The translations under genes were made by a program, and so were the position numbers. A model generated the notes under the pieces. It worked only from the letters and a program-made list of their open reading frames with translations. It searched no databases and had not been told where the DNA came from. Shown here piece by piece: positions 1 through 64,000 of a DNA stretch of 64,000 bases. Origin of the DNA: Aurantiochytrium sp. KH105 (taxonomy: Eukaryota; Sar; Bigyra; Thraustochytrida; Thraustochytriidae); NCBI GenBank assembly GCA_003116975.1, contig BGKB01000087.1, forward strand, positions 248,001 to 312,000. Reading direction: 5' to 3'. How positions within the stretch are numbered: position 1 is the first letter of the stretch; each line of letters opens with the position of its first letter.

Positions 1-2
1 CC

Positions 3-203
3 CGAAACCTGGACACCAAGCTCCCCGAGACGGAGCTCCTCGAGACCGAACGCCTCGAGGCCGAGCTCTGGTTGGGCCTGCGCGCGAGGGCGGCGGCTGC
101 GGCGAGGGTCTCGGCGCGTGCGCAGCTGGCAGTGGCTGGTAGAGCGCGGAAGAGCGCGAAGAGCGGCCGTGGAGAGCTCACAGCGCGACTCCCGCCTGAC
201 TAA
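3..203 (+). CDS. C-terminal end of a gene entering from the left edge (unidentified)
   Basis: One forward frame is open from the window edge to a TAA at 201-203, giving 66 codons. The peptide is rich in Glu, Leu, Arg and Ala (it starts RNLDTKLPETELLETERLEA) and reads like a charged helical or coiled-coil tail. No family can be recognised from so short a piece. The GC-rich third positions resemble the confident genes in the window, but a chance open frame in GC-rich DNA cannot be excluded. A CAAG/CAAA/CCAA repeat begins about 20 bases after the stop. Confidence 0.3.
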   Translation, partial: RNLDTKLPETELLETERLEAELWLGLRARAAAAARVSARAQLAVAGRARKSAKSGRGELTARLPPD

Positions 204-2321
204 CTTTAAAAGCGTATGCACAGGCAAGCAAGCAAGCAAGCAAGCAAACAAACAAACCAACCAACCAACCAACCAACCAACCAACCATCAAACAAACATC
301 AAACCATGAACACGCAACCTTCATGCTCGTGGGCGGGGCGCCGGCCCCGGGCTGGACTCGGACGCGCGCACGATGCACGGTCCTACAGCCGACCAGTTTG
401 TCGGTCGCGCGTGCAGGCGTCGGTCACGTAGCGCCTGAGCGAGCCCGTGATCGAATCGACGGACGCCCGGGACTTTGGGTTGCCCAGGCCTTGGCCAGGC
501 CAGTCAAATCACTGACAAGGAGGTGCGGACTTCAAATACGAACGAATGCACGCATGCATGCCATGCGTGCTATGATCATGACCACCCACGAGCGTCGTGT
601 CGTGCGAGCGCTCGCATGTATGGCCAATGCCTGCCGCGACTCGCTAGAGCGCGCGAGTTCGGGCTCCGTGAGCTCGCTCGAGACGTCGCGCGGAATGTCC
701 GTGGCGAGCCGGGCCGGGACACTTTATTTGTGTGCAGGCAGAGAGAGCAGTTGATGAGCCGAATCGGGACGGCGAGCGTGGTTTCGATGGCGCCCGTAGT
801 GATTGCGACTTCGACTGCGAGGACGACTGCGAGCAGAGGCCAGGGCAGGCGCAAGATGGAGACCCGCGCGGAGGCCTGTGTTGGCCGCGAGCTCGAGGTT
901 GGGCTGCGATCGGCGCTCGACCTTGGAGTTCTTGTCCGTCGTGACACGATCACCTGTAGCACAGCCATGGCCGGCGTCCGCATCATGCCGTGCCGCTGCC
1001 GCTTGCTTGCTTGCTCGCTGGTGCCTGGTTGGTTCACTTTTCATTAACTGTCTTAACATTTTCAAGTGACGCTGGCGAGTCACACCGCCGGCGCCCGCAA
1101 TACCGACCGGGTACAAGGCGTCCACCTCGTGCGTCTTACCCACGCCCTCCGCGTCGCCGTCGGTCACCGCGCCGCGCACGTTGCCCGTCCCCAAGCAACC
1201 GGGAAGGAGGGAAGGAAAGAAAGTGTGGACGGAAGAAAGGAAGCAAGCACACACGGGGTGTGCGCCCCGCTCCCGCTTCTGCGCTGCTGTTTGTCCTGGA
1301 GCAGGTCCTCGTCGTGATGCGCGTCCTCGACGCAGCGGCTGGACACGCCGTCGCGGCCAGTGCAGGCCGCTGCGGCCATGCCCTCTGCTGCGAGAGCTGA
1401 CAGCTCCCCGCTCCGCGCGGCGTTCCTGCGGCCGGCCAAGTGGAGCTCCTGCAAGCAGCTAGCTGAGCTGCAAGCGTGCGTCTGGCCTATGCTGATCGCA
1501 GCTTAGCCCAGCCCCGCCCAGCCCAGCCCAGGCCCCGGCGAAGCGAGCGAGGCCGGGCTGCTCTCGCGTTCGGTGACACGCCCGCGCAGCGGCCTCGCGC
1601 CAGGCCCACGCGAGGCCCTGCCAGGCGCAGCCGCGACGCGCTCGCTGGACGGACGTGCCGCGCCGGGCGAGGCTGACGACGAAGATGAGCACTGGCGTGC
1701 GGCACGTGCGGCGACCCCGAAGACAAGGAGACAAGATAGCGCCCGCCAGGGTCCGGAGGGTCCCGGAGCCCCGCCGGGCCGAGGCGATCGAGCGGGATGC
1801 ATGGATGCATGGATGGTTGGATTTACGGACAGGCCTGAGAAGCAGGTGGGCACGCTGCGGCTCATCGCGCGCTGATCAGCGAGGCAGCTGCAGGCAGGCT
1901 GCTGGCGGATGGTGTGAAAGCGGTAAACGGAAGGAGGCTAAAAAAGGCAAGGTGTGCGGCATGCGCAAGCGCGATATAATTGATCATGACGGCAGTTGTC
2001 ATGGTTGGCCGATTTCGCACAAACAAACAATCGATCGTGGATCGATCGATCGATCGATTGAGCAGACAAACAAACAAACAAACAAACAAGCAAGGTAGCA
2101 AGCCAGCTCGTGCCGCGCACGCACGTGCGCACGCCGACTTGCCTGCGCGAGCGCATCGCGCGACGCGAGGGCGCCGCGAAGCCGCAGGAGCGCGAGGGCG
2201 CTGTAGGCCAACGGTGAAGAAGGTAGCGCAGAGACTTGCAGCAGAAAAAGGACAAAAGCTAAAGAGCTTTCAACAGCAAGGGCAAAAAAGCCAAAAGTAA
2301 AAGGCCAAGGCCACTGGCACA
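204..2321. other. Intergenic, no convincing gene; simple repeats
   Basis: About 2.1 kb upstream of the EGF/seven-span gene. It holds a CAAG to CAAA to CCAA tetranucleotide run (about 223-300), CpG-rich sequence with overlapping low-complexity frames on both strands, a short ATCGATCG run near 2030-2062 and a CAAA run near 2066-2092. The open frames here are rich in Arg, Ala and Ser, overlap one another on opposite strands and match nothing recognisable. The last few hundred bases probably contain the promoter and leader of the gene at 2322. Confidence 0.5.
223..300. repeat. CAAG/CAAA/CCAA tetranucleotide microsatellite
   Basis: Consecutive runs of CAAG, CAAA and CCAA units without interruption. 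Read as protein the run gives KQASKQ- or NQPTNQP-type repeats, which is why artefact frames appear here. Similar CTTG or CAAG runs recur at 39166-39192 and 44603-44980, so this motif is a favoured microsatellite of the genome. Confidence 0.9.
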
Positions 2322-3491
2322 ATGACGGACAAAGCTGCCTTGAGCTGCGAGCTGATCTATCCCGACCTCGCGTGGTCCTCTGGAACCAACCCATTCGGCC
2401 CATGTTCAGGCCACGGCACCTGCGTAAATGGCACCTGTATCTGCGATGCCGGATGGACAGGTCGCAGCGATTGGATGAACGCCGAAGGCATCGACTGCCA
2501 GATCCACATGCCCACGGTCAAAGCCCTTTACGGTATCTTGGCGCTGGCTCAAGTGGTGGGCTATATTATGGCTATCCCGTACCTAAAATCGCGCTACGCG
2601 GCCTATCTTAGCCTCAAGGACCTGCATCGTAGGCGTGGCGAGAGCTACTCGATGCGTCACAACAAGACCGTCTTGGCCATGGCCATCTGGTACCTTGTGG
2701 GCGCACCAATGCTTTTCCTTTATTGCTTGGTCAAGTGGACGGCCAACGAGGAGCGCGTTGGCGTCACTTGGGGGCTGACGATTCTCTTTGTTGTGGTAAA
2801 GCTTCTCTTTTACTTGTGCGTTCTGCTCACACAGCCAACGCTACTCCGCGCCGTCCTGCATGATCTGCAAAAGGGATCCCACTATGTTCGTATTAACGAC
2901 AGAATGACCGTGGTCATGTATGCGGGCCAGCTCGTTTCCGGACTCCTGGCCGTGGCGGCTGTTCTCAAGCCTGATGCGCAGCAAACGATTTACATCATCT
3001 ATCTCGTTGTCATGCTCTACGTGGCTGGATGGATCTCGGGCCAGGCGTTCTTCATCAAGGCGCGCGTCATCCACACGCTTGATCGCTCGCACCGCGTTGC
3101 CGCCATGCCAAAGATGCTCGTGCTCAAGGACAAGCTCGTCGCCATGCAGAACTCGGCGATTCGGCAGGGCGCCTTGCTTGCTATTCTGTTTTTGATCCAG
3201 CTCGTCTGGCCTTTTCTCTGGACCAAGCACGACTACTACTTGCCGTTGAGCTGGCTTGTGATGCCGATTGTTGGCGTGCGCGTCGCGAGAACCGCGTTCT
3301 CTGAGAAGGACCAGGAAAATCTGAACAGCTCGCGGTCCTCGGCCTCGACGGGTGGCATCCAGCGGGGCAGCATCGTCGCGAACTACCGCGTCCAAGACTC
3401 CACGGGTATTGCTTCGAGCAACCCAATTTCCGACACGGCGACTTCGGAGGACCTGCAGCCACCTTCGCGCCCGCCTTCCTCCAAGAAGTGA
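2322..3491 (+). CDS. EGF-like domain plus seven-transmembrane protein
   Basis: The 389-residue protein starts at the first ATG of the frame. Residues about 22-66 form a Cys-rich EGF-like module (GPCSGHGTCVNGTCICDAGW followed by a further Cys). Seven hydrophobic spans follow, at about 66-88, 118-139, 149-172, 197-217, 223-247, 281-300 and 306-325. The last 65 residues are Ser-rich and polar and could be a phosphorylated cytosolic tail. With the EGF module outside, seven spans put the tail in the cytosol, a receptor-like topology. No classical N-terminal signal peptide is visible, so the first span would have to act as signal-anchor. No GPCR family signature was recognised, and a transporter or other membrane protein remains possible. 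Reading frame and topology are clear; the function is unknown. Confidence 0.8.
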   Translation: MTDKAALSCELIYPDLAWSSGTNPFGPCSGHGTCVNGTCICDAGWTGRSDWMNAEGIDCQIHMPTVKALYGILALAQVVGYIMAIPYLKSRYAAYLSLKDLHRRRGESYSMRHNKTVLAMAIWYLVGAPMLFLYCLVKWTANEERVGVTWGLTILFVVVKLLFYLCVLLTQPTLLRAVLHDLQKGSHYVRINDRMTVVMYAGQLVSGLLAVAAVLKPDAQQTIYIIYLVVMLYVAGWISGQAFFIKARVIHTLDRSHRVAAMPKMLVLKDKLVAMQNSAIRQGALLAILFLIQLVWPFLWTKHDYYLPLSWLVMPIVGVRVARTAFSEKDQENLNSSRSSASTGGIQRGSIVANYRVQDSTGIASSNPISDTATSEDLQPPSRPPSSKK

Positions 3492-4450
3492 CCCGCGGTC
3501 GCTTAATCTTTTGTCTGACCAGTATAGTAAGTAATGTTTTCTCGTTTTCCATTGCCGCCCACTAGGCCTACCTCCCCTGCAGGTCAAGCCCACCAGGCCT
3601 TGCGCCGAACGAACGCTACGGAGGCTTTTGTTGGCTCTGTTACCTCCTTCTGCTGTGCTGCTGATATTGAGACCTTCCTGCACCACCATTGCGATGTGGC
3701 GCGCGCCGAGACCAACACCTTTGATCGATTGATCGCTGTTGATCGTTTGATCGCCGTTGATCGATTGATTGATCGCGTCGATCGCTCTCGACGATGGCGT
3801 CATCGCAGCAGTGTCGCTGCCGCAACCAGCTGGCAGCTGCCTGCCGCCGCTGCCGCAACCAGCCAGCAGCCACACCACTCTTTTTCTGCCAGCCAGACCA
3901 GCCCGACAAAAGATTCTTAGCTGCTTGCTGCTCGTGCGTATTGCGTGAGAATCTTTTTGCGCTGCCTGCTGCAGGCTGCAGGCTGCTGGCAGTGGCATGT
4001 GGCAGCTCCAGCTCCTTGCCTTGCTCTGCTTTGATCTTCGCTTTGCTTTCGGAGTTCCCGCTGCTTTCCAAGTTCTTCTCCTCCTCCTTCGCCACGCGTC
4101 GGTTCGTTTGTCTGTCCGCCTCGCAGACTGACTGTGCGTGCAGCGTGAGTGAAGAGCAGAGCCTCTGTCTTCCTTCTCTCTGCACGTGCCGCGCCAAGCC
4201 TGCCTCAGCCCGGTCCCGGCGAGCGTTCGGGCCCAGGGCGCGTCGCGGCACCCTCGTCACGCGCCGCCGCTGCCGGCGCCAGCAGACGCGGCGTCGGCAG
4301 GGCGGTCGCGGCGCGGCGCCTGCAGCAGCAGGAGGCGCGCGCGGAAGCGTCTGGGACCACCTGGCCGGGGCCCGCGAGGAGACGCGAGAAGTGCGCGGCA
4401 GCGGCACGCGCCGCGCCGCCACCGCGGTTGAAGGAAGAGCAAGGCTAGGA

Positions 4451-4456
4451 TATAAG
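4451..4456 (+). promoter_or_regulatory. TATA-like element upstream of the cyclase gene
   Basis: TATAAG in an otherwise GC-rich stretch, 1.3 kb upstream of the cyclase ATG. It could be a core promoter if the transcript has a long or spliced leader. Only the match to the TATA consensus supports it. Confidence 0.2.
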
Positions 4457-5549
4457 AGACCGCTGCCGTGCGCGACGGCGAGCGAAGCGACCGCGCGGGC
4501 GCGACGGCGAGGCTCGCGCCCGCGGGAAGACGGCTCAGAGGCGAGGCGCGGCGTGACGAGATCGAGATCGAGATCGAGCCTCCGCGCGTCCAAGACGAGG
4601 GAGTGCGTGAGTGCGCGCCAACGACGATGGCGACGCAGAAGCGAGCCGCGCCTGGCAGGCAGGGCGTGCGGAGCGCGCTCGGCTCGCGAGCGAGCGCGAG
4701 GGCGCAGAGCGGCGCAGAGCGGCGCAGTGCAGTGCAGTGCAGCGCAGCGCGGCAGGCCTGTTTGCCTACCTGCCTGCCTGCCTGCCTGCCGCGCGAGACT
4801 TGACCAGGGATCCTCCCGTCCTGGGCTGGCTGCGTCTTGACATAGGGCGCGACATCGTATGACAGACATTGGCATGGCACCGCTCGGCATCGCACTGCGC
4901 GACGGCAAACCTCGAACGCGGGCGACCTGCCGCAGCCTGGGCCGCGCGCGGGCGCAGAGGCGGCAGCCGCCCCGCGGCCTCTGCCCTCTCTCTCCCGCTC
5001 GCCGCGGCGTGCAGAAGGCGCTGCTGCTGGTTGATCCCCGCGAGCAAGCGCGCTTGAGCCGGGGGCGCCGCGCCGTGCTGGCGGCGCACGCCGCCGCCCA
5101 CGCGCGGGAAGCGGCCGCACGCCGCAGCCCGAAGGAGCCGCGAGCGGTCGCCGCCCTCGCCCGCCCGCCCGCCAGCAGCGCAGCGCAGCGCAGGACTGGG
5201 CCGAGCAGAGCAGAGCCGAGCGGAGCAGAGCAGAGCAGAGCAGATTGTGCGGGGCTCTTCAAGAGTCTTGGCTTCCTGGGACGCGCCCGAGGAGGAGAGG
5301 GGACGAGAGGAGAAGACGCGGCGGCTTGGCGACGAGCAAAGCAAACCCGGGTCTGCATCCCACACCGCCTTCGCGCGCGCGTCTGGGGCGCAGCCGCGTT
5401 GGCCGGAGGAGGTACAGCCAGGCAGCAGCCAGGCAGCAAGCGAGCCGCGCGAAGCGGGACCCGGGCCGGAGGGCGGCGGCCGGCCTAGAGTCGCTTGTGC
5501 CTCACCGATCAGCAGCAGCAGCAGCAGTCAAAAGCAGCAAAGACAACTC

Positions 5550-5608
5550 GTGCGTGTGCGTGTGCGTGTGCGTGTGCGTGTGCGTGTGCGTGTGCGTGTG
5601 CGTGTGCG
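5550..5608. repeat. GTGTGC hexanucleotide repeat in the cyclase leader
   Basis: About ten copies of a six-base GTGTGC unit lie 150 bases upstream of the cyclase start codon. The alternating purine/pyrimidine sequence is of the Z-DNA-prone kind. It is translatable in every frame, so nearby start codons should not be trusted. Confidence 0.9.
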
Positions 5609-5758
5609 GGCGTGCCTTGCCCTGCGTTGTCTTGCCTTGGCTTCTTGCCTTGCCTTGCCTTGAGCCAGAGCGACCAAAACCCGAAGCAGCTCGGAGACCG
5701 GCCTCGCACGCTGCGAGACTACAGCCGTAGCGGCACACGCCAAGAAAGGAAGGAGGGC

Positions 5759-8700
5759 ATGGACGAGGACGACGGCGATGCTGCGGCAACGCGGCTCCGG
5801 CGCATGGTCGACGGGACCCTCGTAGACGAGGAGACCAGCAGCTTTAACAGCACGAGCAGCTCTAGCAGCACAAGCAATGCCAGCAGGCCAGGGCGCAAAC
5901 GAGCGCGCACAGCGCCCTTGGGCCATTGCTGCAAGCCGGAAAGAAGCGCGCGAACGTGGAATGTCACTCATCAAGGAGCAGGAGCAGGAGCAGGAGATGA
6001 ACAACAACAAGACCATCATGAAATGAACAATTCCGAGCCCGAATTTGAAACCCAATCTTCTTTCTCGTCCACATCGTCGCCACTTGGAGCAACATCAATA
6101 CTACCGCCACCTCCTCCTCCTCCTCCTCCTCCACTTGTGGCAGTGCGCCACATTCTCCCGGCAAGTCCTGATGCCTCTGCGAGCAGCAGTCGTACTTCTG
6201 CGGGCGGTGTGGACGATGATGACAGTCTCTCCGTCTCACCGTATGACGACTATGCAAGCGCAACGCAGACGATCGTAGTACGAGACGGCAACGTAAGCGA
6301 CCCGGATTCAGAAACAACGAGAAGAACTTCTGTCTCCTCCGGTTTGAAAAATATGCGCGACGACATTTTTGGCCTCGATTTCGACACTGACAACGAAATT
6401 GACGCCGACGAAACATGCTCCTCCAACGCCCACGAAGTTAAAAATATGGACAATGACAAGAAAGAACCCGAACACGAAAGCGACACCCTTGAATCCATGC
6501 TTCCACCCTTAGACTCCAAGCTTCCGCCCTTGGACTCCAAGCTTCCACCCTTGGACTCCAAGCTTCCTCCCATGGACTCCATGCTTCCACCCATGAGCGC
6601 ACCCGCGCCGCCCCACTCACCAACATACCCTCCGAAAGACTCTGCCAACGCTCTACAGCTCCTTATGCGCTCCAAATCACTCATGGGCTACGTACAAGAA
6701 ACCCTCGTGCGCGACGAAAATGCCTTCATGGTCCCAGGACACGAAGGCGTCACCGTGTCGACCTCGTTCGCGGACGACACGCACGGCGCGGCCGAGGCAT
6801 CAAACCGAGAGAAAACGGGCGCGGCCGGCACTGGGCAAGACGTCGGCCCCGCTTCCCCTCGGAGTCTCCTCAGTGGGCCGTCCGAGCTGCCGCGGTGCGC
6901 GCCAACAATCCATTTCCGCGCGGCGCTGGTGCTCATGTCCATGCTAATCGTTGCGCTCGCGTGCATGCTCATTGCAATCGTCAGCCTCTCGCTTTCCGTC
7001 GATGTCACCAACGAGGTCCAGACGCAATGCACAGAAAACGTGGCGGATCTCATGGAGACCACGCGCATCACCCTTGAGGATTTTGCGCGCCAGGACACCA
7101 TCAGCGCGCTCGACGTGCTAAGCGAACGCATCCAGCGCTCCTACCTTGACCAGGCCGTGGGTATCACCGGCGAGGTCGCAGGCTCCCTGGCCGCCATTCG
7201 CCATTTCCAGCCAGGTTTCTCGGGGCACGTCGGTGCTCTCGACCAATCCACAGCCACCTTCGAAGCCGTGCAGGCGGCCTACAATTCTAGCGCTGGCATT
7301 TTGCTGTCGATACCGCTCGCCACGGAACAATCGCGAAGCGTCCGAAGCGTCTTTATCGGCTTTGAAGAAACCTCCGAAGTCATTGTTGCTGTCGAGGACA
7401 GATTCCTTAATTTCTCTTGCATCGAGCTGTGCACGCCGTCGCCGAATTGCACCGCATATCCAATGACAGCAGGCGTGCCCGACTTTACGCGACCTCATCA
7501 AGCGCATTCCCATTGCGTCAATGACAACTTCGACTATGACCAACACCCGCTCCGTCTCAAAGAGCTGCGTCTCATGGCCGACAATGATAATAACCCTGTG
7601 CTTTTCTGGTGGGCGCTCAACGACTTTCAGGGCGACCCTTCTATGCTCATGACCTTTCTCCGACCGTACGACCTTTGTCTCAATTCCAATCGTACGTGTT
7701 TCAATGCTCTCATCGGTGCCCAGATTGATCTTCAGGGCCTGAGCTGCTTTCTGCACGAGCATCTCAGCTTTAACTTTTCTGCAACCGACGACAGTCGTGA
7801 CGCAAATTCCGGTCCAAATGGCAGTCTCGCGAGCAGCTCGAATCTCGCCAACGGGACCGATGAGGACGCTGGTCTCTCGTACCTGATCTTTAATGGCGCC
7901 AACTCCATTGACTCAGAACTTGACGATGTGGACCGCGTCGGCACTTTGTTGGCAACCTCGAACGCGTGCAGGCCGGCACAGGTCGACCACGCGATGCTCA
8001 ACTCCACTCTTGCGGTCGATGTCGAGGGTGGCACCGGCACCTTGGCGCGGTCGGCTTCCTACGTGCGCGACGCCTGGTTGGGCGGGGCCTTTGGCACGCC
8101 TGGCACGCGACGTGCGGCACTCGTCAATCTTGATACGCTCGAGCCATGCGACCTGACCCAGACCAGTGCGAACTCGAGCCAGTGCTTCTTTGTCTCCATG
8201 GTCCCGGTGCAGGGCCCCAGTGCAGACCCTTATGATTTGGTCGACATGGGCAATCAGGTAGAGCTCCTTGCTGTTGCCGTTGTCCCACACCTTCTCTACC
8301 TGCAAAACCTCGAGTACCTCAAGGGCGAGTACAAGGGCATTGTGCGTTCGCTCGACGAACAGCAGCGAGAACGCTGGGCCCAGGCGGCCGCCTTGGTCAC
8401 GGGGATCATTCTGGCCATTACCATCCTCGTTTGCATCCTTTCGGCGTGCCTCGCGTGGCGCTTTGGGGCCTCCATCATCCAGCTGAGCGGCTTCATGCGC
8501 GACCTTGAGACGCTCAAGTTCAGCCGTGTAAAGAAGACGGAACTCTCACGTGTTCACGAGATTTCGCAAATGCAGTCCTCGTTCAATGACTTGTGTAGCA
8601 CCATCGAAGTGATGGCCAAGTTTGTGCCTTCTGCAGTGGTGCGTGCGGTGATAACAAACTCAGAGGGCAAGGGCCGTCGCCTTCACGTGCGCCGTCGCAA

Positions 8701-9793
8701 TGTGACCATTTTGTTTTCGGACATTGCGGGCTTCACATCCATTAGTGAGCGTCTCAACGAGCGCGATCTTCTCCTCTTCTTGGTCCGGTACCTGACAGTC
8801 ATGACCGCCGTTGTGGAAGCGTACGGTGGTGTGGTGAGCGAAATATTGGGAGACGGTGTGTTGGCGTTCTGGAATACGCCTGATCCCGTCGAAGACCACG
8901 AAGCCAAAGCGTGCGCCTCGGCCTTGGCCCAGCAAGAGTCCATGCGGTTTCTCAACGAATACTTTGCGGAAATGCTCGGGGCCGCTGGATGTGGAAAGTT
9001 GAAGATCAGGATTGGGGTGCACACTGGCGACGTGCTGACGGGCAACATTGGAAGCGTTTCGCGTTACAAATGGGGATCCTTGGGAGATGCGGTAAATCTC
9101 GCGTCTCGGCTCGAGGGCGTGAACAAGCTTTTTGGAACGGGCATCATCATCTCGCACAGCACCTTTTCTGCGCTCCCTGGCAACGTGTTTGTGACGCGCA
9201 AGCTCGACTGTGTTGCAGTCAAAGGCAAGGCCAAGACCGTGACGGTGTATGAGCTTGTGTCCATGAAACGCAAACTTCAGGGTCGCAGCACAGCCGATGC
9301 GCCTGGCGTGTCGGAGGCCCAAGCTTCCAGAGCACCGTCGATGAGTGATCGTATTTTTGGGTCCAGCACACGCAAGCAAAGGCTGCGCGAGACAAAATTC
9401 ATGTCCGCCCGTTTGCCATTGGTTTCTGCGGCCAAAATTCGCGGGTCCTTTCGGATGCCGCGGTCCTCGCGAACATGGAACGCCTCGAGCAGCAATGACG
9501 AGGAGGAATGCGAAGATGCCGTCACGTACGAGTACGGTCCGGTGAGCGATGTGCGCAAGGGCAAGCTGAGCGACATCGAAGCTTACGAGCGTGCGCTCGA
9601 TGCATTTCAGCGGGGCCAGTTTGCCGAAGCGGATGAAGCACTGCATCCGCTCACAGCCAAATGTACCGCTGACCGCGCCGCGCAACTCTTGCAAGCGCGG
9701 ATTGATGGAGCCTTGGTCAAACATGGCACCTCGATTTCACCTTCCAATCACGATTGGGATGGTGTGCTGCGACTGCACGCCAAAGAATTTTGA
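5759..9793 (+). CDS. Receptor-type class III nucleotide cyclase (predicted guanylate cyclase)
   Basis: The start is taken at ATG 5759, giving 1344 residues; the frame further upstream only translates repeats. The order is a low-complexity cytosolic region (1-385, with poly-Pro near 116-128 and five LPPLDSK-type repeats at 247-281), membrane span 1 (386-413), an extracellular Cache/CHASE-like domain with several N-glycosylation sequons (about 415-870), membrane span 2 (875-902), a HAMP-like linker, and the cyclase domain (about 975-1160). The metal-binding Asp residues are D988 (FSDIAGF) and D1032 (LGDGVL), and the transition-state Asn/Arg are N1113 and R1117. The purine-selecting positions carry E1028, as in guanylate cyclases, and G1106 rather than the usual Cys or Asp. 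A TPR-like helical tail (about 1270-1330) resembles C-termini of other class III cyclases. It should convert GTP to cGMP in response to an outside ligand; substrate and ligand are inferred. Confidence 0.88.
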   Translation: MDEDDGDAAATRLRRMVDGTLVDEETSSFNSTSSSSSTSNASRPGRKRARTAPLGHCCKPERSARTWNVTHQGAGAGAGDEQQQDHHEMNNSEPEFETQSSFSSTSSPLGATSILPPPPPPPPPPLVAVRHILPASPDASASSSRTSAGGVDDDDSLSVSPYDDYASATQTIVVRDGNVSDPDSETTRRTSVSSGLKNMRDDIFGLDFDTDNEIDADETCSSNAHEVKNMDNDKKEPEHESDTLESMLPPLDSKLPPLDSKLPPLDSKLPPMDSMLPPMSAPAPPHSPTYPPKDSANALQLLMRSKSLMGYVQETLVRDENAFMVPGHEGVTVSTSFADDTHGAAEASNREKTGAAGTGQDVGPASPRSLLSGPSELPRCAPTIHFRAALVLMSMLIVALACMLIAIVSLSLSVDVTNEVQTQCTENVADLMETTRITLEDFARQDTISALDVLSERIQRSYLDQAVGITGEVAGSLAAIRHFQPGFSGHVGALDQSTATFEAVQAAYNSSAGILLSIPLATEQSRSVRSVFIGFEETSEVIVAVEDRFLNFSCIELCTPSPNCTAYPMTAGVPDFTRPHQAHSHCVNDNFDYDQHPLRLKELRLMADNDNNPVLFWWALNDFQGDPSMLMTFLRPYDLCLNSNRTCFNALIGAQIDLQGLSCFLHEHLSFNFSATDDSRDANSGPNGSLASSSNLANGTDEDAGLSYLIFNGANSIDSELDDVDRVGTLLATSNACRPAQVDHAMLNSTLAVDVEGGTGTLARSASYVRDAWLGGAFGTPGTRRAALVNLDTLEPCDLTQTSANSSQCFFVSMVPVQGPSADPYDLVDMGNQVELLAVAVVPHLLYLQNLEYLKGEYKGIVRSLDEQQRERWAQAAALVTGIILAITILVCILSACLAWRFGASIIQLSGFMRDLETLKFSRVKKTELSRVHEISQMQSSFNDLCSTIEVMAKFVPSAVVRAVITNSEGKGRRLHVRRRNVTILFSDIAGFTSISERLNERDLLLFLVRYLTVMTAVVEAYGGVVSEILGDGVLAFWNTPDPVEDHEAKACASALAQQESMRFLNEYFAEMLGAAGCGKLKIRIGVHTGDVLTGNIGSVSRYKWGSLGDAVNLASRLEGVNKLFGTGIIISHSTFSALPGNVFVTRKLDCVAVKGKAKTVTVYELVSMKRKLQGRSTADAPGVSEAQASRAPSMSDRIFGSSTRKQRLRETKFMSARLPLVSAAKIRGSFRMPRSSRTWNASSSNDEEECEDAVTYEYGPVSDVRKGKLSDIEAYERALDAFQRGQFAEADEALHPLTAKCTADRAAQLLQARIDGALVKHGTSISPSNHDWDGVLRLHAKEF
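6497..6601 (+). repeat. Five 21-bp in-frame tandem repeats inside the cyclase gene
   Basis: Five consecutive 21-base units encode variants of K/M-LPP-L/M-DS (residues 247-281) in the cytosolic N-terminal region. The middle units are nearly identical in DNA, so the array probably changes in copy number by slippage. The proline-rich product could bind SH3, WW or EVH1 domains. Confidence 0.9.
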
Positions 9794-10491
9794 GCATCTA
9801 CGATATATTGCTCCGCTTTGCGACTTGTCTGGGCAATGATTTTTGGTGCGAGAGAGACGAGAACGAATATCATAGTCAAGAGAGATCGCATCAAGCAAGC
9901 AATCACTCCATCAATCATTCAGGCACATGGTGCGATGACTGAAGGCGTCTACCTTGTGATAATAGCATCAAGATGAAGAAAACTGTGTTTTACACTTTTT
10001 TCGTTGGTCTCCTCGTCTCATCAGAAGAGCGTCCAGCCAAGTCTTGAGAGGTTGTTTGGAGTGATCAAATCTCGCAAGAAGGACATTAGAAAAAGAATAA
10101 TGTGAAGGGCACACATGCATGGTTGTGCTCTGCCGGGACAGAGAGAGATCTAAACATAAGAAAAGAAAGAGGAGAGAAAGATATCATAGAGGCAAGGAAA
10201 GCAAAGAGAAGAACCGTAATTCCGGTTGGTCGGTCAGTAGGTCGACTCGGCTTGGCTTGACTTGAACTGCGTAGGATAATGGATGCTCATTCCTCCTTTC
10301 GCATGGCAGATCTCGCTCTCGCTCAATCACATGCCCGCACACAACTGGAGACCGGCCAACTGATCGGTCAGTCGATCAGCCAGGTAGCCACTAGCTAGCC
10401 TAGCAAGCATTGGGACGAAGCCACATTAAAGAAAATACGAAGAGGGGGAGGGAAAGCGTGGCAGGTGCGACGAAAAAGGAAAGGTGCCCAC
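9794..10491. other. Convergent intergenic region, no gene seen
   Basis: About 700 bases between the stop of the cyclase (+) and the stop of ATP sulfurylase (-). It is more AT-rich than the coding DNA and has only short frames. It should hold both 3' ends; poly(A)-signal-like A-rich stretches occur, but none can be assigned firmly. Confidence 0.6.
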
Positions 10492-11757
10492 TTAGAGGTT
10501 CTCGCGGAGAACCTTGACGACACTCGGGTAAGCGAACCACTCCGGGATGTCCTCGCCGGCGCGGAGACGCTTGCGGAACTCGGTACCGGAGAGCTTGAGC
10601 GGCTTGGCGCCAGTCTCCTCGGCCTTGTCAGCAGTCATGTAGCCGTGCTCCTCGCCGCAGTAGACAAGGTTGAGCGAAGGGACAGTGCCCATACCGAGCT
10701 CGCTGGCGACCTCGCCGGCGAACTCCTGGGCGTCGTAGGCGCCGTAGTAGTCCTCGCCAGTGATGGAGCTCTTGGAGCCGGCCATGTCGCGGCCAACGAT
10801 GAAGTGCACGCCCATGCCGTTGTCCATCTGGCAGTAGTTCTTGCGGATGATCATGTGCTGGAGAGCCTCGCGGGGGCCGGCCATCTGCATGCTGTAGGGA
10901 AGGTAGGCGAAGACGATCTGGTCGTTGCCCTTGAGCTCGTTGTCCTGGAGGGTGAGGTAGGTCTTGTAGCGCACGGCACCGCTGATGTCATCCTGCTGGG
11001 TGGGGCCAACGGTGGGGTGGACGAGGACAACGTTGTTCTCAACGACGGCAGCCGAGCGGAGGAAGAGCTCGACGTGGGCGCGGTGGAGGGGGTTACGGCA
11101 CTGGAAGACGACGACGTTCTTGTCCTTGGGAAGCATCTCGCGGACCTCGCGCGGGGTCTGGCAGGGGATCTCGCGGGTGGGCAGCTGGAGGCCCTTGAGG
11201 GCGCCAGAGAGGTAGGTGTTGCCGCGCTCGAGGGCGACCATCATGGTACCGGGGTGGGCGAGCTCGGTGGTCTTGTAGCAGTTGTTGGTCTCCTTGACCT
11301 TGTCCGGGGTGTAGCGCTCCTCAATGTCCATGACAGCAAGGTCCTCGCCCTTGTACTGGAGGAGAACCTTCTTGCCGACGGTGAGGTCCTCGCGGTCGGT
11401 GTCGAGAACGACAGGGAGGCCGAAGAGGACGTCGTTGGTGAGGCGGTTGCGCTCCACGACGCTCTCGTAGTCGGCCTGGTTCATGAAGGAGGTGAGGGGG
11501 CTGAAGCCACCGTTGACCAGAAGCTCGACGTCGCAGGCGTTGCGGTCAGAGAGCTCCATGGTGGTGTCAACGCTGCTCTTGAGCTTCTGCTTCTCGGCCT
11601 CGTCCTTGACCATAAGGTCAACGAGCTCGCCGCCGTGCGCGGGAATGCCGGTCGACATGGCGCGGGTCGCCAGACGAAGGGTCAGCGGCTGCGCCACCGT
11701 CGCGCGTCCGAGGGCGACGCGCGTCGCGGCGCCGCCGAGGGCGCGGATAGCCTGCAT
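10492..11757 (-). CDS. ATP sulfurylase (sulfate adenylyltransferase)
   Basis: The 421-residue protein activates sulfate: ATP + sulfate to adenosine 5'-phosphosulfate + PPi. The nucleotide-binding motif QCRNPLHRAHVELF is complete, the second conserved motif reads GRDMAGSK, and the C-terminal LSGTEFR / IPEWFAYP signature is present. The enzyme stands alone: no APS-kinase or pyrophosphatase domain is fused. The start at ATG 11757 gives an N-terminus (MQAIRALGGAATRVALGRA, continuing to a second Met at MSTGIPAHGG) rich in Arg, Ala and Leu without acidic residues, as in a mitochondrial presequence. The upstream extension of the frame to 11979 is Ser/Arg-rich and probably leader. The second Met could give a cytosolic form. 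A long open frame on the opposite strand is a codon-bias shadow. Confidence 0.93.
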   Translation of the reverse strand: MQAIRALGGAATRVALGRATVAQPLTLRLATRAMSTGIPAHGGELVDLMVKDEAEKQKLKSSVDTTMELSDRNACDVELLVNGGFSPLTSFMNQADYESVVERNRLTNDVLFGLPVVLDTDREDLTVGKKVLLQYKGEDLAVMDIEERYTPDKVKETNNCYKTTELAHPGTMMVALERGNTYLSGALKGLQLPTREIPCQTPREVREMLPKDKNVVVFQCRNPLHRAHVELFLRSAAVVENNVVLVHPTVGPTQQDDISGAVRYKTYLTLQDNELKGNDQIVFAYLPYSMQMAGPREALQHMIIRKNYCQMDNGMGVHFIVGRDMAGSKSSITGEDYYGAYDAQEFAGEVASELGMGTVPSLNLVYCGEEHGYMTADKAEETGAKPLKLSGTEFRKRLRAGEDIPEWFAYPSVVKVLRENL

Positions 11758-12906
11758 TTTCCGGGGTGTTTGCTCCTGTTCGTCTGCTGTTGTTTCTACG
11801 CTAGCGGACGGCGTCGCTCTCGATGTCGATTTGCGCGCCCTCGCTCGCAAGACCACCGAGATCGAATCCTGCTCAGACTCCCTTGCAGACCCCTTTTGCA
11901 GCTGCGTATTAATGTTCTGCCAACCCGGAGGGGGGGGGCTAAAAAGGAGTTTAGTCACTGCCGCACATTCACAATCCATCCGCCTGGATCAACCAATGAA
12001 TGATGGTAAGACGCACTAGCAGACAACTAGTACTACTAACCTCTGCCTGCCTAGTAGGCCTGATAGGCCTAGGCTTAGGCCTAATTTTCGTAACTGTCAG
12101 ATCGTCTCTCGCCCCAGCCGAATAACACCTCGTGGATTTGGGGCAGTTTTGCGGAGCTGAGCTAGCGACGGACGCCAAATGGGAGCAAGAGCGGCCGACG
12201 GCAATGGGCAAGACGTTGATAATCGACAAGCAACTACTTATAGGTTTGACCTAATTATTGCCTGAGCCAACCGACCTCGGCGATACTTGTCAAAGCAGAG
12301 CAAGAAATTCTGGCTTCTCGAACAGAACATGGCGAGTGTCGAGAACAGGCCTATCGTAAAATTTTGCTAGCGCCCGTCAGACGATGAGTAGAGGTCGCTG
12401 TTCACCTGTTAGAGGCTTCACTTGAGACCATGGTCTCAAGAAAGTTTTTGATCTTACATGCTTGAGAAAACGCCAAAGGTTATTACCGTCGCGCGCAAGA
12501 CACATGCATGCGAATTGCCCTGAAAAGTAAAGAGAAGTTTGTTAATTGAACACTGAGAAATGCAAATTCCTCCTTGATTCTGTCCAGAGGATTTTGCTTT
12601 CCCTGGTACACAAACGATTTACATCGTTTTACCTTGTACAGGAAATGGAACATCACGAGAGGAATAGAAAATAGGTTCATCATGGACTTGGGTTTTGGCC
12701 GACCTTGTAGAGTACACTGCTTGCTTGATTAGCAAGGTCTAACTGTCGCTTATGAGGCGCCAAGACCATTTTCATAGGCTATTAGTCGTTTTGGTTGCAA
12801 GCTTGCAAGCTATAGCTTGTTTGTTTGTTTGTTTGCTTTCTTGCAATGTTTGCGCGCATTTGTTTGCTTGCGAGATTGACCCAGCCGTCTTGTCGTGTCT
12901 CTTCTC
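11758..12906. other. Intergenic: ATP sulfurylase promoter side and 3' flank of CHMP4
   Basis: About 1.15 kb. The part next to ATP sulfurylase is GC-rich leader and promoter; the part from about 12000 to 12850 is distinctly AT-richer with only short frames. A short GTTT run lies near 12815-12835. No gene or RNA gene is recognised. Confidence 0.55.
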
Positions 12907-13614
12907 TCAGACAAGAGCGACCGGTCTCGGAGGTACCGCTGGCCTAGGAGGCACTACCGGCGAGGGCTTGGCCATCGTCGCAGCTTGGGCCGCAGATACA
13001 GGCTTGGGAACAGGTGCGAGAGGCGCTGAAGGGAGCGCGTTGATAACATCGTCCACTGCGCATTCTTGGTCGAGCTCAGCGAGTTCGGCTGCAAGGTCAT
13101 CCTCGTCATAGTCGTAGCCAGAGAGAGGCTCGGCAAGAAGGTTATCTACCTCCTCCATGGTCTGCATGGTCTCTGCGACGTCATCCTGCAAGTCATGAAG
13201 CTCGTCAACATCAATTTTATCGTAGGCGGTCTTGAGAGCGTCCTTGCCCACGCGCAGACCTTTGATGACCTCCTGGGTGCCAATGGCGCTCTCCACGGCA
13301 AAGGCCTGCTGCTCAAGGTTAGAGATGGCCCCGTAAAGTTTCTCCACCTCTTTGTTGATCATCTTTTTCTTGCGCAACTTGCTAATCGCCGCCTGCTTGT
13401 TCCCCTTGGCCGCGAGGACCTTGGCCTCCTTTGCAAGAACCTTTTGCTGCCCTTCGAGATGTTCGACCCGTGCCTGCAGGCGTTTCGCGGTGTCTTCCAC
13501 CTGGCCCTTATTTTGCACGGCTTGCGCCTGCGCGGCCTTGGTCTTTTGCGCCTGGCGTTGCTCGCGCTTGGCCTTGCTCCTGCCGGGTCGTACAGCGCTC
13601 ATAAAGGACCGCAT
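12907..13614 (-). CDS. ESCRT-III subunit SNF7/CHMP4 (Vps32) family
   Basis: The 235-residue protein starts at ATG 13614 (MRSFMSAVRPGRSKAKREQR), which fits the length of CHMP4/Snf7 proteins (about 220-240). The first two-thirds are basic and helical, including KQAAISKLRKKKMINKEVEK, which matches the helix 1-2 core that binds membrane and polymerises. The C-terminal third is acidic (DYDEDDLAAELAELDQE), the autoinhibitory helix 5/6 region typical of the family. The tail is unusual: two PPRP motifs within PSPVVPPRPAVPPRPVALV suggest an SH3- or Bro1/ALIX-type partner. It should form membrane-remodelling filaments in multivesicular-body sorting and abscission, with Vps4. The frame continues upstream to 14352, but that part is Ser/Arg-rich and not family-like. 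Confidence 0.85.
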   Translation of the reverse strand: MRSFMSAVRPGRSKAKREQRQAQKTKAAQAQAVQNKGQVEDTAKRLQARVEHLEGQQKVLAKEAKVLAAKGNKQAAISKLRKKKMINKEVEKLYGAISNLEQQAFAVESAIGTQEVIKGLRVGKDALKTAYDKIDVDELHDLQDDVAETMQTMEEVDNLLAEPLSGYDYDEDDLAAELAELDQECAVDDVINALPSAPLAPVPKPVSAAQAATMAKPSPVVPPRPAVPPRPVALV

Positions 13615-14845
13615 CTTGCTTTCCACCAGCGAGCAAGCGCGCGAGCGGGCGAGCGAGCGAACGAGCGGGCGAGCGAGCGAACGAGCGAGCGGCTGTGACC
13701 TGTGCGCTCTCTGCCCCTTGTGTGTCGGTCTGGCGGTTCGAGCTGCTGCTGATTCTGGTTTTGCCTGAAGCGTAGTCTTGCGTCTCGCCGGTGCGTCCGA
13801 CGTGCGCGGCGCGGCAGAGCCGTAGTTGCCGCAGCGTTGCGCGTCCCAAGTAGGCACTGGTTCTACAGCCAGACGGGACTGCCTGGAACCTGCCGCAAAA
13901 TCCTGGACTCTGGACGGTCGGGAACGGGACCTCGACACTCGAGCTCGTTCTCCAACTTGACTTGACTCGACGCGACTTGACGCAAGCTGCCGGCCGCCGC
14001 CGCAGCAGCAGCAGCTCTCGCCCTCCATCTCTCCCCGCGGTCGGGGGCGGCTGCGGCCAGCGAAGTGGGGGTGGCGCGACGCCGCTGCGAGGAGCACGGG
14101 CAGAAGAAAGCCAGCGTGCGCTGTTACGAAAGACCCCGAAAAACAAAAACGGAAGGTGTGTGCAGACTGGCCGGCCTCTACGACACTGGCCAGTGGGCGT
14201 TGGCAAGGTGGCGAGCCGGCTGGCTGGCTTCGGCCGGCAGAGCGTCCGCGCAGCTGCAGCTGCAACCGCGGGGAGAATGGAGAGAGAAACAAGTGCCGAG
14301 GCAGCTGCAAACACTGCGCTGATGCGTTCGTTGGCTTGACAGTGAGAATCACTCGCTCGCTCCACGGGCGGGAGAACTTGAGATCGTCCGTGTGTTTTCC
14401 GATCGTGGTAGTATAGGCCTACTTGGAGAGAATGTCCTGCAGAGTAGCAGCTTCAGTGGCTCAACGAATGATAAGCCTAGACCTAGATCGTGATCGTGAT
14501 CGTGATACTGCTCGTGATCGTGATACTGCTCGAAGCAGACGAGGATCCCAACAGACATGGCAGCTCCGAGTCGTTCTCCATTTTTTTCCAATCCGTCACT
14601 ATGGGGAAAAGCTCGGCATTTCCCGAGTGCAGTGGTGCGAGTAAAATCGCCCTGTTTCACGTCCCTTTGCAAGCCCATTCTCGGTGAGTCGGTGTAGTTA
14701 TTTCGTGCTTGGCAATGCTCATCACGCGAGGTCTTCTTGTAAGGCATTGCTATACCTTGCTGCCAATGAGCCTGTGCAAAGAACCGGTCGTGGCGGGGGA
14801 GGGAGTGTGAACAACGCAGGGGCGTATCGGAGAATGTTGCAGATC
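13615..14845. other. Intergenic, CHMP4 5' region; no gene supported
   Basis: About 1.2 kb. It begins with a GAGCGAGCGAACGAGC-type repeat (about 13625-13690) directly upstream of the CHMP4 start, then GC-rich sequence, and near 14485-14530 a GTGATCGTGATACTGCTC repeat. Several overlapping frames on both strands are compositionally biased and match nothing recognisable. Confidence 0.5.
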
Positions 14846-16138
14846 TCAGAGTCGACTGGGCCCTTCGTCCGCAGAGTAGACGGCCAACAAGGCTTCCAGA
14901 AGCGCACCACGTTGCGTGTGATCGCCCCCAAGCCGAGCATTGAGGACGAGCAAGTCTCTCCACGACGTCCGGGTCTGGACCCAAGCCGAAAACAGTAGCA
15001 GTGTGGCGTTGATAGCGCCGGAGCGAATGCAACAACCTTGACAGCCCAGGCTGCACAGAAATGATTCGCGGAGCCGGGCAAGAAGGGAAACAGCGTCCAT
15101 CGTCTGGATATGAACAGCGCAATCGTGGACATCTTGCTCAAGTTCTCGCCGCCTCGCATTCCACTTGAGCCGCGCTAACTCGGACGAAGATTCTTGCCAC
15201 AATCTCTCGACCGAAAGAATTGCCCCCGGCAAGACTTGCATCAAGGCCCTGGTACTGCAGAGCAAAAGCTCGCCCATGATGCAACACGTTGCAAGACTTT
15301 GCCAATCTGGGTGTACGAGAGAAAGTCGTTCAACTGCAGGTGTCCACAGAGCTGGCGCACAACGCATGATCCATGTATCGGCGGTGAAGCTGCGTCCAGA
15401 TACCGCCGCGTAGGCTGATCCCGAGGAGGAGCAGGAACCGGAGGAGAGAGAAGGCCGTGTACATCGCAACTGCGATGCCCAGCTTGTACCTGAGTGAAGA
15501 CGAACCCCATGTGCAAAGCATGTATCGCCTCGTGCATCAGCGTTTCCATTTCTGTGAGCATCAGCTCTTTGCGACTGGAAAAGAGGGAGCACAGACACAA
15601 GCCCGTGGAGACACGCAGTCTCATTTGCATCGTCTCGAGATATTAGATTTGCGTCATTGGCCTGCCGGTGCCGCCTCCTTCTCTCGTCAAAAGTGCTATG
15701 AGAAAATCTAAAGTCATCTTTACGATGGCGTACAACGCCCTCCTCGTGCTTGCAGCGCTGCAAAGAGTCCTCGAGATGGTCATCTCGACAAAGGCCAAGG
15801 CTTTGGACTAAACTTTGGTTATTCATCTCTGCACGGTCCTTGTTCAAAGCAGCTTCCACAGACTGCAGGCGGCGCCGGGCGCATGCCCTCGCATGTGGGC
15901 ACCCCATCCGCACACTTCTTCGCGCAAGTGAGCTCGGCTCGCCCGTCGTCTCGCTTCTCTTGGTCGGGTTGCTCCTGTGCCCGAGCTGCTGCTGCATGTC
16001 CGTCTCCTCGTCCATCTCGCTCTGCACAACGGGCGGTACTCGCGCAAGCAAGAGTTGCCGGTTTCTCTTCACCAAGCCTGGCCAGAGCGCATGGGGCGCG
16101 GAGGCCTCCCCAACCATGTCAATGGCGCAGGTCTGCAT
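14846..16138 (-). CDS. Hypothetical protein, frame uncertain
   Basis: A 430-codon minus-strand frame is open from ATG 16138. This is longer than expected by chance in this less GC-rich stretch, but no domain is recognised. The C-terminal 170 residues (region ELARLKWNARRRELEQDV, then SLLARLRESF) look protein-like. The other two minus frames also contain protein-like pieces here: a hydrophobic segment (MYTAFSLLRFLLLLGISLRG) at about 15390-15460 and a segment METLMHEAIHALHMG at about 15515-15560. That pattern fits an intron-bearing gene, a decayed gene or assembly frameshifts better than one clean gene. The boundaries are therefore provisional, and the frame could also be spurious. Confidence 0.3.
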   Translation of the reverse strand: MQTCAIDMVGEASAPHALWPGLVKRNRQLLLARVPPVVQSEMDEETDMQQQLGHRSNPTKRSETTGEPSSLARRSVRMGCPHARACARRRLQSVEAALNKDRAEMNNQSLVQSLGLCRDDHLEDSLQRCKHEEGVVRHRKDDFRFSHSTFDERRRRHRQANDANLISRDDANETACLHGLVSVLPLFQSQRADAHRNGNADARGDTCFAHGVRLHSGTSWASQLRCTRPSLSSGSCSSSGSAYAAVSGRSFTADTWIMRCAPALWTPAVERLSLVHPDWQSLATCCIMGELLLCSTRALMQVLPGAILSVERLWQESSSELARLKWNARRRELEQDVHDCAVHIQTMDAVSLLARLRESFLCSLGCQGCCIRSGAINATLLLFSAWVQTRTSWRDLLVLNARLGGDHTQRGALLEALLAVYSADEGPSRL

Positions 16139-17000
16139 TGCTGCAAGAACTCCCTATTCTTGACCGGTGAATGAATGCAGGGGTAATGATCATCGATTTG
16201 TGGGTTGATGAGGTTTCTCTCCAGGTATGGCCTCGGCGCCACCATGGGTTCGATGCACATCCTCGCACAGCAGCGATGGCAAGCAAAGAGAGCGTAGCAC
16301 AGCCTTCCCACCCAAGCTTCAATTGTCCTCGTCGATGAGACATGGTCAGCAACGAGATGCCAAAACGCATTCTTTTTTTGATCTGGTCAGATTGCACGTC
16401 CACAGCGAAGGCAAATTGTGGAGCGCACTACGCGCTTGTCTTCCAACTCGTGATGGCGTTGACAGGGGTGAAGCAGAGGCAGGCAGACAAGGGTGACGAC
16501 CAGCTCTGTGCAATTTACAGAAGAAAAAAAAACTTGCTTCTTTCCTTTTTTCTCATTTTCCTGGGCTATGTCGAGCCAGCACATGGCAACTTTACAAACG
16601 ACATCATTAATTCTAGGGCACATAGTTCGACTTTCCGCGCATGTAGAAAGGACTGCAGAAGCTAGCGCAAGCCCCTCGAACGAGTGGCACGACCATCATC
16701 TCGGTCGACGTCTAGGACAGGTGTTGAGCAGGACTTGCCTCGCAAACGGCCACGGAGTGACTGTGAAGAAGGTCGAGACAGTCCTTGCGAGCAAAATGGA
16801 AGAGAGTCCAGACTTTCCCGAGGAGATTTGGTCTTGAGCATTGTGGAAAAAGAAATTGGAGAAGAAAAGGAGAACAGCAAAGCGAGAAGAGCGCCCTCCT
16901 CCATATAGGCAGGTGCGTGTGACCTCGATATGGTGTGAAAGACCCGAAAAGAATACAATCCAGCGTAGAATGTAGGTCGGCTAGCTGAGTTTGAAGCGAA
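16139..17000. other. Unresolved stretch downstream of the EF-hand gene
   Basis: About 860 bases with short minus-strand frames (16119-16403 and 16387-16623) that look weakly protein-like and could be further exons of, or relics related to, the hypothetical gene at 14846-16138. No splice-site set joining them could be justified. No RNA gene is recognised. Confidence 0.4.
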
Positions 17001-17819
17001 CTACACCTTGTCAGCGCTGGCCTCTTTTGTAGTGCGACCATCGCCAGTGAACCCGATGATGATGATCTCGGCGCGCTCCATACGATGGATGAGAACAGCG
17101 TTTGCGATAATGAGAGCCATGACAGCCCGAATAAAAATGGGCCAGTCTTTACGAGAAAGTCTGGTCTTGGAGCCTGTATAGTCTCGATAGAGCGATGAGA
17201 TGTCCTCGATGTCGGTATCCGTGAGCGCGACGTTGGCAGGAATGCGCGAGATGAGGTTTTCAAGTTCGGTGGCGTCAACGAGCCCACTCTGGTCCTGGTC
17301 TACCTCTTCAAAGAGTCGCATTGCGGCTGGCTCAAAGTCGTAGCGCGAAAATATTGTTGTGCATATTTCGTATACTGCACTGTCCATCTTATCGGCACGG
17401 ACGAGGACAAGCTCCCACAGAGGACGGCCGAAGATTGCCTCCATTGTCGCGAGTGAGGGGTTGCAGCAGCAGCGGAAGAGAGCAATCATGCCCAGCTCGC
17501 AGCAAAACATGAGGGGGCAGCACACGCACGTCAGCAGGCACGCTGTCAGGGCTACCGCAAGTCGCACCGGGCAGCAAAGGACGGCGACGAGAGGGTTCTC
17601 TTCTTTTACCCCTGCCTGGTTTTCATCGAATCGCCCGTCGCGGTCGCCGTGGCCTACCCTGGCGCCCAGGGGGTCATTCACCGAGTGCCCGTGCGCCTCC
17701 CCGATGAAGGGCGTGGTCTCTCCATCGTCCACCTCGCCAGCCGCCTCGTCGGGCCTCATCGCTGCAGCTGCTGCGGTTGCCGCTGGCTGCTCCAACAAGA
17801 TCTTTGGTTTGCCATCCAT
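17001..17819 (-). CDS. EF-hand calcium-binding membrane protein
   Basis: The first ATG of the frame is at 17819 (MDGKPKILLEQ), giving 272 residues. An acidic, disordered N-terminus is followed by a Cys-rich hydrophobic segment at about 85-120 (LTACLLTCVCCPLMFCCELG), which is membrane-embedded or palmitoylated. One canonical EF-hand loop lies at residues 174-185 (DQDQSGLVDATE), with Asp at 1, 3 and 9, Ser at 5 and Glu at 12. A second, degenerate helix-loop region follows (DTDIEDISSLYRDY). A hydrophobic segment near 236-248 (VMALIIANAVLIH) may be a second membrane contact. This suggests a Ca2+-responsive protein at a membrane. Partner and process are unknown, and it is not a classical calmodulin or NCS protein. 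Confidence 0.72.
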   Translation of the reverse strand: MDGKPKILLEQPAATAAAAAMRPDEAAGEVDDGETTPFIGEAHGHSVNDPLGARVGHGDRDGRFDENQAGVKEENPLVAVLCCPVRLAVALTACLLTCVCCPLMFCCELGMIALFRCCCNPSLATMEAIFGRPLWELVLVRADKMDSAVYEICTTIFSRYDFEPAAMRLFEEVDQDQSGLVDATELENLISRIPANVALTDTDIEDISSLYRDYTGSKTRLSRKDWPIFIRAVMALIIANAVLIHRMERAEIIIIGFTGDGRTTKEASADKV

Positions 17820-18156
17820 GTCAATCAAACAAAGGCTGACAGACCAGTTGTTATTGCTACACCAAAATGACCTCTTTCAGCCATCGCGTGCTCCACCGTA
17901 TCGTGGATCGCGTGAAAAGAGGATTGACGAAGTCTGATCATGAGCGAGAAATCTTTTGTTTATGTCAGAACGTAAGGTACAATCGCGTCAGAGAAACGAA
18001 AAACGAAGAACCTGAAACGTTTTGGAGATGGTAGATGAATGAAGTAGCCATGCCAGAGGAGCCAAACCTCTCGACATGCGGGCGGGAACTAAGCGTAAGA
18101 AGAACATATTCGAATCGCGGACAAAGACAAGCGGCAATTCTTCTGCATTGTTGTCA
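17820..18156. other. Short intergenic region, EF-hand promoter side
   Basis: 337 bases between the EF-hand gene start and the stop of the GT8-like gene, both on the minus strand. It should hold the EF-hand promoter and the GT8-like 3' end. No gene or strong motif is seen. Confidence 0.6.
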
Positions 18157-20055
18157 TCATTGGCGAATATGGCCAACCTTATCGGCGATTTTGTCGAATC
18201 GATCAAACTCGCCGAAAAGAAAGTCTTTGTCGGCCTGTGTGTTGCCCAAGATGAGCTTGTCGATGAACTCTGGGACGTAGTGTACAATCAGTCCCTGTCG
18301 GTGAGGAAGTGGCTGGTTTTCTAAAAAGGCCATATTGTTGTATCGGGAGTCGAGGGAGCCGAAACCTTGGGCGGTGAGAAAGTCGTTGAGAAAATCCTGC
18401 TCGCAAAGTGCTGCGTCAGGGAAGCGCTTGCGGCCTTGCATGAGCTTTCGATAAGCTTCGTGGCTTGGCTTTGCGATGAAGACACCGCCGTTGAAATACC
18501 TTCGCTGAGGAAGCCTAACTACCTCATCGACGCCACACGCGATGAGTCCTGCGTCGCACTTTCTCCACATATCACTGATGTCGCCCACAATAAAGGTGTC
18601 AAGATCTGTGTAAATAATGGCGTCGTAGTCCGTCAAGTTCCACATTTGCAGCTTGGTGAACTGGTACATGTATCTCCTGTCCCGAGCCTTTTCCACGTCG
18701 CAGAGAAGGGGGTCTACCCTTATTTCAACCCCGCCTCGCTCGCGGAGCCACTTTCGAATAGCAGGATGTGGGTTGTCACCGGTGTAGATGATTCCCATCT
18801 GCGACCATGGAATTTTCCCATTAATGTGCATGCTGAGAAAATGACGTTCGACGACCCCCAGATCGAGAGAATGCAAGCCGTCAGCATGAGGAGGGGTAGG
18901 CGTCAAAAGAGTCGCGTAGAGTGCCCGCTTTGCAACCTCTTGCCGTGCGGCGGACATGAAGTTCGCCAACCGATTGTCAACGTCGTTGATCGCATCTTGG
19001 AGGAATGCGCGATCATCTTCGTTTCCAAGCCGCTCTAAGTTCTCAAGGCCGACCGCAACTTTGGTTTGAGCAATGCTGCGGGCACGATAGGTGTCATGGA
19101 CGCGGCCGCTGAATCTTGAATCGAAGTAGCTCTTTCGGTGAGCAGGAACGAGCTTACGGAGAAAGTCCCGCCCGCACTCGCCATCATTCTCGACGGGAGG
19201 AATGAAGCGCTCGATCGTTCGTGTGAACGAGCTGCACATCTCCTGTGAAGGTGTCAAAACCAGCACAGCATCATCCATGACCTGGGTGGGAAGGAAATTT
19301 TCAACTTGACCTCCACAGGCGTCAACATTTTGCACGCATTGTGAGGTGATTCCCCTCAGGTCTCCGAGCACCAGCGAATTGGGTTCCATGACAACAACCT
19401 GGGGGTACTGTAACATACACCAGGCATGAAACTTTGACAACGCATGAGATGTCGATCCAAAGGAGAGCCGTTTCCTTTTCGTCTTGCAATATACCTCAGG
19501 AAGGACCAATATGGGCACACCGAGCTCTGCAAGCCAAGCACGAAGCTCTGATGGTCCGTTCCCTGAGCTCAGGACGACCATGTCACTCCAGGAAATCATA
19601 CCAACATCATGCTTACTGAGCATGTGGCGCTTGAATGCTAAGACAGCGTCGCGGTTCCAGTTTCGCGAGGCATCCAAAAAGGTGGCCCAAATTTCGTGGC
19701 CTGGTCGTGCTCGCCCCGGGACTGGCATCGAGAGATTGGATGTCCAGCTCTTGCTTGGCTGCAAGGCTTCAAAGATAGAGATGTCTTGATGTTGCAGAAA
19801 GCTCGTTCCTCTGAAGACACTCATCACACTCAAGAGCATTGTCAAAGCAAAGATGACTTTCAATGCAGTGGCGTGGTTCATGTTCGCTGCTTTTGCAGTC
19901 CAGCTGCGAACCACGCCAAGCATATTTCCCAACAAAGGCGAGGACAGTAAGGATCGTAACGAAGGCAACGCGCCGAAAGAGGGAAGACGACGACGTTCGG
20001 CCTTGCTTTCACTCTCGCACGTTAGCCGGTCACGCACGGGTGTCGTCTCAAGCAT
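18157..20055 (-). CDS. Type II membrane glycosyltransferase, two GT8-like halves
   Basis: The open frame codes for 632 residues. A single N-terminal hydrophobic span (ALKVIFALTMLLSVMSVF, about residues 63-82) predicts a Golgi type II membrane protein; the true start could be M1 or M59 (MNHATALK). Two similar halves follow. The C-terminal half (about 370-600) has the glycogenin/galactinol-synthase-like GT8 pattern: IIYTDLDTFIVGDISDMW with the metal-binding DxD at D484-D486, then GVDEVVRLPQRRYFNGGVFIAK. The N-terminal half (about 115-330) repeats the layout (HAWCMLQYPQVVVMEPNSLV) but has E-P-N (224-226) where the DxD should be, so it is probably non-catalytic. It should transfer a sugar from a nucleotide-sugar donor with retention of configuration; donor and acceptor are unknown. 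Confidence 0.78.
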   Translation of the reverse strand: MLETTPVRDRLTCESESKAERRRLPSFGALPSLRSLLSSPLLGNMLGVVRSWTAKAANMNHATALKVIFALTMLLSVMSVFRGTSFLQHQDISIFEALQPSKSWTSNLSMPVPGRARPGHEIWATFLDASRNWNRDAVLAFKRHMLSKHDVGMISWSDMVVLSSGNGPSELRAWLAELGVPILVLPEVYCKTKRKRLSFGSTSHALSKFHAWCMLQYPQVVVMEPNSLVLGDLRGITSQCVQNVDACGGQVENFLPTQVMDDAVLVLTPSQEMCSSFTRTIERFIPPVENDGECGRDFLRKLVPAHRKSYFDSRFSGRVHDTYRARSIAQTKVAVGLENLERLGNEDDRAFLQDAINDVDNRLANFMSAARQEVAKRALYATLLTPTPPHADGLHSLDLGVVERHFLSMHINGKIPWSQMGIIYTGDNPHPAIRKWLRERGGVEIRVDPLLCDVEKARDRRYMYQFTKLQMWNLTDYDAIIYTDLDTFIVGDISDMWRKCDAGLIACGVDEVVRLPQRRYFNGGVFIAKPSHEAYRKLMQGRKRFPDAALCEQDFLNDFLTAQGFGSLDSRYNNMAFLENQPLPHRQGLIVHYVPEFIDKLILGNTQADKDFLFGEFDRFDKIADKVGHIRQ

Positions 20056-21719
20056 CGCCCAACTCTATCCCAGGCTACGCCCTCGCCCTCGCGCTCACGC
20101 TTGCACGAGGCCGTCCAGCGCTGCGCCCCGCGCCGCCTCACCTTGACCCGCGTCAAGTGAGCGTGGGCGCCCAATACCCGACGTTGACGTCTCGACAGTT
20201 GCGTGTCTGTATTTGTGGTTAAAATAATAATAAAACCACTTATAGCCCTTTTCAATGGTGTGCAGCAGCACCGGCTGTTGGCAGGGTAATTGGGCCTGGA
20301 TGTATAGTCTCATGTAGCAAGCCAGGTCCAAGATTTTTGTTATAGGCCTATAAAAACTTTTGCCAATCAACGTGGATGATCGCAAAACAAGAACTCTAGA
20401 CAGGGTGACAGCTTTCGAGAGAACTCATGCAAACTTGATTACGGGTTGGCCTTACTGCCCCGTTGTCGCCCCGTTGTCGCTATGAGCAGGACGGTGCAGG
20501 ACGATACTGACAACAGGTTTTCTCGAGGGGAAAAAAATTGCGCAATTCTTTTGATGATCGGCGCGGCGCGTGTGTATGAGGGAAAAAACCGGAAAAAGGA
20601 AGAAAAAGGGAAAAGGGAGGTGGGGTGGGGGGTAACATGGGATACTTTGTCGGTATTACCACTTCTTTCAACGCTTTCTGTTTCGCCGCTGCTGTTGAAA
20701 TACCTGCCAGTCATGGATTTGCATTTGTGCACTGCGCGTGCAGCTTGCTGTAGCTGGCGTCCTTGCGCACTTTGTAGCGCTCGGCCAGGTCTCGTTCATG
20801 ATAGCTCTCACTGCTAGCTGCAGTTTCCACTCTGTAATCATGGACTTGCTGGGATGCACATGGGCGATGACCCGACAGGACGACCTGGAGTCAGACATTC
20901 TTCTTTCATGGAGTAAAGCTTTGTTTCGCGCAAGTCAAATACCCTCACTTATGCAAGGTTGGCCAAGTCCATTATTTTAGCGGAACGCTTCGGATGACGC
21001 GATAAGAGGGAGTGTGAGCCGAGGCGGAGGTGCACCTGCCGGTATGGTAGTCGCAGCGATTTCGAAAGCGGGTGAGCGAGAGGGGAATAAAGGAAGAGGG
21101 AGAGAAAATAAAAGAGAGAGAGAGAGAGAGATTGAGAGGGAGAGAGAGTGAGGGAGACAGAGAGTGAGACAGAGAGAGAGAGGGTGGTCGAGGAGGGGGA
21201 AGACCATATTGTTCAACAGGTAAGTAGAGAGGAGCGCAGTCGGGGGTAAACTAGGAATTGCGAAACGAGATAAATAAAATGGAAAATGTTTTATCGGTAA
21301 TTTGTGCAAAGCAAGCATCACCCGACGTGCCCCTGATGACTGCAATTGGCTGACTCTCTAGTTGGTGTCGATCGACGCTTCTCCAGACTGGCAACTGCTA
21401 TTTGAAGCAAGTCCAAGCCAAAGGGCTGCAGCGTGGACGTCGCGGCTGCGGCAGACGAGACGCTGCGACTGCGGCTGCGGCAGCGCGCGCGAGCAGCGAA
21501 GCGGACTCTCGACGGCCGGCTGTCTACCGCCGGTGGTCGAGACCACAAGGCACGCTGGCGCAATATCTCGCGTTTGCCGCACGCTCGGGCCACGAGTGTC
21601 TCCGCAACACTATACCGCCCGGAGAGGCCCGTAGCGCAGCGAGAGACAAAACATACCCAGAAAGAAGCAGCCTACTCGCGTAAGGCGGTCCGCGCGGGGC
21701 TGCTGCAGCAAAGCCAAAG
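20056..21719. other. Divergent promoter region between two glycosyltransferase genes
   Basis: About 1.66 kb separates two divergently transcribed Golgi-type genes. It contains an A-rich stretch near 20580-20630, a GA-rich run (about 21095-21185) and a GC-rich stretch next to the plus-strand gene. Small frames lack any domain. The shared intergenic position makes co-regulation of the flanking genes possible but not shown. Confidence 0.5.
21095..21185. repeat. GA-rich microsatellite
   Basis: Purine run made of AGAG and GAGGGAGA units on the plus strand, about 540 bases upstream of the gene at 21720. Polypurine runs of this kind can exclude nucleosomes, but no function is shown here. Confidence 0.8.
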
Positions 21720-23333
21720 ATGCTTGCGCCACGACTTCCGAGCAAGAACTCACTCAAGGGATCACTGAGATATGCAAAAAACCACCGCTTTGCGCTTCTT
21801 GGCATTGTCTGCGCGATTGTGCTGCTGTGGAACGTGTTAAGCCAGCGATACGACTTGAAAGAATGGAATCCTCAACCGCAAGGTTGGACGAACTCCGATA
21901 AGGGCTACGTTCTGTCTGGCAAGCGACGCAATGGGGAGCCCCCTTTCCGACCTGACGAGGAGGTTCTCTCAACGCAGCCAAAGTATCGGATGGACCGAGA
22001 CTTTCTTCGCCCCCCTCCAGTTGACAAAAAGGGCAATCGCATGGGCCCGCCTGGTATTGGTCAGTTCCCTGACACGCGCATCAAGGCCGTCATTTTTGAA
22101 GACGGAGATCAGGGACGCGAACCCTTTGACGGTGACAATCTGATCAACTACCAGCCTACTCTCGGTGGCAGCCTTGTGCAGTCTCTTCGCGGCAAGAAGA
22201 AAAAACAGCCCGAGCGCAGCGAGAAGGAAAGCCTCGTCTTTCTCATTACGGGGCAGCTTTCACGCCTGGAGCTGGAAAGCAAAATTGTCAACGTCTTTGA
22301 GCCACAAATGGAGCGCTACGACGTTGATGTCCTCCTCTTCCTCAAGGTATTTGTCAAGCTCGAGTCCATGAGCCTGCCGCGTTGGCCCAGTCCGTACGAG
22401 ATTACCGACTGGGACGACGCATATCTCAAGTCGTGGGCAAGAGACTCGGTTCCTGGCATGATCCCAGAGTCGCTTCGTATTGAGCACGTTTCAGAGCAAC
22501 GCAATGGCGAGCCGTATACTTTTCGCAAGATTATTCGCATGGAGGTACGCTCGCGCAGCTCGTCTGGGACCATGTCCTGGCAGATTGTGCTCATCAACAA
22601 GGAAAATGACGGATTGGTAGTGTACCCCCCCGAGCTCTCAGACAGCTCGGACTGGAACGCCTGGATGGATGCTCAGCAGGACACCTTTCGAAATTTTCGC
22701 AAGGCGATGATGTTTATTGAGGATATGGAGCTTCAGAGAGGGAAATACTTTGATGTTGTTTTCCGCATGCGCGATGACACCTTTGCATTTGGCCCGTTCT
22801 TGATTCCTCCGGATTTTGACCGCGATTCCTTTGGTACGACCCAGTGTGGGCTTTCCTCATACCCCAACGGCTACTCGGATCACAACTTTATTCTGGGCCG
22901 TAACATCGCAAGCAAGGTTCTCCGCGGCTTCGCTGAGGACTTTTACTTTCGCATCACCGAAATGTACCTTTTTGTGGAGAATTACCTGTTTCGAATTATC
23001 AACTACGTGAAGCCACGCAAGATTATGCGCATTCCAGACTGTTCATGGCCATTTTTCCCTATCCTGTACGCTGATCTCGGCAATGGACAGTGGCGAATGG
23101 AGTTTCGTGAATTCGAGATTAGCCATGTTTGGCGTTTCAGGTGTCCCAAGAAGTGGCATCATTGGCCAAGCAACCCAAAACAGTGTGCGTGGATCCAGCC
23201 TGATTTTTGGCTTCATTCTCGGACGCCTGCTCTTCAGGCTTACCTACCGCTTCACATTATGGAGAAGGACCAGGTTCCCGACGATGTGCTCGAGACCCTG
23301 GAGTGGTATGGCCGGAAGTGGCCGATCTCATGA
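21720..23333 (+). CDS. Type II membrane protein, putative glycosyltransferase
   Basis: The 537-residue protein has a short basic N-terminus, one membrane span (RFALLGIVCAIVLLWNVLS, residues 23-41) and a large lumenal domain, the layout of a Golgi glycosyltransferase. A Pro/Gly-rich stem covers about 45-150. The globular part begins near 165 with SLVFLITGQLSRLELESK, a typical first beta strand of an 'exostosin-like' or DUF glycosyltransferase. It carries DVVFRMRDDTFAFGPF at about 345-360, where the Asp pair could be a metal/nucleotide-sugar site. Conserved-looking Trp/Cys-rich segments follow (CSWPFFPILYADLGNG, WRFRCPKKWHHWP). I do not recognise a specific CAZy family. It is divergently arranged with the GT8-like gene. 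The fold assignment is inference. Confidence 0.7.
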   Translation: MLAPRLPSKNSLKGSLRYAKNHRFALLGIVCAIVLLWNVLSQRYDLKEWNPQPQGWTNSDKGYVLSGKRRNGEPPFRPDEEVLSTQPKYRMDRDFLRPPPVDKKGNRMGPPGIGQFPDTRIKAVIFEDGDQGREPFDGDNLINYQPTLGGSLVQSLRGKKKKQPERSEKESLVFLITGQLSRLELESKIVNVFEPQMERYDVDVLLFLKVFVKLESMSLPRWPSPYEITDWDDAYLKSWARDSVPGMIPESLRIEHVSEQRNGEPYTFRKIIRMEVRSRSSSGTMSWQIVLINKENDGLVVYPPELSDSSDWNAWMDAQQDTFRNFRKAMMFIEDMELQRGKYFDVVFRMRDDTFAFGPFLIPPDFDRDSFGTTQCGLSSYPNGYSDHNFILGRNIASKVLRGFAEDFYFRITEMYLFVENYLFRIINYVKPRKIMRIPDCSWPFFPILYADLGNGQWRMEFREFEISHVWRFRCPKKWHHWPSNPKQCAWIQPDFWLHSRTPALQAYLPLHIMEKDQVPDDVLETLEWYGRKWPIS

Positions 23334-24025
23334 GTCGCGAGCTCACACACAGTCACACACTAGTTTTTCGTTTCAATAGGCACTTTTTTCCCGGTGCTCG
23401 TAACCTAACTCTCTGCAATCTTGTCTTTACGTACTTGCGTGACTTGTAATTTCAGCAACATTTGCGTCCCTGTTTTGTTTCTTGCTAAATCAGAAGTGAA
23501 TGGGGAGCTCGCGCGTGCGCAGCATCAAGACAGAGGCTCCCGTGTAGGGCTCTCCACGGATTCATGATTCTGCAAAAGAGGCGAAGTAGATTACAGTGAA
23601 CTTTGGTGAATGACTTCTACCTAGGAACTGTAACTGCGATTCTTCTTGTCTCTCCCTCTGTTGCGTCGTATGCGAATTGCGCTGACCACCTTTGACATCC
23701 GCCGCTGTCGACAGCCAGCCGCAAGTAGCTCTGTGGCCTCGCTGCCACAGTCAGCCTAGGTTGGGGCGGGGCGCCAGAGCTTCGTATCTATTGTCCTACG
23801 CCTACTACTGCGCACCCGCGAGAGTGCGGCGCAGAGCCGAGATCACAGCGTGACAGACGCGAGACACTCCTGGGGACTTGGTCTCTCGCGCCGCGCGGCG
23901 TATAGAAGAGCAAGAGCGCCCGCAAGAGAGAGAGCGAGAAAAGAGATTCTGAGGCGACGCGCTGTCGCGCGAGAACAGGAATCGCCAAGGGGCGGGCACT
24001 CAGTTGCTGGAGCAGAGCTCGTTTC
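23334..24025. other. Intergenic, no gene seen
   Basis: About 690 bases between two plus-strand genes: the 3' end of the putative glycosyltransferase, then the promoter and leader of the cobalamin adenosyltransferase. The last 250 bases are GC-rich and purine-rich on the plus strand (AAGAGAGAGAGCGAG near 23923-23942). No RNA gene is recognised. Confidence 0.6.
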
Positions 24026-24775
24026 ATGGCTGCAAGACTCGCCCGCAGACTCGCGCGGGGAAGCCTCTGTGCGGCCTGCGACAGACCGGCGAGGGCTTGG
24101 CAAGGAGCAGCGCGGGCGGCGGCAGTGGGCGCGAGCCCCGGGTGGGAGACTCCAGAGCATAAAGTTGGCACGAGGGCGCTGAGCATGAAGGTGTACACGA
24201 AGACGGGCGACAAGGGCACCTCGCAGCTCTTCAACGGCGAGCGACGCAGCAAGGACGATGCCGTGTTCCAGGCCCTGGGCGCCGTGGACGAATGCAACGC
24301 GTTTATTGGGCTAGCTTGCGAGTTTGTAGACGAAAAGAATGCCGACGTCGCCGAGCAGCTTGGCAATATTATGTCGCGCATGTTCGACGTTGGGGCGAGC
24401 GTGGCGACGCCGCAGGAGAGTTCGTCGGCTGCCAAGCTAAAGCGGTCCAGCTTTAACGCAGTTCACGTTGAGACGCTCGAAAAGGCCATTGACGCCATGG
24501 ACGCCGAGTTGCCGCCTTTGAAGACATTCATCCTTCCCTCGGGCGGCAAGTGCGCCGCGCACTTGCACGTTGCACGTACGCTTGCGCGCCGCGCGGAGCG
24601 TCATATTGTGCCACTCGTTCGGGAAGGGCACGTGGACGCCAACGTTGGCAAGTTTGTCAATCGGCTCAGCGATTATCTCTTCATGGCGGCGCGCTACATG
24701 GCTATGAAGCAAGGCCATCAGGAGCGCGCGTGGGAGAAGTTTGTCGAACCCGAGGCGGCAGCCAAGAACGAATAG
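24026..24775 (+). CDS. MMAB: Cob(I)alamin adenosyltransferase, mitochondrial (MMAB/PduO type)
   Basis: The 249-residue protein makes adenosylcobalamin from cob(I)alamin and ATP, the cofactor of methylmalonyl-CoA mutase. The ATP-binding N-terminal signature is complete (KVYTKTGDKGTSQLF, then a NGERRSKDD segment), followed by ALGAVDECNAFIG. The C-terminal signature includes FILPSGG, LARRAERH and FVNRLSDYLFMAAR, with the Arg and Glu positions known to be important in human MMAB. Residues 1-52 are Arg/Ala-rich with no acidic residue until the mid-40s, a good mitochondrial presequence; a Met at 53 begins the mature-like part (MKVYTKTGDKG). It supports odd-chain and branched-chain catabolism that depends on vitamin B12. 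No mutase gene lies in the window. Confidence 0.93.
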   Translation: MAARLARRLARGSLCAACDRPARAWQGAARAAAVGASPGWETPEHKVGTRALSMKVYTKTGDKGTSQLFNGERRSKDDAVFQALGAVDECNAFIGLACEFVDEKNADVAEQLGNIMSRMFDVGASVATPQESSSAAKLKRSSFNAVHVETLEKAIDAMDAELPPLKTFILPSGGKCAAHLHVARTLARRAERHIVPLVREGHVDANVGKFVNRLSDYLFMAARYMAMKQGHQERAWEKFVEPEAAAKNE

Positions 24776-25313
24776 AGACTTTGTTCCGAAACGCTCAATT
24801 TCATAAGCTTCTCAGTCTTTGGAGGAAGAATACGTGACTTGATGTTCTTACAGACTTGCCTTTTCCTTTGCAGACCGCGACGAAAACGCCTGGCCCTGCT
24901 ACCCCAATGCAACGCACTTCACTTCACTTCTTGGGAAACGCACTTGGTGATGATGAATGGTTTGGCGAACGAGATGTCCCCATGATGATGTGGGCGTGCT
25001 GTTCAACGACAACGAGGTGTGTGTACAGACTGGCGAATATCGTTATCTCAAAGCGAACATTTCTAACAAATTTCTATCGAGACGCGCCAATCCTAACCGC
25101 GAAGCAAATTGTAGAAAGCCTTCATGGTCTGCGTGCAAGGATCTTGTGCGTAGGCTTTAGTTTCGAACAAAAAGCTGAGATTCTGGATGCGAACTTGGAT
25201 TGGCAAAGACTGGCGCCATCGGCAAGAGCTGAGCAAAAAGCAAAACGCAAAACGCTTTGCAGAAAGAGAAGACGAGAGAGAGACGACGGAGGAGCAGATA
25301 GCCGTGCGCGAGC
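24776..25313. other. Intergenic, no gene seen
   Basis: About 540 bases of mixed composition between MMAB and the HDEL gene. Only short frames occur. An A/G-rich stretch (about 25235-25300) lies just upstream of the HDEL start codon and is probably its leader. Confidence 0.6.
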
Positions 25314-27122
25314 ATGCCCCGGCGTCGCGTGCGACCATGGACTGAGGTAGCCCGGGCTGCTACAGTGGCCGTCCTTCTCGTCGCGCTTTACAGCGTGGCG
25401 CTGACGGAGATGGCGAGTGCAGCATCAATCGTGGTGGGCCCCGAGCTGTTTCCTGCGCGGGACGGGAGCTTGCTTCGTCGCGTGCTCTTTGGCGGCGAGC
25501 CGTTCGTGACGATATGCCGCGAAAAGAAGGAAGACGCGGAACAGCGCGCAGAAAGCTTTGCAGAGGCACTTCGTGTGGCGCTGGGCAGAAAGTCGCACGT
25601 GAGGGTCCTCCGAGCGCCTTGCGGCGAAAAGTTTGGCTCGAGCGGGAACACCTTGCAAAAGCTCGCCAAGCTAAAGCGCGAAGCGCAAGGCCTTCCCGTG
25701 CTCATGTGGACCGCCCATGGACGCCCCGCCAAGCAAATTCCTGCCAAGTCATTCACTTCGGCTGTGCCAGGGTCTTCATCTAAAGATGGCGCGCGGCAGC
25801 TTGACGCCAACAAGCTAGCCCGCCTTCTCGAGCGCTCTGACAAGGGCAAGGCTGCGACAATCAAGAGCAATAGCGCCCTTGCTAAAGAGTGCCTCGACCT
25901 CAAATACCAGGTTTGCGCAGTCATACTCAAACACGGAGGCACCGAGCGCTTGGCAAGCAGCAAACTCTCCCTCCTTCTTGGTGTCGCGCGCAAGCACCGC
26001 TTTCTGCGCGTTGCCACGGTAGACACCAAGGAATTTGCGCTAGTTTTGGGAGGCGGGACGGGCGTCGGACTTGCAGACGAGTCGCTTGTGCTTCTTCGGC
26101 GCAACGAATTTGTGTACAGTGGCCCACCGGAACTCGGTCCACCCAAGAATGAAGCCGCGGAGGCTGCAAGAGAGCAGGAGAAGGCAATGGAGATGGAGTC
26201 ACTGCGCGCGCCGCACAAAGTGGCCGACACGGATCGATTTCCCAGTGGGATTGCTCTTTCTCTTGGTCTTGGTGAGATCGGCAAGGCAACAACGGCAGCA
26301 CAACGCATGGTCGCTTTTCGCAAGCATGCCATTCAAAGCCGCACAGCGGCTCGAGGCCTCGATCCACATGAAAAGCAAGCCAAGCTAGCTTTTCTGTTCC
26401 ACAACGAGCACGATGCGCAGGGCTACATTTTGGATTGGCCGGCGGCGCGGGCGCTTTTGGTGGATCGCCTCGCGTTTGGGGATATGCCTGACGCTGACAT
26501 GGCTGCAACGCTCGGTCCTCTGCAGGTTGAGTCACTGAGCAGGGCGAAACGCGGAGGTCCTGTGGCCGCTGCGTCTGCGGCTCGTGGCAAGCCAAAGCGC
26601 TCCAAGAAGTCCAAGGGTACGTTTGTAGCGATTCATCCGCCCAAGCTGCTCAAAGATAGCGAGGCACTCGTGGACGCTGTACGAAGTTTTGTTCGAGACC
26701 CACAATCCGGTACATTTGCGCCTTATAAGGACCGTCCATCGCTCTCCAAGATCGTAGCATCGGCATCTCGCTCGAAGAAGTCGTCGTCGTCGTCGTCTTT
26801 CAAGAGGGCTTCCTCACCGTCATCGTCGCCGAAGTCGTCGGGCGCTGCGCGTGCGGCGAGCGATCGCGAGTGGGAGCGTCGTCGCCGTCAGGAGATGGAG
26901 GAGGAAGCACGCGCTTCAGGTGCATTCGCAATGCCTTCCGGCCTCGAAGACGGAGACGACGACAATGACGATGCCATGGTTGATGACGAGGATGATGAAG
27001 AGGATAATTTCTCACCTTTCGCAGATGAGGACGAGGACGAGGATGATGAGGACGACGACGACGACGACGACGACGAAGTCGGAGGTGAGGAGATCTTTCT
27101 GTCAGACCATGACGAGCTTTAG
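25314..27122 (+). CDS. ER-lumen protein with signal peptide, thioredoxin-like region, acidic tail and HDEL
   Basis: The 602-residue protein begins with a basic stretch and a hydrophobic segment (about 12-37, VARAATVAVLLVALYSVALT), a signal peptide or signal anchor. It ends exactly in ...SDHDEL and a TAG stop, so the last four residues are the ER-retrieval signal HDEL. Residues about 40-130 and 200-260 have the alpha/beta pattern of thioredoxin-fold domains (EPFVTICREKKEDAEQ; YQVCAVILKHGG) but lack a CxxC redox motif. Residues 480-510 are Ser-rich, and about 545-600 are a nearly pure Asp/Glu tail like those of low-affinity calcium-storing ER chaperones. It is predicted to be a resident ER chaperone or calcium buffer; no named family is recognised. 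Confidence 0.78.
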   Translation: MPRRRVRPWTEVARAATVAVLLVALYSVALTEMASAASIVVGPELFPARDGSLLRRVLFGGEPFVTICREKKEDAEQRAESFAEALRVALGRKSHVRVLRAPCGEKFGSSGNTLQKLAKLKREAQGLPVLMWTAHGRPAKQIPAKSFTSAVPGSSSKDGARQLDANKLARLLERSDKGKAATIKSNSALAKECLDLKYQVCAVILKHGGTERLASSKLSLLLGVARKHRFLRVATVDTKEFALVLGGGTGVGLADESLVLLRRNEFVYSGPPELGPPKNEAAEAAREQEKAMEMESLRAPHKVADTDRFPSGIALSLGLGEIGKATTAAQRMVAFRKHAIQSRTAARGLDPHEKQAKLAFLFHNEHDAQGYILDWPAARALLVDRLAFGDMPDADMAATLGPLQVESLSRAKRGGPVAAASAARGKPKRSKKSKGTFVAIHPPKLLKDSEALVDAVRSFVRDPQSGTFAPYKDRPSLSKIVASASRSKKSSSSSSFKRASSPSSSPKSSGAARAASDREWERRRRQEMEEEARASGAFAMPSGLEDGDDDNDDAMVDDEDDEEDNFSPFADEDEDEDDEDDDDDDDDEVGGEEIFLSDHDEL

Positions 27123-27567
27123 ATGAAAGCCCAAAAGGCATCTTGACTCAAGAAAATATCCTTCATTTTTCTTTTTGTTTTTCTACTTTTTTTTTTACTT
27201 TTTTTCATACAGTTTGTCATCTGCATGCGCTATGGCCAGTACATCTTGCAATAGTATAAACCGATGAAGCTACCTAAGGGCAATGATGATGATGATGATA
27301 AGGATAAGGCTGTAAGGAGGAAGAGGGTATATCAATTCCTTTTCGGTCAAACTTGATTTCTTTTGGTTGAAGACGATAGAACAACCTCATGTTGGACCGT
27401 ACCTCCGCGTTCTTCGAAGAAAGAAAAGGACACGTGACAAGGAAATACCCTTTCTACTGTATGTAAAAGATGCCATAGTTTTTGATGTTTTTACCATGAG
27501 CGCTTTTGAGCTCGTGCTGATTCTAACAGAGTTGGAGTCATTCGTGCAGGCCAAGAGTTCGAATTCT
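27123..27567. other. Convergent intergenic region, no gene seen
   Basis: 445 bases between the stops of the HDEL gene (+) and COX17 (-). It is AT-rich, with T-runs at 27170-27205 and a GATGAT repeat near 27283-27300. It probably contains both polyadenylation regions. No further gene is recognised. Confidence 0.6.
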
Positions 27568-27735
27568 TTACACCTTGAAGCCCTCCGCGCGAAGGCATGC
27601 ATTGTGCGCCTCAATGAGATCCTTGCACTGATCCTCGCCGTTCATGACGACGCACTCATCGCGAGGCTTACGCGTCTCGGGGCACGAGCAGCAAATCTTC
27701 TTGCCGGACTTGCCCAAAACCTGCGCGACATCCAT
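27568..27735 (-). CDS. COX17: COX17, mitochondrial copper chaperone
   Basis: A complete 55-residue protein starting MDVAQVLGKSGKK. It has the copper-binding CCxC motif (ICCSCPETRKPRDEC) and the twin CX9C helical hairpin: Cys of PRDEC with ...EDQC, and ...HNACLRAEGF. The end LIEAHNACLRAEGFKV is the family's conserved C-terminus. It carries Cu(I) in the mitochondrial intermembrane space to Sco1 and Cox11 for cytochrome c oxidase assembly, and is imported by the Mia40 disulfide relay without a cleaved presequence. The frame continues upstream to 27921, but that part is low-complexity and not needed. It lies divergently with the LRR-NEL gene, 1.4 kb away. Confidence 0.95.
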   Translation of the reverse strand: MDVAQVLGKSGKKICCSCPETRKPRDECVVMNGEDQCKDLIEAHNACLRAEGFKV

Positions 27736-29175
27736 CGTCGAGCATTTGCCCCAGCGGAGCAGCGCAAAGCAGCGTATCGCACACACCCGATTCTTCTCGT
27801 CAGTCCCGCTGCTGCATTCCTTCCGTGGCGTCCGACTGCCGTGCGTCGCGGCCTCGCCTCGCCTCGCCTCGCCTGCAGAGTGCAATTTTCCCGAAGGACG
27901 CTCCGCGAGCCGTGCCATCATCTCCGCTCCGCTCCGCTCAACGTACCGGCTTGGGCTTCTCCTGCGCGGGGGCCGCCTGCTGCTCCGACATCCTTGCTCT
28001 CCTGCCTGTCTCTCCGTTCGCCGCCTCCGGTCTTCCTCTGCTGCTGCTGCTGCTGCTGCTGCGTGTGCGCGCTCGGCGTCTTGCTCGGTCTCGCTCGGGT
28101 TGGCGGTCTACTACATACAGGCCGCTGCTTGCTTTCTTCAGGAGTCAGCGGCCGCGACTGCGCAACGCAATTTGGCTGCGGCGAGTGGGTGGCGGCCGCC
28201 GCCGAGATCCGTATTGTAGTATATCCTGGGCCTTGGAAGCGTCCAAGGGGGGTTGCGCAGATTACCAGACGGCTGCCGGAGGGAGGTCTTGGCCAACAGC
28301 GGCGCGAGGAGATGCGGTAGCACGGCTGGGCGGCGGCGGGCGGAAGCGCGGGGAAGGCAGCGGCGAGGGGAGAGGTCGGGCGGGCGGGCGGGCGGGAGGG
28401 CGCGCGCGCGCGGCTTGGTGAGCGTGCGTCGCGACGGCGAGGCGAGGTGCGGGCTCCGCCCGGGGGCGCACCTTTGCGAGGTTCGATAGGGCCTGGATAG
28501 GATAAAGTCTAGGCTTGCGCCTGCACGTGCCGCGGCTCCTGCCTGTGCACGTGCCGCCGCGCGACGCCTCGCAGTCGCGGTCGTCGTCGGCTGCGGCGCG
28601 CTACGACTCCGCTCCGCGCGCGGGGAGCCGAGCTGCCGGCGTCTGCAGCTGCTGCTGCGTCTCCGCGCAGGTGCGTGCTCGCCTGTGCGCGGAACCGGCG
28701 CGGCGCGACGGCGCGACAAGCGAGCAATCGACTGTGGAAAAGAGAAGGAAAAAAGAAGAAAGAAAGACGACACGGAGGAGGACTAGCACGAGGACGAGGA
28801 CGAGGGCGAGCTCGAGGACGAGCACAGCGCGCAGACAGACTGCGAACCGGCGAGAAAGGAGGCCGCGGAACGCCGCGCGCGGAGAGCGGCGGTCGAGCAG
28901 GCGCGGCCAGCCGAGGAGGCGGGCGGGCGGGCGGGCGCGGGGCCGCGAGCAGGCAGGCGTACTTACATGTTATTTTGGCCCGACGGCAGCGAGTGCAAGG
29001 CAGGCGGGGCGAACGAGGCGCGGCCGGGAGCGTACATACTCGTCGCGGCGGGGGGCGGAGGGGCCCGGCGGCGACGCGTCGCGAGGGGCGCGTGGAGGGA
29101 AACGCCGACGCCTGTCCGCGGCCGACACGGAGCGAGCGAAGCGCGCGGATTGCGCGGACGACGCAGATTTCGAGG
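27736..29175. other. Divergent promoter region (COX17 / LRR-NEL gene)
   Basis: 1.44 kb of very GC-rich, CpG-rich sequence. It contains GCCTCGCCTC runs (about 27851-27868), a CTGCTG run (28038-28062), a GGCGGGCGGGCG run (28376-28398) and a similar one near 28921-28940. Large overlapping frames on both strands are Arg/Ala/Pro-rich and are taken as noncoding. The LRR-NEL frame is open upstream to 28675, but the extension is low-complexity. Confidence 0.5.
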
Positions 29176-32100
29176 ATGAAGCGACTGTCGCAACGCGTGG
29201 CGCACGTTCGAGAGAGCCTCGCGCGCAGCGTAGGTAGCAGCAACAGCCGCCGCGCCGAAGACGAGGACGGGGACGAGGACGACGACGGGGAAGAGAGCCA
29301 AGTTCTCGAGCTCTTGCCGCTCGAAGATGTAGAGGAAGGAGAAGAAGAACTGCAAGGAAATCAGACCGACGACGCAGACGCTGCCGCCGCCGTTGCCGCC
29401 AAGGAATTAGAGGAGGAGGCAGCGCGGCAAGAAGATGCGCGCGCGCAAATGGAGGCAAACATCGAAGCCTGGGCGAATGAGGAAGAGGGCGTGAACCCCG
29501 AAGAACAAGAACGGCGCTCATGGCTTGCTGCGGATCTGGTCCGGTGCACACGTGAACCCGAAGAGTTTGATGAGAAGGTCTATATTATCGAACAGTTACG
29601 GCTGATCTCCGAGGCCTTGCCGTTCATTTCAGACTTGGTGAACAAGCATCAGCTCGACACCTTTGCCAAATTCAAAAGCGTTCGCGAATGGGACCTGGAA
29701 GATTACGGCGTGGATGACTGGAAAGCGCGACGCTCAATTGCCGCAGCCGCGAGAAAGTGGTCTCGCGGCGAAGACCTAAATCTGTCGCTAGAAGCGCTGA
29801 CAAGTCTACCGGACGGCCCGCTTGAGCTCTTTGCCAATGTTAATCTGAGCTCATCCAGGCTGACACAGCTTCCCGAGGATCTCTGCGTGCACGGCAAATT
29901 GAACATTGCTTTCTCGAGCAGACTTCGCAAGTTGCCTGCAAGGCTCCATGTCGACGGGGATCTTGCTGCTGAGCGTTGCGTACGTTTGCGCGAGATCTGC
30001 GAGGAGCTGCACGTTGGCGGCTCGCTCGTTTTAAAACGCTGCGAGGCGTTGGAGCGCCTCCCACTGCGAATGGAGGTGTTGACGAACCTCGTTCTTGCTT
30101 CCTGTAAGTCGTTGACGGCGCTTCCCGACAACATGCACATTCGCGGCGATCTGGACCTGAAGCGCTGCGAGTCGCTCGAAGCGCTTCCCGGTGGGCTCCA
30201 GGTCGATGGCCGCCTCACGCTGCGATATTCCAAGGTGCGCGAGCTGCCCGAGGATGTTGTCCTCAATGGGGACCTGGACATCGCGGACTGTGACGGTTTC
30301 AATCTTTGCGAAGGCTTCTCGCTGGGAGGCACTCTGTTGGTCGATGAATGGACCTTTGGCGATGACTTTCCGCGGCACTTGCACGTCGGCGGGAGCCTGG
30401 ATCTCGAGATCTTTTCGCTCGAGTGCTTGCCGCCCTTGCGTGTGGATGGAACGCTGCGCTTGGGGTCGTCGTTGCGGGAGATCGAAGGCCCTTTGCACGT
30501 GGGAACGCACCTGCTGTTGATGTCCTGTTCGGCCAGTCTCCCGCGCGGCACAATCGTGGATGGAAAGGTCGAGCTGGTTCGATGCCACGGGCGACGCGAG
30601 CTCCGCGGTCTCCAAGTGGGCTCGGCCCTCGTGTTGCAGTCGTGCTCGCGCATCAAGGATATTGATGACATTGACCTCAAGGGCTCGCTCAGCATTGAGT
30701 ATTGCCACTCGTTCGAGCGATTCGGTAGCAACGTCAAGGTAAATGGCGGTGTGCTGATTCGAAACTGTTACAAATTTCGCGAGCTTCCAGAAAACTGGAA
30801 GGTGAGCTCGCTGCACATCGTGGGGACGTCGGTGTCAGAGTTGCCGAGCGGTCTACGCGTTGACGGCCTGCTGCGCGTGGCGAGCTGCCCATTGACTCGG
30901 CTCCCAGACGACATTCAGGTGGATGGCAACGTCGAGATTTTGTGCGATATCGAGTATCTGCCGGCGTCATTATGTACAGTGAACGGAGACCTTGAAATTG
31001 CTTCGAGTGTGATTGAGGCCCTGCCGTCGCCGCTTCGTGTGACGCAGTCTTTGCGCGTCTCGCAGTGTCCAAAGCTTGAGCGCCTCGACGGAGACTTGCG
31101 CGTGGGTAAGGACATTCTCGCGGATCGCTGCGTTGAGCTGGTGACGCTTCTTCCGGACAATTTCCATGCATTGAGCACAGTATCGGCGGTTGGATGCCCA
31201 AAGCTCGAGCGCGTGGGCGCTCATCTGCAAGTGGAGGGCGATTTGAATCTACACGAAGCAGTTTCGCTCAAGGTCCTGGATGATGTATATGTGGGGCGGT
31301 CTCTCTCATTGTCTCGATGTACTGCACTGGAACGTCTGGGAAACAATGTGCAAACGGGCCTTGACTTGAGTTTGGGTTGGTGCACTGCCCTCACGCAACT
31401 CCCGCGGGTTGTCAAAACGGCGGGCGTTTTTACGCTGCACGGGTGCTCGTCGCTGGAGACGCTCGACGTGGAGCTCGACATTGGGTGGGACCTTGACCTG
31501 CGCGGGACAGCTATCTCCCGGCTTCCGTCGCGCGGTCGCGTGCGCGGGGACCTCTTGGCAGAAAATCTCAAGATTGTCGAGCTTCCGGCGAACTTGGCGA
31601 TTGATGGCCACATTTCGCTTCGAGGCTGCACGTTGCTGGAGAGAATTCAACTGCCCTGGAGCTCGGTGTACTCGATCGATCTTTCGAACACCAAAGTGAC
31701 GAGTTTGCCGGACAATTTGCGCATCAAGGGGGATCTCATTCTTTGCAACAACGACTTGGAAAGTCTGCCTTCTGGCTTGCGCGTGGAAGGTCTCTTGAAC
31801 GTTACAGGATGTCGCAAACTGCGCAAGATTCCAGATGACCTCGCGGTCGCCAAGTCGATCCTCGCCAATGACTGCGTGTTGTTGGCTTCATTGCCCGCGA
31901 AGCTGCGCGTGCAGAGCGACCTCTCGCTCGTTAACGCCACCTCTCTCGCGGCGCTACCCGAGGAGCTCGAGGTGGCTGGACGTTTGGACTGCAGCGGCTG
32001 CTCGGCGCTTTGGACTGCAGGATCGCAACTGACCGTGTACCAGAACTGCTCGTTTGCAATGTGTGTGTCGTTATCTGCGCTCCCAGACGAACTCTATGTT

Positions 32101-33639
32101 GGCGGGGACCTCGATTGCTTTGGCTGTGCTTCCATTGAAGTGCTCCCCGCAGAAATGTATGTGGGTGTCTCGCTGTATCTGACGGAATGTATTGGCATCT
32201 CAAGCTTGCCTGCCTCAATTTTGCGGTGGGGGCCGACGCCTTCGGGAGGGCGGCACACGATTGATCTAACGGGGACCTCCATCTTCGAAGACCGCATTGT
32301 CGAGCTGCGGCAAGAGGCGGCGTCGTCGGTGAATTTGCTCGTAACGCGCCCGAACGCGTCGCCGGAGCGTAACTTTACGAATTTACGCACTGCTGTGATG
32401 TTTTGGTTTGCAAAGGCTGGAGCGTCGGCGCTGAGGAGCGCCGGTGTAGAATCCTCCGAGGATGAAGAGTCTGTGTCGGAGGATGTGCATCTCGCCGAGC
32501 CTGAGCCCGAAGAAGTTGTCGTCGTCGTCGAAGAAGAAGACGAAGACGAAGAGGAAGCTGCCACCACGATGGTCGCCATTGACGCCGACGCCGCTCTCGC
32601 TGCTGAAGTCGCCGACGAGGATAACAGGGAAAGGGCCGAGGAAAATGCGGGGCATGTGGAGAACGAGGAAGTCGACGACAACGGGGATGGGAAGGAGGAT
32701 GAGGAGGAGGATGAGGAGGCTCAGATCCTCGCCCAGTCTCAGCAGCTGGCTTCCGAAGTAGAGAACGTGGTGCCAAAGATCAGCCTTCGGGGCGTGCTCC
32801 TCTTTTTGAGCAAGCTGACGGTGGCCAAGGAGTACAAGCGCGAGGATCTGCGTGAGTCGCTGGCAAGGCGAGTCGTAGATGTATTGAGGCTCCTCGTGGA
32901 TGAGGAGGATGCTCGCGACGAGCTCCTCACACGCATGGGCGATAGTGTCGATGCGTGTGGCGACAAACCGATTCAGGCATTGAACCAAATGGCCGTGATT
33001 GTGCGAACGGTGAATGCACGCGGTAATCGCGAGGCTCTGCGCGAGCTCGCGGTGGGCATTGCGCGACTGCAGGTCGTGCAGCGACATGCTCAAATGAAGG
33101 TGGACTCTTTTCAGCGTCCTGTGGATGAAGTGGTCATCTTTTTGCGCTTTGAGGTGGTCCTTGCAGGTGAACTCAATTTACCCGTGCCAGCCGCAGACCA
33201 GCTGTTTCCGCACTTTGTGCTTGTGACGGATGAGGAGTTGAATGCGGCACGTGACGAGGCGCTGCAAATTACAGGTCATGGCGAGGCTTTCGAGACGTGG
33301 CTATCGCACTGGTCAGAATGGCAGCGCCAGATGCGTCTTGAAGCGGCCAAGGAGCTGTCTTTTGAGCGACTGAAGCGAAACTCGCGTCGCTTTAGTTTGT
33401 CGTGGACTGATCTCTTTGGCAATCGTATGGCGGATCCTGTTCGCATTGGCGCAAATTCTTCGATTTGGGGTCTTCAGGATCTTTTGAAGCACTGGGTTCG
33501 TACAGGGATGGACTTGAACAATACGCCGCGGTCCATCGAGGAAATTCAGCATTTGACACGGTGTCGCTCCCTTCCGCGCCGTAGTCAGAACGAGCCGGTC
33601 ATGATTGCGGCACCCGAGCTCGATGCGCAAGAAATATGA
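29176..33639 (+). CDS. Giant LRR protein with a C-terminal NEL-type (IpaH/SspH-like) E3 ubiquitin-ligase domain
   Basis: The 1487-residue protein is read from ATG 29176 (MKRLSQRVAHVRESL). An acidic N-terminus (about 20-100) is followed by a SAM-like helical segment (about 135-195; LEDYGVDDWKARRSIAAAA). Residues about 204-1012 are roughly 37 LRR units of 19-23 residues of the type LPxxLxVxGDLxLxxCxxLxx, the 'LPx' kind of bacterial effectors. An acidic linker (about 1093-1185) leads to residues about 1199-1460, which match the NEL domain of IpaH/SspH/SlrP ligases. Shared features are the catalytic motif C1261-G-D1263 (CxD), then LAVGIARL, VDEVVIFLRFEVVLAGELNLP, VTDEELNAARDEAL and FETWLSHWSEW, in family order and spacing. 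NEL enzymes move ubiquitin from E2 to a substrate via a Cys thioester, with the LRR choosing the substrate. The frame has no break and its base composition is like its neighbours. Catalytic function is inferred. Confidence 0.85.
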   Translation: MKRLSQRVAHVRESLARSVGSSNSRRAEDEDGDEDDDGEESQVLELLPLEDVEEGEEELQGNQTDDADAAAAVAAKELEEEAARQEDARAQMEANIEAWANEEEGVNPEEQERRSWLAADLVRCTREPEEFDEKVYIIEQLRLISEALPFISDLVNKHQLDTFAKFKSVREWDLEDYGVDDWKARRSIAAAARKWSRGEDLNLSLEALTSLPDGPLELFANVNLSSSRLTQLPEDLCVHGKLNIAFSSRLRKLPARLHVDGDLAAERCVRLREICEELHVGGSLVLKRCEALERLPLRMEVLTNLVLASCKSLTALPDNMHIRGDLDLKRCESLEALPGGLQVDGRLTLRYSKVRELPEDVVLNGDLDIADCDGFNLCEGFSLGGTLLVDEWTFGDDFPRHLHVGGSLDLEIFSLECLPPLRVDGTLRLGSSLREIEGPLHVGTHLLLMSCSASLPRGTIVDGKVELVRCHGRRELRGLQVGSALVLQSCSRIKDIDDIDLKGSLSIEYCHSFERFGSNVKVNGGVLIRNCYKFRELPENWKVSSLHIVGTSVSELPSGLRVDGLLRVASCPLTRLPDDIQVDGNVEILCDIEYLPASLCTVNGDLEIASSVIEALPSPLRVTQSLRVSQCPKLERLDGDLRVGKDILADRCVELVTLLPDNFHALSTVSAVGCPKLERVGAHLQVEGDLNLHEAVSLKVLDDVYVGRSLSLSRCTALERLGNNVQTGLDLSLGWCTALTQLPRVVKTAGVFTLHGCSSLETLDVELDIGWDLDLRGTAISRLPSRGRVRGDLLAENLKIVELPANLAIDGHISLRGCTLLERIQLPWSSVYSIDLSNTKVTSLPDNLRIKGDLILCNNDLESLPSGLRVEGLLNVTGCRKLRKIPDDLAVAKSILANDCVLLASLPAKLRVQSDLSLVNATSLAALPEELEVAGRLDCSGCSALWTAGSQLTVYQNCSFAMCVSLSALPDELYVGGDLDCFGCASIEVLPAEMYVGVSLYLTECIGISSLPASILRWGPTPSGGRHTIDLTGTSIFEDRIVELRQEAASSVNLLVTRPNASPERNFTNLRTAVMFWFAKAGASALRSAGVESSEDEESVSEDVHLAEPEPEEVVVVVEEEDEDEEEAATTMVAIDADAALAAEVADEDNRERAEENAGHVENEEVDDNGDGKEDEEEDEEAQILAQSQQLASEVENVVPKISLRGVLLFLSKLTVAKEYKREDLRESLARRVVDVLRLLVDEEDARDELLTRMGDSVDACGDKPIQALNQMAVIVRTVNARGNREALRELAVGIARLQVVQRHAQMKVDSFQRPVDEVVIFLRFEVVLAGELNLPVPAADQLFPHFVLVTDEELNAARDEALQITGHGEAFETWLSHWSEWQRQMRLEAAKELSFERLKRNSRRFSLSWTDLFGNRMADPVRIGANSSIWGLQDLLKHWVRTGMDLNNTPRSIEEIQHLTRCRSLPRRSQNEPVMIAAPELDAQEI

Positions 33640-33877
33640 TCTTTTTTTTACTGAACATTTCTTCTTACATTTTGTTTTTTGCTGGTTGCTCTTTGATTGC
33701 AGCTTATCGCCGAGCGATAGCCATACACTCGGCATGTACGCAAAGAAGTGAGACCGACTTGAAGCTGCCACTGGTCACTGTTATAGAAAAGAAGATGCTG
33801 TGACGAAGGATGATGGCTTTACTTTATGTATAGTGAGTGAACAAGCAGAGCAGGAACGAGCAGAAACGTAAATAAGC

Positions 33878-34474
33878 ATGGCCAACGCAGAGGGAGCGCG
33901 ACTGACGCGCGAACTGGCAGAGGACGTGTCGGAGCACGTGAAGCGGCTCGCTAGCGACCCTCTGACGGCTCTCGTGCAGGTGCAACGGCACGTGCGTGAA
34001 AAGGGCCTCGTGGATCAGCTGACGGTCCGCGATGTACTCTTGCAGTCGCTAACGTCGCTGCGCGAGGGCGCTGCCGGGACGTCGCGCACGGAAACGGGCC
34101 CACGGCGCGTTCAGGATGCTGCGAACCGCGTGGGCGAGCTCTCGAACCGCATTCGCGTGCTGCAGGAGCGACTGGAGATTGTTTCAGGTATTCACCGCGA
34201 CGTGCAGACGCCACCTGGACGCAAACGTACTGGGAGCTCGGGTCGCCTGCGTCGTGTGCTGCAAAGCGCCACGGGGCGTGGGCAAACGAGTCCGTCTTCG
34301 CCCGACACACTGCCCTTGGGCGTAGGCCAAGGTCTGGATAATGAACTCATTTCCGGTGAGGTGGACGTTGACGAATATGCTCTGCAAATTTCCCGACTCG
34401 CACGAACCTTTGCGGAGCTCGAGGGGGCAAGCAAACGCAAAGAAGCTCGCGAGGGTAGATCAGGGCGCGAGTGA
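33878..34474 (+). CDS. Small helical protein, BORCS8 (MEF2BNB)-like
   Basis: The 198-residue protein begins 238 bases after the LRR-NEL stop. Residues about 8-45 (RELAEDVSEHVKRLASDPLT, then ALVQVQRHVREKG) resemble the first helix of BORCS8, where the pattern 'hhxxLAxxPSxALxxLQxHVR' is typical. Residues about 72-105 (VQDAANRVGELSNRIRVLQE) fit the second, coiled-coil helix. A Gly/Ser/Arg-rich linker and a further short helix (VDEYALQISRLARTFAEL) complete it. BORC recruits Arl8 to lysosomes for kinesin-driven movement. The match is short, so an unrelated coiled-coil protein is a fair alternative. A kinesin gene lies directly next to it in convergent orientation. Confidence 0.5.
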   Translation: MANAEGARLTRELAEDVSEHVKRLASDPLTALVQVQRHVREKGLVDQLTVRDVLLQSLTSLREGAAGTSRTETGPRRVQDAANRVGELSNRIRVLQERLEIVSGIHRDVQTPPGRKRTGSSGRLRRVLQSATGRGQTSPSSPDTLPLGVGQGLDNELISGEVDVDEYALQISRLARTFAELEGASKRKEAREGRSGRE

Positions 34475-34782
34475 GAAGTCGAGGTGTTGAAGTGTGCTTT
34501 GTTTCTTGTTGGCGAACTAGACGACGACGAAGAAGAAGAGGAGGCTTGTAGATATAAAGTAAAATGTGCTATCGTTATTTTTTTTTCAAAAACAACAAGA
34601 AACAGCTAGGCCTACGAAGTGTACGACTTTGGGGGGGGGGGGGGGGGGGGGTGACTCGCTTGCACAAGCCCTTCTTCCTTTTTCAAGATCGTTTGTGGAC
34701 CATGAAAACGGAGTATGGTGTCTTCTTTCCTTGCAAGGCTCATGGTGAAAGTGTTGGCGAAGCGACTCGCTGAGCTCGGTGA
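34475..34782. other. Convergent intergenic region with a G21 homopolymer
   Basis: 308 bases between two stops. It contains an uninterrupted run of 21 G at 34631-34651 and a T8-type run near 34580. No gene is seen; frames reading poly-Gly across the run are artefacts. Confidence 0.7.
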
Positions 34783-37095
34783 CTAGCGTTTGCCGACCTT
34801 GGCCTGCACGCGAAGCTCGTGTCGTTTGCGCAAGGTTGCAATCATGTCGCGGAAATCGCTGTAAAGGGCATCGGCAGCAGCAACGGCTTGGGCATCTTGT
34901 CGTGAGGCTGCCGAAGGGCTTGGCGCGGAGACTCCTCCCTGCGAAGTTGCTGTCCTGGAGGGAGAAGTTGAATGCGACGGGCGACGCTGGCGAACAGGCG
35001 AGCGCTGAGGCGTTGTGGCTCGCGTAGAGGGCGACACTGCATCAGTTGCACGCGACGACGCAGCTGACGAAAGTTTTCGTCGAGGCGTCGTAGGGTGCCC
35101 GTGGGCATTCGTAGCAGACGATGGGACTGCATCCGTCGAAGTCGTCGATGCAGCAGAGGAGGTCGATGAGGTGGAGGATGACGAAGCCTGTCTACAGTAT
35201 TGGTAGAATCGATTCTTGGACCATTTGGATAACATGGCGCCATCAATGTTTGCGGGAGGCGGAATATGTTTGGGCGCAATGGAAAGCCACCAGGCGCGAA
35301 GTTTTGTAGCGGACCACTTGCGGGGATCGGCTGCCTTGGCCTCGTTGTAGGCCTTTGTGGCCTTGATGAGGGACTGGCTAGCGACCGTTTCTGTGGACAA
35401 TTTGATGTGGGTCTTTTGCGTGACGTCGGCAAGCATGACGGATACATTGGAAAGGGTGCTGAGCGTGTGTTCTGTGTCCCCGGAACTGGGACTGAGCGTG
35501 GCAATGATGGAAGTTTTGCCAAGCGGGTCCGTGAGTGCGGGTTTGAGGATGCGGGTGAGCATGCTTGCACGGAAAGGTACAAAGTCGCGTCCTTGTGCTT
35601 GGGCGCGAAAGCAGTCCTTGAGAGCCATGAGGGACTTGTTAATTTCGGCGCCTTCCTTTGCGAGCCTGGCGTCGTGCATGAGGGAGTCCTTGTTGCGCTC
35701 GGAGCCGGCGAGATCGACGAGCATGAGTTGGCCTTGTCTGTCATCGTAGTGGATGGATATTTGGCAAAAGGCATGCGAACGCGACGAGCGGTCGTGAACG
35801 CCCGTCTCGCAGGTGGCGCGCGCCCGCTGGCCTCGTTCGATGCTGTCAATGAGTTCTTCTTGCGAGTGCACGGTCTGGGTCGTGAGGCCCGGAAAGCGGA
35901 GCGAGCCGTCACCATCTTCGAGCATGCGGATCGCCGAAGGGGAGGGGGCTTCTGAGGCGGCGAGATCAGGTTCGTCATTTTCAAAGGGTACATCGTGCTC
36001 GTCGTCGTGACCGCCACGCGATGCCGGGTCCTGCGTCCCGAGCAGGTCCCGGCACTGCGTGCCATAGAGTTCATACATTGTGAGGGAGACGGTGGCGCGG
36101 CTTGCGGCCGAGAGGACGTGAAAGATGGTTTGTCCTGCGAGTGAGAGGACGGCAGACATTGTGTATGTTTTTCCGGAGCCTGTCTGGCCAAATACGAATG
36201 CAGAGGCCGACTTGCCAGCGAGCGCGTGCTGAACGAGGCCAATGGTGGTTTCGCGGTAGACTTGTGCATTGGAGGCGAACTCGTCAAAGACGCGGTCAAA
36301 GGTGAAGACATGAGGTGTCATTTTCATGCCACGCATGTCGGCCTTCATGCGCGTGTCAAAGACGAGAACGCCATTGGGCTGGAGGGCGCCGGTGGCGTCG
36401 ACAACGTCAAAGTCGTCGTCAATTTCTTTGTCGAACATGGGTCGTTTTCGCACAAAGACCTGAAGGCGCTTTGCTTTGGACGCGTTTGCGGCGGAACGCG
36501 GTGAGAGCGAGCGTGATGCCGCGAGGGTGACAATGTCTGAGTGCTTGCGAGGTCTGAGTGCGGCGGGTTTGGTCCGCGCGGAGGGCGAGGTGTCGCTGGC
36601 ACACGTTGCGGGCGGATCTGTGCGCTGCGTTCGCGTGGCTTTGGGCGTGGCAGCATGTTGTCGCGCGACGGCACGATGAATCTTTTGCAAATGCTCGAGC
36701 AGGGCGGCGCCTCGAGGCGCGTCGCGGGTGCATACGAGCTCGAACCAGTCGAGTATGCGGAGGTCTTCGTCGCTGAGGACGATGGGGGAAGAAGGCGGCG
36801 ATGTCGCCGGGGGTGGGGGTGGTGGTTGCGAGTCAATGGAAAAGGTTCGAACGAGGCGCGAGGGTTTATTTTTGTCTGGAGCGGGTGGGCTCGCGGCGCC
36901 GTTGCTGCTGTTGTTGGTGTTGGGGAGGAGTGTTTCGTGTGGCCCTAATTCTGCTTCTTTACGCGTGCGCCAGGCGCGGATGGCGTTCATAAAGTCCTGT
37001 CTATGGTGCTTGCGCGAGGTGCGTTTGTCATAGTTCTTGCGTGGATCGAAGTGGCCGCCGCCTTCATCGACCAGCTTGCTGTCCTCGTTGCCCAT
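34783..37095 (-). CDS. Kinesin, kinesin-13-like motor with N-myristoylation-like start
   Basis: The 770-residue protein has a central motor domain at about 210-560: LQVFVRKRPMFDKE, the P-loop GQTGSGKT at 303-310, switch I DRSSRSHA, switch II LVDLAGSER near 458-466 and INKSLMALKDC. The 'VRKRP' start and the INKSLxALKxCxRA...PFRASxLTxxLK stretch are closest to kinesin-13, the microtubule-depolymerising internal-motor family. The central position of the motor agrees. After the motor there is a short SAM-like segment (about 596-635; LRAWWLSIAPKHIP) and a Ser/Thr-rich tail. The N-terminus MGNEDSK fits the N-myristoylation pattern (Gly2, Ser6, Lys7), which would tether the motor to a membrane. Assignment to kinesin-13 is by eye. 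ATPase motifs are intact. Confidence 0.88.
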   Translation of the reverse strand: MGNEDSKLVDEGGGHFDPRKNYDKRTSRKHHRQDFMNAIRAWRTRKEAELGPHETLLPNTNNSSNGAASPPAPDKNKPSRLVRTFSIDSQPPPPPPATSPPSSPIVLSDEDLRILDWFELVCTRDAPRGAALLEHLQKIHRAVARQHAATPKATRTQRTDPPATCASDTSPSARTKPAALRPRKHSDIVTLAASRSLSPRSAANASKAKRLQVFVRKRPMFDKEIDDDFDVVDATGALQPNGVLVFDTRMKADMRGMKMTPHVFTFDRVFDEFASNAQVYRETTIGLVQHALAGKSASAFVFGQTGSGKTYTMSAVLSLAGQTIFHVLSAASRATVSLTMYELYGTQCRDLLGTQDPASRGGHDDEHDVPFENDEPDLAASEAPSPSAIRMLEDGDGSLRFPGLTTQTVHSQEELIDSIERGQRARATCETGVHDRSSRSHAFCQISIHYDDRQGQLMLVDLAGSERNKDSLMHDARLAKEGAEINKSLMALKDCFRAQAQGRDFVPFRASMLTRILKPALTDPLGKTSIIATLSPSSGDTEHTLSTLSNVSVMLADVTQKTHIKLSTETVASQSLIKATKAYNEAKAADPRKWSATKLRAWWLSIAPKHIPPPANIDGAMLSKWSKNRFYQYCRQASSSSTSSTSSAASTTSTDAVPSSATNAHGHPTTPRRKLSSAASSRATDAVSPSTRATTPQRSPVRQRRPSHSTSPSRTATSQGGVSAPSPSAASRQDAQAVAAADALYSDFRDMIATLRKRHELRVQAKVGKR

Positions 37096-37407
37096 GGTCA
37101 GCTAGCCAGCCCGCCAGCCCGCCTGCCAGCCCGTCTGCCCGCCGCGCAGTGCGCGACGGCAGCGCTATGGGTCGCGTGCGCTGACTTTCCCTGCGTTTGG
37201 CGGTGGTTTGCGCCTCTGCTAGTTGCGGCAACGGCCCCTCGTAAAAACGAACCACTCATGGCCTATTCTTCTTCTTATTATTATTAGCCAGCCGAGGCAG
37301 AGATGAGAAACCCTGCAAGGGCGGAGAGGGCAAAGGCATTGCAAAAGTGTGACGAATGTTGGCCTATGCAGTAAGGCAGTAAGACTGTCTTCGAAGACCA
37401 AGTAGAC

Positions 37408-37561
37408 GCGAAGGAGGAAGTTCGTGCGAGCGATTTATCGCTGAGGCAGGCAGCTGTTGATGGGGCGATGGACCCATTGTGATCGCGAAGGAGGAAGTTC
37501 GTGCGAACGATTTATCGCTGAGGCAGGCAGCTGTCGATGGGGCGATGGACACATTGTGATC
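37408..37561. repeat. 77-bp tandem duplication
   Basis: Two consecutive copies of a 77-base unit beginning GCGAAGGAGGAAGTTCGTGC, differing at only a few positions. A looser echo ('...GAGCAATGG...', '...GGACACATT...') continues to about 37650. It lies upstream of the kinesin gene and is not part of any coding frame. Confidence 0.85.
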
Positions 37562-40183
37562 GTCGGAGCAATGGTTTCATCTTATTATTCGCCGGAGCAA
37601 TAATTTCATTCTGGTCGCTAGAGCAATGGACACATTTTGTTCGCTAAAGCAACAGAGGGACAGCCTTTAATTCATCGGCTTCTTTGTTTCGTTTTGCATT
37701 TCAGGGATATCCGCAAGGGGAACATTATTTTACATGGCCGCTGCCGGAATTTTTATGTCTCGCTTTGAAGAGAAAATGTCGTTGTCACAATCACCTCTGC
37801 GTCAACACATTGACAATTGTAAACAACGAGAGAACAGAATAGCCCAGCGTTGTCAAGCTTTTCATGGACGCTGCCTTGATCATGAATGCAAGAAGAACAA
37901 GAAAGGAGAACGACCAATGTGCGCTAACGCATCATTTGTCTGGCTCCCCATCGATGACGTGCGGAGTTTGCGTTCAACCCCCCGACGCTTGGTCGCTGTC
38001 GATTTCCCCAAACCCAGCCAGATCAACGTTCTAGCACACCTCGCGTTCGCGCCCCCCCCCCCGCCTAGTCCGCGCACCCCCCCTGTCCAGGTGTGCACCC
38101 GGTTCTCCTCGCCACTTCCTCTCCGGGCGCCTCCCTGCCCAAACATTTGGTCCTCCGGGGCAATGTCCCCGCAGCGGGCGCGGTGCGGCCAGCCAGCTGC
38201 GGGCGCGGCGGGCGCGGCGGGGCGGGGGCCCCGCACCAGCGACCGAGCGCTGCTCGTCAGGCTCCACCCTCGGCCCTGCCTGCCCCTTGCTGCCTTCACC
38301 AAAAGTATCTATCTATCTCCGTCTGGCTGCTGCTGCGCGCGGTGGCGCTCATTTCATTTCATTCCCTTGCGCGAGAGGCGCTGGCGGTTGCACGGGCTCC
38401 GCTTTGCATCGCATCGCATCGCATTGCATCGCATTGCATCGCGTCGCGTCGCGTCGCGTCGCGTCGCATCGACGCGCGGGCGGGAGGTGCGAGCCGGAAG
38501 CGGCGGCTCGCAGGGAGACGGGGCAGGGGATCCTGGCTGGCGTGTGGAGGCCGAGGCGAGGCGAGGGAAGCGAGGGCACGGGTCGGGCCTGCCGAGGCCA
38601 CTTGCGAGGCGACCTGCGATCGTGACGCGGGCTCCTTGGCTCGGGCCAACGATCGAGCGTCTGTCTCTCTGTCTGCAGCCTGGCAGCTGCAGCTCGGCCA
38701 TCGGCCACCGACCACGATCGATCTTGCCTTTTGAACGGTCGGTGGAGCAACGGAAGGAAAAGAGGATTTCAAACCACGCGACAGCAACCACGAGGCGAAC
38801 GAAGCCCGCGCCACGCGCCCGCCCGTCGGCACGCGCCGCGACTGCGAGCCGCAGTGGCAGCTGGCTGGCGATCACGCTGCAGCTGGCAGCTGGCTGTTCA
38901 GATCGCGGGTCGATCTCTCTCTTGCTCGCTCGATCCACCCTCGAGCCAGGGGAAGGATGGCGTGCGTCGAGTGCCAGCCGCGGCACGAATGCACGCCCCG
39001 CGAGCGCGCGACGACGACCGGATGCGCATTCCATCCGCCATGGCCGCAGCCGAGGGTGGAGAGGGCGAGCAGCGCAGAGCGACCGTGTGCGCGCCGCGCG
39101 TCACCCGCCGATCCATGCGACGCCAGTTGGCCGGTCCCATGGCAGCTGCTGCTGGCTGCAGCTCAGCAAGCAAGCAAGCAAGCAAGCAAGCAAATGGGAA
39201 GAGGCAGCGCAGCAGCGGCCGCGGCGACGAACAAACAAACAAACTCACGTGACAGTGAGAGCGAGGCGAGGCGAGGCGAGGCCGGGGTGGAGTGGCGCGG
39301 CGCAGCACGGAGGGAGAGGCGGCGAGGCTCGGGCGGCGAGCGCACACCTCGGCGGTGCGCGCGAGTGAGTTGGTGGGTTAGTTTAGGTTAGCTTTTCCGT
39401 GCTGCAGCAGCAGCTGGCTGGCTGGCTGGCTGGCTGGCGCTGCTTCATTTGTGATGCGTGGATGCGTCGATGGGATGGCTCACAGTCAGAGAGAGCTATA
39501 CCTTGCGTGCGTCTCGCGACGCACGCTGCGCTCGCACGCGCGTGCGGTCCCGGCAGCAGCCAGCCAGGGGCCGCAGCCGCCTCCGTCCAGCCCTTGCTCG
39601 GTTTTTTTCTTGGCTCGACTGGCTGCGAGGACACTCAGGGGACACAGACAGGCAGACTCCCAGGCAGAGAGACAGACAGACAGACAGACAAACAGCAACC
39701 ATGGCAAGTCAAGTCCAGACTGACAGAGAGAGAGAAGAGGATTTCTTCGTTCCTGGGAGCACCGGGCGACGCTCTGCACTCACTGTCAAGAAGCGCCCGG
39801 TCCGGTCCGCCGGCCAGCTGCTCCGGTTCTGATGAGCACAGATCGCAGAGCCCAGTTCTGCCCTGCTCTGCTCTGCTCTGCTCTGCTCTGCTCGGCGCGG
39901 CGCGGCGGCTCGGTTCTGTTCCCTCGGCGGGAGGACGGGCGGACACGCGCCGGCAGCACCAGCCACAGGTGGCAGGGTAGGCAGGAGGGCAGGAACGAGC
40001 GCGGCCGGCCAGCTGCGGCACGGGCCGGGCAGGCTCTGGCCAGCGACCAGCGGCTGCGGCGAGCGGCCAGGTGCGGCGGCGGGGGCTGGCCGGCCCGGCT
40101 GCGCAGCGAGCAAGACCAGCCTGGGGTGGCGCGGGGCGGCGTATGCGAGCACGGGGGCTGGTTTGCTCGGCTGCCCGAACATG

Positions 40184-40190
40184 TATAAAA
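40184..40190 (+). promoter_or_regulatory. TATA-like element (TATAAAA)
   Basis: TATAAAA inside strongly GC-rich DNA, plus strand. No gene starts within 2.6 kb downstream except the PP2C gene at 42857, so its target is unclear. Support is the consensus match and local contrast in composition only. Confidence 0.25.
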
Positions 40191-40988
40191 CAAGCTGCGC
40201 GGCCTCTTGCCGTGGCGTCTTGCCTTCAAGTTGCGAAGCCCCGTGTGCGCGAGATCGACCGTGGAGGGACGATGGTTGGTGGGCATCATGCATGCGGGGA
40301 GAAGAGGGGACTCGAGGCGGAGGGAGAGCAGCTCGCCGTCCATGCTGATTATGCTAACGGTTAGCCTGCCGCAATGACCAACAACTAACTGCCTGCGATG
40401 CGATCACGATGAGAGAAAAAGGGAGAGAGAGAGCCATCAAGAATCGTCGTCGATGGTGTGGAGCGTGCGTCTGTGAGTCGACCTCCCAGGGCCCGTCGCA
40501 TCGCATTCCATGATGGGCCTCAGCGAGGATGGTAGCGGTAAGCGCATTTCGGGACGACACGAGCCTCGAGGGGGCAGGACAGAAAGAGGCGCGTGCCCGC
40601 CCGCCCGCCCAAGGGAAAGGTGGCTGGCTGCCCTGGCGGTCGGCACGGGCGAGCAGGACTCACAGGCGGTAGTCGCGGCAGCGCATTGCATCGCATTGCA
40701 TCGCGGAAGCCATCGCATCGCAGGCGCAAGGGGGAAGAAAAATCCCCCCCCCCCCGAGTTGGCGCCCCGCAGATCTGTCCCCGGTCCGTCATTGCGGCTG
40801 CGGCTGCCGTCATTGCGGCCATTGCGATCTTCGCGGTCTCCGAACAGCGGCCCTCTGTCGTGCCGGCTCCTGCGACAACCGCCATACGTCTCCTTCTATA
40901 CGCGACGATTGGTCACGCTGCGGGCGAGGCGCCTCCGCCAGCACGCACACGAGGAATTGCAGACTTCCTCTGCACGTACACTGGATAG

Positions 40989-40996
40989 TATATAAG
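40989..40996 (+). promoter_or_regulatory. TATA box-like element (TATATAAG)
   Basis: A perfect TATATAAG followed by GC-rich sequence that continues to about 41460 without a convincing protein. It could drive the PP2C transcript from a distant start, or an unannotated noncoding RNA beginning near 41015-41025. Confidence 0.3.
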
Positions 40997-42414
40997 AGGG
41001 TAAAGACAGGGTGCGGGGGACGCTTTCCCTGAGGTTCCCACCCGGCGCCACTGCACTGCCTCGCTGGCGGTCGCCCCGCGTTCGGCACAGGGACGTATTG
41101 CACATGTCACCTCGGATCCTGGGCGTCGCCCCCCCCTTCTTGCGGCGGCCCCGCAGCTTCCTTTGGTATGCACTGCGCGTTATGCGCTTCTTTTTTACTA
41201 TCTTTGTCCCTCCGTCACTGGCCGGGCACCGACGCCCGTGCATTGGAGGGCCACGGTGCGGGGGATGTGGGAACGCCCCTGTTCTCTGAGACTGGCCAGC
41301 AGGGCCTGCTCGGACGGCCTACCCCACAGTCTGATTTGGAACGAGCGAGGCTGGTGACGAGCAGGCTCCTCCCGGGTGCTGGCGTAGGGGTTCCTAGGTT
41401 ATGGCTATGCGTTCCTGGTGTGAACGCGTGTCCGCGGACTGTAGCGGGAGGCTAGGGTATCTTATGGGTGGTTGTGCACGCTTCTTCCATTCTTTTCCAA
41501 TTCTTTTTATTTTATTTTCCACTTGGCTGTTTCTTTGTTTCGCCCCCCTTCTCCGGCGCTTGCCGGCTGCGGCAAGTGATCATACGGAGCGTCGCAAGTG
41601 CGGAGTTTCCGCGCGCGGCACTTGCGGCGTCCGGAGTTTCACTATCGACGAAAGGAAAAAGAAAGGAAAAAGAAAGGAAAAAGAAAGAAAAAAGCGTGCT
41701 CCGCAGGTGGCGCTAGCAGTAGCTAGCTGGCTGCTGTTCGCGCGGCGCCTCGCTCAGCGCAGCGCTCTGGCTCCTGTCCGCCGACCTCTGGACCTCGTGT
41801 CGCTCGGGGAGCAGAGAGAAAGCAAGCGAGCAAGAAGGCCGGGGCGGGAGTGGGCTCGCAGCTGCAGCTGGCCGGCAGCAGCCAAGAGCAAGAGAAAGCG
41901 AAGCGAAGGGAGGGGAAACTCAGCCACAAAGAGCTGGTGGCAGCAAATGCATTGAATTCGAAAAAAGAAAAAAAAGAAAGTGGAAAATCGTCAAGCAAGT
42001 GGTCGATGGCCATGCCGGATGGTGGATCGATTGATCGATCGATCCATCGAAAGTGGCAAGTGGCCGCGAGGAGTGGTAAAGAAAGAAGAGCAGCCTGCGC
42101 TCGTGGCCGCCTCCCGCACGCACTGCGCGAGGTGGCTGCACCGCGCGACTTTCATCCTCCGCTCCACCACTCGCTCGACCGACCGACAGACCGACCGACC
42201 AACCAACCACTCGCTCGCTCGACCCCCACGCGAGGCCGCAGGTCGCCGGTGGCGGCTTGACTCGACACGAGTGACAGCTGGCCAGGCTCGGCTTGAGGCG
42301 GCGGAGCGGCCACTGCGGAGCAGGATCGATCGATCGATCGAGGTGAGAGAAAGAAAGAAAGAAAAAAAGAATGAAAGGAAATGAAGTGGGCAGAGAGGGG
42401 TAGAGGGGGAGGGA

Positions 42415-42465
42415 GGGAGGGAGGAAGGAAGGAAGGAAGGAAGGAAGGAAGGAAGGAAGGAGAAG
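42415..42465. repeat. GGAA microsatellite
   Basis: Run of GGAA/GGAG units on the plus strand in the PP2C upstream region, flanked by further purine-rich GAAAGAAAGA stretches (42350-42375 and 42585-42645). On the other strand it translates to poly-Leu/Ser/Pro artefact frames. Confidence 0.85.
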
Positions 42466-42856
42466 GAGGAAAGAGGAAGAAGGCCAGGAAGGCGCGACAA
42501 GGAGACGCCCGGGGCGCCGACGCAGGCGCACGCTCGGGCGAGCGAGCGGCCTTGACGCGCAAGCAGAGGAAGCAGGGGAGAGAGAGAGAGAGAAAGAAAG
42601 AAGAATGAAAGAAAGGAAGAATGAAAGAATGAAAGAAAGAAAAGCACGCAGAGGCAGGGGCAGCGCGCAGGCGGGCGGCGCGCGTGCGGCAGAGCCCGAA
42701 CAGCCAGCAGCAGCAGCAGCAGCAGCAGCGACAAGAGCGAAGCGGCAAGCCGGCGGAGGAGCGCGGCACCGCGGAGCGCAAGTCGAGCACGCAGCAGCAG
42801 CAGCAGCAGCAGCAACAAAAGCAACAGCAACAAAACCAAGGCAGCAAGCAAGCACG

Positions 42857-44287
42857 ATGGAGGTCCAGGACGACAGCGTGCACAGCACCGTGGCCGGCCT
42901 GCGCAAGGCGGAGAACCTCGGCGGCAAGCTCAAGGGCTCGCTCGGGTCCCTGCGCAGGTCGCTCCCCCGCGGACTCGGCGGCATGAGCGCGCAGAGCATG
43001 CGGTCCATGAGCAAGTCCAGCGGCGCAAGCCTCGTGTCCGAGGAACTCATGCCTGAACAGGCGACCGGCTTCGGCCCGCACAGGTCCTTCAGCAGGCCCG
43101 AGGGACGCGGCGAGCTCGGCAAGATGGTCTCCCATCAGTACGATGCATCCTCGCTTCAGTACGGCGTCGCCCAGGCCATGGGCAAGAAAGACCAGGACCG
43201 CTACGACGTCCGTCTCGGCAACGAAGACGGCGAGGATGTCCACTACTTTGGCGTCTTTGACGGCCACGGCACATCCGCTCTCGCCGCCGATATCTGCGTC
43301 GGCAAGCTCTACGACGCCGTCGCATCCTACGACAAGCGCACGCGCGGCTCCTCGGCAGGCCTCGACAGCAGTCTCGACGGTGACGAGGAGGACTCTGTGG
43401 GACCCCTCGAGGAGCAGGACCTCGCCTCGCTCGCATCATCAATGACGCGCCAGCACACGCCCATGACCATGCCCAGCGATGAGGCCATCGCATACGCATA
43501 CAACCGCATGGACGAGTACGTCCGCGCATCGAGGCACGCCGAGCCCCGCTCCGGTACCTGCGCCGTCACCGTCTTTGTAGAGTCAGAGCCCGCAGCAAAT
43601 CTCCTCGACGACGACGCCGTAAGCGACGAGACGCAGTGCAAGGCCGCGTGGTGCGGCGACTGCCGCGCCATCATGATCACCCAGGACGGGTCCGTCGATC
43701 AGCTCACGCTCGACCACCGCATCGAGGTCAACGACCCCGAGCGCGTCCGCATCGAAGAGGCTGACCATGCACCCCGCAGTGGCCTCCTCGAGAGCGAGCT
43801 CTGGCGCCGCGAGACGGAGCGCGCATCCCGTTCGGGCGAGGTTCTTCGCCCACACTCGTTTATTGGCCGCCGCCACCTCAATGGTATGCCCGTCGGCCCC
43901 GCCGTCGTCTTTAGCCACTCGGGCGGCGTCTCTCTTCAGGTGACACGCAGCATCGGCGATACCTACGCCGCTCGCAGCGTTATTGCTGAGCCAGATATTG
44001 TTTCCTTTTCCATTCCCCGCGGCGAATACGCGCGCTTCGTCCTCGCTTCCGATGGCATCTTTGAGGTGCTCGACACCCAGGACGTCGCGCGCTTCGTCGC
44101 CAAGATTGGCTCCCCCGCAAAGGCGGCCGCCAAGCTCGCCGCCCACGCCAAGCAGAAGCGTCTTTATGGCGGCATGGCACCCGACGATATCACCGCAGTT
44201 GTGGTTGACATTAACCCTATGATGCGCCGCAACTTTAAGCCGGGAAATCTCAGCAAGGCTTCGCGCCTCTTGTCGGCTTTCAAGTAA
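42857..44287 (+). CDS. PP2C-type (PPM) protein phosphatase
   Basis: The start is ATG 42857 (MEVQDDSVHSTVAGL), giving 476 residues; the upstream frame only reads CAG and GAAAG repeats. The PPM metal-binding motifs are all present: a KKDQDRYDV start, VFDGHG at 133-138 (D135), SGTCA near 234, LDHR, SIGDTYA, ASDGIFE with D399, and DDITAVVVD with D443-D444. The catalytic domain is interrupted by a 50-residue acidic, Ser-rich insert after the FDGHG helix (about 160-200), probably a surface loop. The N-terminal 90 residues are Ser/Lys-rich and Gly-rich and could be regulatory. It should remove phosphate from Ser/Thr using two Mn2+/Mg2+. Substrate is unknown. Confidence 0.92.
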   Translation: MEVQDDSVHSTVAGLRKAENLGGKLKGSLGSLRRSLPRGLGGMSAQSMRSMSKSSGASLVSEELMPEQATGFGPHRSFSRPEGRGELGKMVSHQYDASSLQYGVAQAMGKKDQDRYDVRLGNEDGEDVHYFGVFDGHGTSALAADICVGKLYDAVASYDKRTRGSSAGLDSSLDGDEEDSVGPLEEQDLASLASSMTRQHTPMTMPSDEAIAYAYNRMDEYVRASRHAEPRSGTCAVTVFVESEPAANLLDDDAVSDETQCKAAWCGDCRAIMITQDGSVDQLTLDHRIEVNDPERVRIEEADHAPRSGLLESELWRRETERASRSGEVLRPHSFIGRRHLNGMPVGPAVVFSHSGGVSLQVTRSIGDTYAARSVIAEPDIVSFSIPRGEYARFVLASDGIFEVLDTQDVARFVAKIGSPAKAAAKLAAHAKQKRLYGGMAPDDITAVVVDINPMMRRNFKPGNLSKASRLLSAFK

Positions 44288-45176
<889 letters not shown>

Positions 45177-46577
45177 CTACACGCTCGCAGAGGCCGGCGC
45201 CGCAGCCCAAAGCGCAACCTCGGTATCAACGCTACCCGTGGCCACAAGCGCAAGTTTAGGATGGGGCGCCATGGACGTAATAAAGTGCGAGTGTGCATTC
45301 GCGACCGTGCGCACGCAACGCTGCTGCTCAAGGTCCCAAATGCGCACAGACTTGTCCTCCGAGGCCGTGAGCAGGTACTTGCCATGCGGCTGAAAGGCCA
45401 CGGCGCGAACCCAGTTGTCGTGACCCGTCAAGGTCATGAGACAGACACCAGTCGCGACCTGCCACACCTTGACAGTGCGGTCACGCGAGCCCGACACCAC
45501 GTATGCAGCGCCGCCCGCCTGTGCCTGGTCCGCGTGGTTGTTGCTCAGATGCTGCGGCGCGCGAGGTGGCTGCGCAGCGTCGTGGCCAGCGCCATTGGCT
45601 TGCAGCGGACCAAGCCCCTTGGTCAACGCCTTGTCCGCGGTCGCCGACGAAAAAGCCACGGCCTCCACAACGTGCTCGTGACCCCGAAGCCTCTCCAGGA
45701 GCTCGCCGCCCGCGGCGGCCGCCAAGTTCCAAAGAATCACCGACTGGTCGCTCGAGCACGTGGCCAGCAGACTCGAACCTCGGTGCACGGCCAGCTTGCG
45801 AACCCAGTCGTCGTGGCCCGTGAGCGTGCGCAGACAATACCCGCTAGTCGAGTCCCAAACCTTGATGGTCTTGTCGCGCGAGCACGAAACGAGCTGCTGC
45901 GGATTTTCCGGCAAGAAGCTTATGCCCGTCACGTTGTGGTCGTGGCCCATGAGCGTGCGCACGCACTCTTGCGAGCCACCGGGGGCAAAATCCCACAATT
46001 TGATGCTCATGTCCGCGCTGCAGCTCGCCAGCAGACTCCCATCCGCATTGAAAGCGACATCCTGAACGACATTTGTGTGTCCCTTGAGCGTGCGCTCAAA
46101 TTCGCCCGTCTCAAAGTCCCAAAGCTTGAGCGAAGCGTCCTCGGACGCCGACACGAGCATATTGAAACGTGGGTGGAAACAGACGCATGTCACGGGCGCG
46201 CGGTGCCCCTGCAGACGCGCACGGCTCGTCGTCTTGAGCACATACGTCTCGCCGGCCCGGAGACCATCGGGACCGCCGCCGCCAGCTCCGCCATTGCTTC
46301 CGCCCGCGTACCCGAATCCCCCGGCCTTGCGCTCGGCCTCGAGGTCCTTGACCTTTTGCTCCAGGTCCAGGACTTTGCGCTGCAGTCTCACGACCGAGGT
46401 CCACTTTCGCTCCAACAGCGGTGTACCCTTGGCCGCTGCAGGTGCTTCTGCGTTCTCGTCGTCAAGCCCGAACGCAGCGCTCAGGGCCTTGGCCGCGTCC
46501 CTGAACTGATCATCCGATGCCAAGTAGTCCACCATGGCCTTGTGCAGCTCATTGCGTTGCTTCTCCGTCAAGACCAT
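45177..46577 (-). CDS. PAFAH1B1: LIS1 (PAFAH1B1), dynein regulator with seven WD40 repeats
   Basis: The 466-residue protein starts MVLTEKQRNELHKAMVDYLA, matching the LIS1 N-terminus and its LisH dimerisation motif (about 7-39). A LIS1-typical KWTSVVRLQRKVLDLEQKV coiled coil follows. The WD40 propeller begins near residue 110: HRAPVTCVCFHP, then VSASEDASLKLWDFETGEFE, GHTNVVQDVAF, SCSADMSIKLWDF, GHDHNVTGISF, SRDKTIKVWD, GHDDWVRKLAV, SGSRDRTVKVWQVATGVCLM, GHDNWVRAVAF and NAHSHFITSM. LIS1 binds the dynein motor and holds it on microtubules during nuclear positioning and vesicle transport. It is longer than animal LIS1 (about 410) because of Gly-rich and Ala-rich inserts (about 85-105 and 340-375). 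Confidence 0.95.
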   Translation of the reverse strand: MVLTEKQRNELHKAMVDYLASDDQFRDAAKALSAAFGLDDENAEAPAAAKGTPLLERKWTSVVRLQRKVLDLEQKVKDLEAERKAGGFGYAGGSNGGAGGGGPDGLRAGETYVLKTTSRARLQGHRAPVTCVCFHPRFNMLVSASEDASLKLWDFETGEFERTLKGHTNVVQDVAFNADGSLLASCSADMSIKLWDFAPGGSQECVRTLMGHDHNVTGISFLPENPQQLVSCSRDKTIKVWDSTSGYCLRTLTGHDDWVRKLAVHRGSSLLATCSSDQSVILWNLAAAAGGELLERLRGHEHVVEAVAFSSATADKALTKGLGPLQANGAGHDAAQPPRAPQHLSNNHADQAQAGGAAYVVSGSRDRTVKVWQVATGVCLMTLTGHDNWVRAVAFQPHGKYLLTASEDKSVRIWDLEQQRCVRTVANAHSHFITSMAPHPKLALVATGSVDTEVALWAAAPASASV

Positions 46578-47553
46578 CTTTGCCAAGCCACCGAGTCGTG
46601 AATGGCCTCGCCACCGCGTCGTGAATGGCCTCGCCACGGATCGTCGCCCCACGGCACGGCACGGCAAGGTGACGACGCAAGCTTGATGCACGCGCTGCGC
46701 CCGAACAAGCGCACGCGCTGCGCCGTATCAAGGAGGAAACCGTCGTCGGCGTCCTCCTCGGTCTCGCCCTCGCTGATCAATCAAGGTGAACCCTTGCTGC
46801 GCAACGACTGGTCACGCGCAGAGGTCGAGCCACTCGGCAGTCCGTCGCACAAACCCACGTTCCCGCGGCTCCTTGCGGCCGACGCCCCCAGCAACGATGC
46901 GCACGGCAAGGCGTATCGGCACGGCAACAACGCGCGCTGCTGCGCTGTGCCGCTCGGTTGGCTGTTTGCTCGGTTGCAAAGAACACACTAAAATAGCCAG
47001 AAGAACAGAACACAGGGTCTGGCCCACGGCAGCTCGAGTGCCGCCGAGGTACCTTCTCGACGGCACCTCGCGTCAACTACGATCCCGGAGAACCAAGGTT
47101 CTCTTCCACCATTTTTCGTTGGAAGAGACGCTCTCCTGGGAAACAGTTTCAATTCTAATTTTTTCAGCCTCTCAAGAGGCCCTCCCCTTTCTTTGCCTTG
47201 GTGGCTCTGTCCGCCCTCGTAGGACACAGAATACGGATCATCAAGAGACGGTGGTGCCAGTGATTAAGAGGCCGAAGGCCACCCTCACTCACGCCTTGGG
47301 TCGTTCCCAACAAAGACTGACTGACTTGGTTTGGTTTGGTTGGAGTTTTTATTTTCATGCTATACTGCTTGGTCTGCACTGGCTGTCGATCGCGAATTCA
47401 AAGCAGAAAAATGCAAAATTATGTATGACGCAACAACGTCGGCTTGCTCGGCCCATCGACCTTACGTTAAACTACTTGGGCCCTTGACGCCGCGCGCTTG
47501 ACTATCATAACCTTTGGCGTCGTGGCATACATTGAAAAATCTGGCAAACATTC
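46578..47553. other. Intergenic (LIS1 promoter side, 3' flank of threonine dehydrogenase)
   Basis: About 980 bases. A 21-base tandem duplication (GTCGTGAATGGCCTCGCCAC, about 46601-46642) sits just upstream of the LIS1 start. A 233-codon plus-strand frame (46786-47487) crosses the rest, but its composition drifts and no domain is seen, so it is left out. Confidence 0.5.
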
Positions 47554-48702
47554 TCACTTGGCAATCTTCGCGTTGAGCTTGTGGAGCATGTCCTCGGTCA
47601 TGGCGTCAATGTCAAAGTCCGGACGCCAGTGCCAGTCCTTGCGCGCCAGGCGGTCATCGATGGATTGCGGCCAGGTATCCGCGATATCCTGACGAAAGTC
47701 CGGCGCGTAGTCAATCTCAAACTCAGGAATGAACTTGCGGATCGACGCCGCGAGCTGCTCCGGCGTAAAGCTCATCGAGGTGATGTTGTACACGCGATCC
47801 GAGAGCGACTCTGAGGGGGCTTGCAAAAGCATCATCGTCGCCTTGAGGCAATCCGGCATATACATCATGGGCAAGGCCGCGTCCTTGCGCAAGAAACTTG
47901 TGTACCTGCGCTCCTCTAGCGCCTTGTAGTAAATCTCTACGGCATAGTCTGTGGTGCCGCCGCCCGGTAGCGTCTCGGAGGAAATTACGCCCGGGTAGCG
48001 AAGCGAACGAAAATCCACGCCATACCGTTGGTGGTAGTACGACCCCAAGAGCTCCATGTAGATTTTCGTAATGCCATAAATGGTTGTGGGTCGCATCACC
48101 GTCAGATCCGGGGTATCGGTCTTGGGTGTCGAGGGGCCAAAGACGGCGATTGTGCTCGGCGCGAAAACCCTCAAGTCATTATCGCGGGCCACCTCGAGGA
48201 CATTCTCCATGCCGCGCGTATTGATGCGCAGCGCTAGCTGCGGATTCTTTTCGCCAATGGCGCTCAACATCGATGCGTTGTGCACAATCATGTCGATGCC
48301 GTTCTCCAGCGCAATGCGCGAGAGGGCATCCTTTTGCATGACATCGCAGTACACAAAGGGCCCGCTTGGGCTGCCATTACCGCCGTTGCCGCCTTTGCTG
48401 CGACGCGGCGTGCGAATGTCGGACGCAATGACGTTATCGACGCCGTATTCCTCTTGCAGGTAGGGCACAAGCTCTTGGCCAATCTGTCCCGAGGCGCCCG
48501 TCACGAGGACCCGCGTCGTGGCCTCGGCCTGCCGCGCCCGCGACGCCTCGCCGGGGTACCCAAAGCTGAAGGCGCGCTGCACCGTCTGCGGCTCGCGCGG
48601 CCCGCCGCTGCCGCTGCCCGCGCTGCCCGCGCTGACGGCGCTGCCGGCGCCCGCGTTGCCGCTGAGGAAGCGTCTTCCCGAGACGCGTCCCAGAGCCCGC
48701 AT
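47554..48702 (-). CDS. TDH: L-threonine 3-dehydrogenase, mitochondrial (SDR/epimerase type)
   Basis: The 382-residue protein oxidises L-threonine with NAD+ to 2-amino-3-ketobutyrate, which a CoA ligase then splits to glycine and acetyl-CoA. The start at ATG 48702 ([18 protein letters not shown]) gives an Arg/Gly/Ser-rich mitochondrial presequence of about 60 residues. The Rossmann motif [14 protein letters not shown] lies near 65-78 (first Gly 69). The family-typical [34 protein letters not shown], the active-site segment [15 protein letters not shown] (Tyr...Lys) and [10 protein letters not shown] are present in order. The end ([20 protein letters not shown]) is also typical of this epimerase-like TDH. 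The frame extends upstream to 49137, but that part is not family-like. Confidence 0.93.
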
Positions 48703-50128
48703 GTTGCGCGTTCCCTTTCCAGTGAGCCAAGCCAGTTCCTGGCCGACGACCTCGGACCCGCACGCCGCTGCCGGCCGATGACTTGGGGCGGGCGGGCTGC
48801 GTCCCGAGTCCGAGCTCTGCGGCAGGCTCGTCTCCGCAGAGAGCGAGCGAGCGAGCGAATGAACGGACGATTGGCTGACTGATTGATTGCTCGATCGATC
48901 GATTGACTGATTGCTGATCGACATGTGAGATGCCAGTGGCAAGCAACTTGTGCCGGTCCAGGAGACTTCTCGCGGTGCCGAGATCTGCCGTGAAAATCGC
49001 AGCTTTTGTGGCACGCTCAGCGGGTTGATGTGAGGCAGGCACGGGCATTGGCCAAGAAGGGGTGGCGGGAAGGGGGCGAGCGAGCGAGGGAAAGCGGTCG
49101 GTGGGCCGCGGGCGGATGAGGCTGGAGTAGCGCGCAAGATTTATTGATGCAGTCCCAACGATGGGACTGGACTCCTGCTAAAAGACGCGATGAGGTGACG
49201 TCGAACCAATTGATTCGGTCATTTGGGAAAACGGACAGTATAAGCGTAAAGAGCCAAGGCAACGCGCATGTGCCGCGAAGAACAGCTTGCGGGCGATGAG
49301 GAGCTTGACCAAGCGACGATTGGTACGATAGATACCTCTGGCGCGGTCATGCTGATCTTATTGGTGGGTGCCACCGTCAGAGCTTGAAGCGAGCTTTCTT
49401 GTATACGTGCTACTAAACACCGACGGTGGCCAATGGCGAGAAAAAAACCAAGAGATCAAGAGGGCTTGAGCAAGCGACGATTGGTACGATAGATACCTCT
49501 GGCGCGGCCATGCTGATCTTATTGGTGGGTGCCACCGTCAGAGCTTGAAGCGAGTTTTCTTGTATACATGCTACTAAACACTGACGGTGGCCAATGGCGA
49601 GAAGAAAACCAAGAGATCAAGAGGGCTTGAGCAAGCGACGATTGGTACGATAGATACCTCTGGCGCGGTCATGCTGATCTTATTGGTGGGTGCCACCGTC
49701 AAAGCTTGAAGCGAGTTTTCTTGTATACATTGACGTTGGCCAATGGCGAGGAAAAACCCAAGAGATCAAGAGGCTTTTCGTCGGTCAGATTCACCAGGCA
49801 CCTTGTGGTTCTAGACCGTTCTTCACTATTTACCAATACAGATCATCAGCAAATTTTCTTCTGCTGCAAAAGACCTAGTAGTACTACTACTGGGCCTAGA
49901 AGTCGAGGGCAGAGAGGCAGAGAGGCAGATACAGAGACAGGGCAGTCGAGCTCGTTCAACGCGGCCGTACGCCCGAGCTGTCAAGAGACCCGCGCGGAGA
50001 GGAGAGGAGAGGAGAGGAGAGGAGAGGAGAGAGGAAAAGGCGGCAGGCCCCTCTTCACTTCAAGTGCAAGCGCAAGCGCAAGCGCAAGCGCAAGCGCAAG
50101 CGCGAACATCAACCCCGCGCAGACGACA
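48703..50128. other. Divergent promoter region with 161-bp repeats and microsatellites
   Basis: About 1.4 kb between threonine dehydrogenase (-) and the FMN reductase (+). The left part is GC-rich with a GATTGATTGCTCGATCGATC run near 48880-48905. The middle carries the three-copy 161-bp repeat. The right end carries GGAGA repeats (about 49995-50032) and GCAAGC repeats (about 50067-50104), ending 25 bases before the reductase start codon. No gene is recognised. Confidence 0.6.
49311..49772. repeat. Three tandem copies of a 161-bp unit
   Basis: Copies begin with AAGCGACGATTGGTACGATA at 49311, 49472 and 49633, an exact 161-base spacing. They differ by a few substitutions; the third lacks about a dozen bases near its end. 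Each unit contains two inverted segments (GCCACCGTCAGAG and its approximate complement CCGACGGTGGCCA), so it can fold on itself. It lies upstream of the FMN reductase gene. Confidence 0.9.
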
Positions 50129-50818
50129 ATGAAGGGTTGCTCGCAGGCGCAGCGCTTCTTGGTCTTCCTCGGGTCGACGCGGACCGTAGGGCCGCCCAAG
50201 CCGCCACGCGTAGGGGAGCGTGTGGCGAGGTTCTGTGCACAGAGCCTCGAGGCCCGCGGGCACAACGTCGAGCTCATCGACCCGCTCGAGTGGCCCACAA
50301 CTGACGGCGAGACCGAGAGCTTTCGGCCGCACTTTAGCTTTGCCAAGGGCAAGGCTCCCGGACGACTCGATGAGCTAGCGGAGCGCATCGAAAACGCCGA
50401 TGGATACGTTGCTGTCAGCCCCGAGTACAATCACTCAATGTCGCCTGCGCTCGCCAATCTTCTCAATCACTTTGGAAGCAGCAAATTCTCCTACAAACCG
50501 AGCCTCATTGCCGCATACTCGATGGGCCAGTGGGGCGGTGCTCGGGCTGCCGTCAACATGCGAACTTATTTTGGCGAGCTTGGATGCTTGTCCGTGTCGG
50601 CGCAGCTTCTCTTTCCAAAGGCGCATCTGATCTTTGACGAAAGCGGGGCTCTGCTTCCCGACGTCGATCATCATCAGTGGCATGGATATTGCGGTCGTGG
50701 CTTTGACCAGCTCGAGTGGTGGGCAGAGGCCACTGCGACGCAGCGTGGTCGAATCGATCTTAGCGGAGCTGCTCTCACGCGGGATCCGGCTCAGCGCAAT
50801 GCTCCCAAGAGTGCATAG
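50129..50818 (+). CDS. NAD(P)H-dependent FMN reductase family protein
   Basis: The 229-residue protein starts at ATG 50129 (MKGCSQAQRFLVFLGSTR). The flavodoxin-like fold begins with LVFLGSTRTVGPPKPPRVGERVARF, the phosphate-binding loop after strand 1. The family signature SPEYNHSMSPALANLLNHFG at about 92-111 binds the FMN isoalloxazine edge. Later YSMGQWGGARAAVNMR and FDESGALLPD fit the dimer-forming part. Such enzymes reduce free FMN, quinones or azo and metal compounds using NADPH or NADH in the cytosol. No targeting signal is visible. The frame continues upstream to 49706, but that part only translates the GGAGA and GCAAGC repeats. Confidence 0.88.
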   Translation: MKGCSQAQRFLVFLGSTRTVGPPKPPRVGERVARFCAQSLEARGHNVELIDPLEWPTTDGETESFRPHFSFAKGKAPGRLDELAERIENADGYVAVSPEYNHSMSPALANLLNHFGSSKFSYKPSLIAAYSMGQWGGARAAVNMRTYFGELGCLSVSAQLLFPKAHLIFDESGALLPDVDHHQWHGYCGRGFDQLEWWAEATATQRGRIDLSGAALTRDPAQRNAPKSA

Positions 50819-51399
50819 GCTCTCCTGTTGCATTTCTCCTCTTCTCTCCTCTCATTTCTTTTCCTTTTGCCGACAATACTAGGGCAAAAGCATTGCATGG
50901 CACGACAGAAGCATCGATTTTGCTCATAAGGAAGGGGGAATTCACTACGTTGCATGCACTCCCGCAGGACCAAATCGTAAAACAGAGTCAAACCTGCAAC
51001 GCCAATCTCATACTGTCTGTACATATATGCAACGAAAAGTAGAGTCTTTATGGCAGCCCATCGCATCCCTAAACGAGTAGCCCAACGCTTTGGCTAGGCC
51101 TTGGAGCAGAGTTTATGCAATGCAAAGGGAAGTGCAGTTAGTTAGTTTTTCTTTTTCTCTAAATTGTCAAGCTCTTGTGACAAGCTAGGCCTCTTCTATG
51201 CGGACGGGCATCAAGCGCGGCGCGCGCGGAGCCTGTTCTCGTGACCAGAAGAGGGAAAATTGGACTGGGAGCTGGATGAATGTATACATGGATTGGCTGC
51301 ATGTTTTCCTGCGCGGACCGAGAGAAGAAGAGAAGAAATGGATTCTTCGCCTTGACGCCCCTTCTTCCTTCCTTCCTTTCTTCCTTCGTGATGATTTGG

Positions 51400-51438
<39 letters not shown>

Positions 51439-51571
51439 AGAACGAAAGTCCCGCGGCAGCAAACTCAGAACGAGCGAACGAGCCACGCGGCCGCGCGGCG
51501 CGAGGCCCCGCGGCGTCCCACTTGCGTGAGTGAGCCGGTCCTCGAGCGCACGGCCCTAGCCAACCATTAGC

Positions 51572-51617
<46 letters not shown>

Positions 51618-51628
51618 GGACCAGGACG
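50819..51628. other. Intergenic with an A36 homopolymer, promoter side of the GH31 gene
   Basis: About 810 bases between two plus-strand genes. It holds an uninterrupted run of 36 A (51400-51435) preceded by a CTTCCTTCC run, then GC-rich leader with a GCG-repeat (51573-51607) directly upstream of the GH31 ATG. No gene is recognised. Confidence 0.65.
51400..51435 (+). repeat. A36 homopolymer
   Basis: 36 consecutive A residues, preceded by TGATTTGG and followed by GGGAGAACG. It could be a nucleosome-excluding poly(dA:dT) promoter element or the tail of an old retroposed transcript; no target-site duplication is obvious by eye. Confidence 0.9.
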
Positions 51629-54568
51629 ATGCCAATGGACTGCCCAAAACAGTCCGCGCCCTGGAGGGCGTCGGTGAGTTTCTGGCGCTTGTACGCTCCC
51701 TTTTGCGGTGCGGGTCTCAGCGGCCTTGCGTGCGGCGTTCTCGACTACGCATGGGCGAATCCGGCCTTCCCGCGCACGGGCGACCCTGCCGAGGCGCTCG
51801 CGGAGTCGTCAGGTGAAGAGCGACTCGTGCGGTACCTTTTGCTTGCCCTATGTGCAGCCTACGTGTTCTCCGCCGGCGTGGCCGTAATCGCTGTCGCCAG
51901 CGATTACAAGCTGCAAAAGTCGCTAACGCAGGCGCACATCCTCATTGCCTTTTTACTCACAGCCGCAGCAGCCGTGTCAAATCGACTTGCCGGCGCGCGC
52001 TACTACAAATCTGCAGGCTGGCAGGGCCCGAACTGGGCCTACACGCAGGCGCTCATGGCGTCTGGCCTGAGCATGTCACTCATCGCAGCCCATCACGTGC
52101 CTGCTATGAAGCAACAAGTCCACACGCTACGCAAACAGACTACAGGCCCTTCGCGGCCTGTGGCATCCTGTGCAGGTGGTCTTCTTTGCCTTGCTGGTGT
52201 TGCGCTCCTTTGTCTTGGCATCTTCTTCCACATGCACGAGCCAGAAACAGAGACTTTGGCCATCCTGGGTGATCACATCTCTTTTCTTGAATGGGAATGT
52301 GGCGGCGGCTCCTTTGATCTCGGGGAGACCTTGCGCGTACAATGGGGACCTGACACAGGTCTGATCGTGGCGCAAACTATCCCGACGACAACCCCCCGCC
52401 TCTTGGCAACGACGGGGCCCAAGCAAGCCTTTTTGGTGGCCTCACTTCTCAATGAAAACGGCCAAGCGGCGCTTCACGCAACAAACCCTGGCGATGCCGG
52501 CACCTTTGTCATTGTCGACGCCTCGAGCCGACTGTCTACAGAACAAGTCGTTGAACGAGTGCGTTTCTTTCCCGAGGCCCCTGCTGTCGAGTTCATTGGC
52601 ACCCTCTACTTTGGCCCAACGTCGAGTCTACGCAACACACATGACGCGAGGTGGGAGCGAGCCAACATCATTGCCCGCGCGCCTTTCCGCTTTGTGCTCA
52701 ACGCGTCACACGTGAATGCAGACGGGCCCTTGCCTCCGGATGCCATGCATGTTCGCTTCTTTGCGCAAACGGATCCCTCCATGGTGGGCCGCGTCTTTTT
52801 TACCATGGCATCTCGACCCAGCGAGCGCATCTTTGGCATGGGCGAGAGCTTCACCTGGATGGACCTCAAGGGGGGTATCCTACCTGTCCTCGCTCGCGAG
52901 CAAGGTGTCGGCCGGGGCCTCGAGCCTCTTAGCTTTGCACTTGGCATTTTTGGTCTCTTGGGACTTGGCGGAAATCCGGCCGGCTCCGCTTCGCAAACCA
53001 CGTATACGGCCATCCCGCACCTCACCACCTCGCTCATGCGCAGCATCTATCTCGAGAACCACGAGGTAGCCATCATGGACCTCAGCCTTGATGACCGCAT
53101 TACTCTCGAAGTCAATGCTACGACGCTCCGTGGAGGCATCATCTCCGCGGAAAACCCTCTGGGCCTTGTTGACGCCTACACGGCTGGCGTGTCCGGCCGA
53201 ATGCGGCCTCTGCCTGCATGGACAACACAAGGTGCCATTGTTGGCATGCAGGGCGGCCGCACCGCGATCATGGAAAAGCTCGCGCGTCTTATCGCGGCTG
53301 ACGTGCCCATTGCTGCAATCTGGCTTCAAGACTGGGCGGGCCGTCGCAAGACAGCAACGGGTTCAAGGCTCTACTGGAACTGGGAGGTAGATACAGAACT
53401 CTATCCAGACTGGTTTGCGTGGACGCGCGCTCTGTGGGAGGAACAGGGTATCCGCGTCCTTACCTATGCCAATGCGCACCTTTGCGAGAGCAGCCCACTT
53501 TTCAAGAAAGCTGAAACTCGCGGGTGCCTTGTTCAGCGAGACGGCGTCCCGCTCGTGCAATGGAGTTCCACGCCCGACTTTCGCTTCGGAACCGTCAATA
53601 TCTTCGACGAGACGTGCGCGAACTGGTACACCGAGGTCCTGCGCGGGAACATGCTCGGCAAGAACGCAAGCCATCTCGCCGTATCTGGCTGGATGGCCGA
53701 TTTTGGCGAAGGTCTTCCCTTTGATGTTGCCGGGCCCGCCGCACACAATGCCTTTCCTGAGCGTTGGGCCGAGGTAAACCAACGGGTTCTCGAAAAACAT
53801 GGCCGTCTCGCGCAGGACGAGGCCGTCTTCTTCACGCGATCCGCAGGTCTGCGCACACCCATGCTCTCCACCTTGCAGTGGATGGGCGACCAGCTACCGA
53901 CATGGGATAGCCGTGATGGTCTCCAGAGCGCTCTCATTGGTCAGCTCGCGGCCGGACTTTCTGGTCTCTCGCAGACACACTCGGACATTGGCGGCTACAC
54001 CATGCTGCACGCTGGGCCCGTTTCCTTTACACGGACCTTGGAGATTTTCCAACGATGGATGGAGCACAGCGCTCTTGCTGATGCCGTTTTCCGCTCTCAT
54101 GAAGGGCTTCTTCCCGACCAGGCTGTACAAGCGTGGAGTCCATGTGCGATCGCGCATTTCGCCCGGTTTGCACGCCTGCACAAGGCCCTAGGCCCTATGC
54201 GCAGCGCCTACTATGCCAAGTGGCCCGGGCGTCCGTGGATGCAGAGCTCCTGGATGGTTTTTCCTGACGATCCATCCGTGACGAGCCTCAAGACACAGTA
54301 CTTTGTGGCTGACGGAGACGTGCTCGTGTGCCCGGTCCTCCGCCCTGGTGTGACAACAACCGCGTGTTATCTACCAGGCGACGCCAAGACATCCTATGCG
54401 CACATTTTCATCCCGGGGCTCGTATACCGAGGTGGACGCACAGTAGAGTGCCTCGCCTCCTTGGGTAACCCCTGTGTCTTGGCGCGCAACGATAGACTTG
54501 CCCAAAAGCTCCAAAGCATCGTGCAGGAGTTGCCTTCTGTCGAGGTGTCGAATGATGAATATGTTTAA
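51629..54568 (+). CDS. Membrane-anchored GH31 sulfoquinovosidase
   Basis: The start is ATG 51629 (MPMDCPKQSAPW), 979 residues; upstream only a GCG repeat is read. Residues about 10-195 hold about five hydrophobic spans, then the lumenal or extracellular enzyme. The catalytic GH31 domain (about 500-880) carries the nucleophile D691 (WMADFGEGLP) and acid/base D754 (WMGDQ). The five residues that bind the sulfonate group in E. coli YihQ (Q262, Q288, R301, W304, Y508) are all present here as Q541, Q567, R580, W583 and Y790, with the same spacing within Q-Q-R-W and from acid/base to Tyr. This separates it from ordinary alpha-glucosidases. It should release sulfoquinovose from sulfoquinovosyl glycerol and plant or algal sulfolipid. 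Substrate identity is inferred from the signature. Confidence 0.88.
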   Translation: MPMDCPKQSAPWRASVSFWRLYAPFCGAGLSGLACGVLDYAWANPAFPRTGDPAEALAESSGEERLVRYLLLALCAAYVFSAGVAVIAVASDYKLQKSLTQAHILIAFLLTAAAAVSNRLAGARYYKSAGWQGPNWAYTQALMASGLSMSLIAAHHVPAMKQQVHTLRKQTTGPSRPVASCAGGLLCLAGVALLCLGIFFHMHEPETETLAILGDHISFLEWECGGGSFDLGETLRVQWGPDTGLIVAQTIPTTTPRLLATTGPKQAFLVASLLNENGQAALHATNPGDAGTFVIVDASSRLSTEQVVERVRFFPEAPAVEFIGTLYFGPTSSLRNTHDARWERANIIARAPFRFVLNASHVNADGPLPPDAMHVRFFAQTDPSMVGRVFFTMASRPSERIFGMGESFTWMDLKGGILPVLAREQGVGRGLEPLSFALGIFGLLGLGGNPAGSASQTTYTAIPHLTTSLMRSIYLENHEVAIMDLSLDDRITLEVNATTLRGGIISAENPLGLVDAYTAGVSGRMRPLPAWTTQGAIVGMQGGRTAIMEKLARLIAADVPIAAIWLQDWAGRRKTATGSRLYWNWEVDTELYPDWFAWTRALWEEQGIRVLTYANAHLCESSPLFKKAETRGCLVQRDGVPLVQWSSTPDFRFGTVNIFDETCANWYTEVLRGNMLGKNASHLAVSGWMADFGEGLPFDVAGPAAHNAFPERWAEVNQRVLEKHGRLAQDEAVFFTRSAGLRTPMLSTLQWMGDQLPTWDSRDGLQSALIGQLAAGLSGLSQTHSDIGGYTMLHAGPVSFTRTLEIFQRWMEHSALADAVFRSHEGLLPDQAVQAWSPCAIAHFARFARLHKALGPMRSAYYAKWPGRPWMQSSWMVFPDDPSVTSLKTQYFVADGDVLVCPVLRPGVTTTACYLPGDAKTSYAHIFIPGLVYRGGRTVECLASLGNPCVLARNDRLAQKLQSIVQELPSVEVSNDEYV

Positions 54569-56104
54569 TTTTTAAAATTACAATGTATATATTCCTTTCA
54601 TGGATCGAGATCTGCAAACGTCAAAACACTTGAACAGCCAATACTTTTTTACCCTCTGTGTGGCTGTGAGCATGGATTGCATCTGTATTACAAAGTGCTT
54701 GCTTGCAGATCTCGAAAACCGACGACGAAAAAGCTAACTCTTTGTTTGACCACAAAGATGGAGTCGGTAGTCTTAGTTTTCCTTGCGCCGGGAGGGAAGC
54801 TACTTTAGAGTATCGATGCCAAAGTATGTCGACCAAGATAATTTAGACGCGAGCTATCAGCTCCGCGCAGGGTCACCGCCAAAGGTCCACGTCGGAAGTA
54901 TTCGTTGGACGAACAGATACTGGAAGAGACGATGCGTCCGCGTCCGCGCCAGAGACAGCGGAAGCGACGACAGTCCGCGCCAAGAATGGTCCTAGCATAG
55001 CACTTGAAGCATCTAATAAAGATGGTCCAGGTCTCCGACCTGGTCACCATTGAAGCCAAGCAGTCGGGAATCGACAATAAGTTGCAGACCGACGCAGGCA
55101 GAACCAATGCTATCCGCACGTACTCCGAGCAGCACCGAGAGACACTTGCGTCACATCGTACTTTCTCGTTTCGTGCTAGCCACGAAGCGGAAATTCTTTT
55201 ACGTTTAGTCGAATCATCATTTTCTTCTTCTCCAAGTCCTAAGTCAACACAATATCGTCAACTTCTCGTTTGGATTCGTGAGTCGAAACGCACGGCAAAT
55301 CATGTTCACGCACCGTCGAGAGCGCGAAGGTAGCACTTTGTCATCTAACACATGCGCTCGCGGCCGTGAACGCGACAGTGATCGGTAAATGTAGCATCAT
55401 TTGAGCAGTCCGTTGTCTTGCAGGTCGAAGCGCCGCTATAGCGGTCACAAAGCTGAGATTTACAATTTAAAGACGCGAACCGGGTTTCATTCCTATGTTG
55501 CGCACCACAACCGTTTTCGCTTCGTGACATGTTCTTGCAGCCAGCAACTGAGCAGCGAGTGGATCTACCGTGATCGACAAATTTGCCTCCGGATTGAGTC
55601 TGTTTTGGGCACGATAAGACCTTGCGGCGGGGGTGTCCCTCGTGCTTATGACATTTGTTCCTTATACCAGCTTTCAAATCGCACCCCCAGATGCAGCAGA
55701 CCTCAAGGACCTTGAAAGGCCGTTGGACGACGCCTTCTTTGCATTTGCCCTTTGCGCAGTCTGGATCTTGTCACTCTGTGTTGAATTTGTGATATTGTCG
55801 CGAGAGCGCTCAAGTGCGTTTATCCTGGCCAGGCCCTGCTTTTGGCAAACGGCGCTTTTCCAATTTTTGCAAAAGGAATGATGATGGCAACATTTGTATA
55901 CAAAGGCATGTCTGCACCCTCACGCACGAAGTCTGTCCGAGCGTGCGGGCAAGCCATGCAAGGGCTATTCTGTCAAGGTGCTCTTTGCTCCACCGAGATC
56001 ATCATCAAAAGGATGAGCCCACGAAATGGCGAGACTTAGACAAGGCAACAAAATGCGACCCATCAAATCGATTCCATTCTATAAAAGCACATTCTCGGCA
56101 TCTA
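54569..56104. other. Convergent intergenic region with a Cys/His finger relic
   Basis: About 1.5 kb between the GH31 stop (+) and the LRR-kinase-RBR stop (-). Its composition is lower in GC than the flanking genes. Besides the Cys-rich frame at 55345-55770 there are short frames on both strands (54783-54995, 55004-55333, 54805-55119) without recognisable domains. Confidence 0.5.
55345..55770 (-). CDS. Fragment with C-x4-C-x9-C-x2/3-H finger repeats (WRKY19-like type), possibly a relic
   Basis: An open minus frame of about 140 codons without a clear ATG. It contains three finger-like units: CCIWGCDLKAGIRNKCHKH, CSVAGCKNMSRSENGCGAQH and CKTTDCSNDATFTDHCRVH. All share C-x4-C-x9-C-x2/3-H followed by Gly or a polar residue. 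This is the spacing of the short Cys/His repeats first noted in WRKY19-type proteins and abundant in oomycetes and other stramenopiles. Further partial matches (DCAKGKC, KCCHHHSFCKNW) lie upstream in different frames with stops between, so the gene is probably decayed or spliced in a way not resolved here. It ends in HGRERMC and a stop at 55345. Function is unknown; such repeats may bind nucleic acid or protein. Confidence 0.42.
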   Translation of the reverse strand, partial: QDPDCAKGKCKEGVVQRPFKVLEVCCIWGCDLKAGIRNKCHKHEGHPRRKVLSCPKQTQSGGKFVDHGRSTRCSVAGCKNMSRSENGCGAQHRNETRFASLNCKSQLCDRYSGASTCKTTDCSNDATFTDHCRVHGRERMC

Positions 56105-59100
56105 TTATTCGAACCTAAAGTTGTCGCCGACAATGTCCGGCGTGAGGAGAGGGCGCAGGCTCTGCTGGACGTGGGCACGCACGTCTGCGTCTTCGATCTT
56201 TTCCGCCATGTAGTGACGAAGACGTTGCGCACGAAGCCGAGCCCACGCTTGCTGTACAACAGCAAAATCGCTAAAGAATGGGTCTTCTTCGCCAGCAGGC
56301 TTTGACGCGCATGCGGCAACGTGCTCATGACAAGCATCTGAGTCATTGCCTGTGTCTTGCAGACACCATGCACAAAAATAGCATGCGCAAGCGCCACATT
56401 TGAGAGCACAGCAGCCATCAAAGTCAGCAAAGACTGTCGAGCAGCGCGGACACGACATGGCAAGGACCTCATCTTGAATGGCGCGAATGTGATTCTGCGT
56501 CGTCCGGTCCAATCCATGTTCGCGGAGCGCTGCGTCAACGCGGTCACGAAGCTGACGCTCTTGTTCGGCTGCAGCGTCTCGCTCAAAGTGCGCGCGCACA
56601 ATGTCGAGTAGAGCTGCAAAGTCCTCGTCTGGAACCGCGGATGCAATGGCTCGACCAGAAACAAGGAGTTCACAGTCGGGCGCGACACAGCACATGCTTC
56701 CATCCCGTCGTACGTTGACGTGAGCCTGAGCTTGAGTCGCGGCGCGAACCGACCCGCTCAGGCACTCTTTGCACGTAAAGTGGCCGTCGGCGCAAGAGAC
56801 GCCTCCACTGACTGGATAAACGTCGAGACAAATGACACATGAGGCCTTCTTCATAGGCTCGGCCTGGAAGGCTTCGTGACGCAAGGCCTCAAGTGGAGTG
56901 GGCCGCTGTGTCGGATTTGCAGACTGGAGAGACGAAATGAGTGCTTGAATTGCGTCAGACACCTCTGAGCCGTCAAAGAGCTCCGCGAGCACCACACCCA
57001 CAGAAAACATGTCCACGGCAGGCTCGACCTTGTCGACATTTCCGTTGCGGAGTTCTGGCGCCATGTACTTGATGGTGGCCTGCATCGGCTGCGTCATGGT
57101 CACATTGTGCGTCTGCACGCCGTCAAAGTCGCCCAGCACCGGCGACAGACCCTTTGCGAGAAAGACATTTTCTGGCTTGACATCGCAGTGCACGAAGCCT
57201 CGCGAATGCAGATCGTGCAGCCCGCTCAGAAGACCGATAGCGATGCGCAGACGCGTCGCCAAGTCTGCGTGCGAATGATCGCGAATCCACGTGGCGAGGT
57301 CGCCACCCGAATAAAACGGCATCAGAATGCAGCCATGATGCGCATCCTGCATGAAGGCGCCCTGAATCTGGACAACGTAGGCCGATTGAATCTGGGCAAG
57401 TGCCGCAACTTGATGGTAAAAGCGACTGCTCCACGCCTCGCTGGCGAGATGAAACACCTTGAGCACGAGATCGCGGCCATCGGGGCCACGCACTTTTTGC
57501 ACAGACTTGCCAGGCTTGGACGCAAGCTCCTTGAGAGTGACAAAGTGCTCGCGACGAGCCGTCGTCCGCCATAAGCCCAGCTTGGACAGCTCCAGCGGTG
57601 CCCCGTCGTCGCCCACACCCAGGCGCTTCAGCCACTCTTGGTTCCGGAGCAGCTCAGGGTAGTGCTCTTCTGCGTGACGCAACAAGCGAGCTCGCTTGTT
57701 GCGCAGCTCGCTGTCGAGTTTGTCAACACTTCCGGTTTGAGCAAGCTCTTGCTCCAGGTCAGCGATTCTCGCTTGAGCTTCCTCGTCACCTCCTCTGGCA
57801 TCCTCGCGGGCGTCGTCGAGTTCGAAAGCAAGACGCTTGCGCTTTCTCGTCTTGTTTCTGAGGCTCTTGAGAAGAAGCTCTGCCCCCTCGGTGTTTGGCT
57901 CGGTAAGTCCAGACGTGAGGCGAGAGAGCAAATGCCCAAGGTCCTTTACGCGCGAGACCACGCTCGAAATCGTACGAGTGTAAAACGAGAACATGCAGGC
58001 CAACGCACGTCGCACTTTGTCGAGCGGGGCATCTGCCATGGGATTGCCTTTCGACAAGGCGCTGAGCTCCGCAACAAATGCTTGGTGCACATTTTGAAGT
58101 TCCAATACCAACTCCTGGGATCTCTCGGGATAAGTCAGCGTCATGAAGAATGTAGGCTGAATGCCAAGGCGCCTCGTGCTCTCTTCTAGTGCGTTGAGAG
58201 CTGCAGTGGTGCGCTCGCGTGCAGCAATCGTATCATGGCGAGCCTCCCACGCCTTGATGGCCTCCATCATGGTTCGAGTTGCCTCCTGTACTTGTCCAAA
58301 GGTCACTAGTTCCACTGCATCATCGACGTTTGCCGGTTCACCCAGAATGTCTCGCCAGAGCTTGCGACTAGTGTCGATCACGTCGTTTGCATCATCTTCA
58401 AGCTCACGAAGCTTGATTTGCGAACTCTTTGCGAGAGTCTCTCGAATATACGCGATAAGGTCGCGCCGCATCTGGTTCCGTTCAGGGATCTTTTCGGGGT
58501 CTGTCTTGACGGCTTCCTGCAGTGTGGTGAGCGCTTGCTCTTTCTCAGATACAGCTGCTTGCTGCGAGTCAAAGTCTGCAACATTGGCAATCGGGTTTTC
58601 GCGTGAGAGCTGCTCGGCAAAGAAATCGCGCAGCATTGGATAGTGGAGTTCAGCCTTTTCCTCGCTACGCTTTGTCCGGACCTTGGAAAGCTCCGCGGCA
58701 AGAATCTCCAGCTTGCTCGTTTGCCCAGGACCTACAAACACTTGCAGCAACGCACGGCGGTCTTGCAAGCTTGCTATCCCCAGTTTCTTAAGCTGAGCGG
58801 AAGTAAGACTGCGAATCTTTTTCAATGTGTGCACGCCCTGCTCGTAAAGCTTGACAACCATCTCTCGCAATGCGTTGGTTTGGAGCTGCGCCAACGGTAA
58901 CGAATGTATAAAAAGAAGGAAGGCGGACAGCTTCATATGATGTTTGGAAGAAGCATTCGCAATTGCCTTCCTTATTCCAAGGGACTCGCTCGAAAGACCT
59001 ACGCTGTGCTTGAAAAGAAGCTTGGCTACAATAAGAGCATTGTTCTCATCCCTGGCTTTGCAAACGTAGAATAGCGCTGTTTGGCCTAGAGTGTCCCGCG

Positions 59101-61742
59101 CGTCGATTTGAGTCCCGCCAATGATCAACTTTTCTGCCTCCGAATTGTCGCCGTTCTTGCACGCCTGCATAAGAGGCGTCTGACTCTGTCCGTACAGAGC
59201 TCGATTGCGGTCGAGAGCGGCCTCGACAGCACGATGTCGGTGGCTGATGCTGTAATTCTAAAAAATGTCAGAAGAAGCAATTTGATTCGGGTTGTGGGTT
59301 TTCATAGGGACTTACTCGAGCGTTTGTAATGTTTTATTCTCTGCGAGTGCATTTGCCAGCGCCGTAGCGCCCTCGTGGCCAATGTGGTTGTAATCAAGAC
59401 TGCGCTCGTCATAGCATGAGACGCCAAGATGAACGAAATCGCGCCAAAGGTTGCATTCCGTCGCATTCCATGTGTGCGTACGTACGTGAGTTGTGGTCAG
59501 CTCTTGTTGCTTTTTGAGCTTCTGGCCCCACTTTTACTTTGTCGCAATGACTTACTCTAGCGTCTGCAGCGACTCATTGTTTGCGAGTGCGTTCGCCAGC
59601 GCCGTAGTGCCCTCGTGGCCGATATGGTTGCCATTAAGACTGCGCTCGTCATAACATGAGACGCCAAAATGTGAACGAGATCGCGCCAAGGGTTGTATTC
59701 CGTCGCATCCCATGCGAGTGTGCGTACGTGAGCTGTCGTCAGCTATTATTGCTTGCTTCTTGGGCTTCTGGCCCCACTTTCACTTTCTCGCAATGACTTA
59801 CTTTAGCGTCTGCAGCGACTCATTGCTCGCGAGTGCGTTCGCCAGCGCCCTGGCGCCCTCGTTGCCGATCTCGTTGCCTCCAAGACTGCGCTCGTCATAG
59901 CATGAGACGCCAAAATGTGAACGAAATCGCGCCAAGGGTTGCATTCCGTCGCATTCCGTGCGTGCGTACGTACGTGAGTTGTGGTCAGCTCTTGTTGCTT
60001 TTTGAGCTTCTGGCCCCACTTTTACTTTGTCGCAATGACTTACTGTAGCGTCTGCAGCGACTCATTGTTTGCGAGTGCAGTCGCCAGCGCCGTAGTGCCC
60101 TCTGCGCCGATCTTGTTCCACCCAAGACTGCGCTCGTCATAATATGAGACGCCAAGATGAACGAAATCGCGCCCAAGGGTTGCATTTCGTCGCATCCCAT
60201 GCGTGCGTGCGTGCGTGCGTGAGTTGTGGTCAGCTGTTGTTGCTTCTTGGGCTTCTAACCCTACTTTTACTTTGTCGCAATGACTTACTCTAGCGTCTGC
60301 AGCGACTCATTGTTCGCGAGTGCGTTCGCCAGCGCCTTGGCACCCTCTGCGCCGATCTTGTTGTACGAAAGACTGCGCTCGTCATTACATGAGACGCCAA
60401 GATGAATGAAATCGCGTCAAGGGTTGCGTTCCGTGCGTGCGTGTGCGTATGTGAGTTGTGATCAGCTGTTGTTGCTTCTTGGGCTTCTAACCCCACTTTT
60501 ACTTTGTCGCAATGACTTACTCTAGCGTCTGCAGCGACTCATTGTTCGCGAGTGCGGTCGCCAGCGCCGTAGCGCCCTCGTGGCCGAGATTGTTGCTATT
60601 GAGACTGCGCTCGTTATAGCATGGGACGCCAAGATGAANTGCGTGAGGGCGTGCGTACGTGAACCGTGGTCAGTGCTTGTTGCTTCTTGGGCTTCTGGCC
60701 CCACTTTCACTTTGTCGCATTGACTTACTCTAGCATCTGCAGCGACTCATTGTTTGCGAGTGCGTTCGCCAGCGCCGTAGCGCCCTCGTGGCCGAGATTG
60801 TTGCTATTGAGACTGCGCTCGTCATAACATGAGACGCCAAGATGAACGACATCGCGCCAAGGGTTGCATTTCGTCGCATCCCATGCGTGCGTACGTAAGT
60901 GAGTTGTGGTCAGCTCTTGTTGCTTTCTTCTTGGGCTTCTGGACCCACTTTGACTTTGTCGCAATGACTTACCTTAGCGTCTGCAGCGACTTACTGCTCG
61001 CGAGTGCGTTCGCCAGCGCTGTAGCGCCCTCGTCGCCGATGTTGTTCTCCCAAAGACTGCGCTCGTCTTAACATGAGACGCCAAGATGAACGACATCGCG
61101 CCAAGGGTTGCATTTCGTCGCATCCCATGCGTGCGTGCGTGCGTGAGTTGTGGTCAGCTCTTGTTGCTTTATCCTTGGGCTTCTGGACCAACTTTGACTT
61201 TGTCGCAACGACTTACCTTAGCGTCTGCAGCGACTCACTGCTCGCGAGTGCGTTTGCCAGCGCCTTGGCACCCTCTGCGCCGATCTTGTTGTACGAAAGA
61301 CTGCGCTCGTCATTACATGAGACGTCAAAATGAACGGAATCGCGCCAAGGATTGCGTTCCGTGCGTGCGTACGTGCGTACGTGAGTTGTGGTCAGCTCTT
61401 TGCTTCTTGGGCTTCTGGCCCCACTTTCACTTTGTCGCAATGACTTACTCTAGCGACTGCAGTGACCCATTGTTTGCGAGTGCGTTCGCCAGCGCTGTGG
61501 CGCCCTTGTCGCCGATATTATTCTCGCCAAGACTGCGCTCGTCATAACATGAGACGCCAAGATGAACGAAACCGCGTCAAGGGTTGCATTACGTCGCATC
61601 CCATGCGTGCGTACGTGCGTACGTGAGTTGTGGTCAGCTCTTAATTTGGGAGGTCTCACAATCTGTCATATACGTACTCGATTTCTGTCGCGCCGTTTTC
61701 GATTGTCTCGATCGCTCTGTTGAGCTCATCTTCGTCGCTCAT
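56105..61742 (-). CDS. Twelve-exon LRR - ankyrin-like - protein kinase - RING/RING2 (RBR-type E3 ligase) protein
   Basis: Exon 1 is 61678-61742 (MSDEDELNRAIETIENGATE). Ten 84-nt LRR exons follow, then a 3145-nt last exon (56105-59249). Joined at GT-AG sites in one phase they total 4050 nt: 1349 residues plus stop. Residues 22-302 are ten 28-residue ribonuclease-inhibitor-type LRRs. Next come an ankyrin-like part (about 303-385; GQSQTPLMQACKNGDNSEAE), a SAM-like helix bundle (about 429-475) and a long helical region. The kinase domain (about 875-1095) has K899, HCDVKPEN (D991) and DFD (1009-1011) instead of DFG. RING1 begins C1106-VIC. A C6HC RING2-like module at 1235-1275 has C1248 at the spacing of the parkin catalytic Cys (C-x2-C-x9-C). 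A separate IBR is not visible. It is likely a sensor-type kinase/ubiquitin ligase; role unproven. The paralogue at the right edge shares its C-terminus. Confidence 0.8.
59316..61532 (-). repeat. Ten tandem exon-intron cassettes, one LRR per 84-nt exon
   Basis: LRR exons lie at 61449-61532, 61217-61300, 60973-61056, 60729-60812, 60521-60604, 60289-60372, 60044-60127, 59802-59885, 59556-59639 and 59316-59399. Every exon is exactly 84 nt. Each begins after AG with the last base of a codon and ends with the first two bases of the next, so any can be skipped or added without changing frame. Each encodes a variant of L-x-x-N-x-I-G-x-E-G-A-x-ALA-x-ALA-x-N-x-SLQ-x-L. The introns between them (148-162 nt where intact) are near-identical to each other. 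The 60605-60728 intron is short and contains the N at 60639, so one or more cassettes may be collapsed in the assembly. Confidence 0.9.
60639..60639. other. Single-base assembly gap inside the LRR cassette array
   Basis: A lone N lies within an intron of the array, where the intron is about 35 bases shorter than its neighbours and its sequence jumps from one part of the unit to another. This is typical of a collapsed tandem repeat. Confidence 0.9.
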
Positions 61743-63239
61743 CGTCTTGACGTCGTTGCACTCAAGACCTTTTTACGCGGCCTCTTCACGAAGAGCACAA
61801 CTTGAAATTAATGCTCTACAGGGACCAGTATACGCTTGCAGCTGATACAACGTCAACACGTCTTTCTCCAAGATGACGACGGTAATCTGGCGGCGAGAGC
61901 GAGGACGGTATCAAGCGACGAGCGAAAGGAGCCGAGACCGCAGCGGCGCGGCAGCCAGAGAAACTTGGCACCACGTGCACGAGGGCAAGACGGATGCGCT
62001 GTTGGTTTAGCGCGGCTTCTCTACGAGCGTCTCGTGCTTGGTGTCGACGCCGCAAGCGCACAGCAGGCAGACAGGCGAAGAAAACGACCGTCTAATTTTA
62101 GCTCGTTAGCCGATCGCCCAATACGCCGCGCGGGTCGAGGGTAGGCAAGAAGGGCGCGCAGCGAAGTGAGCGCAGGAGGGTGCGCCACACGCACGTACGA
62201 GCGCGCACGAGCACGCGCGCGCTTGCCTCGAGCCGAGCCCACCCACGAGATCGTTCGCGCTCTGCATCTGGCCGCTCGCATCGCGAGGATCGACCGGGGA
62301 AACTTTCTCGTCGGCCGGGTATACGAGGCTCCACATTCTCGTTACACCTGAGTTTCTCCGTAAGCGCCGGATATTCTCCGAAACGTGCTCAGAGATGAGA
62401 TGCTGGCAAAGAAAGAAGCAGACGGAGACCAGCTGTGAGTTGGTTGAGCGCTAGCATTTTGTTTCCTCCTTCCATGGGATAAAAGGCATGACGGTTGCGG
62501 CAATGATGAGCACGTCTTTTCGAGCAGTGACAAACATTCGCCCTTGATTCTTCTTCTCTTGGGCCAAGCAGGCCTGGACAGACTGCCTCGTGAGCCACGC
62601 GTCTGGCTTTGGCGTCGGTGTCTAACTTCCCGCGCTGCAGCTGCGAGCTCGTCGATGTGGGTGCCAAGATCTACATGAGCCAAGTGTTTTATCCGTACGC
62701 TGCAAAGTGAATCATTGGTCCGTGCAAATGAACAAACAGTCAGGCGCAATCGGCAAAGGCTTGGCGTGTCTCGCTTGACTCATCGCCGCCGCCGACGCAG
62801 ATGATGATGCCCGGAATCGCGCGGAGACGCTAGGGGCGCGCCCCGGCAGCGCGCGGGCCCTGACAGATGGCGTTGAGAGCCCGATGTGCTCAGGCGGACG
62901 CGCGCTCATGGCAGGTCTCGCCGCAGCGCCTTGGCGCATGGAGCGGCTTGAAGATGGAATGAGCCAACGACGATGAGCCCAACGACGAGCGAAGGCGCGA
63001 AGGCGGCGACTGCAGGCGCGGGCGTCGGCGACGCGAGCGAGAGAACCAGCAGAGAAGCGGGGGCCTGAGTACGGTGAGCTGCAGTGGAGACGTGCAAGTT
63101 AGAAAGACCGCCTCGCGGTGCCCGACGGCTCACCGTACGTACAGCAAGGTGGAAGGCAAAGAAAAGGCCACAGCAGCGTCTTGGGCCTCGGCGAGCAATT
63201 CTGGTCAGGGCATGGGCGTTTCAAACATTCTCGCAACAT
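61743..63239. other. Intergenic region between two LRR-kinase-RBR paralogues
   Basis: About 1.5 kb: the promoter side of the 12-exon gene and the 3' flank of the paralogue at the right edge, both minus strand. It is GC-rich from about 61860 to 62340 and from 62760 to 63080. Small frames on both strands show no recognisable domain. No RNA gene is recognised. Confidence 0.5.
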
Positions 63240-64000
63240 TTACCAGTCGAACCTAAAGTTCTCGCCGACAACGTCCGGCGTAAGGAGTGGACGTAGCTTG
63301 GCCTGGACGTTGGCACGTATACCTGCATCCTGAATTCGATTTGTCATGTACTCACGGAGACGCTGTGCTCGAAGTCGAGCCCATGCTTGCTGCACGACAG
63401 CGAAACGCTAAAGAATGGACTGTTTTCTCCAACAGGCTTTGACGCACATCTCGCCATGTGCTGATGACAAGTCTGCGAGTTATTGCCTGCATCCTGGAGA
63501 CACCATGCGCAAAAACGACACGGGCAAACGCCGCATGACAGGGCACAGCAGCCGTTAAAGTTGGCAAAGGCTGTCGAGCAGCGCGGGCACGAAATGACGA
63601 GGACTGAATCTTGAATTGTGTGGAGGTGATTCTGCGTCGTCGGATCCAGCCCATGTTCACGCAGAGCTGCATCGAGACGAAGCTGGAGCTGCCGCTCCTG
63701 CTCGGCTGCGGCGTCTCGCTCAAAATGCTTGCGCACGATGTCGAGCCAATTCGCAAAGTCTTCTGGGACGGCAGTTGCTATGGCATGTCCTCTGATGAGG
63801 AGTTCGCAGTCTGACGCGACATAGCACATGCTGCCACCGCGCAAGAAGTTCACGTGAGCATCAGGCTGAGTCGCGGCACGGACTGCGTGGCCCAAGCACT
63901 CTTTGCACGTAAAGTGACCGTCAGCGCAAGAGACGCCCTCATCGGCGGGATAAATGTCGAGGCAAATGGCACACGAGGCCTCCTTCACAGGCTCGACCTG
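63240..64000 (-). CDS. C-terminal part of a second kinase/RBR-type paralogue, cut by the window edge and frame-shifted near its end
   Basis: This runs in from the right edge and matches the last 250 residues of the 12-exon gene. RING1 is CAICLDIYPADEGVSCADGH, followed by MCYVASDCELL, then a helical linker and RING2 (CPRCSTAFANFNGCCALSC, continuing to CAWCLQD and CHQHMARC). The catalytic-position Cys is kept. About 45 codons before the expected end, at about 63404-63408, one base is missing relative to the paralogue. The frame then shifts and stops early at 63344, while the second frame continues the homologous tail (LRPLLTPDVVGENFRFDW) to a TAA at 63240-63242. This may be a real loss of the tail or a sequencing error beside a short A-run. 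The upstream kinase and LRR parts lie beyond the window. Confidence 0.75.

What the first reader, a model, noticed from the sequence alone, without database searches (positions are those of the whole stretch)
29176..33639. A bacterial effector-type NEL ubiquitin ligase domain on a giant eukaryotic LRR protein
Seen: about 37 'LPxxLxVxGDLxLxxC' repeats, then a C-terminal domain with C1261-G-D1263, LAVGIARL, VDEVVIFLRFEVVLAGELNLP, VTDEELNAARDEAL and FETWLSHWSEW in the order and spacing of the NEL domain. Known: NEL ligases (IpaH, SspH1/2, SlrP) are described from Gram-negative pathogens and symbionts, with the LRR selecting substrate and a CxD Cys carrying ubiquitin. Here the gene sits among ordinary nuclear genes, has the same base composition, is unbroken over 1487 codons and has a SAM-like N-terminus. 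Inference: an old horizontal transfer, since domesticated, or a eukaryotic branch of the family that has not been described.
Basis: partly seen in the sequence, partly recalled or inferred. Interest (0 to 1): 0.93.

Follow-up and report, generated by a model that had tools for sequence, protein, structure and literature searches.

The report
Protist family of NEL ubiquitin ligases
A eukaryotic (probably marine protist) genome carries about sixteen genes of its own with a ubiquitin-ligase domain described from bacteria that inject it into host cells, some of them fused to eukaryotic recognition domains and kept intact by selection.

Summary
Confirmed, and larger than reported. ORF 29176-33639 (+) is unbroken (1487 aa), with about 38 LRRs and a C-terminal NEL domain (PF14496, residues 1207-1392, 78.1 bits, cut-off 24). 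C1261, D1263 and D1317 fall on residues reported to matter in IpaH9.8. The 76-Mb genome has 32 NEL matches, none with an internal stop, read as 16 loci in two haplotypes. CxD is kept in 16 of 16 paralogues. In 11 of 11 allele pairs tested, dN/dS is below 0.17 in NEL plus tail and lower than in the N-terminal part. Paralogues fuse NEL to SPRY (2 loci) or SAM (1). Neighbours and haplotype pairs speak against contamination; paired PUFA-synthase-type genes suggest a thraustochytrid. The 26 eukaryotic sequences form one side of a branch (100/99). A conserved ~60-aa module follows NEL and was not found in the bacterial set held; it resembles U-boxes in profile comparison only. Best reading: a resident cysteine-relay E3 family. 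Activity, expression and direction of transfer are untested. Searches of one open-access library showed no description of such a family.

The parts
29176..33639 (+). LRR-NEL gene, 1487 codons plus stop, single open frame
   Evidence: the allele on contig C30 has the same MKRLSQ start and no stop in the part read
29236..29535 (+). acidic N-terminal stretch (residues 21-120, 37% D+E), probably disordered (inference)
29623..29733 (+). SAM-like segment (residues 150-186), below the family cut-off
   Evidence: SAM_TNK 13.8 bits, cut-off 25
29809..32211 (+). LRR solenoid, about 38 repeats of 20-21 residues (LPxxLxVxGDLxLxxC)
   Evidence: single-sequence AlphaFold2 model of residues 196-600: pLDDT 84.3, repeated short strands
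32476..32775 (+). acidic linker between LRR and NEL (residues 1101-1200, 40% D+E)
32794..33351 (+). NEL catalytic domain (residues 1207-1392)
32956..32964 (+). CxD motif, C1261-G-D1263: predicted ubiquitin-carrying cysteine and its aspartate; invariant in 16 of 16 paralogues
33124..33126 (+). D1317, position of Asp397 of IpaH9.8; D in 15 of 16 paralogues, E in one
   Evidence: importance of Asp397 from PMC9320238 (passage)
33385..33579 (+). C-terminal module conserved in this family (residues 1404-1468); U-box-like by profile comparison only
   Evidence: conserved; G1415 15/16, P1421 15/16, W1440 16/16, G1444 16/16, D1446 15/16; not found in bacterial frames held; profile match to recalled U-boxes; no HMM match

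Best explanation
This is one member of a resident family of about 16 NEL-type E3 ubiquitin ligases of a eukaryote, most likely a thraustochytrid. The LRR (in paralogues SPRY, SAM or other N-terminal parts) binds a substrate; an E2~ubiquitin docks on the C-terminal half of NEL; ubiquitin passes to C1261 as a thioester, helped by D1263 and D1317, and then to the substrate. Shown: open frames, NEL homology, conserved catalytic residues, purifying selection between alleles, in-frame fusion of paralogues to eukaryotic recognition domains, one eukaryotic side of the tree. Inferred: catalysis, E2 use, LRR as substrate reader, regulation by the LRR. An ancient acquisition followed by duplication and domain shuffling is the simplest history; its direction is inferred.
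For: PF14496 E 8e-22; 32 genomic matches, 32 over cut-off, no stops inside, 0 of 14 control genomes; profile of 16 paralogues against PDB: the 12 sequences found at E 1 or better are IpaH, SspH1, SspH2 or SlrP, best E 3.3e-27; CxD 16 of 16, D1317 15 of 16; profile-profile with 13 of the 17 Pseudomonas NELs prob 98.3, E 1.7e-14; NG86 dN/dS of NEL plus tail 0-0.163 and lower than the N-part in 11 of 11 allele pairs, though in one pair barely (0.142 against 0.147); SPRY in L011 and L024, SAM in L016; eukaryotic rows one side of a branch, 100/99, SH-aLRT 100 in a quick tree without five long-branch rows; eukaryotic neighbours; paired pfaD-type genes at 710 and 682 bits; Foldseek of a low-confidence model: ranks 1-9 are IpaH/SspH/SlrP, prob 0.80-1.00, ranks 10-50 at 0.13 or less.
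Against: No activity or expression data. The AlphaFold2 model of NEL plus tail is poor (mean pLDDT 46.9, pTM 0.35) and no Foldseek match reaches E 0.001, so the fold is not independently shown. The first 28 positions of the Pfam model are not matched in the window gene. Only one eukaryotic genome could be searched. Substrates and E2 are unknown.
Confidence: 0.82

Rival explanations
1. NEL is a eukaryotic invention: the bacterial effector NELs were captured from eukaryotes such as this one, and not the other way round.
For: Bacteria have no ubiquitin (PMC9320238, passages). NEL is patchy in Pseudomonadota: 9 of 398 genomes, one of them the centre genome, which was chosen because it has NEL. One protist genome holds 16 divergent paralogues (identities of 15 to the window 34-48%). 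Eukaryotic and bacterial rows are two sides of one branch, root unknown.
Against: Only one eukaryotic genome was seen; bacterial NELs are also diverse, up to 7 matches per genome, and many score higher against the Pfam model.
Confidence: 0.15
2. The C-terminal module is a degenerate U-box, so these ligases are hybrids: a U-box-like part holds E2~Ub and the NEL cysteine relays ubiquitin, comparable in logic to RBR ligases.
For: Windows of A1 starting at columns 0-260 score at most 15.6 against the U-boxes, windows of the Pseudomonas NEL alignment at most 11.3.
Against: No U-box match for 13 of the 16 tails scanned against Pfam with E up to 10, though HMMER's filters drop most weak matches; no U-box chain among PDB matches of two tail profiles; PF04564 rings at 11 places in this genome, none at a NEL locus. 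At single-sequence level five U-boxes score 15.6-19.8 while the best of 73 unrelated pieces reaches 20.8. Full-length A1 against the U-boxes gives only prob 11-31.
Confidence: 0.3
3. The family has lost ligase activity and serves as LRR/SPRY scaffolds.
For: No activity data; the catalytic part could be kept for binding ubiquitin or E2 (inference).
Against: C and D of CxD are invariant in 16 of 16, D1317 in 15 of 16, and NEL plus tail is more constrained than the N-terminal part in 11 of 11 allele pairs.
Confidence: 0.08
4. Bacterial contamination or a recent bacterial insertion.
For: NEL is described from bacteria (PMC9320238).
Against: Eukaryotic neighbours, a tandem array of LRR exons with intron-like spacers in the window, two haplotypes, fusion of paralogues to SPRY and SAM, base composition within the range of neighbours, 24-29% identity to the 17 bacterial loci found.
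Confidence: 0.01

Closest known systems
IpaH / SspH1 / SspH2 / SlrP LRR-NEL effectors (PF14496)
   Same: LRR followed by NEL, CxD, the second aspartate; collinear match (one paralogue, L009, to SlrP model positions 281-678; IpaH chains)
   Different: Nuclear gene of a eukaryote; about 38 LRRs; acidic linkers; extra conserved C-terminal module; paralogues with SPRY or SAM; family of about 16 loci. All NCBIfam equivalog scores are far below their cut-offs
Pseudomonas NEL proteins
   Same: NEL with CxD; the 17 loci of the genome-contig scan are all Pseudomonas
   Different: 24-29% identity; in 15 of 17 loci the NEL lies in a frame of at least 1562-1625 aa within the 8.5 kb held; the C-terminal module was not found in them
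Claimed NEL-like part in an algal NLR (PMC7145615, passages)
   Same: A printed claim of NEL-related sequence in a eukaryote
   Different: In the passages seen the relation is drawn through an LRR-type (ODAL) domain; no catalytic CxD motif or ligase family is described there
U-box (PF04564)
   Same: Order and approximate spacing of DPV, an aromatic residue, and a helix with W and G in the C-terminal module (comparison with recalled sequences)
   Different: No HMM match; not accepted as a member

Membership tests
NEL E3 ligases (PF14496) | Score above the curated cut-off | tested here: met
   78.1 bits against 24; 32 of 32 genomic matches above it
NEL E3 ligases (PF14496) | Catalytic CxD | tested here: met
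   C1261/D1263; 16 of 16 paralogues
NEL E3 ligases (PF14496) | Second acidic residue (Asp397 of IpaH9.8) | tested here: met
   D1317; D in 15 of 16, E in 1; correspondence read by me from the IpaH alignment (60 residues after the cysteine, as Asp397 is from the cysteine of the CxD with Asp339) and PMC9320238
NEL E3 ligases (PF14496) | LRR domain before NEL | tested here: met
   for the window gene; 22 of 26 family frames have a best period of 20-22, without a shuffle control for these; L015 and L019 have no repeat of the strict kind. The review notes NEL members without LRR
NEL E3 ligases (PF14496) | NEL helical fold | tested here: inconclusive
   Model all-helical but pLDDT 46.9; Foldseek ranks 1-9 NEL, E above 0.001, and scoring includes sequence
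NEL E3 ligases (PF14496) | Ubiquitin thioester and ligase activity | not testable with these tools
   needs protein
NEL E3 ligases (PF14496) | Regulation (autoinhibition) by the LRR | not testable with these tools
   needs protein
Bacterial type III secreted NEL effector | Encoded by a bacterium and injected | tested here: not met
   eukaryotic nuclear gene
U-box (PF04564) | HMM match | tested here: not met
U-box (PF04564) | Profile-profile similarity in register | tested here: inconclusive
   U-box sequences recalled, not fetched
SAM domain | HMM match above cut-off in the window gene | tested here: not met
   13.8 bits against 25

The most novel reading that the evidence does not exclude
The NEL fold is a further cysteine-relay class of E3 native to some eukaryotes; bacterial IpaH/SspH-type effectors derive from such eukaryotic genes, and in this lineage the catalytic domain has gained a U-box-like E2-holding module.
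Probability: 0.1. Interest if true: 0.96.

Novelty: new variant of a known kind. Interest (0 to 1): 0.86.

Why it matters
NEL ligases are described as a class with no structural homology to eukaryotic E3s in the catalytic domain (PMC12506513, passage). A eukaryote that uses about 16 of them as its own enzymes would add a class to the eukaryotic ubiquitin system, offer a route to the origin of these effectors, and give a natural set of NEL domains re-aimed by SPRY, SAM and LRR parts.

Tried and rejected
Contamination: rejected (see rivals). SAM domain in the window gene: not accepted. Viral origin: a scan of viral contigs with A1 gave 9 pattern matches, none a relative; its patterns were short. 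U-box membership: not accepted, kept as a rival. My first LRR expression was wrong (5 hits) and was replaced by a position template. Structure of NEL plus tail: poor, with an alignment of the window and 16 of the 17 Pseudomonas sequences (L043 left out as a copy of L042). LRR model against PDB: no match at E 0.001; hits include LGR4 and SspH1 LRRs but also beta-helical lyases, so it says no more than 'solenoid'. Sigma-70-type promoter scan of 28800-33900: 0 found, shuffles mean 1.4, uninformative.

Rows left out. Tree: 64 of the 69 frames that the family profile found; L049, L066, L069, L075 and L079 were dropped as partial or broken. L068, L071, L073, L077 and L078 were fetched but not found by my profile at E 1e-3 and are absent, although L068 and L073 score above 139 bits in Pfam; the profile is therefore not exhaustive for bacteria. 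Alignment A2 holds 13 and A5 14 of the 16 tails (the degenerate L017 and L027 are out of both, L021 out of A2); A4 holds 13 of 17 Pseudomonas sequences. Neighbour scan: 10 of the 16 other frames of at least 300 aa listed. A first run of the reduced tree failed at printing and was repeated. 18S rRNA (RF01960) and TIGR02813 searches did not complete.

Full report
What is there. The frame 29176-33639 (+) encodes 1487 residues without a break. It has an acidic N-terminus, about 38 LRRs of 20-21 residues, an acidic linker and a NEL domain at residues 1207-1392 (78.1 bits, E 8e-22, cut-off 24). The repeat count is far above shuffles: 31 template matches of at least 6 of 8 against a mean of 1.5 and a maximum of 6 in 500 shuffles. 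NCBIfam matches are SlrP and XopAE, both far below their cut-offs.

Where it lies. The window is G000:C87:248001-312000 of a 76.0-Mb genome in 367 contigs. Ten of 16 other frames of at least 300 aa were scanned: six match (EGF-like, adenylate/guanylate cyclase, GT8, kinesin, WD40, ANK-kinase), four do not. GC and GC3 of the gene are within the range of five neighbours. The genome has two pairs of pfaD-type genes at 710 and 682 bits in frames of 1845-2152 aa, and six matches below the cut-off; the same model rings in 3 of 14 control genomes, over the cut-off in 1, all three bacteria by name. Two large pfaD-bearing PUFA-synthase subunits fit thraustochytrids by my recollection; no rRNA or species name could be obtained, so the label stays probable.

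It is a family. PF14496 matches 32 places in this genome, all over the cut-off and none with a stop inside, and none of 14 control genomes. I read them as 16 loci in two haplotypes: 11 pairs were checked by sequence; five (C1/C26, C27/C32, C13:204/C24, C367/C222, C17/C36) rest on similar scores and match lengths only. Of the 32 places I read 27 in DNA (26 full NEL domains plus the partial allele L049), at least one per locus. Sixteen representatives were aligned: C and D of CxD are invariant, and the position of Asp397 of IpaH9.8 is D in 15 and E in one. One place (C31 and its pair C93) carries two NEL genes within 10 kb.

Architecture. Pfam scans of 15 paralogues (7, 8), each one open frame: SPRY above cut-off in L011 and L024; LRR_1 and LRR_6 above cut-off in the same two; SAM above cut-off in L016 (62.4 bits); LRR_EndoS above cut-off in L026; a sub-threshold Arm match in L015; the others show NEL alone or with sub-threshold matches. 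The frames of L016, L020 and L029 run off the fetched stretch. A best period of 20-22 residues is seen in 22 of 26 family frames. In four paralogues scanned against NCBIfam, SlrP and IpaH models match below their cut-offs, for L009 collinearly from LRR into NEL.

Selection. For 11 allele pairs NG86 dN/dS over NEL plus tail is 0-0.163, over the N-terminal part 0.122-0.368, and NEL is lower in 11 of 11, in one pair barely. No significance test was made; the numbers of changes are small (5-26 per pair in NEL plus tail). For the window gene the allele was fetched only in part (154 codons of NEL, 7 base changes, no amino-acid change). Poorly aligned starts were trimmed before the count.

Relation to bacterial NELs. 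The 16-row profile finds 12 PDB sequences at E 1 or better, all IpaH, SspH or SlrP, best 3.3e-27. Profile-profile comparison with 13 Pseudomonas NELs gives prob 98.3, E 1.7e-14, over 159 columns. The genome-contig scan returned 17 loci, all Pseudomonas, 24-29% identical; its two search patterns were short, so this does not show that Pseudomonas is the closest group. Among 398 Pseudomonadota genomes 9 have NEL, the centre genome included. In a tree of 64 rows the 26 eukaryotic ones are one side of a branch (100/99); the smallest supported set beyond them adds four bacterial LRR-NEL-sized frames of about 600 aa (100/98). Without five long-branch rows the eukaryotic branch keeps SH-aLRT 100 in a quick tree of 59 rows. 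The root is unknown.

Fold. AlphaFold2 with an allowed but redundant alignment gave mean pLDDT 46.9. Foldseek against PDB still ranks nine NEL chains first (prob 0.80-1.00; the next is 0.08), but with E above 0.001, TM about 0.3 and a score that includes sequence. I count this as weak support. The LRR part (residues 196-600) modelled as a single sequence reached pLDDT 84.3.

The C-terminal module. After NEL the 16 paralogues share a stretch with W1440 and G1444 in 16 of 16, G1415, P1421 and D1446 in 15 of 16, and V1422 in 13; the D before P is D in 10. L017, L021 and L027 depart most. A profile of it matches the 26 full family frames held at E 2.6e-12 or better (16 of them built it, the rest are alleles); in the bacterial loci held the best match is E 0.15, outside the NEL frames, and NEL frames give 4.6 or more. 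hhalign of the tail against 13 Pseudomonas NELs gives prob 0.2, against four LRR-NEL-sized bacterial frames 0.06. IpaH chains match the family profile up to position 245 of 302, so the module replaces or follows the end of the bacterial domain. It has no HMM match in Pfam or PDB. Profile comparison with recalled U-boxes gives prob 50-76 and beats 100 of 100 column shuffles (run for the four-sequence set), but single-sequence controls overlap, and PF04564 finds 11 other places in the genome and no NEL locus. I give the U-box reading 0.3.

Mechanism. By analogy with the bacterial enzymes (PMC9320238, passages; PMC12506513, passages): LRR or another N-terminal part recognises the substrate, the C-terminal subdomain binds E2~Ub, the cysteine of CxD accepts ubiquitin and passes it on. 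In a eukaryotic cytosol E1, E2 and ubiquitin are at hand (established knowledge). Activity, regulation and substrates are inferred. The patchwork of recognition domains would fit a set of E3s with different targets.

Literature. Seen: listings (20 of 56; 10 of 17; 36 of 37; 10 of 528; none found); outline and passages of PMC6274744; passages of PMC7145615, PMC7029713, PMC6557245, PMC9320238 and PMC12506513; a find without hits in PMC12221091. Of the 36 listed papers that hold 'NEL domain', judged by title and start of abstract, none announces a eukaryotic NEL ligase family; PMC7145615 claims NEL-like sequence in an algal NLR through an LRR-type domain. PMC7029713 used PF14496 as one query against Giardia; I saw no result for it. 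The library is open-access only and the protein database was off, so database entries or papers of this kind may exist.

Noticed in passing
window 59343-61642 (-): Tandem array of 244-bp units, about 9.7 copies; units hold a ~28-aa LRR exon (such as ...GDEGATALANALASSKSLQTL) ending at a GTAAGT and a ~160-bp intron-like spacer, next to the ANK-kinase frame 56105-59170. Looks like duplicated exon-intron LRR units; one N lies at 60639.
   Followed up: partly
G000:C31:320700-330699 (L009) and its pair L010: Two NEL genes on opposite strands within 10 kb, in both haplotypes.
   Followed up: partly
window 49298-49730; 37407-37562; 44652-44934: Other tandem repeats: 161 bp x2.7, 77 bp x2.0, 13 bp x22.7.
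   Followed up: no
G000 C72, C155, C17, C58: pfaD-type PUFA-synthase genes in two pairs, a pointer to the organism's likely group.
   Followed up: partly
   Followed up: no
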